The notes below the pieces were generated by a model. It was not told where the DNA came from. It saw nothing but the letters and a program-made list of their open reading frames with translations, and made no database searches. This document shows, piece after piece, positions 1 to 64,000 of a DNA stretch of 64,000 nt. The translations under genes were made by a program, and so were the position numbers. Position 1 is the stretch's first letter; every line of letters begins with the position of its first letter. The stretch spans positions 62,001 to 126,000 of the forward strand of contig NZ_FNBT01000001.1 in NCBI RefSeq assembly GCF_900102425.1, written 5' to 3'. This DNA is from Blastococcus aurantiacus. Its GTDB lineage: Bacteria; Actinomycetota; Actinomycetes; Mycobacteriales; Geodermatophilaceae.

Positions 1-782
1 GCGAACACCCGGGCGAAGTGGCGTTCGCTGAGGCGGGCCCGGGCGGCGAGCGCGGCCACCGAGAGGTCCCCCGTCAGGTTCTCGGCGATCCAGCCGGGCA
101 GCGCTGCGACGTCGTCGCGCTCGGGGCGCTGCATCGACAGCGCCACGCTGAACTGGCTCTGCCCGCCGGGGCGCTTGACGTACATGACCAGCCACCGGGC
201 CACCTCGAGTGCGAGCGCGCGGCCGTGGTCGGCCTCCACGAGGGCGAGGGCGAGATCCATCCCGGCGGTGACACCGGCCGACGTCCACACGTCGCCCGAG
301 CGGATGAAGATGGGGTCCGGGTCGACCTCGACCTCCGGGTGGTGCGCGGCGAGGGCTGCGGCGACGGCCCAGTGGGTCGTCGCCCTGCGCCCGTCGAGGA
401 GCCCGGCCAGGGCCACCGTCCGGGCCCCGGCGCAGACAGCGGCGACCCGGCCGGCGTCCCCGGCCCGGGCAGCGAGCCAGTCGACCACGTCCGTGTCGAC
501 GACCGCGTCCGGCAGCCGGCCCCCGTGCTGCAGTGCCCCCGGGACCACGAACGTGTCCCAGTGGCCCGTCAGCTCGGCGAAAGTCGTGTCGGGCAGCAGG
601 CGGACGCCGTTCGACGTCACCACCGGGTCCGGGCTCGCCGCCACCATCGTGACCGCGTAGCCCGGCCGCGCGTCGGCGGCGAGGAGCCGGGTGGCGGTGG
701 CCAAGACCTCGGCCGGCCCGCTGACGTCCAGCAGCTCGACGCCCTCGAAGAGGGCGACGGCCACGCGTCGCAGATCGCTCAC
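1..782 (-). CDS. GlxA-family transcriptional regulator (DJ-1/PfpI + AraC HTH), partial
   Basis: Only the first 260 codons are inside the window; the gene continues past position 1. The start is GTG at 782, because the ATG just upstream runs straight into a TGA. Residues about 5-170 form a DJ-1/PfpI-like domain, with the elbow cysteine region VAAVCAGA and the downstream RRATTHW typical of GlxA regulators. An AraC-type helix-turn-helix begins near residue 240 (AALAARARLSERHFARVF). Family members are cytoplasmic DNA-binding regulators whose N-terminal domain senses a ligand instead of acting as a protease. The target here cannot be deduced. The second half of the DNA-binding domain is missing only because of the window edge. 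Confidence 0.88.
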   Translation of the reverse strand, partial: MSDLRRVAVALFEGVELLDVSGPAEVLATATRLLAADARPGYAVTMVAASPDPVVTSNGVRLLPDTTFAELTGHWDTFVVPGALQHGGRLPDAVVDTDVVDWLAARAGDAGRVAAVCAGARTVALAGLLDGRRATTHWAVAAALAAHHPEVEVDPDPIFIRSGDVWTSAGVTAGMDLALALVEADHGRALALEVARWLVMYVKRPGGQSQFSVALSMQRPERDDVAALPGWIAENLTGDLSVAALAARARLSERHFARVF

Positions 783-878
783 GCGGTGATCATCAGCGGG
801 AGGAGCGACGGCGGCAATGACATGTCCCTGTCAGTTTCCGCCATTCGCGGTCACCGGCGGGGACGACGCCGGCTCGGC

Positions 879-1274
879 TCAGCCGAACAGGTCGCCCAGG
901 AACGACTCCTTCTTGCGCCGGTGGCCGTACTGCTGGTGGCCGTGCGAGCTGCTCTTGCTGCCGCGCACCTGCCGCATGACCTCGCCGACGACGGCGCCCA
1001 GGTCCCCGCTGCCCTGCTTCGGGGCGGCGTAGCGGTCGCGGTCGTCGTGGTCGTAGCGGTCGCGGTCGTAGCGGTGGCGGTCGTCCCGCTCGTGCTCGGT
1101 CCGGGGCTCCGCGGCCGCCGCTCCCCCGTGCCAGGCGTTCTCCGCGTCGATCAGCCGGTCGAGCTCGCCGCGGTCGAGGAAGATCCCGCGGCACTCGGCG
1201 CACTGGTCGACGTGGACGCCATTGCGCTCGTAGGTGCGCATCGGGCCGTGGCACTTCGGGCAGGTCAGCTCCAT
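879..1274 (-). CDS. zf-TFIIB zinc-ribbon protein with D/R/Y/H-rich tail
   Basis: A 131-residue cytoplasmic protein. It opens with a TFIIB-type zinc ribbon: CPKC near residue 5 and CAEC near residue 26, followed by RGIFLDRGELDRL, the usual family signature. After residue about 60 it becomes a low-complexity linker made almost only of Asp, Arg, His and Tyr (HRYDRDRYDHDDRDRY). It ends in a basic segment and the terminal peptide ESFLGDLFG, an ending I recall from actinobacterial relatives. The function of the family is unknown; a nucleic-acid or protein-binding role is only inferred. It lies between the mannitol dehydrogenase stop (45 bases away) and the GlxA-type gene on the same strand and is probably its own unit. 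Confidence 0.85.
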   Translation of the reverse strand: MELTCPKCHGPMRTYERNGVHVDQCAECRGIFLDRGELDRLIDAENAWHGGAAAAEPRTEHERDDRHRYDRDRYDHDDRDRYAAPKQGSGDLGAVVGEVMRQVRGSKSSSHGHQQYGHRRKKESFLGDLFG

Positions 1275-1318
1275 GCCTGTCCAACGCGGGCGGGGGGCGC
1301 GGGGGTTCCCGGCTGCGC

Positions 1319-2800
1319 TCAGGGCGTGCGGAGCACCTCCTCGAGCGCGGCCCGCGTCCCCCGGCTGCGGACCAGGTCCAGCGTCCGCACGTAGGCCTCG
1401 GCGAACCGCGCGTCGTCGACGAGATCGCCGAACAGCTCCCTGTCGGAGACGAAGGCCAGCGGGTCCCCGGCCTGCCGGCGGGCCGCCGCCATGAGCCGAT
1501 CGCGCAGCGGGTCCACCACCTCGATCGGCCGGCCGTCCTCACCGACGCCTTCCGCGTAGCGGGCCCAGCCGGCCAGAACCGCGACCGTGCAGCGGATGTC
1601 GCCGCCGGACGCGAGGTTGGCGCGCAGCACCGGCAGCAGGAACTTGGGGATGCGGTCGGAGCTCTCCGCGCACAGCCGGGCGAGGGTGTCGCGCATGTTC
1701 GGGTTGGAGAACCGGCCGATCAGGTCGGCCTTGTAGGAGTCCAGGTCGATCCCCGGCACCGGCGCGAGCGTCGGCGTCGCCTCCTGGTCCATGTAGCCGT
1801 GCAGGAACCGGCGGAACAGCGGGTCCTGGCAGACGTCGTGCATGAAGCCGTACCCGGCCAGCGTGCCCAGGTAGCCCATCGCCTGGTGACTGCCGTTGAG
1901 CAGGCGCAGCTTCATCAGCTCGTAGGGCTCCACGTCCCCGACCACCTGGACGCCGACCTTCTCCAGGGGCGGGCGGCCGGAGCCGAAGGAGTCCTCCAGC
2001 ACCCACTGCGTCCACGGCTCGCAGATCACCGGCCACCCGTCCTCCACGCCGAACCGGCGCGCGAGCTCGGTCCGGTGCACGTCGGTGGTGGCCGGGGTGA
2101 TCCGGTCGACCATCGAGTTCGGGAACGGCACCTCGCGCTCCACCCACTCCCCCAGCTCCGCGTCCCGGAGCGCGGCGAAGGCGGCGAAGCTGCGGCGGGC
2201 GACGTCGCCGTTGCCCGGGATGTTGTCGCAGGACATCACCGTGAACGGCGCGATGCCCCGCTCCCGGCGGCGCACCAGCGCCTCGGTGACCAGCCCGAAG
2301 CTGGTGCGCAGGGCGGCCCCGGGCACCAGGTCGGCCCGCACGGCGGCGTCGGTGGCGTCGAAGGCACCGGTGACGGCGTCGACGTTGTAGCCGCCCTCGG
2401 TCACGGTGAGCGAGACGATGCGGATCGCCGGGTCGGTCATCCGCTCGACCACCGCCTCGGGGTCGTCGGGGGCGAGCAGGTACTCCACGATCGAGCCGAT
2501 GACCCGCGCACCGAGGAAGCCGTCGGGGTGGGTGACGAGAAGGGTGTAGAGGCAGTCCTGCGCCGCCATGACCTGGGCCATCCGCCGGTCGCCGGGCAGC
2601 ACGCCGACGCCGCAGATGCCCCAGTCCAGCGCCTCGCCCCGCTCCATGAGCCGGTCGAGGTACATCGCCTGGTGGGAGCGGTGGAACCCGCCGACCCCGA
2701 GGTGGACGATGCCGACGCGCACCTGCCCCCGGTCGTAGCCGGGTGTGGCGACCGACGCGCTCAGCAGGGACAGGGTGCGGGAGGACAGGGCGGGCACCAC
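1319..2800 (-). CDS. mannitol 2-dehydrogenase family oxidoreductase
   Basis: About 493 residues, the usual length for the long-chain mannitol dehydrogenase family (mannitol, fructuronate, tagaturonate and arabinitol oxidoreductases). These oxidise a polyol or reduce a keto-sugar with NAD(H) in the cytoplasm. The N-terminal Rossmann segment GIVHLGVGGFHRSHQA and the catalytic Lys-Asn-His set in MKLRLLNGSHQ (about residues 296-306) are intact. GTG at 2800 is chosen because it gives the expected length and follows a GGGG stretch; GTG at 2797 is the alternative. The frame stays open upstream to about 4117, but that part is antisense to an acyl-CoA dehydrogenase gene and is not coding. Mannitol is the likeliest substrate by similarity, but fructuronate or another sugar acid is possible. 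Confidence 0.9.
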   Translation of the reverse strand: MVPALSSRTLSLLSASVATPGYDRGQVRVGIVHLGVGGFHRSHQAMYLDRLMERGEALDWGICGVGVLPGDRRMAQVMAAQDCLYTLLVTHPDGFLGARVIGSIVEYLLAPDDPEAVVERMTDPAIRIVSLTVTEGGYNVDAVTGAFDATDAAVRADLVPGAALRTSFGLVTEALVRRRERGIAPFTVMSCDNIPGNGDVARRSFAAFAALRDAELGEWVEREVPFPNSMVDRITPATTDVHRTELARRFGVEDGWPVICEPWTQWVLEDSFGSGRPPLEKVGVQVVGDVEPYELMKLRLLNGSHQAMGYLGTLAGYGFMHDVCQDPLFRRFLHGYMDQEATPTLAPVPGIDLDSYKADLIGRFSNPNMRDTLARLCAESSDRIPKFLLPVLRANLASGGDIRCTVAVLAGWARYAEGVGEDGRPIEVVDPLRDRLMAAARRQAGDPLAFVSDRELFGDLVDDARFAEAYVRTLDLVRSRGTRAALEEVLRTP

Positions 2801-2843
2801 GCGACCTTGCCCCACAGCGGCCCGCCCTAACGGGAGGGGCGAA

Positions 2844-2908
2844 CCGAATGCCGTTCGGGGATGTGGGATCGTCGCACCTACACGTCGAGACCGCAGCGCG
2901 CCTGCGGT
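2844..2908. promoter_or_regulatory. paired palindromes in the divergent mannitol-dehydrogenase/acyl-CoA-dehydrogenase intergenic region
   Basis: Two inverted repeats sit in the 123 bases between divergent genes: CCGAA-5-TTCGG at 2844-2858 and ACCGCAG-5-CTGCGGT at 2890-2908. The second ends 15 bases before the acyl-CoA dehydrogenase ATG. They look like operator-type symmetry, but no local regulator gene is an obvious partner, and GC-rich DNA yields such repeats by chance. Confidence 0.3.
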
Positions 2909-2923
2909 CAGGAATGAGGACCG

Positions 2924-4099
2924 ATGCAGCTGCAGCTGTCCCCGGAGCTCCAGGCCTTCCGGGAGGAGATGCGGACCTTCTTCACCACCCAGGTGCCGCA
3001 GGAGATCCGCGACAAGGTGGCGGCCCGCCGCCACCCGACGAAGCAGGACTTCGTCACCACCCAGCAGATCCTCAACGCCGCCAACCTGGCCGTGCCGCAC
3101 TGGCCGGTCGAGTACGGCGGCCGGGACTGGACGCCGCTGCAGCGCCACATCTGGCGCGAGGAGATGCAGCTGGCCCACGTGCCCGAGCCGCTGGCGTTCA
3201 ACACCAGCATGATCGGCCCGGTGCTGGCCCAGTTCGGCAACGAGGAGCAGAAGGACCGCTTCCTTGCCAAGACGGCCAACCTGGACATCTGGTGGTGCCA
3301 GGGCTTCTCCGAGCCCGACGCCGGCTCCGACCTGGCCGGGCTCCGCACCACCGCCGTCCAGGACGGCGACGAGTGGGTCGTCAACGGTCAGAAGACCTGG
3401 ACGACCATGGGGCAGCACGCCGACTGGATCTTCTGCCTCGCCCGCACGGACCCGACGGCGGAGAAGAAGCAGCGCGGCATCTCGATGCTGGTCTTCCCGA
3501 TGGACACCCCCGGCGTGACCCTGCGCCCGATCGAGCTGCTCGACGGCGGGTTCGAGGTCAACGAGGTCTTCTTCGAGGACGTCCGCGTCCCGTCGGAGAA
3601 CCTCATCGGCGAGGTCAACAAGGGCTGGGACCAGGCCAAGTTCCTGCTCGGCAACGAGCGCGTGGGCATCGCCCGCGTCGGCGGCACCAAGGGCATGCTC
3701 GCGCTGGCCAAGGAGCTGGCCCGCGAGACCATGTACAACGGCGCCCCGCTGCTGGAGGACCGGCGCTACTCCTCCCGCATCGCCGAGATCGAGAACGAGC
3801 TCGTCGCTCTGGAGCTGACCGCGCTGCGCGTGGTCGCCAACTCCGCAGACGGCAAGCCGCACCCGGCCTCCTCGGTGCTCAAGCTCAAGGGCTCGGTGCT
3901 CCAGCAGGAGGTGACCGAGCTGATCGTCGACATCGCCGGCCCGCTCTCGGTGGCCTCGTTCGCCGAGGAAGGGTCCGACGTGCCCGACTGGGCACGGGTC
4001 TCGGCTCCCGAGTACCTCAACTACCGGAAGGTCTCCATCTACGGAGGCTCCAACGAGGTGCAGCGCGTCATCATCAGCGGCACGATCCTGGGGTTGTGA
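2924..4099 (+). CDS. acyl-CoA dehydrogenase, first member of a tandem pair
   Basis: 391 residues, standard length. It should remove two hydrogens from the alpha-beta bond of an acyl-CoA, passing electrons from FAD to ETF. Visible features are the N-terminal helical domain, the FAD/substrate segment GFSEPDAGSDLAGLRTT near residue 128, the WVVNGQKTWTT strand near 150, and the C-terminal SIYGGSNEVQRVI. In classical medium-chain enzymes the last motif is YEG, with Glu as the base; here it is YGG. This is common in the heteromeric actinobacterial FadE enzymes, where the base lies elsewhere or in the partner. GAGG precedes the ATG. The next gene starts 7 bases downstream and encodes a shorter, diverged dehydrogenase, so the two probably form one alpha/beta enzyme. 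The substrate is unknown. Confidence 0.92.
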   Translation: MQLQLSPELQAFREEMRTFFTTQVPQEIRDKVAARRHPTKQDFVTTQQILNAANLAVPHWPVEYGGRDWTPLQRHIWREEMQLAHVPEPLAFNTSMIGPVLAQFGNEEQKDRFLAKTANLDIWWCQGFSEPDAGSDLAGLRTTAVQDGDEWVVNGQKTWTTMGQHADWIFCLARTDPTAEKKQRGISMLVFPMDTPGVTLRPIELLDGGFEVNEVFFEDVRVPSENLIGEVNKGWDQAKFLLGNERVGIARVGGTKGMLALAKELARETMYNGAPLLEDRRYSSRIAEIENELVALELTALRVVANSADGKPHPASSVLKLKGSVLQQEVTELIVDIAGPLSVASFAEEGSDVPDWARVSAPEYLNYRKVSIYGGSNEVQRVIISGTILGL

Positions 4100-4106
4100 G
4101 ATAGCC

Positions 4107-5255
4107 ATGGACTTCACCTACGACAGCGAGCAGAACGACCTGCGCGAGGCCGTCGCCGCGCTGCTGACCCGCGCCTACGGCGACAGCGAGGCGCGTCGCA
4201 AGGTCACCAAGACCGACCCGGGCTTCGACGAGAAGGTCTGGACGCAGCTGGCCGAGATGGGCCTGCTGGGTCTGCCCTTCGCCGAGGAGCACGGCGGCAT
4301 GGGCGCCGGCCCGGTCGAGGTCGCCATCGTCGCCGAGGAGATCGGGCGGGTGCTGGCACCCGAGCCGTTCATCGAGGCCGTCGTCCTCGCCGGCGGGCTG
4401 ATCGACGCCGTCGGCACCGACGCGCAGAAGGGCGAGTTCCTCGAGGCGGTCGCCGGCGGCACCTCGCTGCCGACCTTCGCGCACGCCGAGATCGGCACCC
4501 GCTGGACGCCGACCGCCTCCGCGGTCACCGCCACGGAGGCCGGCGACGGCTGGACGCTCTCCGGGGCCAAGGAGCCGGTGCCGCACGGCGCCCGCGCCGA
4601 CGTCCTCGTGGTGTCAGCCGCGCTCCCCGGCGGCGGCACCGGACTGTTCGTCGTCCAGGGCGACGCGACCGGCCTGAGCCGCACCGGCTACCGCAACCAC
4701 GACGGCACCCGGTCGGCCAACGTCCGCTTCGACGGCACCCCGGCCACCCAGCTGGGCACCGGCGGCGACCAGACGCAGGCCATCGAGCGGGCGCAGGCCG
4801 TGGCCCGCATCGCCTACAGCCACGAGTCGGTCGGCGCCATGGACACCGCGCTGCGCACCACCACCGAGTACCTCAAGACCCGCAAGCAGTTCGGGGTCAC
4901 GCTGAACAAGTTCCAGGCGCTCAACTTCCGGGCCGCGGACATGTACGTGTCCCTGGAGCTGGCCCGCAGCATCGCGCTGTGGGCCTCGGTGGTGCAGCTC
5001 TCCGACGGTGACGTGGTCACCGCCGCCGACCGGGCCCGGCTGCTCACCAGCCGCACCGGCCGGCACATCGGCAAGGACGCCATCCAGCTGCACGGTGGCA
5101 TCGGCGTGACCGCCGAGTACAAGGTCGGCCACTACACCAGCCGGCTCACCGCGATCGACCACCTGCTGGGCGACGGCGACTTCGCCGCCGACCGGCTCGC
5201 GGCGAAGGTCGGCAGCTACCCGACCGTCGACCCGCTGGGCGCCCCGTACGCCTGA
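4107..5255 (+). CDS. acyl-CoA dehydrogenase, second (beta-like) member of the tandem pair
   Basis: 382 residues, seven bases after its partner and certainly in the same operon. The N-terminal half (LPFAEEHGGMGAGPVEVAIV) and the C-terminal arginine-glutamine motif region (TRKQFGVTLNKFQALNFRAA, then AIQLHGGIGVTAEY) are recognisable. The central FAD-contacting segment is degenerate, and the final base-containing motif is replaced by SRLTAIDHLLG, with no catalytic Glu. This pattern is that of the beta subunits of FadE heterotetramers that act on bulky acyl-CoAs such as sterol side chains, so a structural or partner role is likely. A strong hairpin follows the stop, so the operon has only two genes. 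The substrate remains open. Confidence 0.9.
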   Translation: MDFTYDSEQNDLREAVAALLTRAYGDSEARRKVTKTDPGFDEKVWTQLAEMGLLGLPFAEEHGGMGAGPVEVAIVAEEIGRVLAPEPFIEAVVLAGGLIDAVGTDAQKGEFLEAVAGGTSLPTFAHAEIGTRWTPTASAVTATEAGDGWTLSGAKEPVPHGARADVLVVSAALPGGGTGLFVVQGDATGLSRTGYRNHDGTRSANVRFDGTPATQLGTGGDQTQAIERAQAVARIAYSHESVGAMDTALRTTTEYLKTRKQFGVTLNKFQALNFRAADMYVSLELARSIALWASVVQLSDGDVVTAADRARLLTSRTGRHIGKDAIQLHGGIGVTAEYKVGHYTSRLTAIDHLLGDGDFAADRLAAKVGSYPTVDPLGAPYA

Positions 5256-5269
5256 CGCACGACAGACAG

Positions 5270-5300
5270 AGCCCCGCTCCCTTCCGGGGGGCGGGGCTCC
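5270..5300 (+). terminator. intrinsic terminator after the acyl-CoA dehydrogenase pair
   Basis: Perfect 8-base stem AGCCCCGC / GCGGGGCT around a 13-base loop, 14 bases after the stop of the second dehydrogenase gene. No T-tract, as is usual in this kind of genome. Confidence 0.7.
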
Positions 5301-5414
5301 GTCGTCACCGATGACGTCCGTACCAGAAGTCCCTGTACTCGGCCCCAGTCCGTAGCTGGCCGCACCGGTGAACCCGGGCGACCCACCTCCGGCCCGGTCG
5401 TGAGTCGCCCAGGT

Positions 5415-5530
5415 TCAGCGGTCGTAGGTGGCGCGGCGGAGCTCGTCGGCGTCGACCCGCACCATGTCGAGCACCGGGAAGACGTCGTCCTCGCGGAGCT
5501 CCCGCAGCTGACCCGCACGATCGGCACCGG
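5415..5530 (-). pseudogene. detached copy of the HDOD-gene 3' end
   Basis: About 116 bases that repeat the last 38 or so codons of the HDOD gene at 6127-6966, including the stop position. The translated end reads LREDDVFPVLDMVRVDADELRRATYDR against LREDDV-VPVLD in the intact gene. Apart from a few substitutions there is one missing base (GAGCTCCCGC here, GAGCTGCCCGC there), which breaks the frame further upstream. Similarity stops abruptly at about 5530. It cannot make a protein and is best read as the displaced or duplicated tail of the neighbour; the HIT gene lies between the two copies. Confidence 0.75.
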
Positions 5531-5572
5531 CTCCTGGTCCTCCTGCCCGGAAGGCTGAGGGAGCATCTCCCG

Positions 5573-6028
5573 GTGATCTCCCATGCCCCCGTCGGCTACC
5601 TGTGCCCCTTCTGCCGGAACATCCGAACGGGCGCAGGCGAGCACCCACTCGAGATCATCTACCGAGATGCCGATGTCTTCGTCAAGCTGAACCCGAAGTG
5701 GCGCCCGAGCAACCCAGGCAGCGTGCTCGTCGTCCCTGTTCGGCACTACGAGAACATCTTCGACCTGCCCGTCGAGCTCGGCGTTCCGATCCAGCGTGCA
5801 GCGCGCGCCGCGGCGCTCGCGATGAAGTCGGCTTTCGGTTGCCAGGGCGTCTCGACGAGGCAACACAACGAGCCGGCCGGGAATCAGGACGTCTGGCATT
5901 ACCACGTTCACGGCATCCCGCGGTGGCACGGCGACGACTACTACCGCCAGAGCGGGACCATGGCACCGACGGAGGACGTCCGACGACGAGCGGACCAACT
6001 GCGGGAAGCATGGCCACTGGGATCGTAG
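5573..6028 (+). CDS. HIT-family (histidine triad) protein
   Basis: 151 residues, the size of HIT nucleotide hydrolases/transferases. An N-terminal CPFC zinc pair (residues 11-14), the strand GSVLVVPVRHYENIFDLP, and the triad WHYHVHGIPR (His-x-His-x-His) near residue 109 are all present, so a phosphoramidase or nucleotidyl-hydrolase activity on an adenosine-type substrate is expected. GTG at 5573 is used; a GAGGGAG stretch lies upstream. The gene is visibly lower in G+C than its neighbours and sits on the opposite strand between two copies of the HDOD 3' end, with no functional link to either side. That arrangement suggests it arrived as a small inserted unit. Confidence 0.88.
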   Translation: MISHAPVGYLCPFCRNIRTGAGEHPLEIIYRDADVFVKLNPKWRPSNPGSVLVVPVRHYENIFDLPVELGVPIQRAARAAALAMKSAFGCQGVSTRQHNEPAGNQDVWHYHVHGIPRWHGDDYYRQSGTMAPTEDVRRRADQLREAWPLGS

Positions 6029-6126
6029 GGCCGTTCCCCAGCGCGACGGCAGCGGTCGATGCTTCGACGCGCTCGAAGGGCTTCCGTCCGCGACTGCGCT
6101 GACCGGTCGAGACCGCCGGCCTTCCT

Positions 6127-6242
6127 TCAGTCGGCGAGCATGGCGCGGCGGAGCTCGTCGGCGTCGGCGCGGACGACGTCGAGCACCGGGACGACGTCGT
6201 CCTCCCGGAGCTGCCCGCAGCTGACCCGCACGATCGGCACCG
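6127..6242 (-). repeat. right copy of the direct repeat flanking the HIT gene
   Basis: The 3' end of the intact HDOD gene, repeated in the same orientation at 5415-5530 exactly 712 bases away (stop codon to stop codon). The two copies differ at scattered positions and by one base of length, so this is an old or imported duplication and not a recent perfect one. Confidence 0.75.
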
Positions 6243-6966
6243 TGTCGTAGTCCTCGGTGGTGAGCCGGGCCGCGATCTCGAAGCAGCTGCGCAGCAGCGC
6301 GCCCTCGGGGGCCCGGTAGTCGTCCACGTGCTTGAGGGGCACGACCATCGGGGCCGGGAAGCCCCACTGCTCCAGCGCGACGGCGGTCAGCCGGAGGCTG
6401 TTGATGCCGTACCGGCGGGTCTCCGCGGCGCGGCGGCCCGCGAAGGTCGGCTCGGCGGCCGCGATCTCGCCGTAGCCCTCCTTGTCGTTGTGGAACAGCA
6501 GCGCCGCCCCCAGCTGGGCCAGCAGCCCGAGGCACAGCGCGTCCTGCGGGCGCTCCCCGAAGCGGGGCGCCAGCGTGGACGCCGCCAGGGCCAGGTGCGT
6601 GGTGAAGTCCCAGAAGTTCTCCGGCAGCCGCGACTCGTCGTCGAGGTCGGTGAGCGCGACGGTCGCCATGGTGCGCACCGTGGTGAAGCCGACGACGGTC
6701 ACCGCGAACTGGAGCGAGGTGACCCGGCCGCGCATGCCGAAGTAGGCCGAGTTGGCCAGCTTCATGACCCGTCCGGCCAGCGCCACGTCCGAGGCGAGGA
6801 TGCGCGACAGCTCCTTGGCGCTGGTGTCCTCGGAGTTGGCCACCGAGACCAGTTGCGCGGCGACCGGCTTCTGCGCGGCCATGGTGTCGATGCCGGCGAG
6901 GATCGTCTCGACGTCGAACACCGGGGCCGGGACCGGCGCGAGTTCGGGGAACGGTGTGACGGTCAC
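6127..6966 (-). CDS. HDOD-domain signalling protein
   Basis: 279 residues. From about residue 20 to 215 it matches the HDOD fold (SVANSEDTSAKELSRILASD, then LAGRVMKLANSAYFG and VVGFTTVRTMATVAL). HDOD is a catalytically silent relative of HD phosphohydrolases, found in bacterial signalling proteins. The start is GTG at 6966. It overlaps the stop of the upstream GGDEF/EAL gene by four bases (GTGA), so the two are translationally coupled. The pairing suggests that the HDOD protein works in the same c-di-GMP pathway, perhaps as an output or partner. The last 38 codons are duplicated at 5415-5530, so the present C-terminus may itself be a replaced one. Confidence 0.88.
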   Translation of the reverse strand: MTVTPFPELAPVPAPVFDVETILAGIDTMAAQKPVAAQLVSVANSEDTSAKELSRILASDVALAGRVMKLANSAYFGMRGRVTSLQFAVTVVGFTTVRTMATVALTDLDDESRLPENFWDFTTHLALAASTLAPRFGERPQDALCLGLLAQLGAALLFHNDKEGYGEIAAAEPTFAGRRAAETRRYGINSLRLTAVALEQWGFPAPMVVPLKHVDDYRAPEGALLRSCFEIAARLTTEDYDTVPIVRVSCGQLREDDVVPVLDVVRADADELRRAMLAD

Positions 6967-9032
6967 GTGGTGGTCTCCCCGTGGACGGCGAACCAGGCGG
7001 CTGCGTGCCCCCCGGTCATGGGCTCGGCGAGGTTGAAGCCCTGCAGGTAGGTGGCCCCGAGCCGGCCGAGCTCGTCGGCCTGCTCGGCGGTCTCCACGCC
7101 CTCGGCGACGGTGCAGAGGTTGAGGTTGCGGGCCAGCGCGATGACCGCCGAGGCGATCTCCCCGTGCCCGTCGCCGAGCTCGGCGACGAAGGACCGGTCG
7201 ACCTTCAGGCACTGGACGGGCAGGTGGCGGAGGTAGGCCAGCGAGGAGTAACCGGTGCCGAAGTCGTCGATCGCCAGCTCCACGCCGAGGTCGCGCAACT
7301 GCTGCAGCACCTTCTGGGCCGACTCCGGGTCCTTCATGAGGGCGGACTCGGTGATCTCGATGGAGATGCGCGAGGGGTGCAGCTCGTGGCGCTGCAGGGC
7401 GGCCAGCACCTGGTCGGGCAGGTTCCCGTCCAGCTGCAGGGCCGAGACGTTCACGTTCGCCCGGGGCGGCGCGGCGGCGCCGGTGAGGCGGTCCCACTCG
7501 GCGAGCTGCCGGCAGGTCTCGTCGAGCACGAGCAGGCCCAGGCCCGCGATCAGGCCGCTCTCCTCGGCCAACGGCACGAAGACCGACGGGCTGATCGGCC
7601 CGCGGACCGGGTGGTCCCACCGGGCGAGCGACTCGACGGCGACCGGCGTGCGGGAGACCGTGCCGAAGATCGGCTGGTACAGCAGCGTGATCGCGCGGTC
7701 GTCGATGGCGTCGCGCAGTTCGGTGACCAGTCGCAGCTTGTCCCGCGCCTGCGCCCGGGCCTCCTGGTCGAGCACCGAGATCCGCCCCTTGCCCCCGGCC
7801 TTGGCCTGGTACATGGCGATGTCGCAGTCCCGGATGAGCTCCTCGGGTGCGACGTGCTCGGCGGTCTGGACCGTGACCCCGACGCTGGCGTGCGGGCGGA
7901 CGTCGACGCCGCCCAGCCGCATGGGCCGGGAGAGGGCCGCGGTGATGCGCTCGGCCAGCGCCACGGCGTCGTCCTCGTCCACCCGCTCGCACACCACGAC
8001 GAACTCGTCGCCGCCGAAGCGGGCGACCAGGTCGCCGGGACGCACGGTTGCGCGGAGGCGGTCGGCCACCTCGACGAGGAGCTCGTCGCCGGAGGTGTGA
8101 CCGAGCGAGTCGTTGACGACCTTGAAGTTGTCGAGGTCCAGGAAGAGGCAGGCCAGCCCACCCGCGGCCGGGCGGAACCGCTCGGCGACGTACTCGGCCA
8201 GCAGCGTGCGGTTGGGCAGCCCGGTCAGCGGGTCGTGGTTCGCCTGGTGCGCCAGCTGCGCCTCGAAGGCCAGCCGGTCGGTGATGTCCTCGATGGTGGC
8301 CACGAAGCCGGCGCCGACGCCCGGGGTGAACAGGTGGGCGAAGCGGATCACCGTCGTGCGCAGCGCGCCGTCGTCGCGGACCAGACGGGCCTGCACCTCG
8401 ACCTCGCCGCCGTCCAGGGCCGCGGAGACCTGCTCGATGACCGCGTCGAGGTCGTCGGGGTGGATCGTGTCGATCCAGCCGGTGCCCAGCATCTGGTCGG
8501 CGCCGCGACCCACGAGGCCGCAGAACGCGTCGTTGACGTGCGCCAGCCGCATGCCCTGCTCGGAGAGCAGCGTCGGCACCGGTGAGCGCTCGGTGAGGGC
8601 GGAGAAGCGCCGCTCGTGCGCGTCCGCGGTCGCGCGCAGGGCGCGCTCCTGCTCGTTCGCGGTCGCCCGCAGCATCACCGTCCACCGGCGTCCCCCCGGG
8701 GACGGCGTGGTGATGACGCCGGCCTCGACGAGCGCGCCGCTGGCGGTCCGCACCTGCAGCGTGCGCCGCGCCGACCGCTCCCGCCGCAGCAGCAGCTTGA
8801 GCTCGCCGCCGCCGAGAGTGGGGAACAGCTGCTCGACCGGCATCGTGGACAGGTCCGCCAGCCCGTAGCCCAGCAGCTGGACGGCCCCCTCGTTGGCCCA
8901 GGCGATCCGCTGCGTGCGGCCGGCCGTCTCGGCCACCAGCAGCGCGAGCGAGTCGCTCACCGAGGCGCTGTAGAAGACGGAGGAGACGATCTCCGGCGGG
9001 ACGTGGTCGTCCGACGCGATCACGGCGGTCAC
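6963..9032 (-). CDS. PAS-PAS-GGDEF-EAL c-di-GMP synthase/phosphodiesterase
   Basis: 689 residues with no membrane segment. Two PAS-type sensor domains occupy roughly residues 20-255 (the second is preceded by a short coiled coil and followed by a PAC segment). Then come a GGDEF domain with an intact RFGGDEFVVV motif (about residue 340) and an EAL domain (435-680). The EAL signature is AVESLARW rather than EALLRW, but the residues normally needed for hydrolysis are recognisable: VNVSALQL, IEITESALM, and IDDFGTGYSSL, then DRSF and EGVET. Both activities therefore look possible. Start ATG at 9032. It is the first gene of a two-gene unit with the HDOD gene. The PAS domains suggest control by a redox or small-molecule cue that cannot be named. 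Confidence 0.93.
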   Translation of the reverse strand: MTAVIASDDHVPPEIVSSVFYSASVSDSLALLVAETAGRTQRIAWANEGAVQLLGYGLADLSTMPVEQLFPTLGGGELKLLLRRERSARRTLQVRTASGALVEAGVITTPSPGGRRWTVMLRATANEQERALRATADAHERRFSALTERSPVPTLLSEQGMRLAHVNDAFCGLVGRGADQMLGTGWIDTIHPDDLDAVIEQVSAALDGGEVEVQARLVRDDGALRTTVIRFAHLFTPGVGAGFVATIEDITDRLAFEAQLAHQANHDPLTGLPNRTLLAEYVAERFRPAAGGLACLFLDLDNFKVVNDSLGHTSGDELLVEVADRLRATVRPGDLVARFGGDEFVVVCERVDEDDAVALAERITAALSRPMRLGGVDVRPHASVGVTVQTAEHVAPEELIRDCDIAMYQAKAGGKGRISVLDQEARAQARDKLRLVTELRDAIDDRAITLLYQPIFGTVSRTPVAVESLARWDHPVRGPISPSVFVPLAEESGLIAGLGLLVLDETCRQLAEWDRLTGAAAPPRANVNVSALQLDGNLPDQVLAALQRHELHPSRISIEITESALMKDPESAQKVLQQLRDLGVELAIDDFGTGYSSLAYLRHLPVQCLKVDRSFVAELGDGHGEIASAVIALARNLNLCTVAEGVETAEQADELGRLGATYLQGFNLAEPMTGGHAAAWFAVHGETTT

Positions 9033-9143
9033 GGTCCTCCCTCGGCGCAGGCGGTACGGCGTCCACGGATCGGTGCGCCACAGCCGTCATCGGCGGAGCG
9101 GGGCAGGGTCCTTCAGCCCAACGGGGGCCCGTCCCCCGTCGGG

Positions 9144-10793
9144 GTGAGGCCGGCGCCCCGTGCCGGTGCCGTCCGACGGCGCGCCCGCCGGATAGCCTGC
9201 GGACCAGGAGGTGCCGCAATCCACCGCATCCTGGACCTGACCTGCCTCGCGCTGGCCCTCGCCGGAGCCGCACTGGCGCCGGCCGTCCGATCGCCGGGCG
9301 AGTCGTCGTCCCCTGTGCTGCTCGCGTCCGCCGTGTGCGCCGTCCCGCTCCTGCTGGCCGCCGCGCGGCGCGTCCCGGCCGAACGGCTGTGGGGCCCCGT
9401 GACGGCGGCCGGCGCGGTCGTCCTCGTCCTCGGGCTGGTCGGCAACGGACGCGAGGACGTGTTCGCGCTCGCCGACCCCGCGACCCCGCTCCGCGACGTG
9501 GCCTATCAGGCCGCCGGCACCACGGCGCCGCTGGGCTGGGCCGCCGCCGGGGTGGCGCTCGTGCTCGCGGGCCTGGCGGCGCGCTCCGCGGACCGGGTCC
9601 TCGGCGTGCTCGCGACCGGGATCGGAGTCCTGCTGTCCGCTGCCGTCGCCGCCGTGCTGCTGGCCCGGTCGGTCGCTGCGTCGACGTCGGCGGTGATCAC
9701 GGTCGACCGGCCCCGGGCCGGCCTCGCGGCCCTGGCCCTGCTGGCCGGCCTCCTCCTGGTGGTCGTCGCGGCGGACCGGCGCACCACCCCGCTCCCCCGT
9801 CCTCCGCGGGACGCCGCGTCGTCCCGGGCCGGCGCGGTGCGCTGGGTGGCCGTGGTCGCGGTGCTCGCGACGGTCGCCGGCGCCGGGGTCTGGGCGTGGT
9901 CGTGGTTCGGCACCAGCACCGAGCCCGCGCGGGTGGTCGTCGACGACGCCCTGGCCGCGTGCGTGGCCGCCGCCGCGGGCCTGCCGGGGGCGACCGACGG
10001 GGTGTCCGACCGCGATCTCAGCGCGATCACCGACCTCAGCTGCACGCCGGAGACGTCCGCGCTCGGCCCCGTCCGCTCGCTGGAGGGGATCCAGCGGCTG
10101 CCCAACCTGGTCGAGCTCGACCTCTCGGGCAACGGGCTGACCGACATCGCCCCGCTCGCCTCGCTGCCCCAGCTGGGCATCCTCGACCTGAGCCGGAACC
10201 GGATCAGCGACATCTCCCCGCTCGCCGCCCTCGCGCGGCTGGGCACGCTCACGCTCACCGACAACCAGGTCGCCGACATCGGCCCGCTCGCCGCCCTCCC
10301 CCTGCACGACCTCGGGCTCTCGCAGAACCCGGTGAGCGACCTGTCCCCGCTGGCCGGGACGACGACGCTCAACGCTCTGGGCGTCGCGGCCGCGCAGGTC
10401 ACCGACATCTCGGCGCTGGCCGGGAAGGACGCGCTGCGGGCGCTCGACCTGTCCGGCAACTCGATCACCGACGTCTTCCCGCTGGCGGGGCTGCCGACGC
10501 TCGACACGCTGCGCCTCGGTGGGAACGCGATCGTCGACCCGTCCCCGCTGGGCACCGTGCCGACGCTCCTGGTCCTCGACCTGTTCGGCAACCGGATCGA
10601 CGCCGTGGGCGGGCTTGCCGACGCCCCGCTGCTGCAGGAGCTGCAGCTGGGCGCCAATCCGCTCACCGACCTCCGCCCGCTGCTGCGGGTGGAGTCGCTG
10701 GTCAACCTCGGGCTCGACGAGACCGACGGCACCCGGCTGACCGGGATCGAGGAGCTGCGGGCGGCCGGCGTCTCGGTCAACGGGCTGGCCTGA
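9144..10793 (+). CDS. polytopic membrane protein with internalin-like leucine-rich repeats
   Basis: The protein has about seven hydrophobic segments in its first 260 residues, the last being WVAVVAVLATVAGAGVWAWS. A large C-terminal domain follows, made of about ten 22-residue leucine-rich repeats of the internalin/SDS22 type (NLVELDLSGNGLTDIAPL, GILDLSRNRISDISPL and so on), probably facing outside. Such repeats bind proteins, but no partner is evident. The start is uncertain. GTG at 9144 is the first canonical in-frame codon that keeps the first membrane segment, but has no good ribosome site. A perfect AGGAGG at 9206-9211 lies seven bases before an in-frame ATC at 9219, so an AUC start is conceivable. 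A terminator hairpin follows the stop. Confidence 0.78.
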   Translation: MRPAPRAGAVRRRARRIACGPGGAAIHRILDLTCLALALAGAALAPAVRSPGESSSPVLLASAVCAVPLLLAAARRVPAERLWGPVTAAGAVVLVLGLVGNGREDVFALADPATPLRDVAYQAAGTTAPLGWAAAGVALVLAGLAARSADRVLGVLATGIGVLLSAAVAAVLLARSVAASTSAVITVDRPRAGLAALALLAGLLLVVVAADRRTTPLPRPPRDAASSRAGAVRWVAVVAVLATVAGAGVWAWSWFGTSTEPARVVVDDALAACVAAAAGLPGATDGVSDRDLSAITDLSCTPETSALGPVRSLEGIQRLPNLVELDLSGNGLTDIAPLASLPQLGILDLSRNRISDISPLAALARLGTLTLTDNQVADIGPLAALPLHDLGLSQNPVSDLSPLAGTTTLNALGVAAAQVTDISALAGKDALRALDLSGNSITDVFPLAGLPTLDTLRLGGNAIVDPSPLGTVPTLLVLDLFGNRIDAVGGLADAPLLQELQLGANPLTDLRPLLRVESLVNLGLDETDGTRLTGIEELRAAGVSVNGLA

Positions 10794-10804
10794 GATCGGC
10801 GACC

Positions 10805-10824
10805 GGGGTGACGGCGTTCACCCC
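10805..10824 (+). terminator. terminator after the LRR gene
   Basis: Perfect seven-base stem GGGGTGA / TCACCCC with a six-base loop, starting 12 bases after the stop of the leucine-rich-repeat gene. It separates that gene from pntAB. Confidence 0.6.
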
Positions 10825-10955
10825 ACCGGACGTGGCAGTGGTCACATCGGCGGGCCCCGGGCAGGCACATCGTCGTTGCCCAGGCATGATCCTCCCGGAT
10901 CACCGAGCACGCGTTCGACCCCACACCTGGTGACCGGCCCTGGAGCCGGTCCCCG

Positions 10956-12527
10956 ATGATCGGAGCCACGTTGCACATCGGAGTGCCGCGCGAGACCCGC
11001 CGCCGCGAGACGCGGGTGGCCGCGACGCCGACGACGGTGACGCAGCTGGTCGGCCTCGGTTACGACGTCGTCGTCGAGGCCGGGGCCGGCGAGGCCAGCA
11101 GCTTCACCGACGAGGCCTACACCGGAGCGGGCGCCCGCATCGGCACCGCCGACGAGGCGTGGCAGGCCGACGTGGTGCTGCGGGTCAACGCCCCCTCGGT
11201 CGAGGAGATCGGCCGGCTCCGCGACGGCGCCACCTTGATCGGGCTGATCAGCCCGGCGTTCAACCCCGAGCTCGTCGAGGCGCTCGCCGCCCGGCCCATC
11301 ACCGTGCTGGCGATGGACGCCGTCCCGCGCATCTCCCGCGCGCAGTCCCTCGACGTGCTCAGCTCGATGGCCAACATCGCCGGCTACCGGGCCGTCGTCG
11401 AGGCCGCCCACGTCTTCGGCCGCTTCTTCACCGGACAGGTCACCGCCGCGGGCAAGGTCCCGCCGGCCAAGGTGCTCGTGGCCGGCGCCGGAGTGGCCGG
11501 CCTGGCCGCGATCGGCGCCGCCAGCAGCCTGGGTGCCGTCGTCCGGGCCACCGACGTGCGCCCCGAGGTCGCCGAGCAGGTGCGCTCCCTCGGTGGCGAG
11601 TACGTCGCCGTGCCGGCCGGCGAGCAGGAGGTCAGCGCCGACGGCTACGCCCGCGAGATGGGCGAGGACTTCAACCGCCGGGCCGCCGAGATGTACGCCG
11701 AGCAGGCGACCGACGTCGACATCATCATCACCACCGCGCTCATCCCCGGCCGCCCCGCGCCGCGGCTGATCACCGAGGAGATGGTCGCCTCCATGCGGTC
11801 GGGCTCGGTCATCGTCGACATGGCCGCAGCCCAGGGCGGCAACGTCGCGGGCTCGGTGGCCGACGAGATCGTGGTGACGCCCAACGGCGTCTCGATCATC
11901 GGCTACACCGACCTCCCGGCCCGGCTGCCGGCCCAGGCCTCGCAGCTCTACGGCACCAACCTGGTCAACCTGCTCAAGCTGCTCACCCCCGGCAAGGACG
12001 GCACGCTCGTCCTCGACATGGACGACGTCGTCCAGCGGACGATCACCGTGGTCCACGCGGGCGAGAAGACCTGGCCCCCGCCGCCGGTGCAGGTCTCGGC
12101 CGCCCCGGCAGCCGCCCCCGTCGCCCCGAAGCAGCCCGCTCCCCCACCGGAGCCACCGAAGCCGGGCCGGCGCCTCGCGCTGGTCGGGCTGGGCGCCGCG
12201 CTGCTGTTCGTCCTCGCGGGCTTCTCGCCCAGCGAGCTGGTCCAGCACCTGACGGTGTTCGCGCTCGCCGTCGTCGTGGGCTTCTACGTCATCAGCGGGG
12301 TGCACCACGCGCTGCACACGCCGCTGATGAGCGTCACCAACGCGATCTCCGGGATCATCGTCGTCGGCGCACTGCTGCAGATCGGTCACGACGACGCACT
12401 GGTGACCGCCCTGGCCTTCGTGGCCATCCTCGTCGCCAGCATCAACGTCTTCGGTGGCTTCGCCGTCACCCGCCGCATGCTCGGCATGTTCACCCGCGGC
12501 CCGAGCACGGGGAGTGCAGCCCGATGA
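10956..12527 (+). CDS. pntA: NAD(P) transhydrogenase subunit alpha (full length)
   Basis: 523 residues. Subunit alpha of the proton-translocating transhydrogenase, which uses the proton gradient to move hydride from NADH to NADP+ at the membrane. Domain I, the NAD(H)-binding part, covers about 1-370 and includes the [20 protein letters not shown] segment near 130 and the [17 protein letters not shown] Rossmann loop near 172. A Pro/Ala-rich linker at about 375-405 leads into four membrane helices (405-515). In many actinobacteria this subunit is split into PntAA and PntAB; here it is one chain, as in Escherichia coli. Its TGA overlaps the pntB ATG (ATGA at 12524), so the subunits are coupled. 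Upstream lies 130 bases with no clear regulator site. Confidence 0.95.
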
Positions 12528-13936
12528 CCGCCACGTCCGCCGCCTCCGCGGCCTACATCGTCGCCGCGCTGCTGTTCATCCTCAGCCTGGCCGGGCTCTC
12601 CAAGCACGAGACGGCCAAGACGGGCAACGCCTACGGCATGGCCGGCATGGTCATCGCCCTGGCCGCGACCATCGGCCTCGCGGTCGACCACGGCCTCTCC
12701 GGCACCGGCGCCGTGCTGATGGCCGTCGCCGTCGTCATCGGCGCCGCCATCGGCCTGTGGCGGGCGGCGAAGGTCGAGATGACCGGGATGCCCGAGCTCA
12801 TCGCGATCCTGCACAGCTTCGTCGGCCTGGCGGCGGTGCTCGTCGGCTGGAACGGCTACCTCTCGGTCGAGGCCGACCTGGAGAACCAGACCGAGGTATC
12901 GGCCGACCTGCTGGGCATCCACTCCGGCGAGGTGGCGATCGGCGTCTTCATCGGCGCGGTCACCTTCACCGGCTCGATCGTGGCCTTCCTCAAGCTCTCG
13001 GCCCGGATCAAGAGCAACCCGCTCGTGCTGCCGGGCAAGAACTGGCTCAACCTCGGTGCCCTGGCCGCGTTCGCCGCGTTGACGGTCGTCTTCGTGATCG
13101 AGCCCAACCTGCCGGTGCTCGCCGTCCTCACCGTGCTGGCGCTCGCGCTGGGCTGGCACCTGGTGGCCTCGATCGGCGGCGGGGACATGCCGGTCGTCGT
13201 CTCGATGCTGAACAGCTACTCCGGCTGGGCCGCCGCGGCGTCGGGCTTCCTGCTCGGCAACGACCTGCTGATCATCACCGGTGCGCTGGTCGGCTCCTCG
13301 GGTGCCTACCTGTCCTACATCATGTGCAAGGCGATGAACCGCTCGTTCATCTCGGTGATCGCCGGCGGCTTCGGCAACGAGGGCAGCGCCGCGTCCTCCG
13401 ACGTCGACTACGGCGAGCACACCGAGATCTCCGCCGAGGAGACCGCCGAGCTGCTGCGCGATGCGAAGTCCGTGGTCATCACGCCGGGCTACGGCATGGC
13501 GGTGGCCCAGGCGCAGGGCGCGGTCGCCGACCTGACCCGCAAGCTCACCGAGCGCGGCGTCGAGGTGCGCTTCGGCATCCACCCCGTAGCCGGCCGCCTC
13601 CCGGGCCACATGAACGTGCTGCTGGCCGAGGCCAAGGTGCCCTACGACGTCGTCCTCGAGATGGACGAGATCAACGACGACCTCGCCGCCACCTCCGTCG
13701 TCCTGGTCATCGGCGCCAACGACACGGTGAACCCGGCCGCCGCCGACGACCCCACCAGCCCGATCGCCGGCATGCCGGTGCTCCGGGTGTGGGAGGCCGA
13801 GCGGGTCGTGGTGTTCAAGCGGTCGATGAACACCGGTTACGCCGGTGTCCAGAACCCGCTGTTCTTCCGGGACAACAGCCGGATGCTGTTCGGCGACGCC
13901 CGGGAGCGGGTGGAGGACATCCTGCGGGCGCTCTGA
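12524..13936 (+). CDS. pntB: NAD(P) transhydrogenase subunit beta
   Basis: 470 residues, the normal length. The N-terminal half carries eight or nine membrane helices forming the proton channel (for example [17 protein letters not shown] and the [20 protein letters not shown] segment). The C-terminal domain, from about residue 300, binds NADP(H), with the fingerprint [15 protein letters not shown] near 327 and the [10 protein letters not shown] loop near 405. It completes the enzyme with PntA, to which it is coupled by a four-base overlap. The pair should supply NADPH for biosynthesis and redox defence. No other gene appears to be in the operon; the next gene begins 63 bases on with a different theme. 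Confidence 0.95.
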
Positions 13937-13999
13937 CGGCCCGGGGAGTTCTGCTCTCCGCCCCTGTCGCTGGGCGCGGCATCGGCCTACCGTCGGTGC

Positions 14000-14854
14000 A
14001 TGCGCGCACACGGATCGGTGAAGGAGCCGGAGGCGCGCCCGGCCGATCATCTGTGCTGGGTGCACGACGACGACGAGTCCTTCGACATGGCCGTCCGGGC
14101 GTTCCTGGCCGGGGGGCTGGCCCGCGGGGAGCGGCTCCTGTGCGTGGGTGAGCGCGCCATCGCCACGCTCGACGGCGCCGGCGAGGACCTGGGCGACGTC
14201 CCCGGTCTGCTGGCCGACGGCGCGCTGGGGACCATGACGGTCGTCGAGGCCTACGCGGTCGCGGGCCCGCTCGTCGCCGAGCGGCAGCGGGCCTTCTACG
14301 CCACGGAGACGGCCCGGGCGCTGGCCGACGGATACAGCGGCCTGCGCGTCGTCGCCGAGCTCAGCGAGCTGGCCGCCGATTCGGGGCAGCACGCCGAGCT
14401 CGTCCGCTGGGAGCACGTCGCCGACGAGCTCCTCGCGTCCGGGGCGGGGATGACCGCGATGTGCGCCTACCGGAGCGATCTGCCTCCGGCGACCCTCGGG
14501 GACGTGCTGGCCGTCCACCCCCTCGCGCACGGGCCGGGACACGTCACTCCGTACCGGCTCTTCTTCGACGCCGACCGCGTCGTGCTGACCGGGAGCGTCG
14601 ACACCTCCACGGCGGGACGGCTCGCCACCGCGCTGGCCGGCACGCCGACCGGCCGGTCGGCCGTCCTGGACCTCGGTGGCCTGGAGTTCGTCGACGTCGC
14701 GGGCTGCCGGGCGCTGGCCGGCTGGGCGATCGCGCTCCGCGACCGGGGCGTACCGCTCGAGATCCGCGGCGCCTCCGCCCTGGTGCAGCGGATCTGGCGC
14801 ATCCTCGGCTTCTCCGACATCGCGCCGGTCACCTTCGCCGACGCCCGCGGATGA
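14000..14854 (+). CDS. MEDS (DcmR-type sensory) domain fused to a STAS domain
   Basis: 284 residues, cytoplasmic. Residues about 10-175 form a MEDS domain (HLCWVHDDDESF, then FLAGGLARGERLLCVGE), the sensory module first recognised in DcmR of methylotrophs and in methanogen proteins. Residues about 185-280 form a STAS domain (VVLTGSVDTSTAGRLATAL, then VLDLGGLEFVDVAGCRAL), as in anti-anti-sigma factors of the SpoIIAA/RsbV type. The phosphorylatable position would be in the DVAGCRAL loop, where the usual serine is replaced by Ala or Gly. It overlaps the next gene by ATGA. A role as the anti-anti-sigma partner of that kinase is inferred from the domains and coupling. Confidence 0.83.
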   Translation: MRAHGSVKEPEARPADHLCWVHDDDESFDMAVRAFLAGGLARGERLLCVGERAIATLDGAGEDLGDVPGLLADGALGTMTVVEAYAVAGPLVAERQRAFYATETARALADGYSGLRVVAELSELAADSGQHAELVRWEHVADELLASGAGMTAMCAYRSDLPPATLGDVLAVHPLAHGPGHVTPYRLFFDADRVVLTGSVDTSTAGRLATALAGTPTGRSAVLDLGGLEFVDVAGCRALAGWAIALRDRGVPLEIRGASALVQRIWRILGFSDIAPVTFADARG

Positions 14855-15801
14855 GCACCAGGGGGTCGTCCGCGACCGCCCCGACCGCCTTCACCCACGA
14901 GGTCCTGCTCTACCGCGACGACGCGACCTTCCTCGCCGGGCTGCTGCCCTTCCTCCACGAGGGACTGGCCTTCGACGAGGAGGTGGTGGTCGCCGAGCCA
15001 CCCGACCGCCAGGAACTCCTGCGGACCGCGCTGGGCCCGGCGGCCGCTGCGGTGCGCTGGCTGGACGTGACGGAGCTCGGTCGCAACCCCGGGCGGCTCA
15101 TCGACGCATGCACCACGCTGCTGGCGGAGGCCACCGCCGCAGGCCGACGGCTGCGCGGCGTCGGGGAATCGGCGTGGCCGGGGCGCCACGACGCCGAGTA
15201 CGCCGAGTGCCGGCTGCACGAGCTGCTGCTGGGCACCGCCTTCGCCGACGGCCCGCCGTGGCGGCTGCTGTGCCCCTACGACCAGGTCCGCCTCCCCCGG
15301 GACGTCCGCACCGGCGCGCTGCTCTCGCACCCGCTGGTCGCGACGCCGACCGGCGGCCGGCCCAGCACCTCCTTCTCCCCGGACGCCGCCGCCGCGGACT
15401 TCGGCACGCCCCTCCCCCCGCCCCACGAGGGCGTCCTGCGGGGTACGTACGGGCCCGAGGACCTCCGGCCCACCCGGCGCACCGTGGCGTCGTTCGCCCG
15501 CTCCTGCGGCTTGTCCGTCGAGCGCTCCGAGGCCCTCGAGCTGGCCGCTGCGGAGCTCGCCACCAACTCCGTCCGCCACGGGGGCGGGAGCGGCAGCCTC
15601 GCCATGTGGCGCACCGACGACGCCGCGGTGGTCGAGTTCAGCGACAGGGGGCAGCTGACCGAGCCGCTGGCCGGCCGCCGGCCGCCCGGGGCGGAGCGTT
15701 CCGGCGGATGGGGGCTCTACCTCGTCAACCAGCTCTGCGACCTGGTGCAGGTGCGGTCCGGCTCCTGGGGGACGACGGTCCGCGTCACCACCTGGCGCTG
15801 A
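14851..15801 (+). CDS. MEDS domain fused to an anti-sigma HATPase (RsbW-like) domain
   Basis: 316 residues. An N-terminal MEDS domain (FTHEVLLYRDDATFLAGLLP, about 10-180) is joined to a C-terminal GHKL ATPase of the anti-sigma/RsbW class (about 200-315). The ATPase has its N-box in ELAAAELATNSVRHGGG and the G-box in SGGWGLYLVNQLCD. Enzymes of this class phosphorylate a STAS protein and sequester a sigma factor. It is translated in overlap with the MEDS-STAS gene, so the two look like a kinase/antagonist pair with a common sensor module. No sigma factor gene is nearby. The overall design is related to other MEDS-HATPase proteins of actinobacteria, whose targets I cannot name. Confidence 0.85.
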   Translation: MSTRGSSATAPTAFTHEVLLYRDDATFLAGLLPFLHEGLAFDEEVVVAEPPDRQELLRTALGPAAAAVRWLDVTELGRNPGRLIDACTTLLAEATAAGRRLRGVGESAWPGRHDAEYAECRLHELLLGTAFADGPPWRLLCPYDQVRLPRDVRTGALLSHPLVATPTGGRPSTSFSPDAAAADFGTPLPPPHEGVLRGTYGPEDLRPTRRTVASFARSCGLSVERSEALELAAAELATNSVRHGGGSGSLAMWRTDDAAVVEFSDRGQLTEPLAGRRPPGAERSGGWGLYLVNQLCDLVQVRSGSWGTTVRVTTWR

Positions 15802-15983
15802 AGAGGACCGGATCGGTGGGGGCACGACCGGAGTCCGTCCCACCTGCCGCTCCCTCGCCGTTATGATCCCGGTGCGTCATACAACCGGCGCCTGGAGGAG
15901 TCCCTCCACTGGTTCACCGGGATCCGGAGCCTGCCGATCCCACCGGCACAGCACGTCCGGAGAGACCTGACACGGAGCAGTAC

Positions 15984-16712
15984 GTGACATCCCCCGACGC
16001 CGATGGGCCGGACGCCGCCGTCGTCCAGTCGGCCTTCGACGAACTCGGCCGCCTCAACTTCGCCGAGCACTCCCTGGAGTCGATCGTCCGCACGGTCACC
16101 GAGCTGACGGCGCGGGTGCTCCCCGGTGAGCCGATCGCCTCGGTGACCATCCTGCGGGGCGGTCGGGCGAGCACCGTGGCGTCCAGCGGCGACCTCGCCT
16201 TCGAGCTGGACCAGGAGCAGTACCGGCTGGGCGCGGGGCCCTGCCTGAGCGCGGCGGCGACCGGCCGGCCGTCGGAGATCGCCGACACCCGGTCCGACCA
16301 GCAGTGGCCGGACTTCGCCGCGGTCGCGGCCGAGGCCGGGTGCGACAGCATGCTGTCCCACCCCCTGCCCGTGCGGGAGCAGGTGTCCGGCGCGCTGAAC
16401 GTGTACGCCCGCCAGCTCACCACGGCCGACCAGCGGACCCGGGACCTGCTGGTCCGGCTCACCGCCTACGCCGCCGTCCCGGTGTCGAACATGTACCTCT
16501 ACGAGGCGGCCGTCGCGCGAGCGGAGCACCTGCAGTCCGCGCTGGACTCCCGGGCGGTCATCGACCAGGCCAAGGGCATCCTCATGGAGCGGTTCCGGCT
16601 CACGCCCGACGCCGCCTTCCAGGCCCTCACCCGCGTGTCGATGGAGACCAACACCAAGCTGCGCGACGTCGCGGTGCGGTTCGTGGCCAGCGGCGAGTTC
16701 CGGCCGGACTGA
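15984..16712 (+). CDS. GAF-ANTAR domain RNA-binding regulator
   Basis: 242 residues starting at GTG 15984. A GAF domain occupies about residues 20-165 and ends in a short helix (HLQSALDSRAVIDQ). An ANTAR domain covers about 170-232 (AKGILMERFRLTPDAAFQAL, RVSMETNTKLRDVAVRFV). ANTAR proteins bind paired hairpins in leader RNAs and stop termination; the GAF domain would sense a small molecule or redox state. It lies 182 bases after the MEDS-HATPase gene on the same strand, so it may belong to the same regulon but has its own leader. Possible RNA targets are not evident in the flanking genes. A convergent small gene follows 14 bases after the stop. Confidence 0.88.
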   Translation: MTSPDADGPDAAVVQSAFDELGRLNFAEHSLESIVRTVTELTARVLPGEPIASVTILRGGRASTVASSGDLAFELDQEQYRLGAGPCLSAAATGRPSEIADTRSDQQWPDFAAVAAEAGCDSMLSHPLPVREQVSGALNVYARQLTTADQRTRDLLVRLTAYAAVPVSNMYLYEAAVARAEHLQSALDSRAVIDQAKGILMERFRLTPDAAFQALTRVSMETNTKLRDVAVRFVASGEFRPD

Positions 16713-16726
16713 CCGGCCGGGGTGCG

Positions 16727-17125
16727 TCAGGCAGGCGGGGGCCCGGCGCTCCCGCCGTCCCGGCGCACGAGGTCGCCCACTGCCTCCTCCAGCCGGGCCC
16801 ACGTACCGCTCCACTCCACCAGCGGCTCGAGGATGCGCTCGAACACCGCCAGCTGCTGGTCGAAGGCGTCCAGCTGGGCGCGCATGCCCCCGATCGAGGC
16901 GCGCTGCGCCGCCACCATCTCTGCCACTGCCCGCAGCTGGGCCGCCGACATGGCGCCGGGCGGGCTGGGCAGCGCCGGGAGGGACAGCCGCGACGGCACC
17001 GATCCGGCGGCCGCCCGCGCCCGGTCGGTGAAGCCCCGGAGCTGCTGCACGAACTCCTCGATGGACCGCCCGACGGCGCTCCCCGGCGGCACCGGACGGT
17101 CGGGCGCCGGCTGCTCCTCGGTCAT
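16727..17125 (-). CDS. hypothetical helical protein
   Basis: 132 residues that I do not recognise. The middle is strongly helical and could form a coiled coil (AAQLRAVAEMVAAQRASIGG, then RAQLDAFDQQLAVFERILEP). The ends are Pro/Gly-rich, and there is no signal peptide, membrane segment or metal site. The start ATG at 17125 gives a compact protein. It is convergent with the GAF-ANTAR gene and divergent from the glycoside hydrolase gene, and so is transcribed alone. The codon pattern, with third positions almost all G or C, supports coding. No function is proposed. Confidence 0.65.
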   Translation of the reverse strand: MTEEQPAPDRPVPPGSAVGRSIEEFVQQLRGFTDRARAAAGSVPSRLSLPALPSPPGAMSAAQLRAVAEMVAAQRASIGGMRAQLDAFDQQLAVFERILEPLVEWSGTWARLEEAVGDLVRRDGGSAGPPPA

Positions 17126-17271
17126 ACCCGGACGCTATTCCGCGGACGGCGCGGGGGCGAGCCCGGCGCCCGGTCCGCCCGGACGCCGTAGGCCGGCGCA
17201 CGGCAGACTGGCGGGCGGAGCGCGTCGGCAGGCGCGCCCGGCAGCTGCTGCAGAGTCGACGGAGGACAGCC

Positions 17272-18489
17272 ATGCGCGCGACCGCCCTCCGCACCACGGC
17301 CGTCCTGGTGGCCGCCGTGTGCGGACTGGCAGGGTGCGGGGGCGAGCGCGGTCCCCGGTCCGACGCCGGGGCGACCGGCACGACCTCGGCCTCGACGTCG
17401 ACGCCCCCGCCGCCGGCCGAGCCGTCGCCCCCTGCCCCCGCGCCCGGCGCGGACCTGGAGCAGCAGGTCGCCGCGGCCCTGGCCGGGCTGGACCGGCGGG
17501 CCCGGATCGCGCAGCTGTTCGTCGTCGGCGTCCCGGCCGACGACCCGGACCGGGGTGCGGACCTCGTCACCCAGGGGGTGGGCGGCACGTTCCTCGCGGG
17601 CCGGCCGCCCGCGTCGGCCGCCGAGCTCGCCGAGCTGACCGCCGGCTGGCAGGAGCTGAGCCGGGGCCCGGAGCTGTGGATCGCCGCCGACCAGGAGGGC
17701 GGCAGCGTGCAGAGCCTCAAGGGGGCGGGGTTCGAGCGCCTCCCGCCCGCCACGGCGCAGGGTGACCTGCCCGCCGACCAGCTGGCGGCGCTGGCCGCCG
17801 CGCTGGGCGGCCAGCTGGCCAGCGCCGGCGTGAACCTCGACCTCGCCCCCGTCGTGGACGTCGTGCCGGCGGGCACGGAGAGCAGCAACGGCCCGGTCGG
17901 CGCCCACGACCGCCAGTACGGCGCCACGGCCGCGGAGGTCGTCCCGGCCGCGACGGCGGTCGTCGACGGGCTCGCCGGCGCCGGGGTCACCGCGACGCTC
18001 AAGCACTTCCCGGGGCTGGGCCGGGTGCGCGGCAACACCGACGACAGCGCGGACGTCGTCGACCCGGAGACCTCGGCCGTGGACGAGCAGGTGTCCGCCT
18101 TCGCGAGCACGCTGTCCGCCACGGAGGCGCACCCGATGGTCATGCTGTCGTCGGCGACCTATCCCCGCATCGACCCGGCGAACCGGGCGGTGTTCTCCCC
18201 CGTCGTCGTCCGCGACGTGCTGCGCGGCCGGCTGGGGTTCACCGGCCCGGTCATCTCCGACGACCTCGGCAACGCCACCGCGGTCGCGGACGTGCCGGTC
18301 GGCGAGCGGGCTGTCCGTTTCCTGGCCGCGGGCGGCACCCTCGTGCTCACCGTCGCCCCGGATACCTTCCCGGCGATGCTGGACGCCGTCGTCGCCCGTG
18401 ACGCCGCCGATCCCGCGTTCGCCGCCGTCGTGGACGCCGCCGTCCGCACGGCGCTGCTGGCCAAGGCCCGGGCCGGCCTCCTGGACTGA
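17272..18489 (+). CDS. glycoside hydrolase family 3 lipoprotein (NagZ-like)
   Basis: 405 residues. The signal peptide ends in the lipobox LAGC (Cys near residue 22), followed by a Pro/Thr/Ser-rich spacer, so the enzyme is anchored outside the membrane. The rest is one GH3 barrel: IADQEGG-like WIAADQEGGSVQSL near 140, the catalytic-loop segment LKHFPGLGRVRGNTDDSA near 243, and the nucleophile motif VISDDLGNATAV near 327. NagZ-type enzymes remove N-acetylglucosamine from muropeptides. In this protein the loop lacks the usual KHFPGHG histidine (it has Leu), so activity may differ. A long terminator follows, shared with the convergent wall-hydrolase gene, which suggests wall turnover as a common theme. 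Confidence 0.87.
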   Translation: MRATALRTTAVLVAAVCGLAGCGGERGPRSDAGATGTTSASTSTPPPPAEPSPPAPAPGADLEQQVAAALAGLDRRARIAQLFVVGVPADDPDRGADLVTQGVGGTFLAGRPPASAAELAELTAGWQELSRGPELWIAADQEGGSVQSLKGAGFERLPPATAQGDLPADQLAALAAALGGQLASAGVNLDLAPVVDVVPAGTESSNGPVGAHDRQYGATAAEVVPAATAVVDGLAGAGVTATLKHFPGLGRVRGNTDDSADVVDPETSAVDEQVSAFASTLSATEAHPMVMLSSATYPRIDPANRAVFSPVVVRDVLRGRLGFTGPVISDDLGNATAVADVPVGERAVRFLAAGGTLVLTVAPDTFPAMLDAVVARDAADPAFAAVVDAAVRTALLAKARAGLLD

Positions 18490-18499
18490 GCCGCGACGT

Positions 18500-18539
18500 A
18501 CCGGAGGCCCGCCCCGCGTGAGCGGGACGGGCCTCCGGT
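18500..18539. terminator. bidirectional terminator between GH3 and transglycosylase-like genes
   Basis: A long inverted repeat, ACCGGAGGCCCG... paired with ...CGGGCCTCCGGT and nearly perfect over 18 bases per arm around a tiny loop (TGA region near 18520). It lies between the stop codons of two convergent genes and can serve both. Confidence 0.85.
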
Positions 18540-18552
18540 CAGGCTGGGTCCG

Positions 18553-19359
18553 TCAGTACCAACCCTTGGCCTGGGAGTGCGACCAGGCCCCGCAGGGCGA
18601 ACCGAAGCGGTTCTCGATGTAGATCAGGCCGGCATCGATCTGCCGGTAGCCGTTCGAGGTCTTGGCGATCCCGGTGCCGGCCCAGGTGCTGTCCAGGAAC
18701 TGCGGGATGCCGTACGCGGTGCTGCTGGGGTTCTGCGCGTTGGGGTTCCAGCCGCTCTCCTTGCCCCACAGCTTCTCGAGGCAGGAGAACTGCGAGCTGT
18801 CGCCGCCGAGCCTCTGCAGCGCGTAGCTCTGGAAGGAGCCCGACGGCGCCGCGGCTGCGGACCCGCCGCCACCGGACCGGACCGGGGCGGGCGCCTGCGT
18901 CCTCCGCGTCGCCTCCGCGGCGCGCGCGGCCTCGGCGGCGCGCGCGGCCTCGGCGGCGCGGGCGGCCTCCTCGGCAGCACGGCGGGCGGCCTCCTCCGCG
19001 GCACGGCGGGCGGCCTCCTCGGCAGCGAGGCGGTCCCGCTCGGCCTGCTCGGCGGCCAGCTGCTGGAGGGCGGCGGTGGCCTGGTCGGCGTCCCGGGCGC
19101 TGCGGCTGGCGGCCAGCTGCTCGAGCGGCGCGACGGTGTCGGCGTCGAGCGCGGCGCTGGGCTCCGCGGCGATGCCGAGCTGCTGGGCGACGCTCATCGA
19201 CTCGGTCCGGGCCACGGCCTGCGCCTCGGGTTCCCCGGCCGACAGGACGCCGACCATGACGGCGCCGGCGGTGGCCACACCGACGAGGGCGGCGGACCGA
19301 CGGGTACCGAGGGGCGGACGGTTGCGGAGACGTGCGTGCATGGTGGTGCGGAGGTTCAT
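18553..19359 (-). CDS. secreted lytic-transglycosylase-like wall protein
   Basis: 268 residues. An N-terminal signal/anchor segment (SAALVGVATAGAVMVGVLSA) is followed by a long Ala/Glu/Arg coiled coil with repeated AARRAAEE units (about residues 95-150) and a Gly/Pro linker. The C-terminal domain of about 90 residues has the lysozyme-like signature LWGKESGWNPNAQNPS near 192, YGIPQFLDSTW, and the ending PCGAWSHSQAKGWY. This domain occurs in actinobacterial Rpf-like and transglycosylase-like proteins and includes the Glu of KESGW as the expected acid. The upstream 300 bases hold a c-di-AMP riboswitch, which fits a peptidoglycan enzyme controlled with osmotic and resuscitation physiology. ATG at 19359 is used; ATG at 19341 is possible. 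Confidence 0.88.
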   Translation of the reverse strand: MNLRTTMHARLRNRPPLGTRRSAALVGVATAGAVMVGVLSAGEPEAQAVARTESMSVAQQLGIAAEPSAALDADTVAPLEQLAASRSARDADQATAALQQLAAEQAERDRLAAEEAARRAAEEAARRAAEEAARAAEAARAAEAARAAEATRRTQAPAPVRSGGGGSAAAAPSGSFQSYALQRLGGDSSQFSCLEKLWGKESGWNPNAQNPSSTAYGIPQFLDSTWAGTGIAKTSNGYRQIDAGLIYIENRFGSPCGAWSHSQAKGWY

Positions 19360-19398
19360 GAGGAGGTTCTGCTCCGGGTGTCAGGGCGCAGCAGAGCA

Positions 19399-19418
19399 GC
19401 CGCCCTCACAGGGGCGGC
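19399..19418 (-). promoter_or_regulatory. hairpin between the riboswitch and the wall-hydrolase start (candidate expression platform)
   Basis: Perfect seven-base stem GCCGCCC / GGGCGGC with a six-base loop, placed about 30 bases after the 3' end of the riboswitch core and 40 before the ATG. It could act as terminator or ribosome-site control. There is no T-tract, so the mechanism is open. Confidence 0.5.
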
Positions 19419-19445
19419 ACACGTCTGCGGCTGTCCAGTTCTTCC

Positions 19446-19640
19446 GTGAGCCGCCTACCGAGTTAGCTGACGGATTCGGGCGGGAAGTAGCCCTACCCGC
19501 CCCGGACTGGAGGTCCGGGGCCAGGATTCACCCCAGTGGTTCGATGGGTCCCCGGCTCGTCCCGCAGGACGACTCGGCGGCGCCCGGCGCGGCACCCTCG
19601 GTGAGGGGCCGCCGACCGGACCGATCCAACGTAGCCGCCG
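19446..19640 (-). ncRNA. c-di-AMP riboswitch (ydaO-yuaA type)
   Basis: On the minus strand the leader of the wall-hydrolase gene contains the hallmark blocks of this class in the right order. GGGGTGAATC is at 19534-19525, GGGTAGGG at about 19498-19491, and CCGAATCCGTCAGCTAAC at about 19479-19462, followed by CGGTAGGCGG at 19460-19451. In actinobacteria this riboswitch precedes genes for peptidoglycan hydrolases and resuscitation factors, and c-di-AMP normally turns expression off. The gene downstream is exactly of that kind. The 5' boundary is estimated. Confidence 0.9.
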
Positions 19641-19657
19641 TTATCGGCCCGTGACAA
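19628..19657 (-). promoter_or_regulatory. candidate promoter upstream of the c-di-AMP riboswitch
   Basis: TTGTCA (19657-19652), an 18-base spacer, and TACGTT (19633-19628) reading into the riboswitch. The region is clearly AT-richer than its surroundings. The -10 match is modest. Confidence 0.35.
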
Positions 19658-19714
19658 ACGTTCAATGACATTTTCTGGCGTGACGCATGTCCCCTTGACG
19701 CACCTGGGGTGACG

Positions 19715-20365
19715 TCAGGGCAGCCGCCAGACCGTCGTGCGCCGCACCCGTGGCGGCCGGCCCGGCGCGTCCTCGGTGTCGGCGACCTCGTGCACGGCGG
19801 CCTCCTCCAGCCGGTCGTGCGGCAGGTACGGCCGGCCGGGGTCGCCGATGAGGACCTCGGCGCCGGCCGCCCGCGCGGCGTCGAGGAACGGCAGCACCCG
19901 CTCCGTCATGGTCCGGTCGTAGCAGACGTCACCGGCCAGGACGACGTCGACGGCGGGCGGCCGCTCCCCCAGCAGGTCGCCGACCGGCTCGATCCCGCTG
20001 ACGCCGTTGAGCGCCGCGTTCTCCGGGATGGCGGCCAGGCCGAAAGGATCGATCTCGCTCGCCACCACCCGCGTGGCACCGGCGAGGACCGCCGCCACGG
20101 CGACCAGGCCGCTGCCCGCGCCCAGGTCGAGCACCGAGCGGCCGGCGACGAGGTCCGGGGTGTCGAGCACGTAGCGGGCCAGCGCCTGCCCACCCGGCCA
20201 GGCCGCCGCCCAGAACGGCGGCTCCTGCTCCGTGCGGCCCTGCTCGCCCTCCATCGCCTCCCAGAGCGCGACGACGTCGGCGGCGACGAGCAGCTGCACC
20301 TCGGGCACCAGCGAGGGCCGCACGGGCCGGGTGTGGGCGCGGATGAAGGAGGCGGGGACGGACAC
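19715..20365 (-). CDS. class I SAM-dependent methyltransferase (ETFB-lysine/PrmA-like)
   Basis: 216 residues. Motif I of the SAM fold is plain (VLDLGAGSGLVAVAAVLAG near residue 78), followed by VVASEIDPFGLAAI and the motif-IV-like VVLAGDVCYDR. The N-terminal FWAAAWPGGQALARY is the signature of the small group containing ETF-beta lysine methyltransferase, nicotinamide N-methyltransferase-like proteins and PrmA relatives. It would transfer a methyl group to a protein lysine or a small molecule. The start ATG at 20365 leaves a short basic N-terminus. It is transcribed in the same direction as the SDR-EthA pair upstream (48 bases away) and may be the last gene of that unit, though its role there is unclear. 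Confidence 0.85.
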   Translation of the reverse strand: MSVPASFIRAHTRPVRPSLVPEVQLLVAADVVALWEAMEGEQGRTEQEPPFWAAAWPGGQALARYVLDTPDLVAGRSVLDLGAGSGLVAVAAVLAGATRVVASEIDPFGLAAIPENAALNGVSGIEPVGDLLGERPPAVDVVLAGDVCYDRTMTERVLPFLDAARAAGAEVLIGDPGRPYLPHDRLEEAAVHEVADTEDAPGRPPRVRRTTVWRLP

Positions 20366-20412
20366 CCCGTCAGTCTCGCCGGGCCGGGTGCGGCGCCGTG
20401 CGGTGGGTCGGG

Positions 20413-21255
20413 CTACTTCGGGGCGCCTCCCCGGGCGGCGATGCCCCGGGCGATGAGCCGCCAGTAGGTACCCGGCCGCAGCCGCACCAGCAGGTCGGGC
20501 ACCTTCGCGCTGAGCCCGATGAGCACGCGGGGACGACGCGCCTCGATCGCGGCGACGATCTGCGCGGCCGCCTTCTCCGGCGGTATGCGCAGCAGCTTGG
20601 CCATCTGCTCGCGGCCCGCGGCGACCTCCTCGGCGTCCACGCCGGAGCCCAGGCGCGCGGTCTCGGCGATCCGCGTCCGGATGCCGCCGGGGTGGACGAC
20701 GGTCACCCCCACGCCGTCGTCGGCCAGTTCGTGCCGCAGCGACTCGCTGAAGCCCCGGACGGCGAACTTGCTGGCGGCGTACGCGGCCTGCCCGGGCGGG
20801 GCGAAGATGCCGAAGACGCTGGAGACGTTGACCAGGTGCGCGCCCTCGTTGGCCTTCAGCACGGGCAACAGCGCCGCGGTGAGTCGCACCACCGCCCGGA
20901 AGTTGATCGCCAGCACCCAGTCGAACTCCTCGAGGGTGACCTGGTCGAAGCGCCCGCCCAGCGCGACGCCGGCGTTGTTCACCAGCAGCGTCGTCCCCGG
21001 GTGGGCGGTCGCCAGCGCCGCTCCCAGCGCGTCGGTGGCCACCTCGTCGGCGAGGTCGACGACGTAGGTGTCGACCTCCAGTCGAGGGTGAGCGCCACGG
21101 ATGCGGTCGGCGACAGCAGCCAGCCGGTCACCGTCCCGGTCCACCAGCGCCAGGGAGCTGCCGCGGTCGGCGAGCTGCACGGCGAGCGCCTCCCCGATCC
21201 CGCTGGCCGCGCCGGTGACGACGGCCGTGCCGCCGGAGAACTCGTAGGCGCGCAT
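20413..21255 (-). CDS. SDR-family oxidoreductase coupled to ethA
   Basis: 280 residues, classical short-chain dehydrogenase. It has the cofactor loop TGAASGIGEALA (about residues 14-25), LLVNNAGVALGG near 92, the catalytic Ser in NVSSVFG and Tyr-x-x-x-Lys in AAYAASKFA (about 162). The C-terminus is basic and hydrophobic. Its ATG overlaps the stop of the EthA-like monooxygenase gene by four bases, so the two are made together. A logical task is oxidation of an alcohol to the ketone attacked by the monooxygenase, or reduction of a product. In Mycobacterium tuberculosis the EthA relative MymA is likewise grouped with an SDR. The substrate is unknown. Confidence 0.9.
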   Translation of the reverse strand: MRAYEFSGGTAVVTGAASGIGEALAVQLADRGSSLALVDRDGDRLAAVADRIRGAHPRLEVDTYVVDLADEVATDALGAALATAHPGTTLLVNNAGVALGGRFDQVTLEEFDWVLAINFRAVVRLTAALLPVLKANEGAHLVNVSSVFGIFAPPGQAAYAASKFAVRGFSESLRHELADDGVGVTVVHPGGIRTRIAETARLGSGVDAEEVAAGREQMAKLLRIPPEKAAAQIVAAIEARRPRVLIGLSAKVPDLLVRLRPGTYWRLIARGIAARGGAPK

Positions 21256-22742
21256 CAGGCGGCCGCCTGCTCGGTCCGGGCCGGGACGGCGCTGAACGCG
21301 ATGCCCTCGTCCTCCAGCGGACCGCGGCGCATGAGCCGCACGTCGCGGATGTAGTTCTGGTGGAGCTTCCACGGCGTGCGGCTGCCCTGCTTGGGCAGCT
21401 GGGCGAGGCTGCGCTGCACGTAGCCGGCGGCGAGGTCGAGGAAGGGCAGGTCGGCGCCCTCGGGCGGGGCGAGCGGGGTGGCGACGGCGAGCCCGCGCCG
21501 GTCCATGTGCTGCAGCAGACGGCACACGTACCGGTTGACCAGGTCGGCCTTGAGCGTCCACGAGGCGTTCGTGTAGCCGATGACCATGGAGAAGTTGGGC
21601 ACGCCGGAGAGCATCATCCCCTTGTAGGAGACGGTCTCGGACACGTCGACCGGCTCGCCGTCCAGGTGCAGGGTCATCCCGCCCATGGCCAGCAGGTTCA
21701 GCCCCGTGGCGCTGACGACCACGTCGGCGTCCAGGTGCTTCCCGGACTCGAGCTCGATGCCGGTCTCGGTGAAGGTGGCGATCCGGTCGGTGACCATGGA
21801 AGCCTTGCCGCTGCGCAGGGTGCGGAACAGGTCGCCGTCGGGGACGAGGCACAGGCGCTGGTCCCACGGGTCGTACGGCGGGTTGAAGTGCGTGTCGACG
21901 TCGACGCCGGCCGGCAGCTGCTTCTCGGTGAGCCTGCGGATGAGCTTGCGCACGCCGTTCGGCCAGCGCCGGCTGGCCTGGAACAGCGCGGTGGTGGTGA
22001 GCACGTTCTTCCAGCGCACGATCGGATAGGCGACCTTCGGCGGCAGCAAGCTGTTCAGCAGCTCGGCGAGCGGGTCCTTCCCGGGCAGCGACATGATGTA
22101 GCTGGGCGTGCGCTGGAGCATCGTCACGTGCTCGGCGTCGTCGGCCAGGTTGGGCACGAGGGTCACGGCCGTGGCACCGCTGCCGATGACGACGATCCGC
22201 TTGCCGGTGGCGTCGAAGTCCTCCGGCCAGTGCTGCGGGTGGATCAGCGCACCTGCGAACCGCTCCTCGCCGGGGAACTCGGGACGGAAGCCTTCGTCGT
22301 AGCGGTAGTAGCCGGAGCAGACCGAGAGCCACGAGCAGGTCAGCTGCACCGTCTCCCCCGTGTCGGTGCGCCGGGCGGTGACCGTCCAGCGCGCCTCCGC
22401 GCTCGACCAGTCCGCCGAGACGACCTCGTGGTGGAAGCGGATCTTCTCCTCGACGCCGTACTCGCGGGCGGTGTCCACGATGTACTCGCGGATCGCCTCG
22501 CCGTCGGCGATCGCCTTCGCGCCGGTCCACGGGCGGAAGGCGTAGCCGAGGGTGAACATGTCGGAGTCCGAGCGGATGCCCGGATAGCGGAACAGGTCCC
22601 AGGTGCCGCCGATGGCGCCGCGCGACTCCAGCACCGCATAGGTCTTGTCGGGGCACTCGGCCTGCAGGTGGCAGGCGGCACCGATGCCCGACAGGCCGGC
22701 GCCGACGACCAGGACGTCCACGTGCTCCGGACTCATGTGCAC
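21255..22742 (-). CDS. ethA: Baeyer-Villiger flavin monooxygenase, EthA type
   Basis: 495 residues, very close in layout to mycobacterial EthA (about 489). It has the FAD loop VVGAGLSGIGAACHL at the N-terminus, then GGTWDLFRYPGIRSDSDM, the Baeyer-Villiger fingerprint FAGALIHPQHWPE near residue 165, the NADPH loop VVIGSGATAVTLVP, and the late segments ATGLNLLAMGG and LPKQGSRTPWKLHQNY. Such enzymes insert oxygen next to ketones or oxidise sulfur using NADPH, and EthA itself activates thioamide prodrugs. An ethR-like gene lies divergently across a repeat-rich intergenic region. Together with the coupled SDR this forms a small oxidation unit under EthR control. The orthology is strong; the natural substrate is not known. 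Confidence 0.93.
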   Translation of the reverse strand: MHMSPEHVDVLVVGAGLSGIGAACHLQAECPDKTYAVLESRGAIGGTWDLFRYPGIRSDSDMFTLGYAFRPWTGAKAIADGEAIREYIVDTAREYGVEEKIRFHHEVVSADWSSAEARWTVTARRTDTGETVQLTCSWLSVCSGYYRYDEGFRPEFPGEERFAGALIHPQHWPEDFDATGKRIVVIGSGATAVTLVPNLADDAEHVTMLQRTPSYIMSLPGKDPLAELLNSLLPPKVAYPIVRWKNVLTTTALFQASRRWPNGVRKLIRRLTEKQLPAGVDVDTHFNPPYDPWDQRLCLVPDGDLFRTLRSGKASMVTDRIATFTETGIELESGKHLDADVVVSATGLNLLAMGGMTLHLDGEPVDVSETVSYKGMMLSGVPNFSMVIGYTNASWTLKADLVNRYVCRLLQHMDRRGLAVATPLAPPEGADLPFLDLAAGYVQRSLAQLPKQGSRTPWKLHQNYIRDVRLMRRGPLEDEGIAFSAVPARTEQAAA

Positions 22743-22827
22743 ACTCCAGGAACGGGCCGGCCGGAGCCGGGCGAGGGGTTCGGCGCTGCCGCGGGACTCT
22801 GCCAGGGAGATCGAGGCACCGCCGACG

Positions 22828-22866
22828 TTATCGACGCACTGTCGAACGAGTCAACGGGGTGTCGAG
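22828..22866. promoter_or_regulatory. candidate EthR operator in the ethA-ethR intergenic region
   Basis: In the 154 bases between the divergent genes, the 39-base core contains TATCGAC, then TGTCGA at 22840 and again at 22860 (20 bases apart), with GTCAAC between. The known mycobacterial EthR operator is also a run of TGTCGA/GTTGA-type repeats. The block lies just in front of the ethR start. Confidence 0.6.
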
Positions 22867-22896
22867 ATACGGGTTCGCGCCGGTACTCTCCGGAAC

Positions 22897-23547
22897 ATGT
22901 CGGACGGCGCAGCTCCCCCGGTGACGCCCGGGCGCGGCCGTCGTCCGTCGCGCGCGACCGGGGACGACCGGGAGCTGGCCATTCTCGCCACGGCCGAGCG
23001 GCTGCTCGAGGAGCGGTCCCTGTCCGCCATCTCGGTCGACGACCTGGCCCGCGGCGCGGGCATCTCCCGGCCGACCTTCTACTTCTACTTCCCCTCCAAG
23101 GACGCCGTCCTGCTGACGCTGCTCGACCGGGTGGTCGCCGAGGCCGACGCCACCATGGGAGCGGTGTTCGACTCACCCGCCGCGGGACCGCGCGAGGCGT
23201 GGCAGCGGGCACTGGCCGCCTACTACGACACGTTCCGCACCCACCGCGCGCTCACCGTCGCGTGGGCCGAGGCGCGCTCGACGAGCGGAGCCGTGCGGAC
23301 GTTGTGGGCCGAGGTCTTCGAGCGCTGGGTGCAGCGCTGCGCCACGTCCATCGAGGCCGAGCGGGCACGCGGGGCGGCACCGGCCGGCCCGGCGGCGCGC
23401 GACCTGGCGATCGCGCTCACCTCGATGAACGAGCGCGTGATCTACGCGTCGCTCAGCGGCGACGGGCCGGCGGTGGCCGACGAGGACGTCGTCCCCGTGC
23501 TCCTGCGGGTCTGGCTCACCGCCGTCTACGGCAGCCCGCCGGACTGA
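22897..23547 (+). CDS. ethR: TetR-family repressor, EthR ortholog
   Basis: 216 residues, the same length as mycobacterial EthR. The DNA-binding part is almost the textbook sequence: GDDRELAILATAERLLEE, then ISVDDLARGAGISRPTFYFY and FPSKDAVLLTLLDRVV. The ligand-binding half keeps the NERVIYAS segment near residue 180 and the VWLTAVYG ending. EthR represses the divergent ethA gene by binding several dimers to a long operator; the arrangement is identical here. ATG at 22897 is preferred over upstream in-frame codons because it matches EthR. A hydrophobic ligand or pathway intermediate is expected to release it. Confidence 0.93.
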   Translation: MSDGAAPPVTPGRGRRPSRATGDDRELAILATAERLLEERSLSAISVDDLARGAGISRPTFYFYFPSKDAVLLTLLDRVVAEADATMGAVFDSPAAGPREAWQRALAAYYDTFRTHRALTVAWAEARSTSGAVRTLWAEVFERWVQRCATSIEAERARGAAPAGPAARDLAIALTSMNERVIYASLSGDGPAVADEDVVPVLLRVWLTAVYGSPPD

Positions 23548-23585
23548 CCGCCCCGCCGGGCCGGCCCGCCGGTATCCCGGTGCGG

Positions 23586-24095
23586 TCAGCCGACCTCGAC
23601 GACGGCGCCCTCGTCCGCGGCGATCGCCTTGCCCGTCGCGCCGGTGCGGACCACGGTCACCGGGCACGGGGCGTGGTGCACCAGCTTGTCGCTGACCGAG
23701 CCCAGGAGCAGGCCGGAGAAGCCGCCTCGACCCCGGGCACCCATGACCAGCAGGCTGGCGTTCTCGGCCGCCTGCATGAGGGCCTGCGCCGGCGCCCGGT
23801 GCACGACGTGGCAGGTGACGCGGCATCCCGCGTCCAACTGGGCGACGGCGACGTGCGCCTCCAGCTCGTCGCCCACGGCCTTCTCGTAGTCGGCGAGCGG
23901 CGGCACGTAGCCGGGCGTCCACGAGGACGGCTGCGGGGCGGTCGTCATGGCCCACGCCCGGACGACGTGCAGCTCCACGTCGGCCCTGGCCGCCAGCCTG
24001 CCGGCCCAGATCAGCGCCTCCTGCGCGCTCTTCGAGCCGTCGTGCGCGACGACCACCCCACCGTCGAGCTGCACCGTCTCGGCGACCTCGTCCAC
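23586..24095 (-). CDS. universal stress protein (UspA family)
   Basis: 169 residues, one Usp domain starting at GTG 24095. The opening strand [19 protein letters not shown] and the ATP-binding loop [19 protein letters not shown] (G-2x-G-9x-G-S pattern, near residue 118) are intact, so it should bind ATP. Family members are induced in stasis, oxidative stress or low oxygen. It stands alone between convergent ethR and the DivIVA-like gene. No regulatory site was recognised upstream. Confidence 0.9.
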
Positions 24096-24211
24096 GATTG
24101 GACCTCCCTGTCAGCTGCGGCACCGGTGCACACCGCACCGGAGGACTCTTCCTACCGCACGCGCGGATCGGCCCCCGAGTTTCCGCGGGCGAGCGGATGA
24201 GCGGGGGTGGG

Positions 24212-25222
24212 TCAGGAAGACACGGCCGCCGCACGTCGCAGGAGCACCACGCCGTCGCCCGCGCCGCGCTGCCCGGGAGGCGCGTCGGCGGCGGCGGGCC
24301 TGCCCGCCGGGTCCGAGTCGACCAGGGCCGGGTCGTACTCCCTGCCCTCCACCGCGAAGTTGGGCTCGACCACCTCGGGCACCGTGGCCGCGACGGCCTG
24401 CAGCGCCTCCCCGATCCGGCTGCTCAGGCCGCGCAGCGACTGGTGCGCCTGATCGCGCTGGCGGCGCAGCTCGGCCACCTCGGCCTGGAGCCCGGCCAGC
24501 CGCTCCGCGGCCGTGGCCGCGGCCTGCTCGCGCTCGCGGGCGGCCTCGTCGTCCAGGCGCCGACGGTCCTCCGCGGCCGCGACAGCCAGGCGGTCGCGCT
24601 CGCGGGCGGCCTCCTCGCCCAGGCGGTCGCGCTCCGCGGCGGCCGCGCGCAGCACCTCGGCGGCCTCCGCGCGTGCACGGTCCAGCACCGACTGGGCCAC
24701 GGCCCGCTGCTTGCGGGCCTGGTCGCGCAGCTCGTCGGCGGCCCGCACCGCCGTCTCCTTGATCTCGCGCGCCTTCCGCAGCCGCGCGTCGGCCTCGCTG
24801 CGCGCCTCGGCCACCAGGTGCTCGGCCTCGCGGGCGCCGTTCTCGGTCATGGCGGCCGCCTCGTCGGCGGCGAGCCGGAGCATCTCCTCCACGCGCTCGG
24901 ACACGGGGAAGACGACCCGGCCGCGCGGCGCGTCCGCCAGCAGACGGCGGGAGGTCTCCAGTTCGGCGGAGGCGGCGCCGAAGCGGGCCAGCAGGTCGTC
25001 GACCTGGCGCCGCACGGTGCGCAGCTCCGACTCCGCCCAGGAGACGTAGGTGTCGACCTCCGCCGGGTCGTAGCCACGCATCCGGCTCCGGAAGACCGGC
25101 GCGGAGCCGAGCATCGTGTCCAGCGCCCCGGTGAAGGCGGGCATCGGCGACCCTCCGCGCGCACCGCCCTGCTCGCCGGAACCGGTCTCCGCCCGCACCG
25201 CCATCGCGCCGCCCCCTCGCAC
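24212..25222 (-). CDS. DivIVA-domain coiled-coil protein
   Basis: 336 residues. After a disordered N-terminus, the segment FRSRMRGYDPAEVDTYVSWA (about residues 45-64) is the DivIVA N-terminal motif that binds curved membrane. From about residue 65 to 275 it is a nearly continuous coiled coil rich in Ala, Glu and Arg (for example DRLGEEAARERDRLAVAAAE). The C-terminus is Gly/Ala-rich. The size and layout match the actinobacterial DivIVA/Wag31-like and cell-division scaffolding proteins, but the gene is not in the division cluster, so it is probably an accessory paralog. Start: the first ATG, at 25222; ATG at 25204 is also possible. Confidence 0.82.
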   Translation of the reverse strand: MRGGGAMAVRAETGSGEQGGARGGSPMPAFTGALDTMLGSAPVFRSRMRGYDPAEVDTYVSWAESELRTVRRQVDDLLARFGAASAELETSRRLLADAPRGRVVFPVSERVEEMLRLAADEAAAMTENGAREAEHLVAEARSEADARLRKAREIKETAVRAADELRDQARKQRAVAQSVLDRARAEAAEVLRAAAAERDRLGEEAARERDRLAVAAAEDRRRLDDEAAREREQAAATAAERLAGLQAEVAELRRQRDQAHQSLRGLSSRIGEALQAVAATVPEVVEPNFAVEGREYDPALVDSDPAGRPAAADAPPGQRGAGDGVVLLRRAAAVSS

Positions 25223-25406
25223 CTCAGTGGTATCGATCCGGACAGTGCCAGAACCGGGAAGGTGGCGAGGTGCGCCGTGACCGGACCGTGAACTGCCATC
25301 GGCGTAGTTCTGCTGCTGGTGGCGAGTCGGTCACGCAGCGAAGTCGGCCGGTGCGACCGCCGCGGGCAGGGAATGCCGGCCCCGTCCGCTAAGTTGTCCC
25401 GAGCAG

Positions 25407-25424
25407 TAGTTGCACTCTCAACCA
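25407..25424. promoter_or_regulatory. short palindrome upstream of the CE1758-type gene
   Basis: AGTTGCACTCTCAACC contains GTTG (25409-25412) and CAAC (25419-25422) around six bases, 17 bases before the ATG. Local A+T is raised. It resembles a MarR/HxlR-type operator half-site pair, but no regulator gene is adjacent. Confidence 0.3.
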
Positions 25425-25438
25425 TCCCAGGGGCGGTC

Positions 25439-26599
25439 ATGCAGTTCGGCATCTTCACGGTCAGCGACATCACCCAGGACCCGACGACTGGTCGCACGCC
25501 GACCGAGGCCGAGCGGATCAAGGCCGTCCTCGCCATCGCGCAGAAGGCCGAGGAGGTGGGGCTGGACGTCTTCGCGCTCGGGGAGCACCACAACCCGCCG
25601 TTCTTCTCCTCCTCCCCCACCACGACGCTGGCGCACATCGCGGCACGGACCTCCACGCTGCAGCTGTCGACCGCCACCACCCTGATCACCACCAACGACC
25701 CGGTGAAGATCGCCGAGGACTACGCGATGCTCCAGCACCTGGCCGACGGTCGGGTGGACCTCATGATGGGTCGCGGCAACACCGGGCCGGTCTACCCGTG
25801 GTTCGGGAAGGACATCCGCAACGGCATCGAGCTCGCGGTCGAGAACTACGCCCTGCTGCGGCGGCTCTGGACCGAGGACACCGTGGACTGGCAGGGGAAG
25901 TTCCGCACCCCGCTGCAGGGCTTCACCTCCACGCCGCGGCCGCTGGACGGCGTCCCTCCGTTCGTGTGGCACGGCTCGATCCGCTCCCCGCAAATCGCGG
26001 AGCAGGCCGCCTACTACGGCGACGGCTTCTTCCACAACCACATCTTCTGGCCGCCCGAGCACACCCAGCGGATGGTGGAGTTCTACCGCCGCCGCTACGA
26101 GCACTACGGCCACGGCAGCGCCGACCAGGCGATCGTCGGCCTCGGCGGGCAGGTCTTCATGCGGCGCAACTCCCAGGACGCCGTCCGGGAGTTCCGGCCC
26201 TACTTCGACAACGCCCCGGTCTACGGCCACGGCCCCTCGCTGGAGGAGTTCTCGAGCCAGACGCCCCTGACCGTCGGCAGCCCGCAGCAGGTCATCGAGC
26301 GCACGCTGGGCTTCCGCGACTACGTCGGCGACTACCAGCGCCAGCTGTTCCTCATCGACCACGCCGGCCTGCCGCTGAAGACGGTCCTCGAGCAGCTCGA
26401 CCTGCTCGGCGAGGAGGTCGTGCCGGTGCTCCGCCGGGAGTTCGCCGCGCTCAAGCCCGCGCACGTCCCGGATGCCCCGACCCACGCCTCGCGGGTCGCC
26501 GCTGCGGGCGGCCCGAAGGACGCCACCGTGCACGCGGGCGCCGACAGCGTCACGGGCCGGGCCCCCACCCAGGCCCGCGAGGAGATCGAGGTCCGATGA
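25439..26599 (+). CDS. luciferase-like FMN-dependent monooxygenase, CE1758 family
   Basis: 386 residues of the bacterial-luciferase fold. It reads MQFGIFTVSDIT at the start, then FALGEHHNPPFFSSSPTT near residue 42, the RTSTLQLSTATTLITT strand near 68, and GRGNTGPVYPWFGKD near 118. The protein length and N-terminus match the CE1758 group, which is always paired with a CE1759 flavin reductase. That gene follows with a four-base overlap (ATGA). Together they should oxidise an unknown substrate using reduced FMN and oxygen. A short palindrome lies just before the start. The C-terminal tail of about 45 residues is Ala/Pro/Thr-rich and poorly conserved. Confidence 0.9.
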   Translation: MQFGIFTVSDITQDPTTGRTPTEAERIKAVLAIAQKAEEVGLDVFALGEHHNPPFFSSSPTTTLAHIAARTSTLQLSTATTLITTNDPVKIAEDYAMLQHLADGRVDLMMGRGNTGPVYPWFGKDIRNGIELAVENYALLRRLWTEDTVDWQGKFRTPLQGFTSTPRPLDGVPPFVWHGSIRSPQIAEQAAYYGDGFFHNHIFWPPEHTQRMVEFYRRRYEHYGHGSADQAIVGLGGQVFMRRNSQDAVREFRPYFDNAPVYGHGPSLEEFSSQTPLTVGSPQQVIERTLGFRDYVGDYQRQLFLIDHAGLPLKTVLEQLDLLGEEVVPVLRREFAALKPAHVPDAPTHASRVAAAGGPKDATVHAGADSVTGRAPTQAREEIEVR

Positions 26600-27216
26600 G
26601 CACCCGCACGATCGCGGTCGTCAGCGCCGGGCTGAGCACCCCCAGCTCGACCCGGCTGCTGGCCGACCGGCTCACGGCGGCCGCCGTGGCGGCGCTGGCC
26701 GACCGGGGCATCACCGCCACCGTCGAGGTCATCGAGCTGCGCGAGCACGCCCGGGACCTCGCCGACGACCTGCTCACGGGCTTCGCCAACAAGCCGCTGC
26801 AGGCCGCCGTCGACACCGTCGTGGGCGCCGACGCGGTCATCGCCGTGACGCCGATCTTCTCGGCGTCCTACAGCGGTCTGTTCAAGACCTTCTTCGACGT
26901 GCTCGACAAGGACGCCGTGGTGGGGACGCCGGTGCTCATGGGCGCCACAGCGGGGACGGCGCGGCACTCGCTGGCCCTCGAGCACGCGCTCCGGCCGCTG
27001 TTCGCCTACCTGCGCGCCACCGTCGTCCCGACCGCCGTGTTCGCCGCGGCGGAGGACTGGGCGGGCGCCGGGGAGGCCGGTCGCGCGCTCGCCGACCGGG
27101 TGGCACGGGCCGCCGGCGAGCTCGCCGACCTGGTGGCCGGGCGCCCGCCCGCAGCACCCGTCGACCCGTTCGCCGACCCGACGACGTCTTTCGAGGACCT
27201 GCTCCGCGGCTCCTGA
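26596..27216 (+). CDS. NAD(P)H-dependent FMN reductase, CE1759 family
   Basis: 206 residues with the flavodoxin-like fold. VVSAGLSTPSSTRLLADRL near the start binds the FMN phosphate, and AVIAVTPIFSASYSGLFKTF near residue 82 holds the isoalloxazine ring. The remainder (GTPVLMGATAGTARHSLALE) is typical of the partner reductases of CE1758 monooxygenases. It supplies reduced FMN to the enzyme encoded upstream and is translationally coupled with it. A compact hairpin follows the stop. Confidence 0.9.
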   Translation: MSTRTIAVVSAGLSTPSSTRLLADRLTAAAVAALADRGITATVEVIELREHARDLADDLLTGFANKPLQAAVDTVVGADAVIAVTPIFSASYSGLFKTFFDVLDKDAVVGTPVLMGATAGTARHSLALEHALRPLFAYLRATVVPTAVFAAAEDWAGAGEAGRALADRVARAAGELADLVAGRPPAAPVDPFADPTTSFEDLLRGS

Positions 27217-27228
27217 TCCCTCGACCTC

Positions 27229-27245
27229 GGGCTGAGGGTCAGCCC
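27229..27245. terminator. hairpin between convergent flavin-reductase and glutamate-synthase-like genes
   Basis: Perfect seven-base stem GGGCTGA / TCAGCCC with a three-base loop, 13 bases after one stop and overlapping the other (the TCA of the minus-strand stop is in the right arm). It could terminate both transcripts. Confidence 0.65.
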
Positions 27246-28813
27246 GCGGCGCCGGGCGACGGCGGGGCGCTGCCGCCCTGCGGCGACTCCACCGCCATGA
27301 GAGCGACGATCGCCGCGCGGTCGGCCGCCGAGGGCAGGCCCCAGGCCGGGTCGTAGCCGTACACCTCGTGCAGCGGGGTGGACGCCGTCCGCCCGGTGAG
27401 CACCTCCACCGAGCCCGTATCGATGAGGCCGGGGTGCTCGACGCCGCACGCCTCGGCGACCTTCAGCAGGTCGCGGCGGAGGGTCTGCACGTAGGTGGCG
27501 GCCCGCACCGACTTCCGGGCCGGGTCCAGACCGTGCGCCAGCCACGGGTTCTGCGTCGCGACGCCGGTGGGGCAGGTGTCGGTGTGGCACTTCTGCGCCT
27601 GGATGCAGCCGATCGCCAGCATCGCCTCGCGGGCGATGTTCACCAGGTCGCAGCCCAGCGCGAAGGCGACGACGGCGTTGTCGGGGAGGCCGAGCTTGCC
27701 GCCGCCGACGAAGACGACGTCCTCGTGCAGGCCCGTGCGGGCGAAGGTCGCGTAGACGCGGGCGAAGCCCAGCTGGAAGGGCAGCGACACCGAGTCGGTG
27801 AAGATGAGCGGCGCCGCGCCGGTGCCGCCCTCTCCCCCGTCGATCGTCACGAAGTCGACCCCGCGGCCGGACGCGGCCATCCGGTCGGTCAGCTCCTCCC
27901 AGAAGCCCATGTCGCCGACGGCGGACTTGATGCCCACCGGCAGCCCGGTCTCCGCCGCCAGCAGCTCCACCCAGTCGAGCAGGCTGTCCACGTCGGAGAA
28001 CTCGGCGTGCCGCGACGGGCTGATGCAGTCCTCGCCCACCGGGATGCCACGCGTCGCGGCGATCTCGGCCGACACCTTGGCGGCCGGCAGCACGCCGCCC
28101 AGGCCCGGCTTGGCGCCCTGGCTGAGCTTGATCTCCAGGGCCCGGACGGGTACGCCCGCGACGAGATCCTTCAGCCGCTGCAGGTCGAACCGGCCGTGCT
28201 CGTCGCGGCAGCCGAAGTAGGCCGTGCCGAGCTGGAACACCAGCTCGCCGCCGTGCCGGTGGTGCGGCGAGAGCCCGCCCTCCCCGGTGTTGTGCAGGCA
28301 GCCGGCCAGCTCCGCGCCGCGGTTCAGCGCCTCGATCGCGGCCCCCGACAGCGAGCCGAAGCTCATCGCGGAGATGTTGACGACCGACGCGGGCCGGAAG
28401 GCGTGCCGGCGGCCCCGTGCGGCGCCGAGCACCTTCGCGGCCGGCAGCCCGGCACCGTGCCCGGTGTGCACGTCCGTCGACGGCACGGCCCGGCCGAGCG
28501 TCTTGTGGTTGATCACCGGGTAGCCGGCGGTGTACTCGAGGTCGTTGTCGGTGCCGAAGCCGAAGTAGTTGTTCTCGCCCTTCGCCGAGGCGTACACCCA
28601 GCGGCGCTGGTCGCGGGTGAAGGGCCGCTCCTCGTTGTTGCCGGCGACGAGGTACTGGCGCAGCTCGGGGCCGATCGACTCGAGCAGGTACCGGGCGCGC
28701 CCGAGCACCGGGAAGTTGCGGAGCAGCGAGTGCTCGCGCTGCAGGAGGTCTCGGGCAGCGACGGCCGCCAGCGCCGCCAGTCCGGTTCCTGCGGTCCGTC
28801 CGATCCGTGACAT
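27239..28813 (-). CDS. FMN-binding glutamate-synthase-family protein (GltB-like, single chain)
   Basis: 524 residues, with a weak N-terminal hydrophobic stretch (GLAALAAVAA). It has the synthase barrel of glutamate synthase without the amidotransferase part: NISAMSFGSLSGAAIEALNR near residue 147, EIKLSQGAKPGLGGVLP near 225, FVTIDGGEGGTGAAP near 322, and the 3Fe-4S cysteine set CIQAQKCHTDTC near 412. Such stand-alone proteins are common in actinobacteria and archaea and probably are oxidoreductases or amidotransferase partners; their substrate is not settled. ATG at 28813 is chosen over longer frames that are antisense to the permease gene. It lies 20 bases downstream of the gluconate permease gene on the same strand and may be cotranscribed. 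Confidence 0.88.
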   Translation of the reverse strand: MSRIGRTAGTGLAALAAVAARDLLQREHSLLRNFPVLGRARYLLESIGPELRQYLVAGNNEERPFTRDQRRWVYASAKGENNYFGFGTDNDLEYTAGYPVINHKTLGRAVPSTDVHTGHGAGLPAAKVLGAARGRRHAFRPASVVNISAMSFGSLSGAAIEALNRGAELAGCLHNTGEGGLSPHHRHGGELVFQLGTAYFGCRDEHGRFDLQRLKDLVAGVPVRALEIKLSQGAKPGLGGVLPAAKVSAEIAATRGIPVGEDCISPSRHAEFSDVDSLLDWVELLAAETGLPVGIKSAVGDMGFWEELTDRMAASGRGVDFVTIDGGEGGTGAAPLIFTDSVSLPFQLGFARVYATFARTGLHEDVVFVGGGKLGLPDNAVVAFALGCDLVNIAREAMLAIGCIQAQKCHTDTCPTGVATQNPWLAHGLDPARKSVRAATYVQTLRRDLLKVAEACGVEHPGLIDTGSVEVLTGRTASTPLHEVYGYDPAWGLPSAADRAAIVALMAVESPQGGSAPPSPGAAG

Positions 28814-28833
28814 CCCGACTCCTCCCGGCCCCG

Positions 28834-30336
28834 TCAGAGGACGAGGCTGAGCACCAGCGCCAGCACGAAGCCGATGGTGCCGAGCAGCGTCTCCATGACC
28901 GTCCAGGTCTTGAGCGTCGTCTTCTCGTCCATCTTGAAGAAACGGCTCACCAGCCAGAAGCCGGAGTCGTTCACGTGCGACAGCACCGTCGCCCCGGCGG
29001 CGATGGCGATCACCACGAGCGCGAGGTCGATGCTCGAGAGCCCGTCGCTGGCCTCCACCACGGGGGCGATGAGCCCGGCCGTGGTGGTGAGGGCGACGGT
29101 GGCCGATCCCTGGGCGACGCGCAGCAGCACCGAGATGACGAACGCGGCCACGATGACCGGCAGGCCGATGTCGCCGAGCACGTCGGCGAGGGCCTCGCCG
29201 ATGCCGCTGGCACGCAGCACGCCGCCGAACATCCCACCCGCACCGGTGATCAGGATGATCGCGCAGACCGGTCCGAGGGCGCTGTTCACCACCGACTCCA
29301 CCTCCGCGCCCGAGCTCCCCCGGTTCCTGCCCAGCACGACCATCGCCACGAGGACCGTGATCAGGAGCGCGATGGGGGTCGCCCCGATCAGCTGCGCCAC
29401 GCGCACCGGCGTCGACTCCTCGTCGACGGCGCCGGCCGAGGCCAGGGTGCTCATCCCGGTGTTCAGGAAGATGAGCAGCAGCGGCAGGAGCAGCAGCCCC
29501 AGCACGGTCGCGAACGCAGGGGGGCCCGGGGACGGTGCCGTGCCGGTGCCGACCGCGGCACCCCCGGACCGGCCGGCGACCTCCGGCGAGGTCCCGGCGA
29601 CCGGCGTCGCGCCGGATGAGGCTCCCGCGGGCGCGCCCCCGTCCCGCTGCGCGCCGTCGAACGGTTCCCCCTCGGAGAGGATGTCGGGGACGGGGACGTC
29701 GTAGCGGCGACCGGCCCAGAGTCCGAAGAGGTAGCCGCCGAGGAACCAGGTCGGCAGGCCGATGAGCAGCCCGAGGACCAGGACCAGACCGATGTCGGCC
29801 CCGATGAGCTCGGCGGCCGCCACCGGACCCGGATGGGGCGGCACGAACGCGTGCATGACGGCGAACGCCCCCGCCACCGGCAGTCCGTAGGTGAGCAGCG
29901 AGCCCCCGAGCCGCAGCGCGATCGTGAACACGATGGGCAGGAAGACGACCAGGCCCGCGTCGAAGAAGATCGGGAAACCGAACAGCAGCGCCGCGACGCC
30001 CAGGGCCAGCGGCGCGCGTTGCTCTCCGAACCGGGCGATCAGGCGATCGGCCAGCACCTGCGCACCGCCGCTGAACTCCAGCAGCCGACCCAGCATCGCG
30101 CCCAGCCCGACGAGCAGGGCGACGTTGGCCAGCGTGCTGCCGAACCCGCCGGTCAGCGTGTCGACGACGTCCTCGATCGGCACGCGGGCCGCCAGCGCGA
30201 CGAGCAGGCTGACCAGGATCAGCGCCACGAAGGCGTGCAGCTTGAACCGGATGATCAGCAGCAGCAGGAGCAGCACCCCGCCCGCCGCGATGAGCAGCAG
30301 GGGTCCGGCGCCCAGCGTGGGCTCGACCTCGGTCAT
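28834..30336 (-). CDS. gluconate:H+ symporter, GntP family
   Basis: 500 residues with about 13-14 membrane helices, starting LLIAAGGVLLLLLLIIRF. Hallmarks of the GntP/GntT permeases include LVGLGAMLGRLLEFSGGAQV near residue 75, FFDAGLVVFLPIVF near 125, FVPPHPGPVAAAELIGADIG near 165, and SHVNDSGFWLVSRFF near 453. A disordered, Ala/Gly-rich insertion at about 225-285 sits in a cytoplasmic loop. The ATG at 30336 has a strong GGAGGT site. It should import gluconate or a related sugar acid; no gluconate kinase is nearby. The mannitol-dehydrogenase-family gene at 1.3 kb is the only sugar enzyme in the window. Confidence 0.92.
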   Translation of the reverse strand: MTEVEPTLGAGPLLLIAAGGVLLLLLLIIRFKLHAFVALILVSLLVALAARVPIEDVVDTLTGGFGSTLANVALLVGLGAMLGRLLEFSGGAQVLADRLIARFGEQRAPLALGVAALLFGFPIFFDAGLVVFLPIVFTIALRLGGSLLTYGLPVAGAFAVMHAFVPPHPGPVAAAELIGADIGLVLVLGLLIGLPTWFLGGYLFGLWAGRRYDVPVPDILSEGEPFDGAQRDGGAPAGASSGATPVAGTSPEVAGRSGGAAVGTGTAPSPGPPAFATVLGLLLLPLLLIFLNTGMSTLASAGAVDEESTPVRVAQLIGATPIALLITVLVAMVVLGRNRGSSGAEVESVVNSALGPVCAIILITGAGGMFGGVLRASGIGEALADVLGDIGLPVIVAAFVISVLLRVAQGSATVALTTTAGLIAPVVEASDGLSSIDLALVVIAIAAGATVLSHVNDSGFWLVSRFFKMDEKTTLKTWTVMETLLGTIGFVLALVLSLVL

Positions 30337-30409
30337 GGCACCTCCGGGGGCTGCGGCGCTCGATGGGTGTCCCGGTGCCGATCATGCTCGGAGCCGTCCC
30401 GCCGGGCGA

Positions 30410-30426
30410 CCCGGGAACGTCCCGGG
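30410..30426 (-). terminator. hairpin after the MFS transporter gene
   Basis: Perfect seven-base stem CCCGGGA / TCCCGGG with a three-base loop, 29 bases past the minus-strand stop of the MFS gene and before the gluconate permease start. Very GC-rich, no T-tract. Confidence 0.5.
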
Positions 30427-30454
30427 CGTCCCGGTGCCGGCGCCCGCTCCGGCC

Positions 30455-31840
30455 TCAGCGGTAGGCGGAGCCGCCGCGGAGCCGGGCGCGCACGGCGGTG
30501 GCCAGCGGTGCCAGGACGACGCCGTCGCGCGCCAGCCGGGCCCGCAGCTCGCGCCGGTGCCTCAGCACACCGACCAGGCCGATCGCCCAGAACACGTACT
30601 GCACGGCGAACGCCGCCCGGAAGGCGCCGAGGTCGTAGTCGGTCGAAGCGCCGGGTGTGAGCAGGTCGAGGACGGCTCCGATGGCGAGGATGGTCAACAG
30701 CGAGGCGACGAAGCCGCCGACGTTCACCACCCCGCTGGCGCTGCCCAGCCGCTCGGCCGGGTTCTCCGTGCGGGCGTAGTCGAAGCCGATCATCGAGCCC
30801 GGCCCGTTCGTGCCCAGCACGACGACGAGCAGGATCAGCAGTGGCAGGGGCGCGCGTCCCGGCCAGGCCAGCACCACCGTCCAGACCGCCGCTGTGGCGC
30901 CCAGGATCGTGAAGACCAGCACCGACCGCCGCAACGGCCAGCGTCCGCACAGCCGGCCCAGCAGCGGGCCGACGCCCATGCCCACCAGGACCAGCAGGGT
31001 GAGCAGCCCCGCCGCCGTCCCGGGTGAGAGCCCCTGCCCGACGACCAGGAACGGGTAGCCCCAGAGCAGCGCGAAGACGGTGCCGGAGAACTGCGTGACC
31101 AGGTGCGTGTAGAGCCCGATCCGCGTCCCCGGCTCGCGCCAGGTGTCCAGGAGGGTGCCGCGCAGTTCGGCCAGGCCGACGGCGGGTCCGCGCACCGTGC
31201 CGCCCGGAGCATCGCGCAGCGCGACCAGGACGAGAACCGCCACCAGCAGGCCCGTGGCCGCGGCGCCCAGGAAGGTCGCCTCCCACGAGGTGCCGTGCAG
31301 CAGGGCGACCAGCGGGTACGCCGCGAGGACGGAACCGAGCTGGCCGAGGATGCCGGTCAGCTGGGTGATCAGCGGGATCACCGGGCCGGGGAACCAGAAC
31401 GAGACGACGCGCAGCACGCTGATGAAGGTCATCGCGTCGCCGGCGCCGACGAGCACCCGGGCCGCCACCGCGGTGGGCACGTCCTCCGCGAGCGCGAGCA
31501 CGAGCTGCCCGGCGGCCATGGTGACCGCCCCGGCGAGGATCAGCCGCCGCGACCCGAGCCGGTCGAGGGCCACACCGACCGGGATCTGCAGGCCGGCGTA
31601 CACGGCGAGCTGGAGGACCAGGAACAGCGAGACGGCCGAGGCGCCGGCGGAGAAGCGCTCCTGCGCGTCGACGGCGGCCACTCCGAGGGACGCCCGGTGG
31701 AACACGGCGACCACGTAGGACAGCAGCGCCACGCCCCACACCGCGTAGGCGCGGGCAGACGTCGGCGGGGTCACCCCTGTCCCGACACCGGACACGTCCT
31801 CGATCTTCCGCGACCGGCGGTGACCTCGCTCACCGGTCAC
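30455..31840 (-). CDS. MFS transporter
   Basis: 461 residues with 12 predicted membrane helices in two halves (first AYAVWGVALLSYVVAVFHRA). The family loop between helices 2 and 3 reads LQIPVGVALDRLGSRRL, with the matching LGRLCGRWPLRRS between 8 and 9. Alternative GTG start at about 31791 would shorten the disordered N-terminus. It begins nine bases after the stop of the DUF4185-like gene, so it is in the envelope operon that starts with DUF3068 and AftD. A role in exporting an envelope precursor is possible but not shown; the sequence resembles nitrate/sugar-type carriers only generally. Confidence 0.85.
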   Translation of the reverse strand: MTGERGHRRSRKIEDVSGVGTGVTPPTSARAYAVWGVALLSYVVAVFHRASLGVAAVDAQERFSAGASAVSLFLVLQLAVYAGLQIPVGVALDRLGSRRLILAGAVTMAAGQLVLALAEDVPTAVAARVLVGAGDAMTFISVLRVVSFWFPGPVIPLITQLTGILGQLGSVLAAYPLVALLHGTSWEATFLGAAATGLLVAVLVLVALRDAPGGTVRGPAVGLAELRGTLLDTWREPGTRIGLYTHLVTQFSGTVFALLWGYPFLVVGQGLSPGTAAGLLTLLVLVGMGVGPLLGRLCGRWPLRRSVLVFTILGATAAVWTVVLAWPGRAPLPLLILLVVVLGTNGPGSMIGFDYARTENPAERLGSASGVVNVGGFVASLLTILAIGAVLDLLTPGASTDYDLGAFRAAFAVQYVFWAIGLVGVLRHRRELRARLARDGVVLAPLATAVRARLRGGSAYR

Positions 31841-31849
31841 CCGGCGTGG

Positions 31850-33067
31850 TCAGGGTCGGCCGACCTCCGTGAAGAGCACCCGTCCCACCTCGGGCGAGGC
31901 GAACAGCTCCTCGATGCTCGAGGTGTTGCGCGAGACCGAGACGAGCAGCCGCCCGGACGGGGTGCGGATGCCGGGGTGGGACAGCGGGGTGTACTGCAGG
32001 TTCCCGGTGTCCTGCCCGTTGGGCGAGTCGGCCACGTCGGTCGCCGTCCAGGGCCCGTAGGGCTGGTCGGAGGTCCACATGGTGATCTTGTCGGCCAGGT
32101 CGCCGCCCCGCTTGGAGATCGCGGTCCACCGGCCGTCCAGCCGGTTGACCGACAGGGTCTGCGACGTCCCCTGGACGGCGTCCAGGATCGGCACCGCGCG
32201 CGAGCCGTCCGGCTGCCACTCCGAGCCGTCCCAGTACTGCATCGCCGCGGCGTTCATCGGCTCGCCGGCCGGCCGGCGGGAGACGTACAGCTCCCGGCCG
32301 TAGACGTCGGCCTCGCCGGTCTGGCGGGTGCCGTAGAGGTACAGCCAGTCCCCGTCGACGGTCGCGGCCGCCCCCCAGTTGATCTGGTCGAAGGAGACGC
32401 TGTCCGGCGTCAGGTGCGCCATCCGTGCCAGCCGCGGGACCCCGTCGGCCCCGACCTCGAGGACGGCGGCCGTGGTGCCGCGGAAGATGAAGTCCCACTG
32501 CCGGTCGCCGCGCTGGATGCGGGAGAGGTAGACGACCACGACGTCCGTCACGCCCTCGCCGTCGGCCGCGGTGGGCTCCAGGCGGACCAGCGACATCGGC
32601 CAGTGGCTCAGCTCCCGGGAGTCGCGGGGGAACACCGGGCCGAGCCCGTCGGTGATCAGCTGGGACATGCACGTGCCGGAGGTGACGAGCACGGTGTTGT
32701 CGACCAGTCGCGGCTCGATCTGCTTCTCGCGCAGGGTGTCCCCGTAGACCCAGAGGACGCGGCCGTCGCTCAGGACAGCGCTCGCCCCGACGTCCGCCGC
32801 CTGCCAATAGGGCAGGTCGGACTCGGTGACCATCTCGTTCAGCTGGGCCGCCGACAGCGTCGCCGGCTGTTCGGGAGCCGGGCAGGCCGGCTCCAGCCGC
32901 GCCGTGTCCGCGTCCGCGGCCGGCTGGATCTCCGCGAGGACCGGTCCCTGCCGGCCCGGCTGGACGTCCGGGGCCGGGGCCTCGAGCCGCAGGCAGCCGG
33001 TCAGCGCGAGGCAGACCACCGGGACGAGGACGGCGATTCTGCGGGGCACGTCCCGATGGTGCCTCAT
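31850..33067 (-). CDS. secreted lipoprotein with a DUF4185-like beta-propeller
   Basis: 405 residues. A lipoprotein signal (VLVPVVCLALTGC, Cys near residue 25) is followed by a spacer and a domain resembling DUF4185/DUF5005 propellers: GASAVLSDGRVLWVYGDTL near 95, INWGAAATVDGDWLYLYGTR near 228, and LQYTPLSHPGIRTPSGRLLV near 362. These proteins look like glycoside-hydrolase relatives (family 43/117 type) that act on arabinose-containing or similar polymers outside the cell; an enzymatic role is inference. The ATG at 33067 lies ten bases past the aftD stop. The neighbourhood, with arabinofuranosyltransferase and DUF3068, points to wall arabinan. Confidence 0.78.
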   Translation of the reverse strand: MRHHRDVPRRIAVLVPVVCLALTGCLRLEAPAPDVQPGRQGPVLAEIQPAADADTARLEPACPAPEQPATLSAAQLNEMVTESDLPYWQAADVGASAVLSDGRVLWVYGDTLREKQIEPRLVDNTVLVTSGTCMSQLITDGLGPVFPRDSRELSHWPMSLVRLEPTAADGEGVTDVVVVYLSRIQRGDRQWDFIFRGTTAAVLEVGADGVPRLARMAHLTPDSVSFDQINWGAAATVDGDWLYLYGTRQTGEADVYGRELYVSRRPAGEPMNAAAMQYWDGSEWQPDGSRAVPILDAVQGTSQTLSVNRLDGRWTAISKRGGDLADKITMWTSDQPYGPWTATDVADSPNGQDTGNLQYTPLSHPGIRTPSGRLLVSVSRNTSSIEELFASPEVGRVLFTEVGRP

Positions 33068-33077
33068 GCGCGCCACC

Positions 33078-36000
33078 TCACCGGCCCGCCACGACGGCCG
33101 GCGCCCCGCGACGCCCCGGCAGCCACCGGGCGGGCAACCCGGGCACCACACCCGCCACGACCGCGCTCAACGCGACGACGGCCAGGACCTGCCGCTGGGT
33201 CTCCGTCCCGTCGGCGTCGGCGAGCAGCAGCCCGCCCGCCACGACGAGGGCGAGGACGGCGACGCTCCCGAGGAGGGCGGGTGCCGTCCGCGGGAGGAGC
33301 TGCCGCAGCACCCAGAGGCCGGCGAGCGCCGCCATGCCCACGAGCCCGCCGACGAGCGCGGTGCCGAGCAGGGCCGCCCCGGTGACGAAGGCGGTCATGA
33401 GGACGGCGGAGAGCGCCGCGGCGCGGCCCGGCGAGCGGGGCGGGCGGTTCCGGCCCGGACGTGCCGGCAGCGCCGCCACCAGGACCAGGAGCAGCACCGC
33501 TCCTGCACCGACGGCCAGCGCGGCGCGGTAGTAGGGGCCGGGCGCGAAGTCCAGCTGCACCGTGCCGGCCGCCCCCGGCGGGAGGATGTAGCCCTGCTGC
33601 CACCCGTCGACGGCGACCGGGGCGAGCACCTGCCCGTCCAGGCGCGCGGTCCAGCCGGGGTTGGTGTTCTCGGGGATCACGAGCAGCGTGTCCTCGCTGC
33701 GGTCCTCGACCTGCACGGTGCGGTGCTCGGCGTTCCAGCGGGGCGTCTCCGCCGCCGTGCGCACGCCGCGGTCGGTGTCGCCCGGGGACCCGACCCGCAG
33801 GAGGGTGGTCGAGTCGATGCTCATGGTCGCGCTGCTGCGCCCCAGGAGGCGGTGCTCGCCCGCCGGCAGCCGGATCGTGGGTGCGGTGTCGCAGAACTCC
33901 AGCGCCAGCGGGCGCTGCGCCTCCAGCCGGCCGACGGTGGTCCGCGCCGCGGTCAGCATCACGGTGCCGTCGACGCGCACCTCCGGACCCTCACCGCACT
34001 CGAAGAAGACCTCGGTGTCCGGATCGGCGACCGGGTTGGGGCCACCGACCTCGAGCTCGCTCACCCCGACGCCCAGCCGCTGCTCCCACCGCGTGTACGG
34101 GTCGACGGACTCGGCGTCCCCGGGCAGCAGGAAGGTGACCGAGAGCCGGTCGGTGACCACCGGGGCGAACTGCGCGATGCCGTCCTCGGCCAGCCGCACG
34201 GTCCTCGGCAGCCCACCTGCGTCGATCGAGACCGCGGTGGGTGTCGCGGCGGCCAGCCCGGGGGCGGTGACCACGCGCAGGGAGTCCACGGCTCGGGGCT
34301 CGTCCCAGGTGAGCTCGAGCGTCGGCCGGAAATCGTCGCCCCCGGCCATCCAGGCCGTCGCCGGGTTCCCGTCGACGGCCGCCGCGCCACTGCCGCGCGG
34401 ATCGGTGACCGGCTCGCTGCTGGCCTCGACCCGCGCACTGCCGCGGGCCTCGGCGAGCACCGCGTCGAGCGCCCGGCCCGGACGGGCCACCGCGGTCGCG
34501 AAGACCTCGTAGTCGAACCACTGCGACGTGCTGAACCCGCGGTCGAGCCAGATCGCCTCCTCCGACCCGCTGACGAGCCCGGGGGCACAGCGGGGGTCGC
34601 CCTCGGCGCCGGTCACGCAGCCCGACCGGCCCCGGAGGGCGTCGAACGCGAAGACGCTCACCGGGCTGGCGGGCGAGGGGGTGACGGCCGAGCGGTGCAT
34701 GTTCACACCGGGGACGCGCACCTCCGCGATGGAGAGGGCGGGGGCACCGGGGGCACCGGCCGGCACCAGCGAGCTGATGGTCACCGTGGACGTGTAGCCC
34801 TCCGGCAGGGGCAGGGCCTGCTCCTCGCCGGTGTCGGCCACCCGCACGACGAGCTCTCCGGTGTCGGTCGTGATCCGGAGCTCCTCGGGCCGGGCCACAC
34901 CCGGCTCCTGGCCGAGGGACACGATGATCTCGCGGGCCGCGACCGGCCGCTCCGTCGTCAGCCGCCACCAGGGCGGCTCGCCGCTCTCGTCCCAGGGGGC
35001 GGGCCGCCAGGCGGTCATCGGGTCGGCGTCCACGGCCGACCAGGGCTGGGTGTCCAGCCGGGCGGCGGCGAAGCCGTCGGCGTCCGACGCGGAGCTGGAG
35101 GCGGTCGGGGTGCCGCCGAGGTACTCGATCACGCTCTCCGCGGCGCCGAGGGCGGGGAGCACGTAGTCGCGCGCCGGGTTGTCCAGGCGCAGCGCGTCCT
35201 GCTCCGTGAGCCCCCCGGAGGTGGCGCCGATCAACCGGCCGTAGTTCCGCTCGCGCCGGATGAGCGCGTCGGTCACCATGGCCGGCTCGATCGGGGCCCC
35301 GGGGGTGCCGGCCATGAGGGTGGGCCGGTCGGTGATCATCCCGCGGTCCTCCAGCGACAGCAGGGCTTCGGGACCGCCGTGCACGGTGACCGCCGAGGAC
35401 AGCGGCGCCGTCCACGCCGACGGCGCGGTGTCCGCGACGGCGTAGACCTCGACGGCCGGCGCCGGCTCGTCGAGCCCGGCGTCGGCGACCGAGCCGTCGC
35501 GCAGGTCGTCGCCGCCCGACACGGGGCCGAAGGTGGCGACCAGGCCGATGCCCGGCGAGTCGCGCAAGGCCTGGCGCACCAGCACCGCGCGGGTCGCGAC
35601 CGCCTCACCGGTGTCGAGGTCGTTGCGCAGGACCAGGTGGGAGATGCCGGCCCGCGCGAGGTACCGGGTCAGACCCGCGGAGCCCTCCCCCACTTCCAGC
35701 CGCGCCTCGATGGCGTCGAGCATGCGGATGTGGCCCTCGGGGGTCAGCGGGATCGCGTTGCGGACGTCCCACGGGGACTCCGCGAGCGCCTGCATCGGCT
35801 CGTCGATCGGCGTCCCCCACTCGTACTCGGGGAAGGAGGACCCGGGCACCAGCAGGGCCCGGCCGCTGGGCTGCTCCGCGGCCAGGAAGTCCGCCGTCTG
35901 CTGCCAGTAGCCGGGGACGTCGGAGAAGCCGGCCGGCGGTGCGAGCCGCCCGGCCAGCGCCGGGGAGACCGACGCCACGAGCGCCAGCGCGAGCGCGAGC

Positions 36001-37313
36001 AGCACCGCGCGCGAGGCCAGGGTCGCCCCGCCCCGTCGCCCGTGCCGCGCTCCGGCATCCTCGCGGACCCGCCGCACGTGCCGGACGGCGACACCACCGA
36101 GGTGTGCCAGGCCGAGCACCAGCGGCAGGCGGACCACCGGGTCCCACTTGTGCACGTTGCGCAGCGGCGCCAGCGGTCCGTCGAGCCAGTCGTGCAGCCG
36201 CTCGGCCAGCACTCCCTGCACCTCGGCGAGGTGCCCCAGGGAGACCAGACCGACGCCGGCCAGGAGTCCCAGGACGAGCCAGGTGCGCTCCGGCAGATCG
36301 CGCCGGCACATCGCGGCCAGCCCGGCCGTGGCGAGGAGGACCGTGCCCACGATCGGGACGACCTCGTGCACGAGCGCCCACCCCGCCGGCCAGTTCGGAC
36401 CCGACGGCGAGGCCAGCGCGGCGAGCCAGTGCGACGTCCCGCGCAGCACGCTGAGCACGTCGGTCGGGAAGGTCGTGGCCGCGGCCGTCTCGATGTAGTA
36501 GAGGAACGACGAGCCGAACCGGCCCAGCAGCACCAGGGGGCCGGCCCACCAGGCGGTGGCGAGACCGACGGCGACCACCCACCAGGCGATCAACCGGCGC
36601 TTGAACGGGCCGGCCGGACGGGTCAGCAGGTACAGCACGGCCAGTGGCAGGACGGCCGCGGTGGCGACGGCGTTGACCCCGCCGACGCAGAAGACGGCCA
36701 GACCCGACAGCGCGGCGGCACGCCTTGCGGAGCCGCGGTCCGCCGCGCCCACGAGCGGCACGAGGACCCACGGGGCCAGCGCCAGCGGGATGGTCTCGAT
36801 CGAGATGGCGCCGATCTCGGTGACCATGCGCGGCGACAGCGCGTAGGCGATGCCGGCCAGCACCGCCGTCGCCGGGGTGCCGATGCGCAACCGGCGGGCC
36901 AGGAGCACGACGCCGAGGAAGGCGACGCTCATCAGCGCCGCGAACCACAGCCGCTGGACGATCCACGCCGGCACCCCGGCCAGCTGCCCGAGCGCGAAGA
37001 ACGGGCCCATCGGGAAGAGGTAGCCGTAGGCCTGGTTCTGGATCTGACCGGCGGCGCCCTCGGGCTCCCACAGGGTGAGCGCCCGGCCGAGGAAGGCCAG
37101 CGGGTCGACCACCAGGTCCGACTTCGTGTCGCCCAGGATCTTCCCCGGCGCCTGCAGCATCGCCAGCACCAGGAAGCCGGCGCAGACCAGCGCCAGCCGC
37201 CAGCGCCCCAGCAGGGCCCTGAACCGTCCCGTCACGGGCTCGCGGGGTCCACCCGACGAGGCGGCGTCGGTGGACGAAGGTCCGGCGGGCGTGCCGGTGA
37301 CCATGGTCGCCAT
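33078..37313 (-). CDS. aftD: alpha-(1->3)-arabinofuranosyltransferase, AftD family
   Basis: 1411 residues, matching mycobacterial AftD (about 1400). The N-terminal third has about a dozen membrane helices of GT-C fold, with DTKSDLVVDPLAFLGRAL near residue 62 (acidic loop at the active site), QAYGYLFPMGPFFALGQL, and AYALSPRMVTEIGAISIETI. The long periplasmic part contains several discoidin/carbohydrate-binding-like beta domains (for example about 735-850 and 945-1100), and helices return at the C-terminus. AftD adds alpha-1,3 arabinofuranose branches from decaprenyl-phosphoarabinose to arabinan. It sits 21 bases after DUF3068 and ten before the DUF4185-like gene: one operon. Confidence 0.92.
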   Translation of the reverse strand: MATMVTGTPAGPSSTDAASSGGPREPVTGRFRALLGRWRLALVCAGFLVLAMLQAPGKILGDTKSDLVVDPLAFLGRALTLWEPEGAAGQIQNQAYGYLFPMGPFFALGQLAGVPAWIVQRLWFAALMSVAFLGVVLLARRLRIGTPATAVLAGIAYALSPRMVTEIGAISIETIPLALAPWVLVPLVGAADRGSARRAAALSGLAVFCVGGVNAVATAAVLPLAVLYLLTRPAGPFKRRLIAWWVVAVGLATAWWAGPLVLLGRFGSSFLYYIETAAATTFPTDVLSVLRGTSHWLAALASPSGPNWPAGWALVHEVVPIVGTVLLATAGLAAMCRRDLPERTWLVLGLLAGVGLVSLGHLAEVQGVLAERLHDWLDGPLAPLRNVHKWDPVVRLPLVLGLAHLGGVAVRHVRRVREDAGARHGRRGGATLASRAVLLALALALVASVSPALAGRLAPPAGFSDVPGYWQQTADFLAAEQPSGRALLVPGSSFPEYEWGTPIDEPMQALAESPWDVRNAIPLTPEGHIRMLDAIEARLEVGEGSAGLTRYLARAGISHLVLRNDLDTGEAVATRAVLVRQALRDSPGIGLVATFGPVSGGDDLRDGSVADAGLDEPAPAVEVYAVADTAPSAWTAPLSSAVTVHGGPEALLSLEDRGMITDRPTLMAGTPGAPIEPAMVTDALIRRERNYGRLIGATSGGLTEQDALRLDNPARDYVLPALGAAESVIEYLGGTPTASSSASDADGFAAARLDTQPWSAVDADPMTAWRPAPWDESGEPPWWRLTTERPVAAREIIVSLGQEPGVARPEELRITTDTGELVVRVADTGEEQALPLPEGYTSTVTISSLVPAGAPGAPALSIAEVRVPGVNMHRSAVTPSPASPVSVFAFDALRGRSGCVTGAEGDPRCAPGLVSGSEEAIWLDRGFSTSQWFDYEVFATAVARPGRALDAVLAEARGSARVEASSEPVTDPRGSGAAAVDGNPATAWMAGGDDFRPTLELTWDEPRAVDSLRVVTAPGLAAATPTAVSIDAGGLPRTVRLAEDGIAQFAPVVTDRLSVTFLLPGDAESVDPYTRWEQRLGVGVSELEVGGPNPVADPDTEVFFECGEGPEVRVDGTVMLTAARTTVGRLEAQRPLALEFCDTAPTIRLPAGEHRLLGRSSATMSIDSTTLLRVGSPGDTDRGVRTAAETPRWNAEHRTVQVEDRSEDTLLVIPENTNPGWTARLDGQVLAPVAVDGWQQGYILPPGAAGTVQLDFAPGPYYRAALAVGAGAVLLLVLVAALPARPGRNRPPRSPGRAAALSAVLMTAFVTGAALLGTALVGGLVGMAALAGLWVLRQLLPRTAPALLGSVAVLALVVAGGLLLADADGTETQRQVLAVVALSAVVAGVVPGLPARWLPGRRGAPAVVAGR

Positions 37314-37334
37314 GTGCAGAGTTCCCCCGTCGCC

Positions 37335-38303
37335 TCAGGCGCTCGGGACGGGAACCCGCACGGGCTCGTCCTGGGCGTCGTCGGGCTGGGCGGGGTTCCG
37401 GCGGAGGGCGAGGAGCGCGCCGGTGGCGAGGAGCGCAGCGCCGGTGCTGGACGCGGCCCACCGCACCCCCGTCCTCAGGTCGCCACGGTCGTCGCGGACC
37501 TGCTCGGCGCGGTCGATCGCGTCGTCGACGGAGGCCTCCGACCAGTGGAACGTGCCGGCCAGGAGGACGGCCCCCGCGGCGCCGTCGGGACCACGCAACG
37601 CGGTCACCGGGCTCTCCTCCTCGGACACGACGACACCGCTGACCGGCTCGACCAGCACCGTGCGAGAGCTGGTGTGCACGACCTCGGCCTCGATCTCGAC
37701 GGCGTCGTCCCCGACCAGGCGACCGGGTACGGGCACCGACCGGACCACCTGCTCGGGGACCTCCTGCTCGAAGCGGTACACCCGCAGGCCGTCGAGCTGC
37801 TCGGCGCCCACGTAGCGGGCAGGGAACGGCTGCCTCGCCGTGGTGTCCCAGAGATCGTAGTCGCGCTGCTGCGTGTCGGCCGGGAAGCGCAGCGTGAGGC
37901 CACGGACGTCGACGGGCTCCCCGTCGATGGACTCGCCGACGCAGTTCACCGCCTCGGCGCTGCGGCGGTCCAGGCACACGAGGGTGGTGCTCGTGGCGAT
38001 CAGTGTGCCGTTCGCGTCGTCGGTCTCGGACACGTACTGCCAGACGGCGGTGTCGTCGTCGGCGGCTCCGGTGTCCTCGTCCCCGCGGACGCGGACCGAC
38101 ACGGTGACCTCCTCGCCCGTCACCTCGGCGACCTGCGCCGGGTCCAGGTACCGGACCTGCTGCCCGATCGACTCCGTCGCGAGGTCCTCGTCCAGGCGCA
38201 GCTCGGCCGGCGACAGCGGCACCCAGGCGTCCGCCGTGACCGCCGCGACGACCGCGAGACCTCCCAGGCCCATCACGGCCAGCCCGACGACACGCGTCCG
38301 CAT
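37335..38303 (-). CDS. DUF3068 (PorA-like) membrane protein
   Basis: 322 residues. A short cytoplasmic start is followed by a membrane helix (VVGLAVMGLGGLAVVAAVTA), a long extracytoplasmic domain, a second helix (WAASSTGAALLATGALLALR) near residue 290 and an acidic tail. The family (annotated DUF3068 or 'PorA family') occurs beside aftD in mycobacteria and relatives; its function is unknown. ATG at 38303 gives the usual length. It is the first gene of the AftD operon, with the divergent methyltransferase/glycosyltransferase genes beyond. The extracellular domain contains conserved acidic stretches and two Cys (VCLDRR and NCVGES) that may pair. Confidence 0.85.
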   Translation of the reverse strand: MRTRVVGLAVMGLGGLAVVAAVTADAWVPLSPAELRLDEDLATESIGQQVRYLDPAQVAEVTGEEVTVSVRVRGDEDTGAADDDTAVWQYVSETDDANGTLIATSTTLVCLDRRSAEAVNCVGESIDGEPVDVRGLTLRFPADTQQRDYDLWDTTARQPFPARYVGAEQLDGLRVYRFEQEVPEQVVRSVPVPGRLVGDDAVEIEAEVVHTSSRTVLVEPVSGVVVSEEESPVTALRGPDGAAGAVLLAGTFHWSEASVDDAIDRAEQVRDDRGDLRTGVRWAASSTGAALLATGALLALRRNPAQPDDAQDEPVRVPVPSA

Positions 38304-38566
38304 GCAGCTCCCCCTCGCCGCTACGGCTTGCGCGGCACGGGTTCCGACGGTACGTGACTCCGGCGCCCCGGTCCCGGACGACGCCCCGACACCCGGACCC
38401 GGGAATCGACCGCCTCCGCCGGCACGCCGCGACACGCCCGGGGGGCGCCGGGGACCCCCGGGCCGGACGAGTTCCCCGGGCCTCCCGGGCCCGCTGGTGC
38501 ACAGGTGGGAGGCGCGCCCACCGGTGCGCGTGGTGCGAGAGCGCCTCCGACCCGGGAGGCCGGGGA

Positions 38567-39295
38567 TCAGCTGTTCCGGCGCAGCACCAGGACCATGTTC
38601 CAGGTGGCGAACTCACGCAGGCCGGGAACGCGGGCGACCCAGGCGGCCCACCACGGGTGGTACCGGGGCAGCGCGGCGATCAGCTCGGCGTCCGGGCAGG
38701 CGCGGGCCCACTTGCAGGCGGCGCCGGCCGAGGCCGCGAAGAGGGACTCCCCGTACTTGTTCTTCGGCTCGGCCCCGTTGCGCTTGATGTACCGGCGGCG
38801 GGCACGGTGGCCACCGAGGTAGTGCCACGGCGCCGTCTCGTGCCCACCCCACGGCGACAGCCACGGGGTGAAGGAGAGGAAGACGAGTCCCCCGGGTTTG
38901 GTCACACGCACCATCTCGTCGGCCATCCGCACGGGGTGCCGCACGTGCTCGAGCACGTTGGACGAGTAGCAGACGTCGACCGCGCCGGTGCGGATCGGCA
39001 GCTCCTCACCACTGCCCCGCAGCGTGCCCGGCTCCGGCTCGCCGCGGGCGGACATCTCGCCGGCGTCCGGCTCGAGGCCCACGTACGTGGCACCGGCGCC
39101 ACGGAAGGCATCCGCGAAGTAGCCGGGGCCGCCGCCCACGTCCAGCACCGTGGTGCCGGCGAGGTCGACCCAGTGGGACAGCTGCGCCACCGAATCGGCG
39201 GCCAGCACGCTGTAGAAGCGCTCCGGGTCGTCCTGTTCGTGCAGGAACGCCTGGAAGAGCGAGACCGACCGCGAGAGGGTGGCCGATCGGTTCAT
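38567..39295 (-). CDS. class I SAM-dependent methyltransferase
   Basis: 242 residues of the UbiE/Methyltransf_11 type. Motif I is VLDVGGGPGYFADAFRGAG near residue 50, followed by YVGLEPDAGEMSARG and VCYSSNVLEHVRHPVRM near 107. The C-terminal part has WGGHETAPWHYLGGHRARR, which is characteristic of the mycobacterial Rv0224c-like group. ATG at 39295; the glycosyltransferase gene begins 73 bases away on the other strand, so they share a promoter region. It probably methylates a sugar or lipid in envelope assembly. Confidence 0.87.
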   Translation of the reverse strand: MNRSATLSRSVSLFQAFLHEQDDPERFYSVLAADSVAQLSHWVDLAGTTVLDVGGGPGYFADAFRGAGATYVGLEPDAGEMSARGEPEPGTLRGSGEELPIRTGAVDVCYSSNVLEHVRHPVRMADEMVRVTKPGGLVFLSFTPWLSPWGGHETAPWHYLGGHRARRRYIKRNGAEPKNKYGESLFAASAGAACKWARACPDAELIAALPRYHPWWAAWVARVPGLREFATWNMVLVLRRNS

Positions 39296-39367
39296 CCGTG
39301 TACTCCAAAGGGTCGTAGGACTCGTCGCGGGTCGAAGCCGCTGCTCGGGTGCATTAGTGTGCCGCGG

Positions 39368-40639
39368 GTGTTGTACCGAACGACGGACATCGATGTTCTC
39401 TTCGTGAACTGGCGTGATGTCAGCCACCCGGAGGGCGGCGGATCGGAACGGTACGTGCAGCGGATCGCGGAGGGTCTGGCTGCCGCCGGGCTCCGTGTGA
39501 CCTTGTTCTGCGCCGAGCACGGCCGCGCTCCCCGCGAGGAGATCCTCAACGGTGTCCGGATCGTCCGGCGCGGCGGGCGGCTGAGCATCTACCCGCGGGC
39601 CATGGCGTTCGTCCGGAAGACCAAGCCCCGTCTGGTCGTCGACGTCCAGAACGGCATCCCCTTCTGCAGCACCCTGGCCACCCGCTCGCCGGTGACCACC
39701 GTGGTCTTCCACGTGCACAAGGAGCAGTGGCCGATCGTCTTCGGTCCCGTCGGCGGGCGCATCGGCTGGTGGCTGGAGTCGAAGGTGGCGCCCCGGGTCT
39801 ACCGCCGGGTGCCCTACGTGACGATCTCGGACGCGACCGGGCGCGAGATGGCCGGTCTCGGCATCGCCCCCGAGCGGACGACGCTGGTCCCCGTGGGCAC
39901 CGAGCCGGTCGTCCCCGTCGACGTGCCGCGCTCCCCGACGCCGCGGCTGATCACGCTGGGCCGGCTGGTCCCCCACAAGCAGGTCGAGCACTCGCTGGAC
40001 ATCCTCGCCCGGCTGAGCGACCGCTGGCCCGACCTCACCCTCGCCGTCGTCGGCGAGGGCTGGTGGGAGGAGACGCTGCGCACCCAGGCCGAGCGGCTCG
40101 GCGTGGCCGACCGTGTCGAGTTCCTCGGGTTCCTCGACGAGAAGGCCAAGCACGAGCAGCTCGCCGCCGCATGGGTGTTCGTCTGCCCGTCGGTGAAGGA
40201 GGGCTGGGGCATGGTGGTCATCGAGGCCGGTGGCCACGGTGTGCCGACGGTCGGCTACCACTCCTCCGGTGGCCTGCAGGAGTCGGTCGTGGACGGCGTC
40301 AGCGGCGTGCTCGTCGACGACCTCGACCAGATGACCGACGCCGTCGCCGGCCTCCTCGAGGACGCCGACGCCCGCCGCGCCATGGGCGAGGCCGCCGCGC
40401 GGCACGCGGCCACCTTCGAGTGGTCGGCCAGCGTCCGGGAGTTCGCCGGCGTCCTGGCCCGCTCCGTCCACGAGTCGTCGCGCGCCGACGTCCGCGCCGA
40501 CGCCGGCGACCTGGTCGAGCTGCTGGAGCGCATCCAGCACGGCACCGGCGACCTGGCCCTGGAGCTCGCCGCCCACGTCGAGGTGTCCGCGGCCGGCACG
40601 GCACGCTCCCGGGAGACCGCTTCCTCAGGGCTGCCGTGA
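39368..40639 (+). CDS. glycosyltransferase family 4
   Basis: About 423 residues with the two-domain GT-B fold of GT4. The N-terminal half has VLFVNWRDVSHPEGGGSERY near the start and the C-terminal half has LGRLVPHKQVEHSLDILARL near residue 198, plus the donor-site motif KEGWGMVVIEAGGHGVPTVG near 277 (E-x7-E type). It transfers a sugar from a nucleotide donor at the cytoplasmic face of the membrane. The start is unclear: GTG at 39359, GTG at 39368 or TTG at 39371 would all fit, and there is no ribosome site, so a leaderless message is possible. It is divergent from the methyltransferase and upstream of a flippase gene (67 bases). Confidence 0.88.
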   Translation: MLYRTTDIDVLFVNWRDVSHPEGGGSERYVQRIAEGLAAAGLRVTLFCAEHGRAPREEILNGVRIVRRGGRLSIYPRAMAFVRKTKPRLVVDVQNGIPFCSTLATRSPVTTVVFHVHKEQWPIVFGPVGGRIGWWLESKVAPRVYRRVPYVTISDATGREMAGLGIAPERTTLVPVGTEPVVPVDVPRSPTPRLITLGRLVPHKQVEHSLDILARLSDRWPDLTLAVVGEGWWEETLRTQAERLGVADRVEFLGFLDEKAKHEQLAAAWVFVCPSVKEGWGMVVIEAGGHGVPTVGYHSSGGLQESVVDGVSGVLVDDLDQMTDAVAGLLEDADARRAMGEAAARHAATFEWSASVREFAGVLARSVHESSRADVRADAGDLVELLERIQHGTGDLALELAAHVEVSAAGTARSRETASSGLP

Positions 40640-40706
40640 GCTGGGGCGGCCACCCGGACACCCGGCGGCGAGCGGTCCACCCGGACCCTCGGTGCGGGGT
40701 GCGGGG

Positions 40707-41981
40707 ATGACCGCCACGGAAGCGCCACCGGCCCCGGGCTTCCTCCGCCGGCGCCGCGCGGCCGCCGTCCCGGCCGCGCTCGTCTCGCTGGCCCTGCTGG
40801 GCGTCAACGGGCTCGCGTACGTCATGACCGTCGTGGCGGCCCGCCTCCTCGCGCCGGAGGCCTTCGGTGAACTGGCCGCCCTGCTGGGGGTCATGTTCAT
40901 CGGCGTGGTCCCGGCGATCGGGCTGCAGACCGCGGCGGCGCTGACCCTGGGCGCCAACCCCCGCGACCGCGCGGCCGTGGTGGCCCGGCTGCACACCGCC
41001 ACCTGGGTCGGGGCCGGGGCCGTCGGCCTCCTCGGGCTCCTGGCCGTCGTCCCCCTGGTGTCGCTCCTCCACCTCTCCGGTCCCTCGACGGTGCTGTGGC
41101 TGATCGCCGTCCTGGTCCCGCACACCCTCGTCGGCGGCTACGACGGCCTGCTCCAGGGCACCCGGCGCTACCGCCGGCTGGCACTGGTGAACACCACCTT
41201 CGGCGTGCTCAAGTCCGGCGGCGGCATCGCCGGTCTGGTCATCGGCGGAACGCCCGAGGCCGCGCTCATCGGGATGGCGGCGGGCTGCGCGGGCAGCGCC
41301 GTCGTCGGCTGGTGGTTCTCCGGCCGTCCCGGCTTCGCCCGCGGCCTGCGGGTGCACGTCGTGGCGGCCACGAAGGCCTCCGGCGCCCTCCTCGGTCTGG
41401 TGCTCATGGTCAACCTCGACCTGCTGCTGGCCCGCCACCACCTGCCCGCCGATCTGGCCGGCGAGTACGCCGTCGCCTCGATCTTCGCCAAGGTCGCCTT
41501 CTGGCTCCCGCAGGGCGTCAGCGTCGTCCTGCTGCCCCGGCTGGCCAACGCCGGGGGACGACGGCGGCTGCTGCCGGTCGCCGCCGCCCTGGTCGCCCTG
41601 GTCGGCGCGGTGATCACCGCCGCCACGGCGGTGCTCGGCGCACGGGCCCTCCCCCTGGTGGGCGGCGCGGAGTACGGCGACGCGCTGGGCGGCGCGGTCT
41701 GGGTCTTCGCGATCCTCGGGACGCTGTTCGCCCTGGCCCAGCTGCTGCTCTACTCCGGCATCGCCGCCTCCGACCGCGTCGCCGCGGTCGCGGTGTGGTG
41801 CGCGGTGGCGGTGGAGGGCATCGGCGTGGAGGTGATGGCCTACCGGGACGGCCTGACCGTGCTGACGGTGGCCGGCATCGCGGTCGGCGCCAGCGTCCTG
41901 CTCGTCGGCACCGGTCTCATCCGGCTGTGGCGCGCGCACGGCTCGCCGCCCGTTCCGGCCCGGGGACCGATCACGGCCTGA
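40707..41981 (+). CDS. polysaccharide/lipid-linked oligosaccharide flippase (MOP family)
   Basis: 424 residues with about 12-14 membrane helices (LVSLALLGVNGLAYVMTVVA first, then FGELAALLGVMFIGVVPAIG). The helix pattern and MVNLDLLLARHHLPADLAGE near residue 235 match Wzx/MurJ-type exporters of the MOP superfamily. It would turn a lipid-linked glycan across the membrane. The start ATG at 40707 is used; a GTG at 40692 is in frame. It follows the glycosyltransferase gene on the same strand and completes an envelope-glycan module. Confidence 0.87.
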   Translation: MTATEAPPAPGFLRRRRAAAVPAALVSLALLGVNGLAYVMTVVAARLLAPEAFGELAALLGVMFIGVVPAIGLQTAAALTLGANPRDRAAVVARLHTATWVGAGAVGLLGLLAVVPLVSLLHLSGPSTVLWLIAVLVPHTLVGGYDGLLQGTRRYRRLALVNTTFGVLKSGGGIAGLVIGGTPEAALIGMAAGCAGSAVVGWWFSGRPGFARGLRVHVVAATKASGALLGLVLMVNLDLLLARHHLPADLAGEYAVASIFAKVAFWLPQGVSVVLLPRLANAGGRRRLLPVAAALVALVGAVITAATAVLGARALPLVGGAEYGDALGGAVWVFAILGTLFALAQLLLYSGIAASDRVAAVAVWCAVAVEGIGVEVMAYRDGLTVLTVAGIAVGASVLLVGTGLIRLWRAHGSPPVPARGPITA

Positions 41982-42142
41982 GCCCGCGCACGTCTGCGAC
42001 ACCGCGCGGCCAGGCCAAGATCAGCAGAACGGGCGAACCAGGACTACTCCCCCGCCTGCGCGGGCAGGAGCTGCACGGTCGCCCGCCCCGATGTCCGGGC
42101 GGGCCGCTCAGCAGACGAGCCGAGACGAGAGGAGCGCCGTCC

Positions 42143-42544
42143 ATGGCGTCCGTCATCCACTACACGATCGCGACCGAGGCCGAGAAGAGCCCCGACTTCC
42201 GTCGCGTGCTCTGGACCGGGGAGCACACCCAGCTCGTCATCATGACCATCCCGAAGGACGGCGAAATCGGCGAGGAGATCCACGAGGTGGACCAGATCCT
42301 CACCTTCGTCAGCGGCACCGGGAAGGCGATCATCGGCGGGTCGGAGAAGGCCGTCGCCCAGGGCGACCTCGTCGTGGTGCCCGCCGGGAAGAAGCACAAC
42401 TTCCTCAACACCGGCGAGAACCCGCTGATCCTCTACACGGTCTACGGCCCGCCGGAGCACGCCGACGGCGCGGTGCACAAGACCAAGGAGGAGGCCGACC
42501 GGCTGGAGGAAGAGGGCAAGGACGAGCCCCCGACGTCCGACTGA
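42143..42544 (+). CDS. cupin-domain protein
   Basis: 133 residues, one small cupin barrel. The first motif is GEEIHEVDQILTFVSGTGKA near residue 37 and the second PAGKKHNFLNTGENPLI near 78; the His and Glu metal ligands are partly kept (EIHEVDQ, KKHNFLN). An acidic tail follows. Such proteins bind a metal or a small molecule and may be isomerases or sensors. ATG at 42143 follows an AGGAG site, and a perfect hairpin follows the stop, so it is a single-gene transcript. Confidence 0.88.
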   Translation: MASVIHYTIATEAEKSPDFRRVLWTGEHTQLVIMTIPKDGEIGEEIHEVDQILTFVSGTGKAIIGGSEKAVAQGDLVVVPAGKKHNFLNTGENPLILYTVYGPPEHADGAVHKTKEEADRLEEEGKDEPPTSD

Positions 42545-42577
42545 GCCCGGGCCGACCCCGGCTCACCACCGGCTCCG

Positions 42578-42610
42578 GAAGGGCCGCCGTCGTTCCGACG
42601 GCGGCCCTTC
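42578..42610 (+). terminator. terminator after the cupin gene
   Basis: Perfect 15-base stem GAAGGGCCGCCGTCG / CGACGGCGGCCCTTC with a TTC loop, 33 bases after the stop. One of the clearest terminators in the window. Confidence 0.85.
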
Positions 42611-42668
42611 GCGTGCCGGCGGGACACCGGGTGGCCGGCCGCACCGGCGGGAAGGGAGACTCGGGGGC

Positions 42669-45527
42669 ATGACGACCACCTCCCCCGGCCACCTGCGCAC
42701 GGGGGACGGCACCGGTCCCGAGCTCGCCGCGGCGCTCCGCCGGGCGGGGATCGCCGACGTCGACGACTCAGGGCTCGCCCGCGCGCTCTACTCCTCCGAC
42801 GCCTCGCTCTACCGCATCCACCCCCGCGCCGTGGTGCGGCCCCGGGACGTCGACGAGGTGCTCGCCACGCTCGCCGTCTGCCGCGAGCTGGGCGTGCCGC
42901 TCACCGCCCGGGGCGCCGGAACGTCCATCGCGGGCAACGCCGTCGGACCGGGCGTGGTCCTCGACACCAGCCGTCACCTGAACCGGGTCCGTTCGATCGA
43001 CCCGGAGGCGCGGACGGCGGTCGTCGACCCGGGCGTCGTGCAGGCCGCGCTGCAGACCGCAGCCCGCCCGAACGGCCTCCGCTTCGGCCCCGACCCGAGC
43101 ACGCACAACCGCTGCACGATCGGCGGGATGATCGGCAACAACGCCTGCGGCTCGCGGGCCCTGGGCTACGGGCGGACATCGGACAACGTCGTCGGCCTGG
43201 ACGTCGCCACCGGCGCCGGCACCCGGCTGGACCTCCGCCCCGGCACGACCCCCGACGCCGGTCCCCTGGCCGACCTGCACCAGCTGGTCGCCGGTTCCCT
43301 GGGCACGATCCGCACGGAGCTCGGCCGCTTCGGCCGCCAGGTCTCGGGCTACTCGCTCGAGCACCTGCTGCCCGAGCGCGGCTTCGACGTCGCCCGCGCG
43401 CTGGTGGGCAGCGAGGGGACGCTCGGGCTGGTCCTCGGCGCCACCGTGCGGCTCGTGACCGACGCGCCGTTCCGCGGTCTGGTCGTCCTGGGCTATCCCT
43501 CCATGGCCGACGCCGCCGATGCCACACCCGGACTGCTCCCCCACGAGCCGACCGCGGTCGAGGGCCTCGACGAGCGGATCGTGCAGCGACTGCGCGACGT
43601 GCCCGCCGCCGTCGTCCCCGACCTGCCCCGCGGCGCGGGGTGGCTGATCGTCGAGCTGACCGGCGACGACGTCGCCGAGGTCGAGAGCAAGGCGCGCGGC
43701 GTGCTCGCCGACGCCGGTGCCGTCGACTCGATGGTGGTCACCGACCCGGCGCACGCCGCGGCCATCTGGCGCATCCGCGAGGACGGCGCCGGGCTGGCCA
43801 ACCGCACGTCCGACGGGCGGCCGGCGCACGCCGGGTGGGAGGACGCCGCCGTCCCGCCCGAGCGCCTGGGCGCCTACCTGCGGGAGTTCGAGGCGCTGCT
43901 CGACCAGCACGGCCTGCAGTGCGTCCCGTACGGGCACTTCGGGGACGGCTGCGTGCACGGTCGCATCGACTTCCCCTTCGGTAGCGGTGGCGAGCCGGAC
44001 CGGGGGCGGTCGCGGTACCGGTCCTTCGTGGAGGACGCCGCGCGGCTGGTCGCCGGCTACGGCGGCTCGCTGTCCGGCGAGCACGGCGACGGGCGGGCCC
44101 GCAGCGAGCTGCTGCCCCTCATGTACTCCCCCACCGTGATCAGCCTCTTCGAGCAGGTCAAGGCGGTCTTCGACCCCGCGGACGTGCTCAACCCCGGCGT
44201 GCTCGTCCGGCCCTCGGCCCTGGACGCGGACATCCGCATGGCCACCGCCCCGGTCGTACGGGAGGGGCTCGCCCTGGCCTACCGGCACGACGGCGGCGAC
44301 CTCTCGGCGGCCGTGCACCGCTGCACCGGCGTAGGCAAGTGCCGGGCGGACCTGCAGTCCTCCGGCGGGGTCATGTGCCCCTCGTGGCCGGCGACGCGGC
44401 AGGAGAAGGACAGCACGCGCGGCCGGGCACGGGTGCTGCAGGAGATGCTGGCCCCCGGCGGCCCGGTCACCGGCTGGCGCTCCCCCGAGGTGCACGACGC
44501 CCTCGACCTGTGCCTGTCCTGCAAGGGCTGCTCGTCGGACTGCCCGACCGGGGTGGACATGGCGTCCTACAAGGCCGAGGTGCTGCACCAGTCCTACCGC
44601 CGCCGGCTGCGTCCCCGCCCGCACTACACGCTGGGCTGGCTGCCGCGCTGGGCCGACCTGGCAGCGCGCGCTCCGCGGGTGGTCAACGCCCTCCTCGGTT
44701 CACGGGTGGGCGGCCGGCTGGCGAAGTGGGGCGCAGGCATGGACCAGCGTCGGGAGGTGCCCGCGTTCGCCGCCCGCACGTTCCGCCAGCAGTGGGCCGA
44801 CCGCCCGGCGGCGACGCACGACGGCGCCCCGGTGGCGCTGTGGGTGGACTCCTTCACCGACCACTTCGACCCCGACGTCGCCCTGGCCACCGCCGAGGTG
44901 CTGGAGGCCGCGGGCTACCGCGTGCAGGTGCCCGGCTCGGACACGTGCTGCGGGCTGACCTGGATCACCACCGGCCAGCTGGACGCCGCCCGACGCATCC
45001 TCGGGCACACCATCGCCGAGCTCGCGCCCGTCGTGGACGCCGGCATCCCGGTCGTCGGCGTCGAGCCCTCGTGCACCGCCGTGCTGCGCAACGAGTCGCT
45101 CGAGGTGGTCGGGGGGCCGGACGCCGAACGGGTCGCCCGGGGAACCCGCACGCTGGCCGAGCTCCTGGCCGCGACGCCGGGCTGGGCGCCGCCGTCCCTG
45201 GCCGGCCTGCAGGTCGTGGCCCAGCCGCACTGCCACCACGCCTCGGTGCTCGGCTGGTCGGCCGACGCCGCGCTGCTGCGGCGGGCCGGGGCCGAGGTCA
45301 CCCGCCTGGGCGGCTGCTGCGGTCTGGCGGGCAACTGGGGCGTCGAGAAGGGCCACCACGACGTGTCGGTCGCCATCGCCGGGCAGCAGCTCCTCCCGGC
45401 CGTCGAGGAGCTCCCCGACGACGCGGTCGTGCTCGCCGACGGGTTCTCCTGCCGCACCCAGCTGGACCAGCTGGCCGGCCGCCGTGGCCTGCACCTGGCC
45501 CAGCTGCTGGCGGGGCGCTCGCGCTGA
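42669..45527 (+). CDS. fused FAD-binding (GlcD-type) / Fe-S (GlpC-type) dehydrogenase
   Basis: 952 residues. The N-terminal half is an FAD-linked oxidase of the GlcD/D-lactate type (VPLTARGAGTSIAGNAVGPG near residue 77 and GGMIGNNACGSRALGYGRTS near 155). From about 545 there are two Cys-rich clusters (CTGVGKC near 551, and CLSCKGCSSDCPTG near 613) that should hold 4Fe-4S centres. The C-terminus has two CCG domains: DTCCGLTW near 758 and GGCCGLAGNWG near 880. Such fused enzymes oxidise D-lactate, glycolate or another 2-hydroxy acid and pass electrons to quinone. The ATG at 42669 is downstream of a GGGAGA site. Its stop abuts the stop of the SGNH gene on the other strand. Confidence 0.92.
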   Translation: MTTTSPGHLRTGDGTGPELAAALRRAGIADVDDSGLARALYSSDASLYRIHPRAVVRPRDVDEVLATLAVCRELGVPLTARGAGTSIAGNAVGPGVVLDTSRHLNRVRSIDPEARTAVVDPGVVQAALQTAARPNGLRFGPDPSTHNRCTIGGMIGNNACGSRALGYGRTSDNVVGLDVATGAGTRLDLRPGTTPDAGPLADLHQLVAGSLGTIRTELGRFGRQVSGYSLEHLLPERGFDVARALVGSEGTLGLVLGATVRLVTDAPFRGLVVLGYPSMADAADATPGLLPHEPTAVEGLDERIVQRLRDVPAAVVPDLPRGAGWLIVELTGDDVAEVESKARGVLADAGAVDSMVVTDPAHAAAIWRIREDGAGLANRTSDGRPAHAGWEDAAVPPERLGAYLREFEALLDQHGLQCVPYGHFGDGCVHGRIDFPFGSGGEPDRGRSRYRSFVEDAARLVAGYGGSLSGEHGDGRARSELLPLMYSPTVISLFEQVKAVFDPADVLNPGVLVRPSALDADIRMATAPVVREGLALAYRHDGGDLSAAVHRCTGVGKCRADLQSSGGVMCPSWPATRQEKDSTRGRARVLQEMLAPGGPVTGWRSPEVHDALDLCLSCKGCSSDCPTGVDMASYKAEVLHQSYRRRLRPRPHYTLGWLPRWADLAARAPRVVNALLGSRVGGRLAKWGAGMDQRREVPAFAARTFRQQWADRPAATHDGAPVALWVDSFTDHFDPDVALATAEVLEAAGYRVQVPGSDTCCGLTWITTGQLDAARRILGHTIAELAPVVDAGIPVVGVEPSCTAVLRNESLEVVGGPDAERVARGTRTLAELLAATPGWAPPSLAGLQVVAQPHCHHASVLGWSADAALLRRAGAEVTRLGGCCGLAGNWGVEKGHHDVSVAIAGQQLLPAVEELPDDAVVLADGFSCRTQLDQLAGRRGLHLAQLLAGRSR

Positions 45528-46157
45528 TCAGGCCGCGGTGTCGTCCCGGCGCGCCCGGGCGGCCTCGAGGACCACGGGGGTCAGCGCGGAGGCGATACGG
45601 GCGTAGCCGGCCGACGACGGGTGGAACCGGTCAGCGGCGAACAGCGCCGGGTCGGTACCGAAGGCCCGGTTGACGTCGGCCACCGGCACGACAGTGGCAC
45701 CGGTCGCCGCGGCGACGGCCACCTGCCGCTGCCGCAGCTGGGCGCAGGCGGCCTGGACGAGCGGCCGGAAGGCCGGCGGCACGAAGGGCACGTGGGACAT
45801 GTCCGGCGCCGGCACCAGGACGACGTCGGTGCCCGTGGCGCGCAGCACCCGCAGCGCCTCGTCGAGCGATGCGGCGGCCCGCTCCGGCGGGACGAGCCGG
45901 GTGAGGTCGTTGGCGCCGATCACGACCAGCGCGAGGTCGGCCGCCAGGTCCGCGGCCCCGCGCGCCTGACGCGGGAGGTCGGCGGACACGGCCCCCGGCA
46001 CCGCCCGCAGGTGCAGGTCGACGTCATGGCCGTCGGCGGTGAGGGCGGCGGCCAGCCGGCGTCCCAGGGTGTCCTCGGGGCGCCGGGCGCCGGTGCCGTA
46101 GGCGATCGAGTCGCCGAGGACCAGGAGACGGAGAGCAGAACGGGCCACGGACAGCAC
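45528..46157 (-). CDS. SGNH/GDSL hydrolase
   Basis: 209 residues from GTG 46157, or 206 from GTG 46148. The four SGNH blocks are visible: LLVLGDSIAYG with the Ser nucleophile near residue 17, ADLPRQA, VIGANDLTRL near 80, and DRFHPSSAGYA with the Asp/His pair near 176. It should be an esterase or lipase-like hydrolase in the cytoplasm; no signal peptide is seen. The stop codon touches that of the convergent dehydrogenase gene with no spacer (TGATCA). The start lies inside a large hairpin that probably terminates the upstream FabG-like gene. Confidence 0.88.
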   Translation of the reverse strand: MLSVARSALRLLVLGDSIAYGTGARRPEDTLGRRLAAALTADGHDVDLHLRAVPGAVSADLPRQARGAADLAADLALVVIGANDLTRLVPPERAAASLDEALRVLRATGTDVVLVPAPDMSHVPFVPPAFRPLVQAACAQLRQRQVAVAAATGATVVPVADVNRAFGTDPALFAADRFHPSSAGYARIASALTPVVLEAARARRDDTAA

Positions 46158-46175
46158 AACGCCGTCCGTGGCCCG
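46141..46175 (-). terminator. 12-bp inverted repeat overlapping the SGNH start
   Basis: CGGGCCACGGAC at 46141-46152 pairs perfectly with GTCCGTGGCCCG at 46164-46175 around an 11-base loop. It follows the FabG-like gene and, on the minus strand, is succeeded by TTCTGCTCT. It covers both candidate start codons of the SGNH gene, so it may terminate the upstream transcript, hide the start, or both. Confidence 0.6.
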
Positions 46176-46188
46176 CCGATTTCGTGCG

Positions 46189-46207
46189 CCCCGCGCGTCG
46201 CGCGGGG
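46189..46207 (-). terminator. first hairpin after the FabG-like gene
   Basis: Perfect seven-base stem CCCCGCG / CGCGGGG with a five-base loop, eight bases past the stop of the SDR gene at 46215. It is immediately followed by the larger hairpin at 46141-46175; the pair probably acts together. Confidence 0.55.
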
Positions 46208-46214
46208 ATCCTGC

Positions 46215-46982
46215 TCAGGCCTTGGGGCCACCGGCGGCGTAGACGACCTGGCCGGAGATGAAGCCCGCACCCTCGCTCACGAAGAACGAGACCAGGTGCG
46301 CGATGTCCTCGGGCTGGCCGACGCGCTGCACCGGGATCTGCGACCCGGCGCCCTTGATGAAGTCGTCGAAGGGGATGCCCATGCGGTCGGCGGTCGCCTT
46401 GGTCATCTCGGTCTGGATGAACCCGGGGGCGATGGCGTTGGCGGTGACGCCGAACTTGCCGAGCTCGATCGCGAGGGTCTTGGTGAAGCCCTGCAGACCG
46501 GCCTTCGCGGTGGAGTAGTTGGCCTGGCCGCGGTTGCCGAGCGCCGAGGTGCTGGACAGGTTGACGATCCGGCCCCACTTCTGCTCGATCATGTGCTTCT
46601 GGGCGGCGCGCGACATGAGGAAGGCACCCCGGAGGTGCACGTTCATGACGATGTCCCAGTCGGAGTCCGACATCTTGAACAGCATGTTGTCGCGGAGCAC
46701 GCCGGCGTTGTTCACCAGCACGACCGGCGCGCCGAGCTCGGACGCGATGCGGTCGACGGCCGCCTGGACCTGCTCGGCGTCGCTGACGTCGGCGCCCACT
46801 GCCAGGGCCCTGCCGCCGGCCGCCTCGATCGCGTCCACCGTGTTCTTGGCCGACGCCTCGTCGAGGTCCAGGACCGCGACGGCGAACCCGTCCTGCGCCA
46901 GCCGCTGGGCGGTGGCGGCACCGATGCCGCGCGCGCCGCCGGTGACGATGGCCACCCGGGTGCTGTTGACTGCCTCGCTCAT
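46215..46982 (-). CDS. 3-oxoacyl-ACP reductase-like SDR (FabG family)
   Basis: 255 residues. NADPH loop TGGARGIGAATAQRL near residue 14, VLVNNAGVLRDNMLFKMSDS near 87, catalytic Ser in NLSSTSALGNRG near 140 and Tyr/Lys in ANYSTAKAGLQGF near 155, ending SGQVVYAAGGPKA. All residues for reduction of a 3-oxoacyl thioester (ACP or CoA) are present. It stands alone, so the acyl carrier is uncertain; fatty-acid elongation or PHA-type metabolism are alternatives. ATG at 46982. Confidence 0.92.
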   Translation of the reverse strand: MSEAVNSTRVAIVTGGARGIGAATAQRLAQDGFAVAVLDLDEASAKNTVDAIEAAGGRALAVGADVSDAEQVQAAVDRIASELGAPVVLVNNAGVLRDNMLFKMSDSDWDIVMNVHLRGAFLMSRAAQKHMIEQKWGRIVNLSSTSALGNRGQANYSTAKAGLQGFTKTLAIELGKFGVTANAIAPGFIQTEMTKATADRMGIPFDDFIKGAGSQIPVQRVGQPEDIAHLVSFFVSEGAGFISGQVVYAAGGPKA

Positions 46983-47073
46983 TGATCTTCCTCTCGTCAG
47001 GTCTGCTGCTGCGTCGGTCCCCGACCGAGCGGGGACGACAAGCTGCCCGGCACCTTACGGCCAGGGCGTGAGT

Positions 47074-47090
47074 CCCCCGTCACACGGGGG
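47074..47090 (-). terminator. terminator after the DUF350 gene
   Basis: Perfect seven-base stem CCCCCGT / ACGGGGG with a three-base loop, 12 bases past the minus-strand stop of DUF350 and before the FabG-like start. Confidence 0.65.
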
Positions 47091-47102
47091 AAGCGGGCGC
47101 CG

Positions 47103-47522
47103 TCAGGGCCAGATCGAGGCCACGATGATGGCGGCCACCGCGAGCTGCGAGGCGGCGCTCACCAGGCTGGCCGGGTGGAACCGCACCTGGACCAGCGCCG
47201 CTCCCAGGGAACCCGGGGTGACCAGGTTGAGCACCAGGAACGCAAGCGCCTGCAGGAGCACGCCCAGGACCCCGAAGACCACCGTGTACCAGAGCGCCTC
47301 GCCGAAGCCGTTCGTGGCGTTGGTCCAGATCGTGGTGAACGCGATCGCGCCCTGGCCGAGGAACCCGGCCGACAGCACGATGCCGGCGTTGACCGAGCCC
47401 TCCTCGTAGATGTGACGGCCGAGGTGGCCCGGGGTGAGCAGGTCGAGCGCCACGAAGCCGAGCGCGAGGAGCGCGATGCCCACGCCCGTGTACGCGGCGG
47501 CGTAGCCGATGCTGGCCAGCAC
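47103..47522 (-). CDS. DUF350 membrane protein
   Basis: 139 residues with four membrane helices (first AYTGVGIALLALGFVALDLL, last ASQLAVAAIIVASIW). The repeat-like family segments LLTPGHLGRHI and LVTPGSLGAAL, one in each half, and NAGIVLSAGFLGQGAIAFTT match DUF350, whose two halves are duplicates. The function of the family is unknown. It lies 38 bases after the small kinase gene on the same strand. Confidence 0.88.
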   Translation of the reverse strand: MLASIGYAAAYTGVGIALLALGFVALDLLTPGHLGRHIYEEGSVNAGIVLSAGFLGQGAIAFTTIWTNATNGFGEALWYTVVFGVLGVLLQALAFLVLNLVTPGSLGAALVQVRFHPASLVSAASQLAVAAIIVASIWP

Positions 47523-47560
47523 GAGGGAACCTCCGGACGTCGGGGACGGGCCTGCCGTGT

Positions 47561-48019
47561 CTACCGCACCGGGTCCCCTGTCGCATGCACCAGGTCCGGT
47601 GACGGGCGGACGACGTCGACGCGCGCGAAGCCCTCCTCGACCGAGGGCGGCTCGAACCGGCCCAGGGCGGCGTGGACGCCGACCAGGGGCACGCGCCGCT
47701 CCGCCGGGCGGACGGCGTTGCGGGCCAGGCAGATCTCGAGCGGCGTGTCGACCCAGACCGCCCGCACCGGCACACCGGCCACGCGGGCGGCAGCCACCAA
47801 CGGGGCGCGTTCGGCGGCCGACGGGTTCGTGTTGTCGACGACGACGCTGCGGCCGGCCGCGAGCAGCCCGGCGACGACGTGCCGTTGACGGGCCTCCCGG
47901 TGACGGGCACGCGGCCAGTGGTCCTTGCTGACGACGGCGTGGTTCCCGGCCAGCTCGGCGGCCACCCAGGTCGACTTCCCGGCGCCCTGCAGGCCGACCA
48001 TGACGACCAACTCCTGCAC
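47561..48019 (-). CDS. P-loop kinase-like protein (PNKP/zeta-toxin class)
   Basis: 152 residues. The Walker A loop GLQGAGKST is at about residues 9-17; then come VVSKDHW, VVVDNTNPSAAER near 60 (the substrate-binding segment of polynucleotide kinase and zeta-toxin-type enzymes), and VWVDTPLEICLARNAVR near 88. It is shorter than most members, so it is the kinase domain alone. It should phosphorylate a small hydroxylated substrate or nucleic-acid end. It starts one base after the stop of the AI-2E permease gene, so they are in the same transcript; the functional connection is unclear. Confidence 0.82.
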   Translation of the reverse strand: MQELVVMVGLQGAGKSTWVAAELAGNHAVVSKDHWPRARHREARQRHVVAGLLAAGRSVVVDNTNPSAAERAPLVAAARVAGVPVRAVWVDTPLEICLARNAVRPAERRVPLVGVHAALGRFEPPSVEEGFARVDVVRPSPDLVHATGDPVR

Positions 48020-48020
48020 C

Positions 48021-49454
48021 TCAGCCCACCGGCGTCCCGGCGTCCCCCGCCGGTGCCGGTGCCTGGCCGGCAGGCGCGGGTGCCTGACCGGCCACCCGTC
48101 GGGGATGGTGCAGGCGTCGCACGGAGGCGAGCGCCGACCGCCGGGCGTTCATGCGGCGCCGGGCGCGCGAGGTCCGGGGTGCGCGCGGTTCTTCCCGCAG
48201 CAGGGCGTCGAGCCAGTGCCCGCGCGGGTCGACGTCCACCAGCAGCGCCTTCACCGCCAGCGTGAGCGGGATGGCCAGCAGCGCGCCGAGGGCGCCGAGG
48301 ACCCAGCCCCAGAACAGCAGCGCGATGAAGGTGACCGTCATCGACAGCCCGACGGAGTCACCGACGAACCGCGGCTGGATCAGCGTCTGGACGACGAAGT
48401 TGAGCAGCGTGTAGACGACCAGGATGGCGATCAGCTCGCCCCAGCCGCCGGCGAGCAGCCCCAGCAGCGCCGGCGGCACGACGCCGAGCACGAAGCCGAT
48501 GTTGGGCACGTAGTTGGTGATGAAGGCCAGCAGGCCCCACAGCGGCGCGGCGGGGACCGCCAGGATGGCCAGCGCGATGGCGTCGCCGACCGCGACGATC
48601 GCCCCGAAGACGGTGCTGACCAGCAGGTAGCTGCGGGTGCCCTGCGCGAACAGGCTGAACGCGACCGGCAGGTGCGGTCGCTCCTTGCCCACGAGCGCGA
48701 GCCGCCGGCCGAAGCCGCTGGACTCGATGGTCATGAAGACCAGGGCCGAGAGCAGCAGGACCAGGGTGCTGGCGGCGGCGGTGAGCTGGCCGAGGAAGCC
48801 GGTCGCCAGGTCGACCAGCTGCGTGTAGTCGATCTGCTCCACGAGGTCGGAGAACTGACCGGACACCAGACCGGCGTCGTTGAGGTCGGCGACGACGCCG
48901 TCGATGAGCTCCTGGGCGCGGGGTGCGTAGTCCGGGAGCAGCGCGGCCAGCTGGGCGACGCTGACCACGAGCAGGGCGACGAAGCCGAGCAGGACGGCCC
49001 AGACGAGCACGAGCAGCACCGTGGTCGCGACCCAGCGCGGGGCGCCGTGGCGGCGCAGCCAGCTGGAGACCGGCCAGAGACCGACGACCACCACGAGCGC
49101 CAGGAGCAGCGGCGCGACCAGCCAGGCGACGGCGCGCACGCCGGCGACGGCGATCGTCGCGGCGGCCGCTCCGGCCAGCAGCAACAGCCACCGGGGCAGG
49201 CCCGAGGACGGCCCCTCGGGAGTCTCGACGGCGGCGGTCGAGCCGGACGTCGCTGTCGGGGTCGACGCCCCCGCCTGCCGGCCGGGGTCGGCCGCGGGTG
49301 GCTGCGTCTCCGGTGGCTGTGCCCCCGGTGCTTGCGTCGGGGTGGGCTGTGTCGGCGCCGGGTCGGTGGACTCTGCACCTACGGGAGACGGCGCGCCGGG
49401 ACCGAGCCCGCGGGACGCCTCCCGCCCGCTGCCGTGCACCGCCGGTCGCACCAC
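48021..49454 (-). CDS. AI-2E family transporter (PerM-like)
   Basis: 477 residues from GTG 49454, chosen because GGAGG lies nine bases upstream; a longer frame upstream is antisense to a GNAT gene. A disordered Pro/Thr-rich N-terminus (about 1-75) is followed by about eight membrane helices with the family motifs ITNYVPNIGFVLGVVPPAL near residue 322 and NFVVQTLIQPRFVGDSVGLS near 355. The C-terminus is basic and Ala/Pro-rich with a duplicated GQAPAPA. Members export or transport small signals or act as ion permeases; specificity is unknown. It heads a unit with the kinase and DUF350 genes. Confidence 0.88.
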   Translation of the reverse strand: MVRPAVHGSGREASRGLGPGAPSPVGAESTDPAPTQPTPTQAPGAQPPETQPPAADPGRQAGASTPTATSGSTAAVETPEGPSSGLPRWLLLLAGAAAATIAVAGVRAVAWLVAPLLLALVVVVGLWPVSSWLRRHGAPRWVATTVLLVLVWAVLLGFVALLVVSVAQLAALLPDYAPRAQELIDGVVADLNDAGLVSGQFSDLVEQIDYTQLVDLATGFLGQLTAAASTLVLLLSALVFMTIESSGFGRRLALVGKERPHLPVAFSLFAQGTRSYLLVSTVFGAIVAVGDAIALAILAVPAAPLWGLLAFITNYVPNIGFVLGVVPPALLGLLAGGWGELIAILVVYTLLNFVVQTLIQPRFVGDSVGLSMTVTFIALLFWGWVLGALGALLAIPLTLAVKALLVDVDPRGHWLDALLREEPRAPRTSRARRRMNARRSALASVRRLHHPRRVAGQAPAPAGQAPAPAGDAGTPVG

Positions 49455-49599
49455 CGCAGCCCACCTCCCCCTCCCGCGCGCCTCGTACCCCCGGAGTGTC
49501 CACCCATGCCCCGCGCGCCCCCGGGCCCAGGCCTGCGCCGTGTCGGCGCGGAGCCGCAACTCGGTCCCGCGCCCGGCTCCGGCGTGCCAGGGTCGGCGC

Positions 49600-50088
49600 A
49601 TGGACGCCGTCGAGCTGCGCGCTGCACGGCCCGCCGACGCCGAGGCGGTCGAGGAGTACCACCACCGATGCTTCCTCTCCACGTACGCCGCGCAGGTGGC
49701 GGCCGGAGAGTTCGGGCCACCCGAGCGCTCGGGCACGAGGCAGCAGCTCCACGACCGGTTCCTGCCCGGCTCCGACTGCGAGACGGTGGTCGCCGTCGCG
49801 GACGGCACGCCGATCGGGCACGTCACGGTCAGCGGCCATCGGCTGGTCCACCTCTTCGTCGAACCCGGCCATCAGGGCCGCGGCCTCGGCCGACGCCTGC
49901 TCGCCCGGGGCGAGGCGATGCTCACCGCACACGGCCATGCCGACCTCGAGCTGCACGCCAGGGTCGAGAACCTCGCGGCGATCGCCTTCTACGTGCGGCA
50001 GGGGTGGACGGTCACCGGCCGGCTCATCCGAACGGTGGAGCACGGCATCGCCTACGACGAGTGGGTCCTCGTCAAGCACTGCACCTAG
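49600..50088 (+). CDS. GNAT-family N-acetyltransferase
   Basis: 162 residues. The acetyl-CoA loop LVHLFVEPGHQGRGLGRRLL (motif A, Q/R-x-x-G-x-G/A) near residue 87 is intact, and ARVENLAAIAFYVRQGWTVT near 123 gives the motif-B helix. It transfers an acetyl group to an amine, unknown which. ATG at 49600. It is divergent from the AI-2E gene and is followed by the IS remnant. Confidence 0.88.
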   Translation: MDAVELRAARPADAEAVEEYHHRCFLSTYAAQVAAGEFGPPERSGTRQQLHDRFLPGSDCETVVAVADGTPIGHVTVSGHRLVHLFVEPGHQGRGLGRRLLARGEAMLTAHGHADLELHARVENLAAIAFYVRQGWTVTGRLIRTVEHGIAYDEWVLVKHCT

Positions 50089-50113
50089 AGCGTGCCTCCC
50101 TGGTCGAGCGGGG

Positions 50114-50254
50114 ATGGTCGACGATGTCGGTTGCATGGGCCGTGCGCCGGAACCCGGTGATGCTCAGTGGGAGCGGATCGCACCGTTGATGCCGCAGGTC
50201 CCGCCGCGTTCCCGGCCGTTCCGCGATCACCGGCAGGTCGTGGACGGCATGGGC
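50114..50254 (+). pseudogene. N-terminal remnant of an IS5-type transposase
   Basis: The translation MGRAPEPGDAQWERIAPLMP, then FRDHRQVVDGM, is the start of a DUF4096/IS5-like transposase, which usually begins with a [L/M]TDAQWERIAPLLP segment and continues to FRDHRQVVEGI. After about 45 codons the match ends and the sequence goes directly into the MazG-like gene; no DDE domain or inverted repeats remain. It is an insertion-sequence scar. Confidence 0.75.
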
Positions 50255-50283
50255 CGGCCGTCGGCGGTGGCCCACGATGAGGC

Positions 50284-50613
50284 ATGCACTTCATCGAGAT
50301 GCAGGCCACGGCACGCGCAGTGCGAGCGAAGTACGCGCAGGTGGAGAGCGAGCGGTACGGACGCCCGTGGACGGCCGAAGAGATCATGCTGGGCTTCCTC
50401 GGGGACGTCGGCGACCTCGCGAAGCTCGTGCAGGGCAAGGCCGGCGTGCGGCCACGCGACGACCTCGACAACGCCTTGGCCCATGAACTGGCGGACTGCC
50501 TATGGGCCGTCCTCACCCTCGCCGACACCTACGGCGTCGACCTGGAAGCCGCCTTCGCCGACACGATGCACGCCCTCACGCAACACCTCGACGACGTGCG
50601 ACGCTCGCCCTAG
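50284..50613 (+). CDS. MazG-like nucleotide pyrophosphohydrolase
   Basis: 109 residues, all-helical MazG-like family. GRPWTAEEIMLGFLGDVGDL near residue 28 and HELADCLWAVLTLADTYGVD near 66 carry the acidic metal ligands (E-x-x-E and E-x-x-D type; the first pair is partly changed to Asp). It would hydrolyse a nucleoside triphosphate to the monophosphate, removing unusual nucleotides. It starts just after an IS scar and ahead of the SOS-controlled nuclease gene, so a stress-related role is tempting but unproved. Confidence 0.82.
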   Translation: MHFIEMQATARAVRAKYAQVESERYGRPWTAEEIMLGFLGDVGDLAKLVQGKAGVRPRDDLDNALAHELADCLWAVLTLADTYGVDLEAAFADTMHALTQHLDDVRRSP

Positions 50614-50663
50614 CTCGCGACCTGTCCGCGCGCGTCAGCAGCGCGACCGGGAACTGTCATACC

Positions 50664-50679
50664 TCGAACCTACGTTCGA
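50664..50679. promoter_or_regulatory. LexA (SOS) box at the HNH gene
   Basis: TCGAAC-CTAC-GTTCGA is a perfect match to the actinobacterial LexA consensus TCGAAC-N4-GTTCGA. It ends four bases before the GTG at 50683, so LexA bound here would block transcription directly. DUF222-HNH (13E12-type) genes with such boxes are known in mycobacteria. Confidence 0.85.
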
Positions 50680-50682
50680 TCC

Positions 50683-52230
50683 GTGGCCCGGACGATGCTC
50701 CACCGCTCCCTGGCGGAGGGTGCGCTGCTGGGCTGGCTGCTGCGGCAGGCACCGTCGGTGCGGCGAGTCCCGGTCGGGGTGATGACGCCGGAGGAGGCGG
50801 CCATCGAGCTGGCCCGGGTGCAGGCGCGCAAGGCGATGGAGGCCGCTCACGAGGCGGAGCTCGTCATGGCGGTGGCCGCCGGCCGTCCTGACACCGACGA
50901 TCCGCCGCCCGGTCATCCCGGTGCGCGCCGGCGGGGTGCGGGGTCGCCGGTTCCCGGCACGTCGGAGTTCCTGCCCGACGAGCTGGCGCTGGTGCTGAAC
51001 TGCTCCCGCGTCTACGCCGGCGGGGTGCTGGGTGATGCGTTCCAGCTGGTGGAGCGGATGCCGGCGGTGCTGGCCGAGTGCGCCGCGGGTCGGCTGGACT
51101 GGTTCCGGGCGCGGGTGTTCGCCGACGTGCTCGCCACGGCCTCCGACGACGTGGTGGCCGTCGTCGTGCCCGCGGTGCTGCCCGAGGCTGCCGGGCTGTC
51201 GTCGGGAAAGCTGCGCAACCGGCTGGTCGCTGCGGCCGTGGCAGCCGATGAGGAGTTCGCCGAGCGGCGCCGGATCGAGGCCGAGCGGCGCGCGGCGGTG
51301 CGCCTGCACCCGACCGGCGACGGGATGTCGGCGCTGACCAGTGAGTTGCCGTCGGCCGTGGCGGCGGCGATGTGGTCGACGATCGACCAGGCCGCCCAGC
51401 TGGCCGCCACCGCCGGTGATGACCGGCCGATCGGGGTGCTGCGCGCCGAGGCCCACCCCGCGCTGGTGCTGCGGCCGTGGGACACCTCTGGCCCGGCCGT
51501 GACCGGCCACCTCACCGTCACCGCCCCGCTGTCCGCACTACGGCGGCCGGGTCGTGCGGCAGCCGCGGCGCAGCCGTGGGCGGGCCAAGCGCCGGACGCG
51601 GCGGATCGCGTCCGGGCGGCGGCCGGTGCGGCGACGCCGAGCCTTGACGGCAGCCCGATCACCACCGAGCACCTGCGCGAACTGCTCGCCCAGCTCGGCG
51701 CACTCGGCGTGCAGGCGCCGCCCGGTGGCAGCCTGGCCGTGGCTCTCGCCGACGACGACGGCGCGCTGCTGGCCACCGCCACCGCCGCCGAGCTGGCCCG
51801 CCTCGCCGCCCGCGGCTGTCCGACCCACGGTCGCGACTCCGACTGCGGGTGCCCCGTCCTCGGGCCCCCCGCCGAGGCCGACGGCTACGCCCACTCCGCG
51901 ACCCAGGAGCGGTTCCTCCGCCTGCGCGATCGCACCTGCCGGCACCCCGGCTGCGGTCAGCCCGCCGGCCGCACCGACGCCGACCACGTCGTCCCCTACG
52001 ACTGCGGCGGACGCACCAGCTGCCAGAACCTCTGCTGCCTGTGCCGCAGCCACCACCGGCTCAAGACCTTCGCCCGCGGCTGGCGCTTCGCGATGACCAC
52101 CGACGGCACCCTCACCGTCACCACCCCGTCCGGCATCACCCGCACCACCCGGCCACCAGGCTTCCGCGACCAGCGCGCGCTCCCACCACCACGACCAACA
52201 CCGGTCGACGAGAGCCCGCCGCCGTTCTGA
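50683..52230 (+). CDS. DUF222 / HNH endonuclease-domain protein (13E12 family)
   Basis: 515 residues. The N-terminal two-thirds are the DUF222 helical region (ELALVLNCSRVYAGGVLGDA, RMPAVLAECAAGRLDWFRAR). The C-terminal nuclease is of HNH type: CRHPGCGQPAGRTDADHVVP, about residues 418-437, followed by CQNLCCLCRSHHRLKTF, with the His/Asn/His set and two CxxC-like zinc pairs intact. Related genes are abundant mobile-type elements in actinobacteria, and a number of mycobacterial copies are induced by DNA damage. A perfect SOS box sits at the start. GTG at 50683 leaves only four bases to the box, so the message is leaderless or begins at the ATG at 50695. Confidence 0.9.
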   Translation: MARTMLHRSLAEGALLGWLLRQAPSVRRVPVGVMTPEEAAIELARVQARKAMEAAHEAELVMAVAAGRPDTDDPPPGHPGARRRGAGSPVPGTSEFLPDELALVLNCSRVYAGGVLGDAFQLVERMPAVLAECAAGRLDWFRARVFADVLATASDDVVAVVVPAVLPEAAGLSSGKLRNRLVAAAVAADEEFAERRRIEAERRAAVRLHPTGDGMSALTSELPSAVAAAMWSTIDQAAQLAATAGDDRPIGVLRAEAHPALVLRPWDTSGPAVTGHLTVTAPLSALRRPGRAAAAAQPWAGQAPDAADRVRAAAGAATPSLDGSPITTEHLRELLAQLGALGVQAPPGGSLAVALADDDGALLATATAAELARLAARGCPTHGRDSDCGCPVLGPPAEADGYAHSATQERFLRLRDRTCRHPGCGQPAGRTDADHVVPYDCGGRTSCQNLCCLCRSHHRLKTFARGWRFAMTTDGTLTVTTPSGITRTTRPPGFRDQRALPPPRPTPVDESPPPF

Positions 52231-52265
52231 TCCGCGCTCGGGGAAATCAGGTAGGTGCGCGGATC
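52229..52265. terminator. bidirectional terminator between HNH and ankyrin genes
   Basis: Perfect nine-base stem GATCCGCGC / GCGCGGATC with a 19-base loop. It overlaps the end of both convergent stop codons. Confidence 0.6.
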
Positions 52266-52662
52266 AGCGAGGGGCGTCGAGCAGCTCCGTCATGGCGGTC
52301 AGGCCGAAGAAGTCGGCGGTCATGCGCGCGGTCATCTCGCCCAGGTCGGGGTCGGCGCCGGCCGCGAGCAGATGGCGTACGGCGTCCGTTGCCTGCTTGA
52401 AGACGGCGGCAGCGAGCGCCGTCTGACCCTTGTCGTTGATCCGGGCGTGGTCCGCGCCCCGGGCCAGCAGTGCTGCCACCGTGTCCCCGTGGCCGTAGTA
52501 CGCGGCGAGCACGAGCAGCGTGTCCCCGGCACTGTTGGTCAGGTCGACCGGGACGCCGGCATCCACGTAGGCAGCCAGCACCTCCGTCTCGCCCTGTCGG
52601 GCTAGGTCGAAGAGGTGACCCGCCTGGACGGTGCCGGTGGACGGGCCGCCGCTGCTGCTCAT
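52264..52662 (-). CDS. ankyrin-repeat protein (first of a tandem pair)
   Basis: 132 residues from ATG 52662, made of about three ankyrin repeats: VDLTNSAGDTLLVLAAYYGH, GADHARINDKGQTALAAAVF, and the cap GADPDLGEMTARMTADFFGL. No signal or membrane segment. It is a close relative of the next gene on the same strand, with identical closing sequence TAMTELLDAPR, so the two arose by duplication. Ankyrin proteins bind partners; the target here is unknown. The frame extends to GTG 52683 and that start cannot be excluded. Confidence 0.85.
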   Translation of the reverse strand: MSSSGGPSTGTVQAGHLFDLARQGETEVLAAYVDAGVPVDLTNSAGDTLLVLAAYYGHGDTVAALLARGADHARINDKGQTALAAAVFKQATDAVRHLLAAGADPDLGEMTARMTADFFGLTAMTELLDAPR

Positions 52663-52731
52663 GGCGGGCAGCCTAGGAGGCACCGGCGCCGCAGCGGAAG
52701 GCTCGGACGGCTGCCCCCGTGACGCGTCGGT

Positions 52732-53127
52732 TCAGCGGGGCGCGTCGAGCAGTTCGGTCATCGCGGTGAGCTCGAAGAACTGCGCCGTCACCCGGGCGCT
52801 CTGCCCGCCGAGGTCGGGATCCGCCCCGGCGGCGAGCAGGTGCCGGACGGCGTCCTCGGCCTGCTTGAACACCGCCGCGGCCAGCGCCGTCTGCCCCTTG
52901 TCGTTGACCCGCGAGTGATCGGCCCCGCGCGCGAGCAGCGCCGCCACCGTGTCCGCATGGCCGTAGTAGGCCGCGAGTAGCAGGAGCGTGTCGCCCTTCT
53001 CGTTGGTGAGGTTCACCGGAGCCCGACGGTCGATGTAGGACACCAGCTCCTCGGTGTGGCCGAACCGCGCCAGGTCGAACATCCGGCGGGCCACCTCGAG
53101 CAGCTGGGGATCCATGGGTTCGCTGGT
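52732..53127 (-). CDS. ankyrin-repeat protein (second of a tandem pair)
   Basis: 131 residues from GTG 53127 (127 from ATG 53115). The repeats LTNEKGDTLLLLAAYYGHAD, GADHSRVNDKGQTALAAAVF and GADPDLGGQSARVTAQFFEL parallel the first gene over their whole length, with the same end TAMTELLDAPR. The frame stays open upstream into the frameshifted GNAT gene, but that is chance. A 69-base spacer separates it from the first ankyrin gene, so the two are likely cotranscribed. Confidence 0.85.
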   Translation of the reverse strand, partial: TSEPMDPQLLEVARRMFDLARFGHTEELVSYIDRRAPVNLTNEKGDTLLLLAAYYGHADTVAALLARGADHSRVNDKGQTALAAAVFKQAEDAVRHLLAAGADPDLGGQSARVTAQFFELTAMTELLDAPR

Positions 53128-53140
53128 CACACCGCCCACC

Positions 53141-53604
53141 CTAGGAGCGCAGGACCAGCTTGCAGCCCACGTGCGACGCGACGAAGCCCAGGCGCTCGTA
53201 GAAGCGGAGCGCCTGGGGCCGGGCGCGGTCGGTGGCGAGCTGCACCAAGGCGCAGTCCCGTCGGTAAGCCCCCGTGATCGCCCAGCGGAACAGCGCCTCC
53301 CCGAGGGCCGCCCCCGACGGTCGGGACGGACGCGGACGCCCTCGATCTGCGCGCGCAGCGCTCCCCGACGCGACAGCCCCGGGAGGAAGGACAGCTGGAG
53401 CGTGCCGACCACCCGCTTGCCCTCCGCAGACCCCTCGCCCTCCGCGACGACGACCAGCAGGTGCGCTGGGTCGGCGTCGACGAGGTCGCAGGCGCGGCGG
53501 TACGGGGCGAGCTCGCCTTCCGGCGACTCGCGCCCGGCGCCGAGGGGATCGTCAGCCAGCAGCGCCACCAGCGCCGGCAGATCGGCGGCCACCGCCCGGC
53601 GCAC
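53141..53604 (-). pseudogene. GNAT acetyltransferase gene with a one-base frameshift
   Basis: The N-terminal part (GTG 53604) reads MRRAVAADLPALVALLADDP up to IEGVRVRPDRRG, the acetyl-CoA loop. The rest of the motif, ALGEALFRWAITGAYRRD and LATDRARPQALRFYERLGF, continues in another frame to a TAG at 53141. The break is at the C-run 53311-53315. With one added base the protein is a normal 154-residue GNAT, so this is either a recent pseudogene or a sequencing error in a homopolymer. Confidence 0.8.
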
Positions 53605-53698
53605 CCGGACCCCCGAGGGCGCCGGGCAGCGGCCCCCGAACGACGTCGTCCACGTCGCGGAGTCTGCTGGCGCCGGCCGGATGGCGCAGCGCGGCAGG

Positions 53699-54616
53699 TC
53701 AGCCGGCGGCCGGCCGGATGCCGCGCTGGTCGGCGTTGGGCGCAGCCTTCGCGACGAGTCCGGGGAGGACGTCGTCGAGCTCCTCGACGGTCCACCGCGC
53801 GCCCTTGTCGACGCCAGGACCGGCCTGCCACCCCTCGGCGACGCTGATCATGCCGCCGCGGACGTTGAACACCCGGCCGGTGACCTCGCGCGCGGCCGGC
53901 CCCGCCAGCCAGACGACCAGCGGCGCGATGTTGTCCGGCGCGGACGGGTCGAAGGCGTTCGGGTCCGGCTTCTCGCGGTCGGGACGCAGGTTCTCGGTCA
54001 TCCGGGTGAGGGCCGCGGGCGCGACCGCGTTGACCGTGACGCCGTAGCGGCCCAGCTCCATCGCGGTGATCACGGTCATCGCCGCGATCCCGGCCTTGGC
54101 CGCCCCGTAGTTGGACTGCCCCGCGTTGCCGTAGATGCCCGAGGACGACGTCGTGTTGATGACCCGGGCGTCCACCGGGCGCCCGGCCTTGTGCTCCTCG
54201 CGCCAGTACGCGGCGGCGTGGCGGAGCGGGGCGAACGTCCCCTTGAGGTGGACCTGGATGACCGCGTCCCACTCCTGCTCGGACATGTTGACCAGCATCC
54301 GGTCGCGCAGGATGCCGGCGTTGTTGACCAGCACGTCGAGCCGGCCGAAGCGGTCGATCGTCGAGCGCACGAGCCGCTCGGCGGCCGCGAAGTCCGAGAC
54401 GTCGTCCCCGTTCGCGGCGGCCTGGCCGCCCATCGCCCGGATCTCGTCGACGACCTCGCCCGCCGGGCCGGTCGAGCCGCCGCTCCCGTCCACGTCGGCG
54501 CCGAGGTCGTTGACCACGACGGCGTACCCCTGCCGGGCGAACTCGAGGGCGTGCCCCCGGCCGATCCCCCGGGCCGCACCCGTCACGATGACCACGCGTT
54601 GCTCGTCGGACTGCAT
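53699..54616 (-). CDS. SDR-family oxidoreductase, hydroxyacyl-CoA-dehydrogenase type
   Basis: 305 residues, longer than most SDRs. Cofactor loop TGAARGIGRGHALEFARQGY near residue 12, then VVVNDLGADVDGSGGSTGPA (the NDLG signature of peroxisomal multifunctional enzyme/HSD17B4 relatives), VLVNNAGILRDRMLVNMSEQ near 95, catalytic Ser in NTTSSSGIYGNAG and Tyr-x3-Lys in SNYGAAKAG near 168. It probably oxidises a 3-hydroxyacyl-CoA of the beta-oxidation type. ATG at 54616 has a strong AAGGAGG site. It is divergent from the DHA2 transporter gene, across a perfect palindrome. Confidence 0.9.
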   Translation of the reverse strand: MQSDEQRVVIVTGAARGIGRGHALEFARQGYAVVVNDLGADVDGSGGSTGPAGEVVDEIRAMGGQAAANGDDVSDFAAAERLVRSTIDRFGRLDVLVNNAGILRDRMLVNMSEQEWDAVIQVHLKGTFAPLRHAAAYWREEHKAGRPVDARVINTTSSSGIYGNAGQSNYGAAKAGIAAMTVITAMELGRYGVTVNAVAPAALTRMTENLRPDREKPDPNAFDPSAPDNIAPLVVWLAGPAAREVTGRVFNVRGGMISVAEGWQAGPGVDKGARWTVEELDDVLPGLVAKAAPNADQRGIRPAAG

Positions 54617-54647
54617 CAGGCAGCCTCCTTCTCGTCGGTGCCCCTAG

Positions 54648-54664
54648 AATCCTGTTCCAGGATT
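54648..54664. promoter_or_regulatory. perfect palindrome between divergent SDR and MFS genes
   Basis: AATCCTG-TTC-CAGGATT, a 7-3-7 perfect inverted repeat at the centre of the 106-base intergenic region. It is a likely operator; the TetR-type regulator encoded at 56251-56868, after the transporter gene, is the nearest candidate to bind it. Confidence 0.5.
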
Positions 54665-54722
54665 GCCGGAGTCAACCGGCTGGGCCGCCCCGAGGGCGAC
54701 CGCTCGATCTCCGAGGGGATGC

Positions 54723-56285
54723 ATGCCTGCCGACGCGCGCACCAGCAGCAGCGAGGTCGCCGCGGCCCCGACGACCGCACCCGAGGGGGTCGGCGCCGAG
54801 GAGGCGCCCGACGAACGCGCGGTCATGAAGGAGGCCTGGCTCACCCTTTCGGTGGTCAGCCTCGCCAGCATCTTCTCGGGCATGTCCGGCAGCGCGCTGA
54901 ACGTCGCGCTCCCGACGGTCGTCCGGCACTTCGACGCCAGCGCGACGGCGGCCAGCTGGATGCTGCTGGCCTTCATGCTGGCCAACACCGGACTGATGAT
55001 CTTCTTCGGCCGGCTGGCCGACATGTTCGGGCGCCGGCAGATGTACCTGGTGGGCCTGGCCACCTTCACCTTCGCCAGCTTCCTGTGCGGCCTCGCGCCC
55101 AACGCCTGGACGGTCGTGGGACTGCGGGTGCTCCAGGCCGCCGGTGCGGCGATGCTGCTCACCAACAGCGCGGCGCTGGTCACCGCCGCCTTCCCCCGCG
55201 CCCGGCTGGGCCAGGGCATGGGCATCTACCTGGCCTCGTTCTCGGTGGCCCAACTGCTGGGCCCGACCGTCGGCGGGGTGCTCGCCGAGCACGCCGGCTG
55301 GCGCTGGGTGTTCTGGTTCAACGTGCCGATCGGCCTGATCTGCCTGGCCTGGGGCGCCTGGGCCCTCCCCCGCGTCGCCCGGTCCGGCCAGCGCCAGGGC
55401 ATCGACGTCCCGGGCAACCTGCTCGTCATCGTGGCGCTGGGCAGCGGCCTGGCGGCGCTGTCGCAGGCGACGACGCTGGGCTGGACCAGCTGGGTGGTCA
55501 TCGGCGGGCTCGTCGTCTTCCTCCTCGGCATGCCGACGTTCGTGCTCTTCGAGCGCCGGGTGACCCACCCGCTGGTCGACATGACGCTCTTCCGCGACCG
55601 GCCGTTCGCCCTGGGCCTCGGCGCCTCGTTCCTCAACTCGACGTCGCAGGCCGGCGTGCTGCTGCTCTTCTCGCTGTACTTCCAGGCCGTGCAGGGCGTC
55701 GACCCGCTGGACGCCGGCCTGCGCGTCCTGCCCCTGGCGGTGGCGACGCTGATCTTCTCCTCGTCCTCGGGCCTGTTCCAGCGCTGGGTGTCCCCGCGCG
55801 CGCTGGCCGTGGTGGGCAACCTCTGCACCGGCGCCGGCCTCTCGGTGCTCGCCTCGTCGGTGATCACGGAGGCCGGCTACGTCGCCATCGCCGCGGGCCT
55901 GGTGCTCGCCGGCGCGGGGTCCGGGCTGTTCATGCCGTCCAACACGACGGCACTCATGGGCGCCATGCCGCACGACCGGCTGGGCATCGCCAACGCGATG
56001 CGGCTGATGCTGCAGCAGAGCGGGTTCGTGGTCGGGACGGCCGTCGTCCTGTCCGTGCTCACCGCCCCGCTGGCACCCGAGCTCCGGCAGTACGCGTTCG
56101 CCGGCACGCTGTCCGACGTCTCGGCCGACGGGCTCACCGACCTCCTGACCGGTTACCGGTGGACCCTGTTCACCATGCTCACGCTCAACGCGGCCACCGT
56201 GCTGACCTCGCTGGCCGCGCTGCGTGCGAGCAAGCGGGCCGACGGCGCGGTCATCCCTCCGGCAGGTCCGACAGCCGCCGGATGA
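54723..56285 (+). CDS. MFS drug/solute exporter, DHA2 family
   Basis: 520 residues from ATG 54723, after a GAGGGG site; 14 membrane helices. Family marks include MSGSALNVALPTVVRHFDAS near residue 55 (the D1-like motif of DHA2), LADMFGRRQMYLVGLATFTF near 98, and AGSGLFMPSNTTALMGAMPH near 398. It expels a hydrophobic compound in exchange for protons. The last 35 bases overlap the 3' end of the convergent TetR gene, an unusual tight arrangement. A perfect palindrome in front suggests TetR control. Confidence 0.9.
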   Translation: MPADARTSSSEVAAAPTTAPEGVGAEEAPDERAVMKEAWLTLSVVSLASIFSGMSGSALNVALPTVVRHFDASATAASWMLLAFMLANTGLMIFFGRLADMFGRRQMYLVGLATFTFASFLCGLAPNAWTVVGLRVLQAAGAAMLLTNSAALVTAAFPRARLGQGMGIYLASFSVAQLLGPTVGGVLAEHAGWRWVFWFNVPIGLICLAWGAWALPRVARSGQRQGIDVPGNLLVIVALGSGLAALSQATTLGWTSWVVIGGLVVFLLGMPTFVLFERRVTHPLVDMTLFRDRPFALGLGASFLNSTSQAGVLLLFSLYFQAVQGVDPLDAGLRVLPLAVATLIFSSSSGLFQRWVSPRALAVVGNLCTGAGLSVLASSVITEAGYVAIAAGLVLAGAGSGLFMPSNTTALMGAMPHDRLGIANAMRLMLQQSGFVVGTAVVLSVLTAPLAPELRQYAFAGTLSDVSADGLTDLLTGYRWTLFTMLTLNAATVLTSLAALRASKRADGAVIPPAGPTAAG

Positions 56286-56868
56286 TCGCCAGGGCGCTCT
56301 CGGTGACCGCGACGGCCTGATCCTCGGTCTCGCAGCCGATGATCTGACGCCCCGCCTCCCCCATCGCCGCGGTGAGGATGGAGACCAGCAGGCGGTCGGC
56401 CGGCCCGGTGCCCACCGCGAGGAGCACCGCGTTCTGCCGCACCCAGTCGTTGCGTCGTCGGCTGCGCACGAGGAAGAACCCGGGCGGCCCGTCGCCGTCG
56501 AGGAACAGCCGGGCCAGTGCCCGGCGCTCCCACGTCGTCTCGAGGTAGGCCCGGGCCCCCACGAGGAACAGCTCCGCCGGCGAGGTGGTGCCGTCCCGCC
56601 GGGCCAGGGCGACCGCCGTGGCCGCCTGCTCCTCGTAGGCGGCCTGGTGGTCCTCCCACACGGCGAGGAACAGCTCGGACTTGCCCCCGTAGTGGTGGTA
56701 CAGGCTGCCGACGCTGAGCCCGGCCCGCTCGACGACGTCGGCCACGCTGCACTCGGCGAAGCCGCGCTGGGCGAACACCTCACCGGCGGCCGCGATCAGG
56801 GTCCGGCGCGTGTCGGCCGTCCGGCTCCACTGCCACGCACTGCCCTGCGACTGCCCGCTCGCCCGCAC
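56251..56868 (-). CDS. TetR-family regulator
   Basis: 205 residues. The N-terminal DNA-binding domain (RRTLIAAAGEVFAQRGFAEC, SVADVVERAGLSVGSLYHHY) is complete; YGGKSELFLAVW follows, and the rest is a helical ligand-binding domain. It converges on the DHA2 exporter gene and overlaps its last 35 bases. A 5-6-5 inverted repeat at 56911-56926 in front of its start suggests autoregulation. Its presumed targets are the exporter/SDR divergon and perhaps the acyl-CoA cluster that starts at 57.0 kb. Confidence 0.88.
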   Translation of the reverse strand: MRASGQSQGSAWQWSRTADTRRTLIAAAGEVFAQRGFAECSVADVVERAGLSVGSLYHHYGGKSELFLAVWEDHQAAYEEQAATAVALARRDGTTSPAELFLVGARAYLETTWERRALARLFLDGDGPPGFFLVRSRRRNDWVRQNAVLLAVGTGPADRLLVSILTAAMGEAGRQIIGCETEDQAVAVTESALAIIRRLSDLPEG

Positions 56869-56910
56869 CGGCCCACACCCCTCGACCCGACGATCCGCGA
56901 CCGGCGGAAG

Positions 56911-56926
56911 ACTACTGGCGCGTAGT
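56911..56926. promoter_or_regulatory. inverted repeat upstream of the TetR gene
   Basis: ACTAC-TGGCGC-GTAGT at 56911-56926 with a further CGTAG-TGGC-CTACG overlapping to 56934, in the 163 bases between the TetR start and the MarR-ligase start. Candidate autoregulatory operator; could also affect the divergent gene. Confidence 0.35.
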
Positions 56927-57031
56927 GGCCTACGTCACCTCACCGATCCGGCACGACCGTGTGCACCGGGTCGCGACAGGTGTCGTGCAGCCCCTTGCAA
57001 AAGAACTTCGAAGCCTGAATGGTTAGCGACT

Positions 57032-59179
57032 GTGATCGAAGCCACCGCGACCGGTGCCCGGACGGTGGCCCGTCTCGCCCGGCACGTCGAAGTGGCTCTC
57101 GCCGGCTGCGATCTCTCCGTGCCGCAGTACCGGCTGCTGAGCCTGCTGTCCGAGGGCTCGGTGAACGCCTCCACGCTCGCCCAGCGGCTCGTGGTGAGCC
57201 GCCCGAGCGTGACCGCGCTCGTGGACGGTCTCGTCGCCCGCGGCATGGTCGAGCGCGGCACGGACCCGGCAGACCGCCGCCACGTCACCCACCTGGTCAC
57301 CGAGCGCGGCGAGCAGGTGCTCGCCGAGGCCGACCGCGCGGCGGCGGCCCGGCTTCGGGACCTGGCCACCCATCTCGCCCCCGAGGACGCTCCGGACGCG
57401 TGTGCGGGTCTGGCCGCCTGGGGGCGGGCCCTGGACTCCTACCGCGACACCGCCGCACGCGCCCCCCACTGGCCCGAACGCTTCCCGTCAGGAGACAGCA
57501 TGCCGCCGACCGCGCCGCAGGACGAGCAGACCCAGGACCTGGAGGGCCGCCCCGACGAGGAGGCGACCGAGGCCGAGGCCCGGACGGAGGACGAGGCCGC
57601 CGCGCGTCAGGCGCTCGTCGAGCGGGCGACCGCCACCGGCATGCTGAGCGCCCTGTGGGCCTCGCTGCAGCCCGACGCCCCCGCGATCTACTCGGCCCAG
57701 GGCGACCTGACCTTCCGGGAGCTGAACGCGCGCACCAACCAGCTGGCCCGCGCGCTGCGTGGCTACGGCGTCCAGGCCGGTGACTCGATCGCCCTCATCT
57801 GCTCCAACCGGCCCGAGTTCATCGAGACCCTCTACGCCGCCCAGCGCACGGGGCTCCGGCTCACGCCGGTCAACTGGCACCTCACCGCCGAGGAGATCAA
57901 CTACATCCTCCGCGACTGCGGCGCGGCCGCCGTCGTGACCGAGCGCCGCTTCGTCGACACCGTGCGAGCGTCCCTGGACGGCGTGGACGCCCGCGCCCTC
58001 CTCGTCGTCGACGCCGCCGAGGGCGGGCACGCCCCCTTCGACGACTACGAGCAGGCCGTCTCCGCGGAGTCCGGCGAGGACATCGAGGACCCGGTGCTGG
58101 GCAGCACCATGGCCTACACCTCGGGCACGACCGGCCGGCCCAAGGGCGTGCACCGCGCGGGCGTCGCCGTGTCGCCGTTCACGGCCCTGATCGGTGAGGT
58201 GTCGGGCTACGTCGCGGGCGAGGACCTCAACCTGGTCACCGGCCCGCTGTACCACTCCGCGCCGCTGGCGTTCTCGCTGAGCCTGGCGATGACCCGCGGC
58301 GCCGGCGTGGTGCTCATGGACAAGTGGGACGCCGAGGAGACGCTCCGCCTGATCGAGAAGCACCGCATCACGCACACGCACCTGGTGCCGACCATGTTCC
58401 ACCGCATGATCTCGCTGCCCCAGGAGGTCAAGGACCGCTACGACACCAGCAGTCTGCGGCACGTCTGGCACGGCGCCGCCCCGTGCCCCGTGCCGGTCAA
58501 GCAGGCCTTCATGGACTGGCTCGGCCCCATCGCGTGGGAGTACTACGCGGCCACCGAGGGCTTCGGCTCCGTCGTCGGCCCGCACGAGTGGCTGGCCCGC
58601 CCCGGCACCGTCGGGCAGCCCCCGGCCGGGCACATCCGGATCCTGGACGACGCCGGCGAGGACCTGCCCGCCGGCGTCCCGGGCACCATCTACCTGAAGG
58701 CACCGGACACCAACCGGTTCGTCTACCTGGGCGACCAGGCCAAGACCGAGTCCTCCTACAAGGGCGACTACTTCACCCTCGGCGACGTCGGCTACCTCGA
58801 CGAGGACGGCTGGCTCTTCCTCACCGACCGCAGCGTCGACCTGATCATCTCCGGCGGGGTCAACGTGTACCCCGCGGAGGTCGAGGCCGTGCTCATCACC
58901 CACCCCTCCGTGGGCGACGTCGGCGTCATCGGGGTGCCCGACCCCGAGTGGGGCGAGTCGGTGAAGGCCGTGATCGAGCTGCAGCCCGGCTACGAGGCGT
59001 CCCCCGCGCTGGCCGAGGAGCTGACCAGCTGGGCCCGCGAGCGCCTGGCCCACTTCAAGTGCCCCCGCACGGTCGACTTCGTCGAGGAGCTGCCGCGCAC
59101 CCCGTCCGGGAAGTTGTCCAAGCGCACCCTGCGGGAGAACTTCCGCCAGCAGGCGGCGGCCGCGGGCACGGATGCCTGA
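57032..59179 (+). CDS. MarR regulator fused in frame to a fatty-acyl-CoA synthetase
   Basis: One open frame of 715 codons from GTG 57032 joins two proteins with no stop between. Residues about 1-150 are a MarR-type winged helix (LSVPQYRLLSLLSEGSVNAS, VVSRPSVTALVDGLVARGMV, GTDPADRRHVTHLVTERG). From about 157 an acidic linker leads to an AMP-forming ligase: YTSGTTGRPKG near 363, TEGFGSVVGPHEW near 510, ISGGVNVYPAEVE near 607 and the catalytic Lys in PSGKLSKRTL near 692. It should activate a carboxylic acid as its CoA ester. An AGGAG site and ATG at 57500 (residue 157) allow a 559-residue ligase to be made alone. Two acyl-CoA dehydrogenase genes follow. Confidence 0.88.
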   Translation: MIEATATGARTVARLARHVEVALAGCDLSVPQYRLLSLLSEGSVNASTLAQRLVVSRPSVTALVDGLVARGMVERGTDPADRRHVTHLVTERGEQVLAEADRAAAARLRDLATHLAPEDAPDACAGLAAWGRALDSYRDTAARAPHWPERFPSGDSMPPTAPQDEQTQDLEGRPDEEATEAEARTEDEAAARQALVERATATGMLSALWASLQPDAPAIYSAQGDLTFRELNARTNQLARALRGYGVQAGDSIALICSNRPEFIETLYAAQRTGLRLTPVNWHLTAEEINYILRDCGAAAVVTERRFVDTVRASLDGVDARALLVVDAAEGGHAPFDDYEQAVSAESGEDIEDPVLGSTMAYTSGTTGRPKGVHRAGVAVSPFTALIGEVSGYVAGEDLNLVTGPLYHSAPLAFSLSLAMTRGAGVVLMDKWDAEETLRLIEKHRITHTHLVPTMFHRMISLPQEVKDRYDTSSLRHVWHGAAPCPVPVKQAFMDWLGPIAWEYYAATEGFGSVVGPHEWLARPGTVGQPPAGHIRILDDAGEDLPAGVPGTIYLKAPDTNRFVYLGDQAKTESSYKGDYFTLGDVGYLDEDGWLFLTDRSVDLIISGGVNVYPAEVEAVLITHPSVGDVGVIGVPDPEWGESVKAVIELQPGYEASPALAEELTSWARERLAHFKCPRTVDFVEELPRTPSGKLSKRTLRENFRQQAAAAGTDA
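57490..57502 (+). promoter_or_regulatory. internal ribosome site and ATG inside the MarR-ligase frame
   Basis: AGGAGA followed by CAGC and ATG at 57500, in frame. This would start the ligase separately as MPPTAPQDEQ and so give a free enzyme in addition to the fusion. Confidence 0.55.
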
Positions 59180-59190
59180 GAGGACCTGAC

Positions 59191-60453
59191 ATGCCCCTGA
59201 CCGTCCGGCCGATCCCCACGCTCGACGACCGCATCAACGACATCCGCATGCGCACCGCGGAGATCGTGAACGACGACATCCTCCCGAACGAGCGGAACCT
59301 CTGGCGCTCGGCGCACGGCGGCGCGGTCGAGACCGAACCCTCGGTCATCGACGCCAAGCAGCTGCGCGAGGAGATCAAGCAGAAGGTCCGGAAGGCCGGT
59401 CTCTGGGCCCCGCACCTCCCCCAGGAGTACGGCGGCATGGGGCTGGACTTCCTCGCCCACGCCTACATGAACGAGGTCCTCGCCTACGCGATGGGCGCGG
59501 CGGCGCTGTTCGGCGTCGTCGCCCCCAACTCGGGCAACCAGACCATCCTGCTCAAGTACGGCACCCCGGAGCAGAAGGAGCAGTGGCTCCGCCCGCTCGT
59601 CGAGGGCGAGATGGAGTCCGGCTTCTCGATGACCGAGCCGGAGAACCCGGGCTCGGACCCGCGCTCGCTCACGACCACGGCGGTCCGCGACGGCGACGAG
59701 CTCGTGCTCAACGGGCACAAGTGGTTCACGTCCAACGGCAACGCGGCCGACTTCTTCATCGTCATGACCCGCGTCGTCGACGCCGACCACGACCCCGCGA
59801 CCGGCCGCGGCCAGATGGCCCAGCTCATCGTGCCGACCGACACCCCCGGTGTGAACATCGTCCGCGGCGTGGGCATCTGGGGCCGGCCGACGTCGGACCA
59901 CGTCGAGGTCCGCTACGAGAACGTGCGGGTGCCGGCGAGCAACCTGCTGGGCGCCGTCGGCCAGGGCCACCAGGCCGCGCAGGACCGGCTCGGCGCCGGC
60001 CGCGTGTTCCACTGCATGAACTCCATCGGCCAGATGTGGCGCGCCTTCGACCTCATGGTCGAGCGGGCCACCACCCGCACGGTCCACGGCGGGCCGCTCC
60101 AGGACAAGCAGTTCATCCAGGGCTTCATCGCCGACAGCTACATGGACATCAGCGCCGCCCGGCTCATGACCATCCAGGCCGCCGAGCGCGTCGCCCGCAA
60201 CGACCGGGGCGCCCGGACCGACATCTCCTCGATCAAGGTCTTCGTGCCCGCCGCCTACTCCCGGGTCGTGGACCGCGCCATCCAGGTGTGGGGCGCGGCC
60301 GGGGTCTCCAGCGACCTGCCCCTCTCCGGCATGTACCTCGGCGCCCGCACCCTGCGGCTCGCCGACGGGCCGGACGAGGTGCACAAGGTGCTGATCGCCA
60401 AGCACGTGCTCGACCGCTACGCCACCGAGGGCGGCTGGGACTTCGGCAACTGA
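59191..60453 (+). CDS. acyl-CoA dehydrogenase (ACAD10/11-like)
   Basis: 420 residues, 11 bases after the ligase stop. GFSMTEPENPGSDPRSLTTT near residue 145 and LVLNGHKWFTSNGNAADFFI near 170 are the FAD/substrate segments; DRLGAGRVFHCMNSIGQMWR near 267 contains the Arg of the FAD site; and LRLADGPDEVHKVLIAKHVL near 388 is the closing motif typical of ACAD10/11-type and related enzymes. It should desaturate the CoA ester formed by the ligase. The following dehydrogenase gene (62 bases on) is probably its partner. Confidence 0.92.
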   Translation: MPLTVRPIPTLDDRINDIRMRTAEIVNDDILPNERNLWRSAHGGAVETEPSVIDAKQLREEIKQKVRKAGLWAPHLPQEYGGMGLDFLAHAYMNEVLAYAMGAAALFGVVAPNSGNQTILLKYGTPEQKEQWLRPLVEGEMESGFSMTEPENPGSDPRSLTTTAVRDGDELVLNGHKWFTSNGNAADFFIVMTRVVDADHDPATGRGQMAQLIVPTDTPGVNIVRGVGIWGRPTSDHVEVRYENVRVPASNLLGAVGQGHQAAQDRLGAGRVFHCMNSIGQMWRAFDLMVERATTRTVHGGPLQDKQFIQGFIADSYMDISAARLMTIQAAERVARNDRGARTDISSIKVFVPAAYSRVVDRAIQVWGAAGVSSDLPLSGMYLGARTLRLADGPDEVHKVLIAKHVLDRYATEGGWDFGN

Positions 60454-60515
60454 CCCGCCGTCCTCCCGTCTCCGATGACTTGTCCCGTCCGTACGACTTC
60501 TGAGAGGTTCACCCC

Positions 60516-61631
60516 ATGCTGATGCAGTTCGACAAGGAGCAGGAAGAGCTGCGCCGGACCCTGCGCCGCTTCCTCGAGACCAAGTCCTCCTCGGAGGAGG
60601 TCCGTCGCCTGATGGAGACCGAGGAGGGCTACGACCCGGGCGTCTGGAAGCAGATGGCCGAGCAGCTCGGCCTGCAGGGCCTGGCGATCCCCGAGGAGTT
60701 CGGCGGCTCCGGCTTCAGCATCCTGGAGACCGCGCTGGTGACCGAGGAGATGGGCCGCGCGCTGCTGCCGGCGCCCTACCTCGCCACCGTGCTCGCGGCC
60801 AACCTGCTCCAGCTGTCGGACGACCAGCAGGCCAAGACCGACCTCCTGCCCGGCATCGCGGACGGCTCGACCATCGCCACGGTCGCCCTCGCCGAGGCCG
60901 ACGGCAGGTGGACGGCGGAGAACCTCTCCACGACCGCCACCCGGGCCGGCGACGGCTGGACGCTCGAGGGCCAGAAGTCCTTCGTCCTGGACGGCACCAC
61001 GGCCTCGCTGCTGCTCGTCGTCGCGCAGGCTCCGGGTGGCCCCAGCGTGTTCGCCGTCGAGGGCTCGGCCTCCGGCCTCACCCGCCGCGGCCTGACCACC
61101 CTGGACATGACGCGCAAGCTCGCCGAGGTCGGCTTCTCCGGCACCCCGGCCCGCCTGGTCGGTGCCGAGGGCGACGCGGCGACGCTGGTCCCGCAGCTGA
61201 TGCGCACCGCGGTGGTGCTCCTCGCCACCGAGCAGGTCGGCGGCGCCCAGCGCTGCCTCGAGCGCACCGTCGAGTACGTCAACATCCGCTTCCAGTTCGG
61301 CCGCCCCGTCGGCAGCTTCCAGGCGGTCAAGCACCGCTGCGCCGACATGCTGCTCGAGGTCGAGTCCGCGCGCTCCGCGGCCTACTACGCCCTCTGGGCG
61401 CTGGCCGAGGGCGCCGACGACGCCGAGATCTCGGTCGACCTGGCCAAGGCGTACTGCTCCGAGGCCTACTGGATCGCGGCCTCGGACTCGATCCAGCTGC
61501 ACGGCGGCATCGCCTTCACCTGGGAGCACGACGCCCACCTGTACTACCGCCGCGCGAAGTCCACGAGCCTGCTGTTCGGCACCCCGACCGAGCACTGGGA
61601 CGCGGTGGCGGAGCAGCTGCTCTCCCGCTGA
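60516..61631 (+). CDS. acyl-CoA dehydrogenase, beta-like partner
   Basis: 371 residues. The alpha-helical N-terminus (GLQGLAIPEEFGGSGFSILE near residue 51) and the C-terminal core (IRFQFGRPVGSFQAVKHRCA near 258, SIQLHGGIAFTWEHDAHLYY near 327) are standard; the closing segment RAKSTSLLFGTPTEHW replaces the YEG base motif, as in the second gene of the 2.9-5.3 kb pair. Together with the preceding gene it probably makes one alpha/beta enzyme. ATG at 60516 follows a GAGAGG site. A long hairpin follows the stop and ends the operon. Confidence 0.9.
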   Translation: MLMQFDKEQEELRRTLRRFLETKSSSEEVRRLMETEEGYDPGVWKQMAEQLGLQGLAIPEEFGGSGFSILETALVTEEMGRALLPAPYLATVLAANLLQLSDDQQAKTDLLPGIADGSTIATVALAEADGRWTAENLSTTATRAGDGWTLEGQKSFVLDGTTASLLLVVAQAPGGPSVFAVEGSASGLTRRGLTTLDMTRKLAEVGFSGTPARLVGAEGDAATLVPQLMRTAVVLLATEQVGGAQRCLERTVEYVNIRFQFGRPVGSFQAVKHRCADMLLEVESARSAAYYALWALAEGADDAEISVDLAKAYCSEAYWIAASDSIQLHGGIAFTWEHDAHLYYRRAKSTSLLFGTPTEHWDAVAEQLLSR

Positions 61632-61641
61632 CGCCTGCACC

Positions 61642-61680
61642 ACGACCCCCGCGCCGCCTCCGGGCCGGTGCGGGGGTCGT
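61642..61680 (+). terminator. terminator of the ligase/dehydrogenase operon
   Basis: Perfect 11-base stem ACGACCCCCGC / GCGGGGGTCGT around a 17-base loop, 11 bases after the stop of the last dehydrogenase gene. Confidence 0.75.
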
Positions 61681-61737
61681 CGCACGTCCGGGGGCGGCCA
61701 CCGGGCAGGCACGTCCGCGAGGCGCTAGAACGGGGCC

Positions 61738-62490
61738 ATGTGCCATGACCACGACAGCCGCCCGCCCGCACCGCCCCGCAGCGGGGCCGTGGCCTCCCGG
61801 GAGTCCCTGACCCTCACGTCGGCCGACGGCACCGCCTTCGCCGCCGCATACGCCGCTCCGGAGGGCGCACCGGGCGCCGGCGTCGTCGTCCTGCCCGACA
61901 TCCGCGGACTGCACCCGTACTACGTGGCGCTGGCCGAGCGGTTCGCCGAGGCCTGCGTCGCCGCGGTCGCGATCGACTGGTTCGGCCGGACTGCCGGCGT
62001 GCCGGACGGTGGCGCGCGCGGCGAAGACTTCAGCTGGCAGGAGCACATCCCGCAGACGACCGCCGACGGCATCGACGCCGACATCGTCGCCGCCATGGCC
62101 GCGCTGCGGGAGCGGCACGGCGAGGACCTGCCGATCGTCACCGTCGGCTTCTGCTTCGGCGGCAGCCATTCCTGGCGGCAGTCCGGGGGCGACCTCGGCC
62201 TGGCCGGATGCGCCGGCTTCTACGGCCGGCCCTCGCTCGTGGGGGACGCCGCGAGCCGCGCCCACCTGCCCACGGTCATGCTGATCGCCGGCGCGGACAA
62301 GGCCACCCCGGTCGAGGACCAGCTGGCCCTCGCCGCCACGATGCGCGACGCCGGCGCCGACGTGGACGCCCCCGTCTACGACGGGGCGCCGCACTCCTTC
62401 TTCGACCGCGCCCACGGCGACTGGAGCGAGGCCTGCCGCGACGCCTGGGAGCACGTCCTCGGGCTCACCGACCGGGTGTCCCGCGCCTGA
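61738..62490 (+). CDS. dienelactone hydrolase family protein
   Basis: 250 residues, alpha/beta hydrolase of the DLH type. The nucleophile elbow VGFCFGGSHSW (Cys near residue 139) is the family mark, with the acid in LIAGADKATPVEDQ near 182 and the His in YDGAPHSFFDRAH near 218. It hydrolyses lactones or similar esters formed in aromatic catabolism, but could serve any small ester. ATG at 61738 is used. A separate hairpin before it shows that it is not part of the dehydrogenase operon. Confidence 0.9.
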   Translation: MCHDHDSRPPAPPRSGAVASRESLTLTSADGTAFAAAYAAPEGAPGAGVVVLPDIRGLHPYYVALAERFAEACVAAVAIDWFGRTAGVPDGGARGEDFSWQEHIPQTTADGIDADIVAAMAALRERHGEDLPIVTVGFCFGGSHSWRQSGGDLGLAGCAGFYGRPSLVGDAASRAHLPTVMLIAGADKATPVEDQLALAATMRDAGADVDAPVYDGAPHSFFDRAHGDWSEACRDAWEHVLGLTDRVSRA

Positions 62491-62504
62491 CTCCGGACGG
62501 ACGA

Positions 62505-62546
62505 CCGCGGCCGAGCCGACCGGGGATCCGGTCCGCTCGGCCGCGG
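62505..62546. terminator. bidirectional terminator between DLH and ABC-transporter genes
   Basis: Perfect 12-base stem CCGCGGCCGAGC / GCTCGGCCGCGG around an 18-base loop that itself contains CCG/CGG symmetry. It lies between two convergent stops. Confidence 0.75.
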
Positions 62547-62569
62547 GACGTCCTGCGACCTGCTGGGGA

Positions 62570-63601
62570 TCAGGCGGGCGCCGTGGCCAGCTCCCGGTTC
62601 CCCTCGGGGGCCTGCTCCCCCACCAGCGGGAAGTGACAGGCGACGAACTGGCCTGTCGCGACCTCGCGCATCTGCGGCTCCTCCAGCTCGCACCGCTCCG
62701 CCGCACGAGGGCAGCGGGTGCGGAAGCGGCACCCCGACGGCGGGTTGACCGGCGAGGGCAGCTCACCGGTCAGGCCTGCGTCGGTGTGCTTGGCCTCCGG
62801 GTCGGGCTCGGGGATCGAGGCCAGCAGCGCGGCCGTGTAGGGGTGCGCCGGGTGCGCGTACAGGGTGTCCGACGGCGCGACCTCGCAGATCTTCCCGAGG
62901 TACATGACCGCCACCCGGTCGCTGATGTTCTTCACCACGGCCAGGTCGTGGGCGATGAACACCATCGTGAGGTTGTACTCGGCCTTGAGGTCCTCGAGCA
63001 GGTTGAGGATCTGCGCCTGCACGGAGACGTCCAGGGCCGACACCGGCTCGTCGCAGATGAGCACCTCCGGCCGCATGATCAGCGACCGCGCGATCGAGAC
63101 GCGCTGGCACTGACCACCGGAGAGCTCGTGCGGACGACGTCCGCCGGCCCGGTCGGGGTCCAGGCCGACCGCTGCGAGGAGTTCCTCCACGCGGGGGTCG
63201 TCGCTGCCCTTGCCCTCCCAGATGGACAGGCCCTCGGCCACGATGTCCTTCACCCGGCGCCGTGGGTTCAGCGACGAGATCGGGTCCTGGTAGATCATCT
63301 GCAGCTTCGTGCGACTGCGCCGGAGCTCGTCGGCGGACAGGGAGCTCAGGTCCTTGCCGTCGAACAGGACCTCGCCACTGGTCGGCCGGGGCGCCTGCAT
63401 GATCGCCCGCCCGGTCGTCGACTTACCACATCCGGACTCCCCGACCAGGCCCAGCGTCTCGCCCTTGGCGATGTCGAAGCTGATGCCCGAGACGGCGTGG
63501 ACCTTCTGCCCCCGCTCCAGCGGGAACTCGACCACCAGCCCTTCGACGCGAAGGACGATGTCGTCCTGGTCCCGCAGGTGCGCGGTACCACTGCCGGCCA
63601 T
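62570..63601 (-). CDS. oligopeptide/dipeptide ABC transporter ATP-binding protein (DppF/OppF-like)
   Basis: 343 residues. Walker A VGESGCGKSTTGRAI near residue 54, then the Q-loop IYQDPISSLNPRRRV near 103, signature ELSGGQCQRVSIARSL near 158, Walker B VLICDEPVSALD near 182, and the oligopeptide-transport C-terminal extension with the Cys-rich PPSGCRFRTRCPRAAERCEL near 299 that holds an Fe-S or zinc centre. It powers uptake of a peptide or related nutrient. ATG 63601 overlaps the upstream gene's stop (ATGA). Confidence 0.93.
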   Translation of the reverse strand: MAGSGTAHLRDQDDIVLRVEGLVVEFPLERGQKVHAVSGISFDIAKGETLGLVGESGCGKSTTGRAIMQAPRPTSGEVLFDGKDLSSLSADELRRSRTKLQMIYQDPISSLNPRRRVKDIVAEGLSIWEGKGSDDPRVEELLAAVGLDPDRAGGRRPHELSGGQCQRVSIARSLIMRPEVLICDEPVSALDVSVQAQILNLLEDLKAEYNLTMVFIAHDLAVVKNISDRVAVMYLGKICEVAPSDTLYAHPAHPYTAALLASIPEPDPEAKHTDAGLTGELPSPVNPPSGCRFRTRCPRAAERCELEEPQMREVATGQFVACHFPLVGEQAPEGNRELATAPA

Positions 63602-64000
63602 CAGGCTGCTCCTGCCGTTGCGATCGCTGTGCTGCTGTCCAGGGGGGTCCCGGCGGCGGTGCGCCCGGCGGCCAGGTTGCGCGCGAGCGCGTCCTGACCG
63701 GCCGTCGTCCCCACCGGGAAGTGGCAGGCCGCCTCGTGCCCGGCGGCGTGCGGCGCGAGCACCGGCGTCTCCGTCAGGCACTTGTCCTGCGCGTAGTTGC
63801 ACCGGGGCGCGAACGGGCACCCGGGCCCCGGGTCCACCAGGTCCGGCGGCCGGCCCGGGATCGCGGCCAGTCTGGTGTGGCTGGGCTGGTGCAGTCGCGG
63901 GATCGACTTGAGCAGACCCTCCGTGTACGGCATCCGGGTGCGGGCGAACAGCTCACGGGTGGGCGCCCGCTCGACGATCCGTCCCGCGTACATGACCGCG
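63601..64000 (-). CDS. oligopeptide/dipeptide ABC transporter ATP-binding protein (DppD/OppD-like), partial
   Basis: Only the C-terminal 133 codons are present; the gene begins beyond 64000, which removes both Walker motifs and the signature. What remains begins AVMYAGRIVERAPTRELFA, then MPYTEGLLKSIPRLHQPSHT and the Cys-rich GCPFAPRCNYAQDKC near the end, as in the oligopeptide-type ATPases. The four-base overlap with the next gene marks the usual DppD-DppF order. The permease and binding-protein genes would be expected outside the window. Confidence 0.88.
   Translation of the reverse strand, partial: AVMYAGRIVERAPTRELFARTRMPYTEGLLKSIPRLHQPSHTRLAAIPGRPPDLVDPGPGCPFAPRCNYAQDKCLTETPVLAPHAAGHEAACHFPVGTTAGQDALARNLAAGRTAAGTPLDSSTAIATAGAA

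Follow-up and report, generated by a model that had tools for sequence, protein, structure and literature searches.

Can a transcriptional regulator be made with an enzyme of its own operon attached, and how would such a gene have arisen? This question is raised by a locus of Blastococcus aurantiacus, lying in a stretch of 64,000 nucleotides (contig NZ_FNBT01000001.1, positions 62,001 to 126,000), which was analysed as a whole and is here called the window. A first-pass annotation had proposed that a MarR winged-helix domain continues without a stop codon into an acyl-CoA ligase, and that the ligase can also be made alone from a start at the junction.

One reading frame for a regulator and a ligase

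The frame at 57032-59179 of the forward strand comprises 715 codons and a stop, and its translation is a single uninterrupted chain. Translation and Pfam agree on a MarR domain running without a stop into a complete AMP-forming acyl-CoA ligase, as had been proposed: MarR_2 covers residues 27-83 (E = 3.4e-13), AMP-binding residues 209-558 (E = 1.1e-72) and AMP-binding_C residues 616-694 (E = 1e-23), and six Pfam families in all match the fusion protein at E <= 0.001. The MarR families score above the Pfam gathering thresholds (MarR_2, 50.0 vs 27 bits; MarR, 45.4 vs 24.6 bits), and PF00501 (245.4 bits) and PF13193 (84.5 bits) are both over their cut-offs, so that the domains of an AMP-forming acyl-CoA synthetase are present. 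The AGGAG and the in-frame ATG expected at the MarR/ligase junction were likewise found there (Table 1). The linker that joins the two folds differs in length and sequence among four fused genomes (described below) and is acidic in the window genome and in Blastococcus sp. TF02-09. An open frame is weak evidence in this DNA, because the reverse strand of the ligase carries a 521-codon open reading frame (ORF list); the evidence beyond chance is conservation, namely an in-frame fusion with the same junction in four of six carriers of the gene pair.

The start at GTG 57032 is well placed, because in the 120 bases that precede the anchor TGARTVARLAR in the window genome it is the sole in-frame ATG, GTG or TTG, and because a stop codon lies just upstream, in the MarR frame, in two related genomes (G019 and G004). 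One single GTG is likewise present in the 120 bases upstream of this anchor in TF02-09 and G019. By eye, a clear Shine-Dalgarno site is absent at GTG 57032.

Table 1. Features of the MarR-ligase locus and its neighbours, in window positions
Feature	Position	Strand	Basis or remark
Short-chain dehydrogenase, (3R)-hydroxyacyl-CoA dehydrogenase type	53699..54616	-	PDB 2et6, 3qlj; synteny
MFS-type transporter	54663..56285	+	Class by eye from translation; linked in six genomes
Divergent TetR-type regulator	56251..56868	-	NCBIfam TetR-type models, all below cut-offs; synteny in six genomes
Conserved block, candidate promoter plus operator, CTTGCAAAAGAACTTCGAAGCCTGAATGGTTAG	56994..57026	+	Near-identical in six genomes
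MarR winged-helix part, residues 1-156	57032..57499	+	GTG start; Pfam MarR_2/MarR
Variable linker joining the two folds, about residues 147-205	57470..57646	+	Alignment of four fused genomes
Internal Shine-Dalgarno site AGGAG	57490..57494	+	CAGGAGACAGCATG identical in four fused genomes
AMP-forming acyl-CoA ligase, 559 residues from the internal ATG	57500..59179	+	Stop 59177-59179; Pfam
Acyl-CoA dehydrogenase, nearest ACAD11 among solved structures	59191..60453	+	PDB; synteny
Second acyl-CoA dehydrogenase, nearest IpdE2 model and Tcur3481 structure	60516..61631	+	NCBIfam, PDB; synteny
Hydrolase, weakly YghX-like	61738..62490	+	55 bits vs cut-off 460; synteny

Occurrence of fused and separate genes

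The ligase (E <= 1e-100, at least 80% identity) was found in 6 of 23 Blastococcus genomes and was absent from the other 17, the other ligase matches in the six carriers being paralogues (43-45% identical). A close MarR occurs in the same six genomes (E = 1.7e-72 or better; next best of 60 relatives, 2.1e-15), and of 108 family genomes, only these six have the first acyl-CoA dehydrogenase of the operon (E <= 1e-130). The carriers are the window genome (G000), Blastococcus sp. TF02-09 (G001), Blastococcus sp. TML/M2B (G010), 'Candidatus Blastococcus massiliensis' AP3 (G019), B. aggregatus DSM 4725 (G022) and Blastococcus sp. CCUG 61487 (G004). The same fusion, which the first-pass annotation had suggested seeking in relatives, is present in four of them (G000, G001, G010 and G022); MarR and ligase share one frame and meet at an identical point in each, and the stretch from the last MarR helix up to the ATG is free of indels. 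In G019 and G004 the genes are separate: the MarR TGA overlaps the ligase GTG (4-base GTGA), and the ligase lies in another frame. At the gene level, then, close relatives are not all in the separate state, four of the six carriers being fused.

Gene order is common to the six genomes (short-chain dehydrogenase, transporter, TetR, MarR, ligase, two acyl-CoA dehydrogenases, hydrolase and ABC-type gene). A 4HBT thioesterase gene stands between TetR and MarR in G019 (L041:7125-7565; Pfam), and a similar reading frame occupies this place in G004 (L043, upstream of 7052). The TetR-MarR gap is only about 150-165 bases in the four fused genomes, so the 4HBT gene is absent at this place there; loss or gain of a thioesterase-type gene between TetR and MarR thus tracks the fusion state across the six genomes. 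In TML/M2B, frame breaks, possibly assembly errors, interrupt both the first acyl-CoA dehydrogenase (L040:9535-10795) and the ABC-type gene (L040:12936-13986), and the fused state of this genome is less secure than that of the other three because of these breaks in two neighbouring genes. Its MarR (L040:7437-7916) is five residues longer, through a tandem repeat of VARGM. Farther upstream in the window lie two adjacent, similar genes of ankyrin-type repeats (by eye; 52264-53604, reverse strand), also found as two copies in five related loci, and a gene for a 515-residue protein that by eye resembles HNH endonucleases of the 13E12 repeat type (50683-52230, forward strand).

We also searched for the fusion beyond these genomes. 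With the whole protein as query (E <= 1e-130), for which ten candidates were scored in each of 112 family genomes, the alignment spanned MarR and reached the C terminus of the ligase only in the four fused Blastococcus. The MarR profile matched 2 of 394 class genomes (E <= 1e-20) and 9 of 396 phylum genomes (E <= 1e-18), the window genome being included in both counts, and none of the nine other matches from the class and phylum genomes was fused. Among plasmids, 80% query coverage at one place was reached in 1 of 2854 matching records, outside the best 20 of the 2854, and a search with MarR alone matched 28 records, none of which reached 60% identity. No report of a MarR-acyl-CoA ligase fusion was found in the titles and abstracts of the literature matches listed.

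Origin of the fused state

The species tree was based on rpoB, rpoC, fusA, tuf and rplC (12 genomes, 10,800 columns; G004 and G017 each lack 4143 of 11697 columns, and G019 lacks 828). It groups the six carriers (99/99), the fused four (94/99) and the separate pair (84/88), and a single change between the fused and separate states suffices because each state forms its own clade. Other trees bear this out only in part: the MarR DNA tree pairs G019 with G004 (85/88), as does the tree of MarR plus ligase DNA (90/92); rpoB DNA alone places G019 beside G000 and G001 (82/40); the rpoB protein tree leaves the six carriers unresolved; the ligase protein tree has G010 outermost (90/92); and in the unrooted ligase DNA tree, G022 and G004 group with G000 and G001 (81/91).

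For polarity, ten distant MarR relatives were examined, nine from the class and phylum searches and one (L060) from a separate set of 17 loci, of which five Blastococcus loci and L060 were used and 11 weaker ones left out. All ten end at their own stop codon, and in eight of the ten this stop overlaps the start of the following gene by 4 bases. By parsimony, the ancestral state is a stand-alone, overlapping MarR and the fusion is derived, because all ten distant relatives stand alone and the tree calls for a single change. A recent loss of the stop in one strain was rejected, the fusion being common to four genomes that form one clade on the five-gene tree. The alternative that the regulator had just lost its stop codon is therefore half right: loss of the stop holds, and its recency in one strain does not, since four species share it.

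Candidate internal start of the free ligase

The site CAGGAGACAGCATG shows no differences among the four fused genomes, whereas the stretch around it varies: of the 174 windows of 14 bases in codons 149-205, it alone is identical. Over the whole fused-gene alignment, 144 of 2168 such windows are identical. Codon 154 is GGA in all four genomes, the only such case among 48 invariant glycines. The site contains rare codons: in the four fused genes, with the site itself counted, GGA encodes 4.3% of the glycines and TCA 2.5% of the serines. Base-level conservation of this kind looks like selection on the bases, and hence like a working ribosome site; the internal start looks selected because the site is identical within a variable stretch and uses rare codons. 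The internal restart thus bears signs of selection in the four fused genomes, and a free 559-residue ligase is very likely made from 57500.

The persistence of the fusion itself is another matter. Codon 153 is TCA, one change from a stop, in three of the four fused genomes, and is a stop in none. In a rough neutral count, 1.4 stop-making changes would be expected in codons 142-156 over the tree, with a probability of about 0.24 that none occurs. We therefore rejected the missing stop, taken by itself, as a sign of selection: a lasting fusion need not have been selected as a fusion, because drift would suffice.

Constraint and kinship of the MarR part

The dN/dS ratio of the MarR part is 0.10-0.30 in the six comparisons between fused genomes and 0.24 between the two separate ones, and the recognition-helix stretch SRPSVTALVDGL is invariant across all six genomes. 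These values indicate that the MarR part is under purifying selection, of an ordinary degree. In the four fused genomes, this constrained domain would exist only within the ligase chain.

The first-pass annotation had invoked MarR repressors of phenylpropanoid ligase operons, which respond to the CoA thioester. This kinship was not borne out. Against PDB profiles, the MarR part scores alike with AdcR, Rhodopseudomonas palustris CouR (6c28) and Rv1404 (E = 2.7e-10 to 7.1e-10), and lower with 5cyv (2.6e-06), which we take to be RHA1 CouR. CouR is thus not singled out as the closest kin of the MarR part, and kinship to it was rejected as a basis. The nearest MarR relatives (38-58% identity) come from an Acidimicrobiaceae MAG (L060) and other members of the phylum (L117-L125), and the gene after the distant relatives encodes an ABC exporter in eight of nine typed cases (Pfam), a count that leaves out the gene following the MarR of L123. 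Example loci with a MarR before an exporter gene are L060:4953-9225 and L125:4424-8642, and a second open reading frame of similar size follows in six of eight such loci. An exporter operon may thus be the source from which the MarR was taken, which weakens the analogy to CouR but is compatible with a CoA ligand.

Upstream block and operon

The block just upstream of the GTG is almost unchanged in the six genomes, whether fused or separate. Allowing up to 3 mismatches, we found a single match to its 18-base core, TTGCMAAAGAACTTCGAA, in every one of the six carrier genomes, always at this place, and no second copy of the block; the backward control produced 0-2 matches. An 8-base palindrome, CTTCGAAG, lies within the block in the window genome, and TTCGAA is present in all six. 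A scan for sigma-70 promoters upstream of the fusion found none. We infer that the block is promoter plus operator; it could hold both -35 and -10 elements, with transcription starting near the GTG and giving a leaderless message. Because the conserved block occurs once per genome, beside the fusion, it suggests an autoregulating MarR factor of a single operon.

The best NCBIfam matches of the ligase are FadD4 (7e-146) and PRK12406, both below cut-off (FadD4 model NF038341, 486.5 vs 850 bits), and its best PDB matches are 8weu and 8wev, named as a fatty-acyl-CoA synthase and a feruloyl-CoA synthetase. The ligase half thus resembles FadD4-type and feruloyl-CoA synthetase ligases, from which the fusion differs by its N-terminal MarR and its sub-cut-off score. 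It contains YTSGTTGRPKGV and PRTPSGKLSKR, which we take to be the classical catalytic motifs of AMP-forming acyl-CoA ligases. Together with its neighbours (Table 1), the ligase would belong to a beta-oxidation set for a bulky or long acid.

Proposed working and alternatives

On balance, we consider it probable that two proteins come from one frame, that the fusion had a single origin in Blastococcus, and that the MarR part represses its own operon. Two products are expected, a 715-residue MarR-acyl-CoA ligase from GTG 57032 and a 559-residue ligase from the internal start at 57500. With no stop after the MarR domain, the regulator would be made only with the ligase attached, short of proteolysis. 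The fusion would have arisen once, in the ancestor of the four Blastococcus species, from a stand-alone MarR overlapping the next gene by 4 bases; loss of the overlap would have merged the frames, the Shine-Dalgarno site and ATG then supplying the free ligase. The MarR part would probably repress its own operon through the block upstream and be released from it when acyl-CoA (or the acid) accumulates. The frame, its occurrence in four genomes, its derived state by parsimony, the purifying selection on MarR, the conserved bases of the internal start and the single upstream block in each genome are observed, whereas we infer the making of both proteins, DNA binding to the block, repression, the ligand, the promoter and any benefit of tethering.

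Several other readings were weighed; their probabilities overlap with each other and with that of the explanation just given, and need not sum to one. The chance is not far from even that the fusion is made and its MarR works as an ordinary repressor to which the attached ligase adds nothing, the stop having been lost by drift and only the internal start having mattered for fitness. The variable linker, base-by-base conservation at the internal start and not in the linker, the retention of separate genes in sister species and the neutral count of stop-making changes all agree with this, and the counterarguments are not strong: a repressor dimer would be burdened with two large passengers, and no stop has appeared at the TCA of codon 153. 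We think it somewhat unlikely that the tethered ligase passes its own acyl-AMP or acyl-CoA to MarR, or that the conformation of the ligase gates DNA binding, as a counterpart of BirA. Such coupling would suit two conserved and constrained domains in one chain, and there are precedents for a MarR released by a CoA thioester (CouR; PMC4737184) and for Group II ligases of BirA type that unite a DNA-binding domain with a ligase (PMC4016012); however, the MarR part is not specifically CouR-like, its relatives mostly precede ABC exporters, sister species have separate genes, and the ligase is probably also made alone.

It is unlikely that the fusion is a translational device that replaces the 4-base stop/start coupling, with ribosomes reading on and the internal start setting the ratio of free ligase to fusion. 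In its favour are the overlap itself, seen in both Blastococcus genomes with separate genes and in eight of ten distant relatives, and the AGGAG-ATG kept in the four fused genomes, but it would account for expression and not for a regulator that tolerates a ligase. Decay of the MarR part, with the ligase as the sole product that matters, would fit the capacity to make the ligase alone but is very improbable in the face of the MarR dN/dS of 0.10-0.30, the invariant recognition-helix stretch and the retained upstream block. We give hardly any credence to an assembly or sequencing error that deleted a stop; frame breaks do occur in two nearby genes of TML/M2B, but the assemblies of four different species agree on the junction, which led us to reject sequencing error as the source of the fusion, and the region from the last MarR helix to the ATG has no indel and includes 14 identical bases.

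Comparison with known systems

The CouR proteins of Rhodococcus jostii and Rhodopseudomonas palustris, which repress p-coumarate operons, combine a MarR fold with a CoA-thioester pathway, as the fusion does; their PDB chains have 146 and 186 residues vs 715 in the fusion, and no enoyl-CoA hydratase/lyase was recognised among the window operon genes looked at. To our knowledge, CouR has no attached ligase domain. According to PMC4737184, p-coumaroyl-CoA abolishes DNA binding of RHA1 CouR by masking DNA-binding arginines, Arg36 and Arg38 binding both DNA and CoA phosphates, and both residues are missing in some CoA-responsive homologues. The closest kin of the MarR part are the stand-alone MarRs before ABC exporters, which mostly share the 4-base overlap and, unlike the fusion, have their own stop and a non-ligase neighbour.

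Winged helices joined to enzymes are already known from BirA and MocR, and neither type was recognised here: among the six Pfam families of the fusion (E <= 0.001) there is no biotin ligase catalytic domain, no GntR wHTH and no aminotransferase fold. BirA itself synthesises the adenylate that acts as its effector. As a Group II biotin protein ligase, it has an N-terminal DNA-binding domain and a ligase that controls the genes of its own pathway (PMC4016012); it differs in its catalytic domain from the window fusion, which has PF00501/PF13193, a MarR-type HTH and an internal start for the free enzyme. In MocR/GabR, a GntR wHTH is joined through a linker to an enzyme of aminotransferase fold, again a winged helix plus an enzyme (PMC6677901 and PMC6917764). 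MocR is described in PMC5320631 as broadly distributed and its enzyme-like part as sensory, whereas the window fusion is limited to one clade and keeps its catalytic motifs.

Implications

Taken together, the comparisons indicate that this is a real, derived fusion common to one clade. Enzyme-regulator fusions of the BirA or MocR sort are familiar mostly as wide, long-established families, whereas this one is confined to a single clade of a genus, and its origin is traceable to a 4-base stop/start overlap. A comparison of fused and separate forms is possible because sister species that share the operon and the upstream block show both states. A general question thereby becomes testable, namely whether a tether between sensor and enzyme alters the response, or is a neutral accident tolerated through the free enzyme. 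It is rather unlikely that we are looking at a young BirA-like device for fatty or bulky acids, in which a ligase would carry its own transcription factor and sense its own turnover through the tether, the conserved internal start setting the ratio of sensor-enzyme to free enzyme. If this were true, the unfused ancestral state retained in sister species would provide a built-in control.
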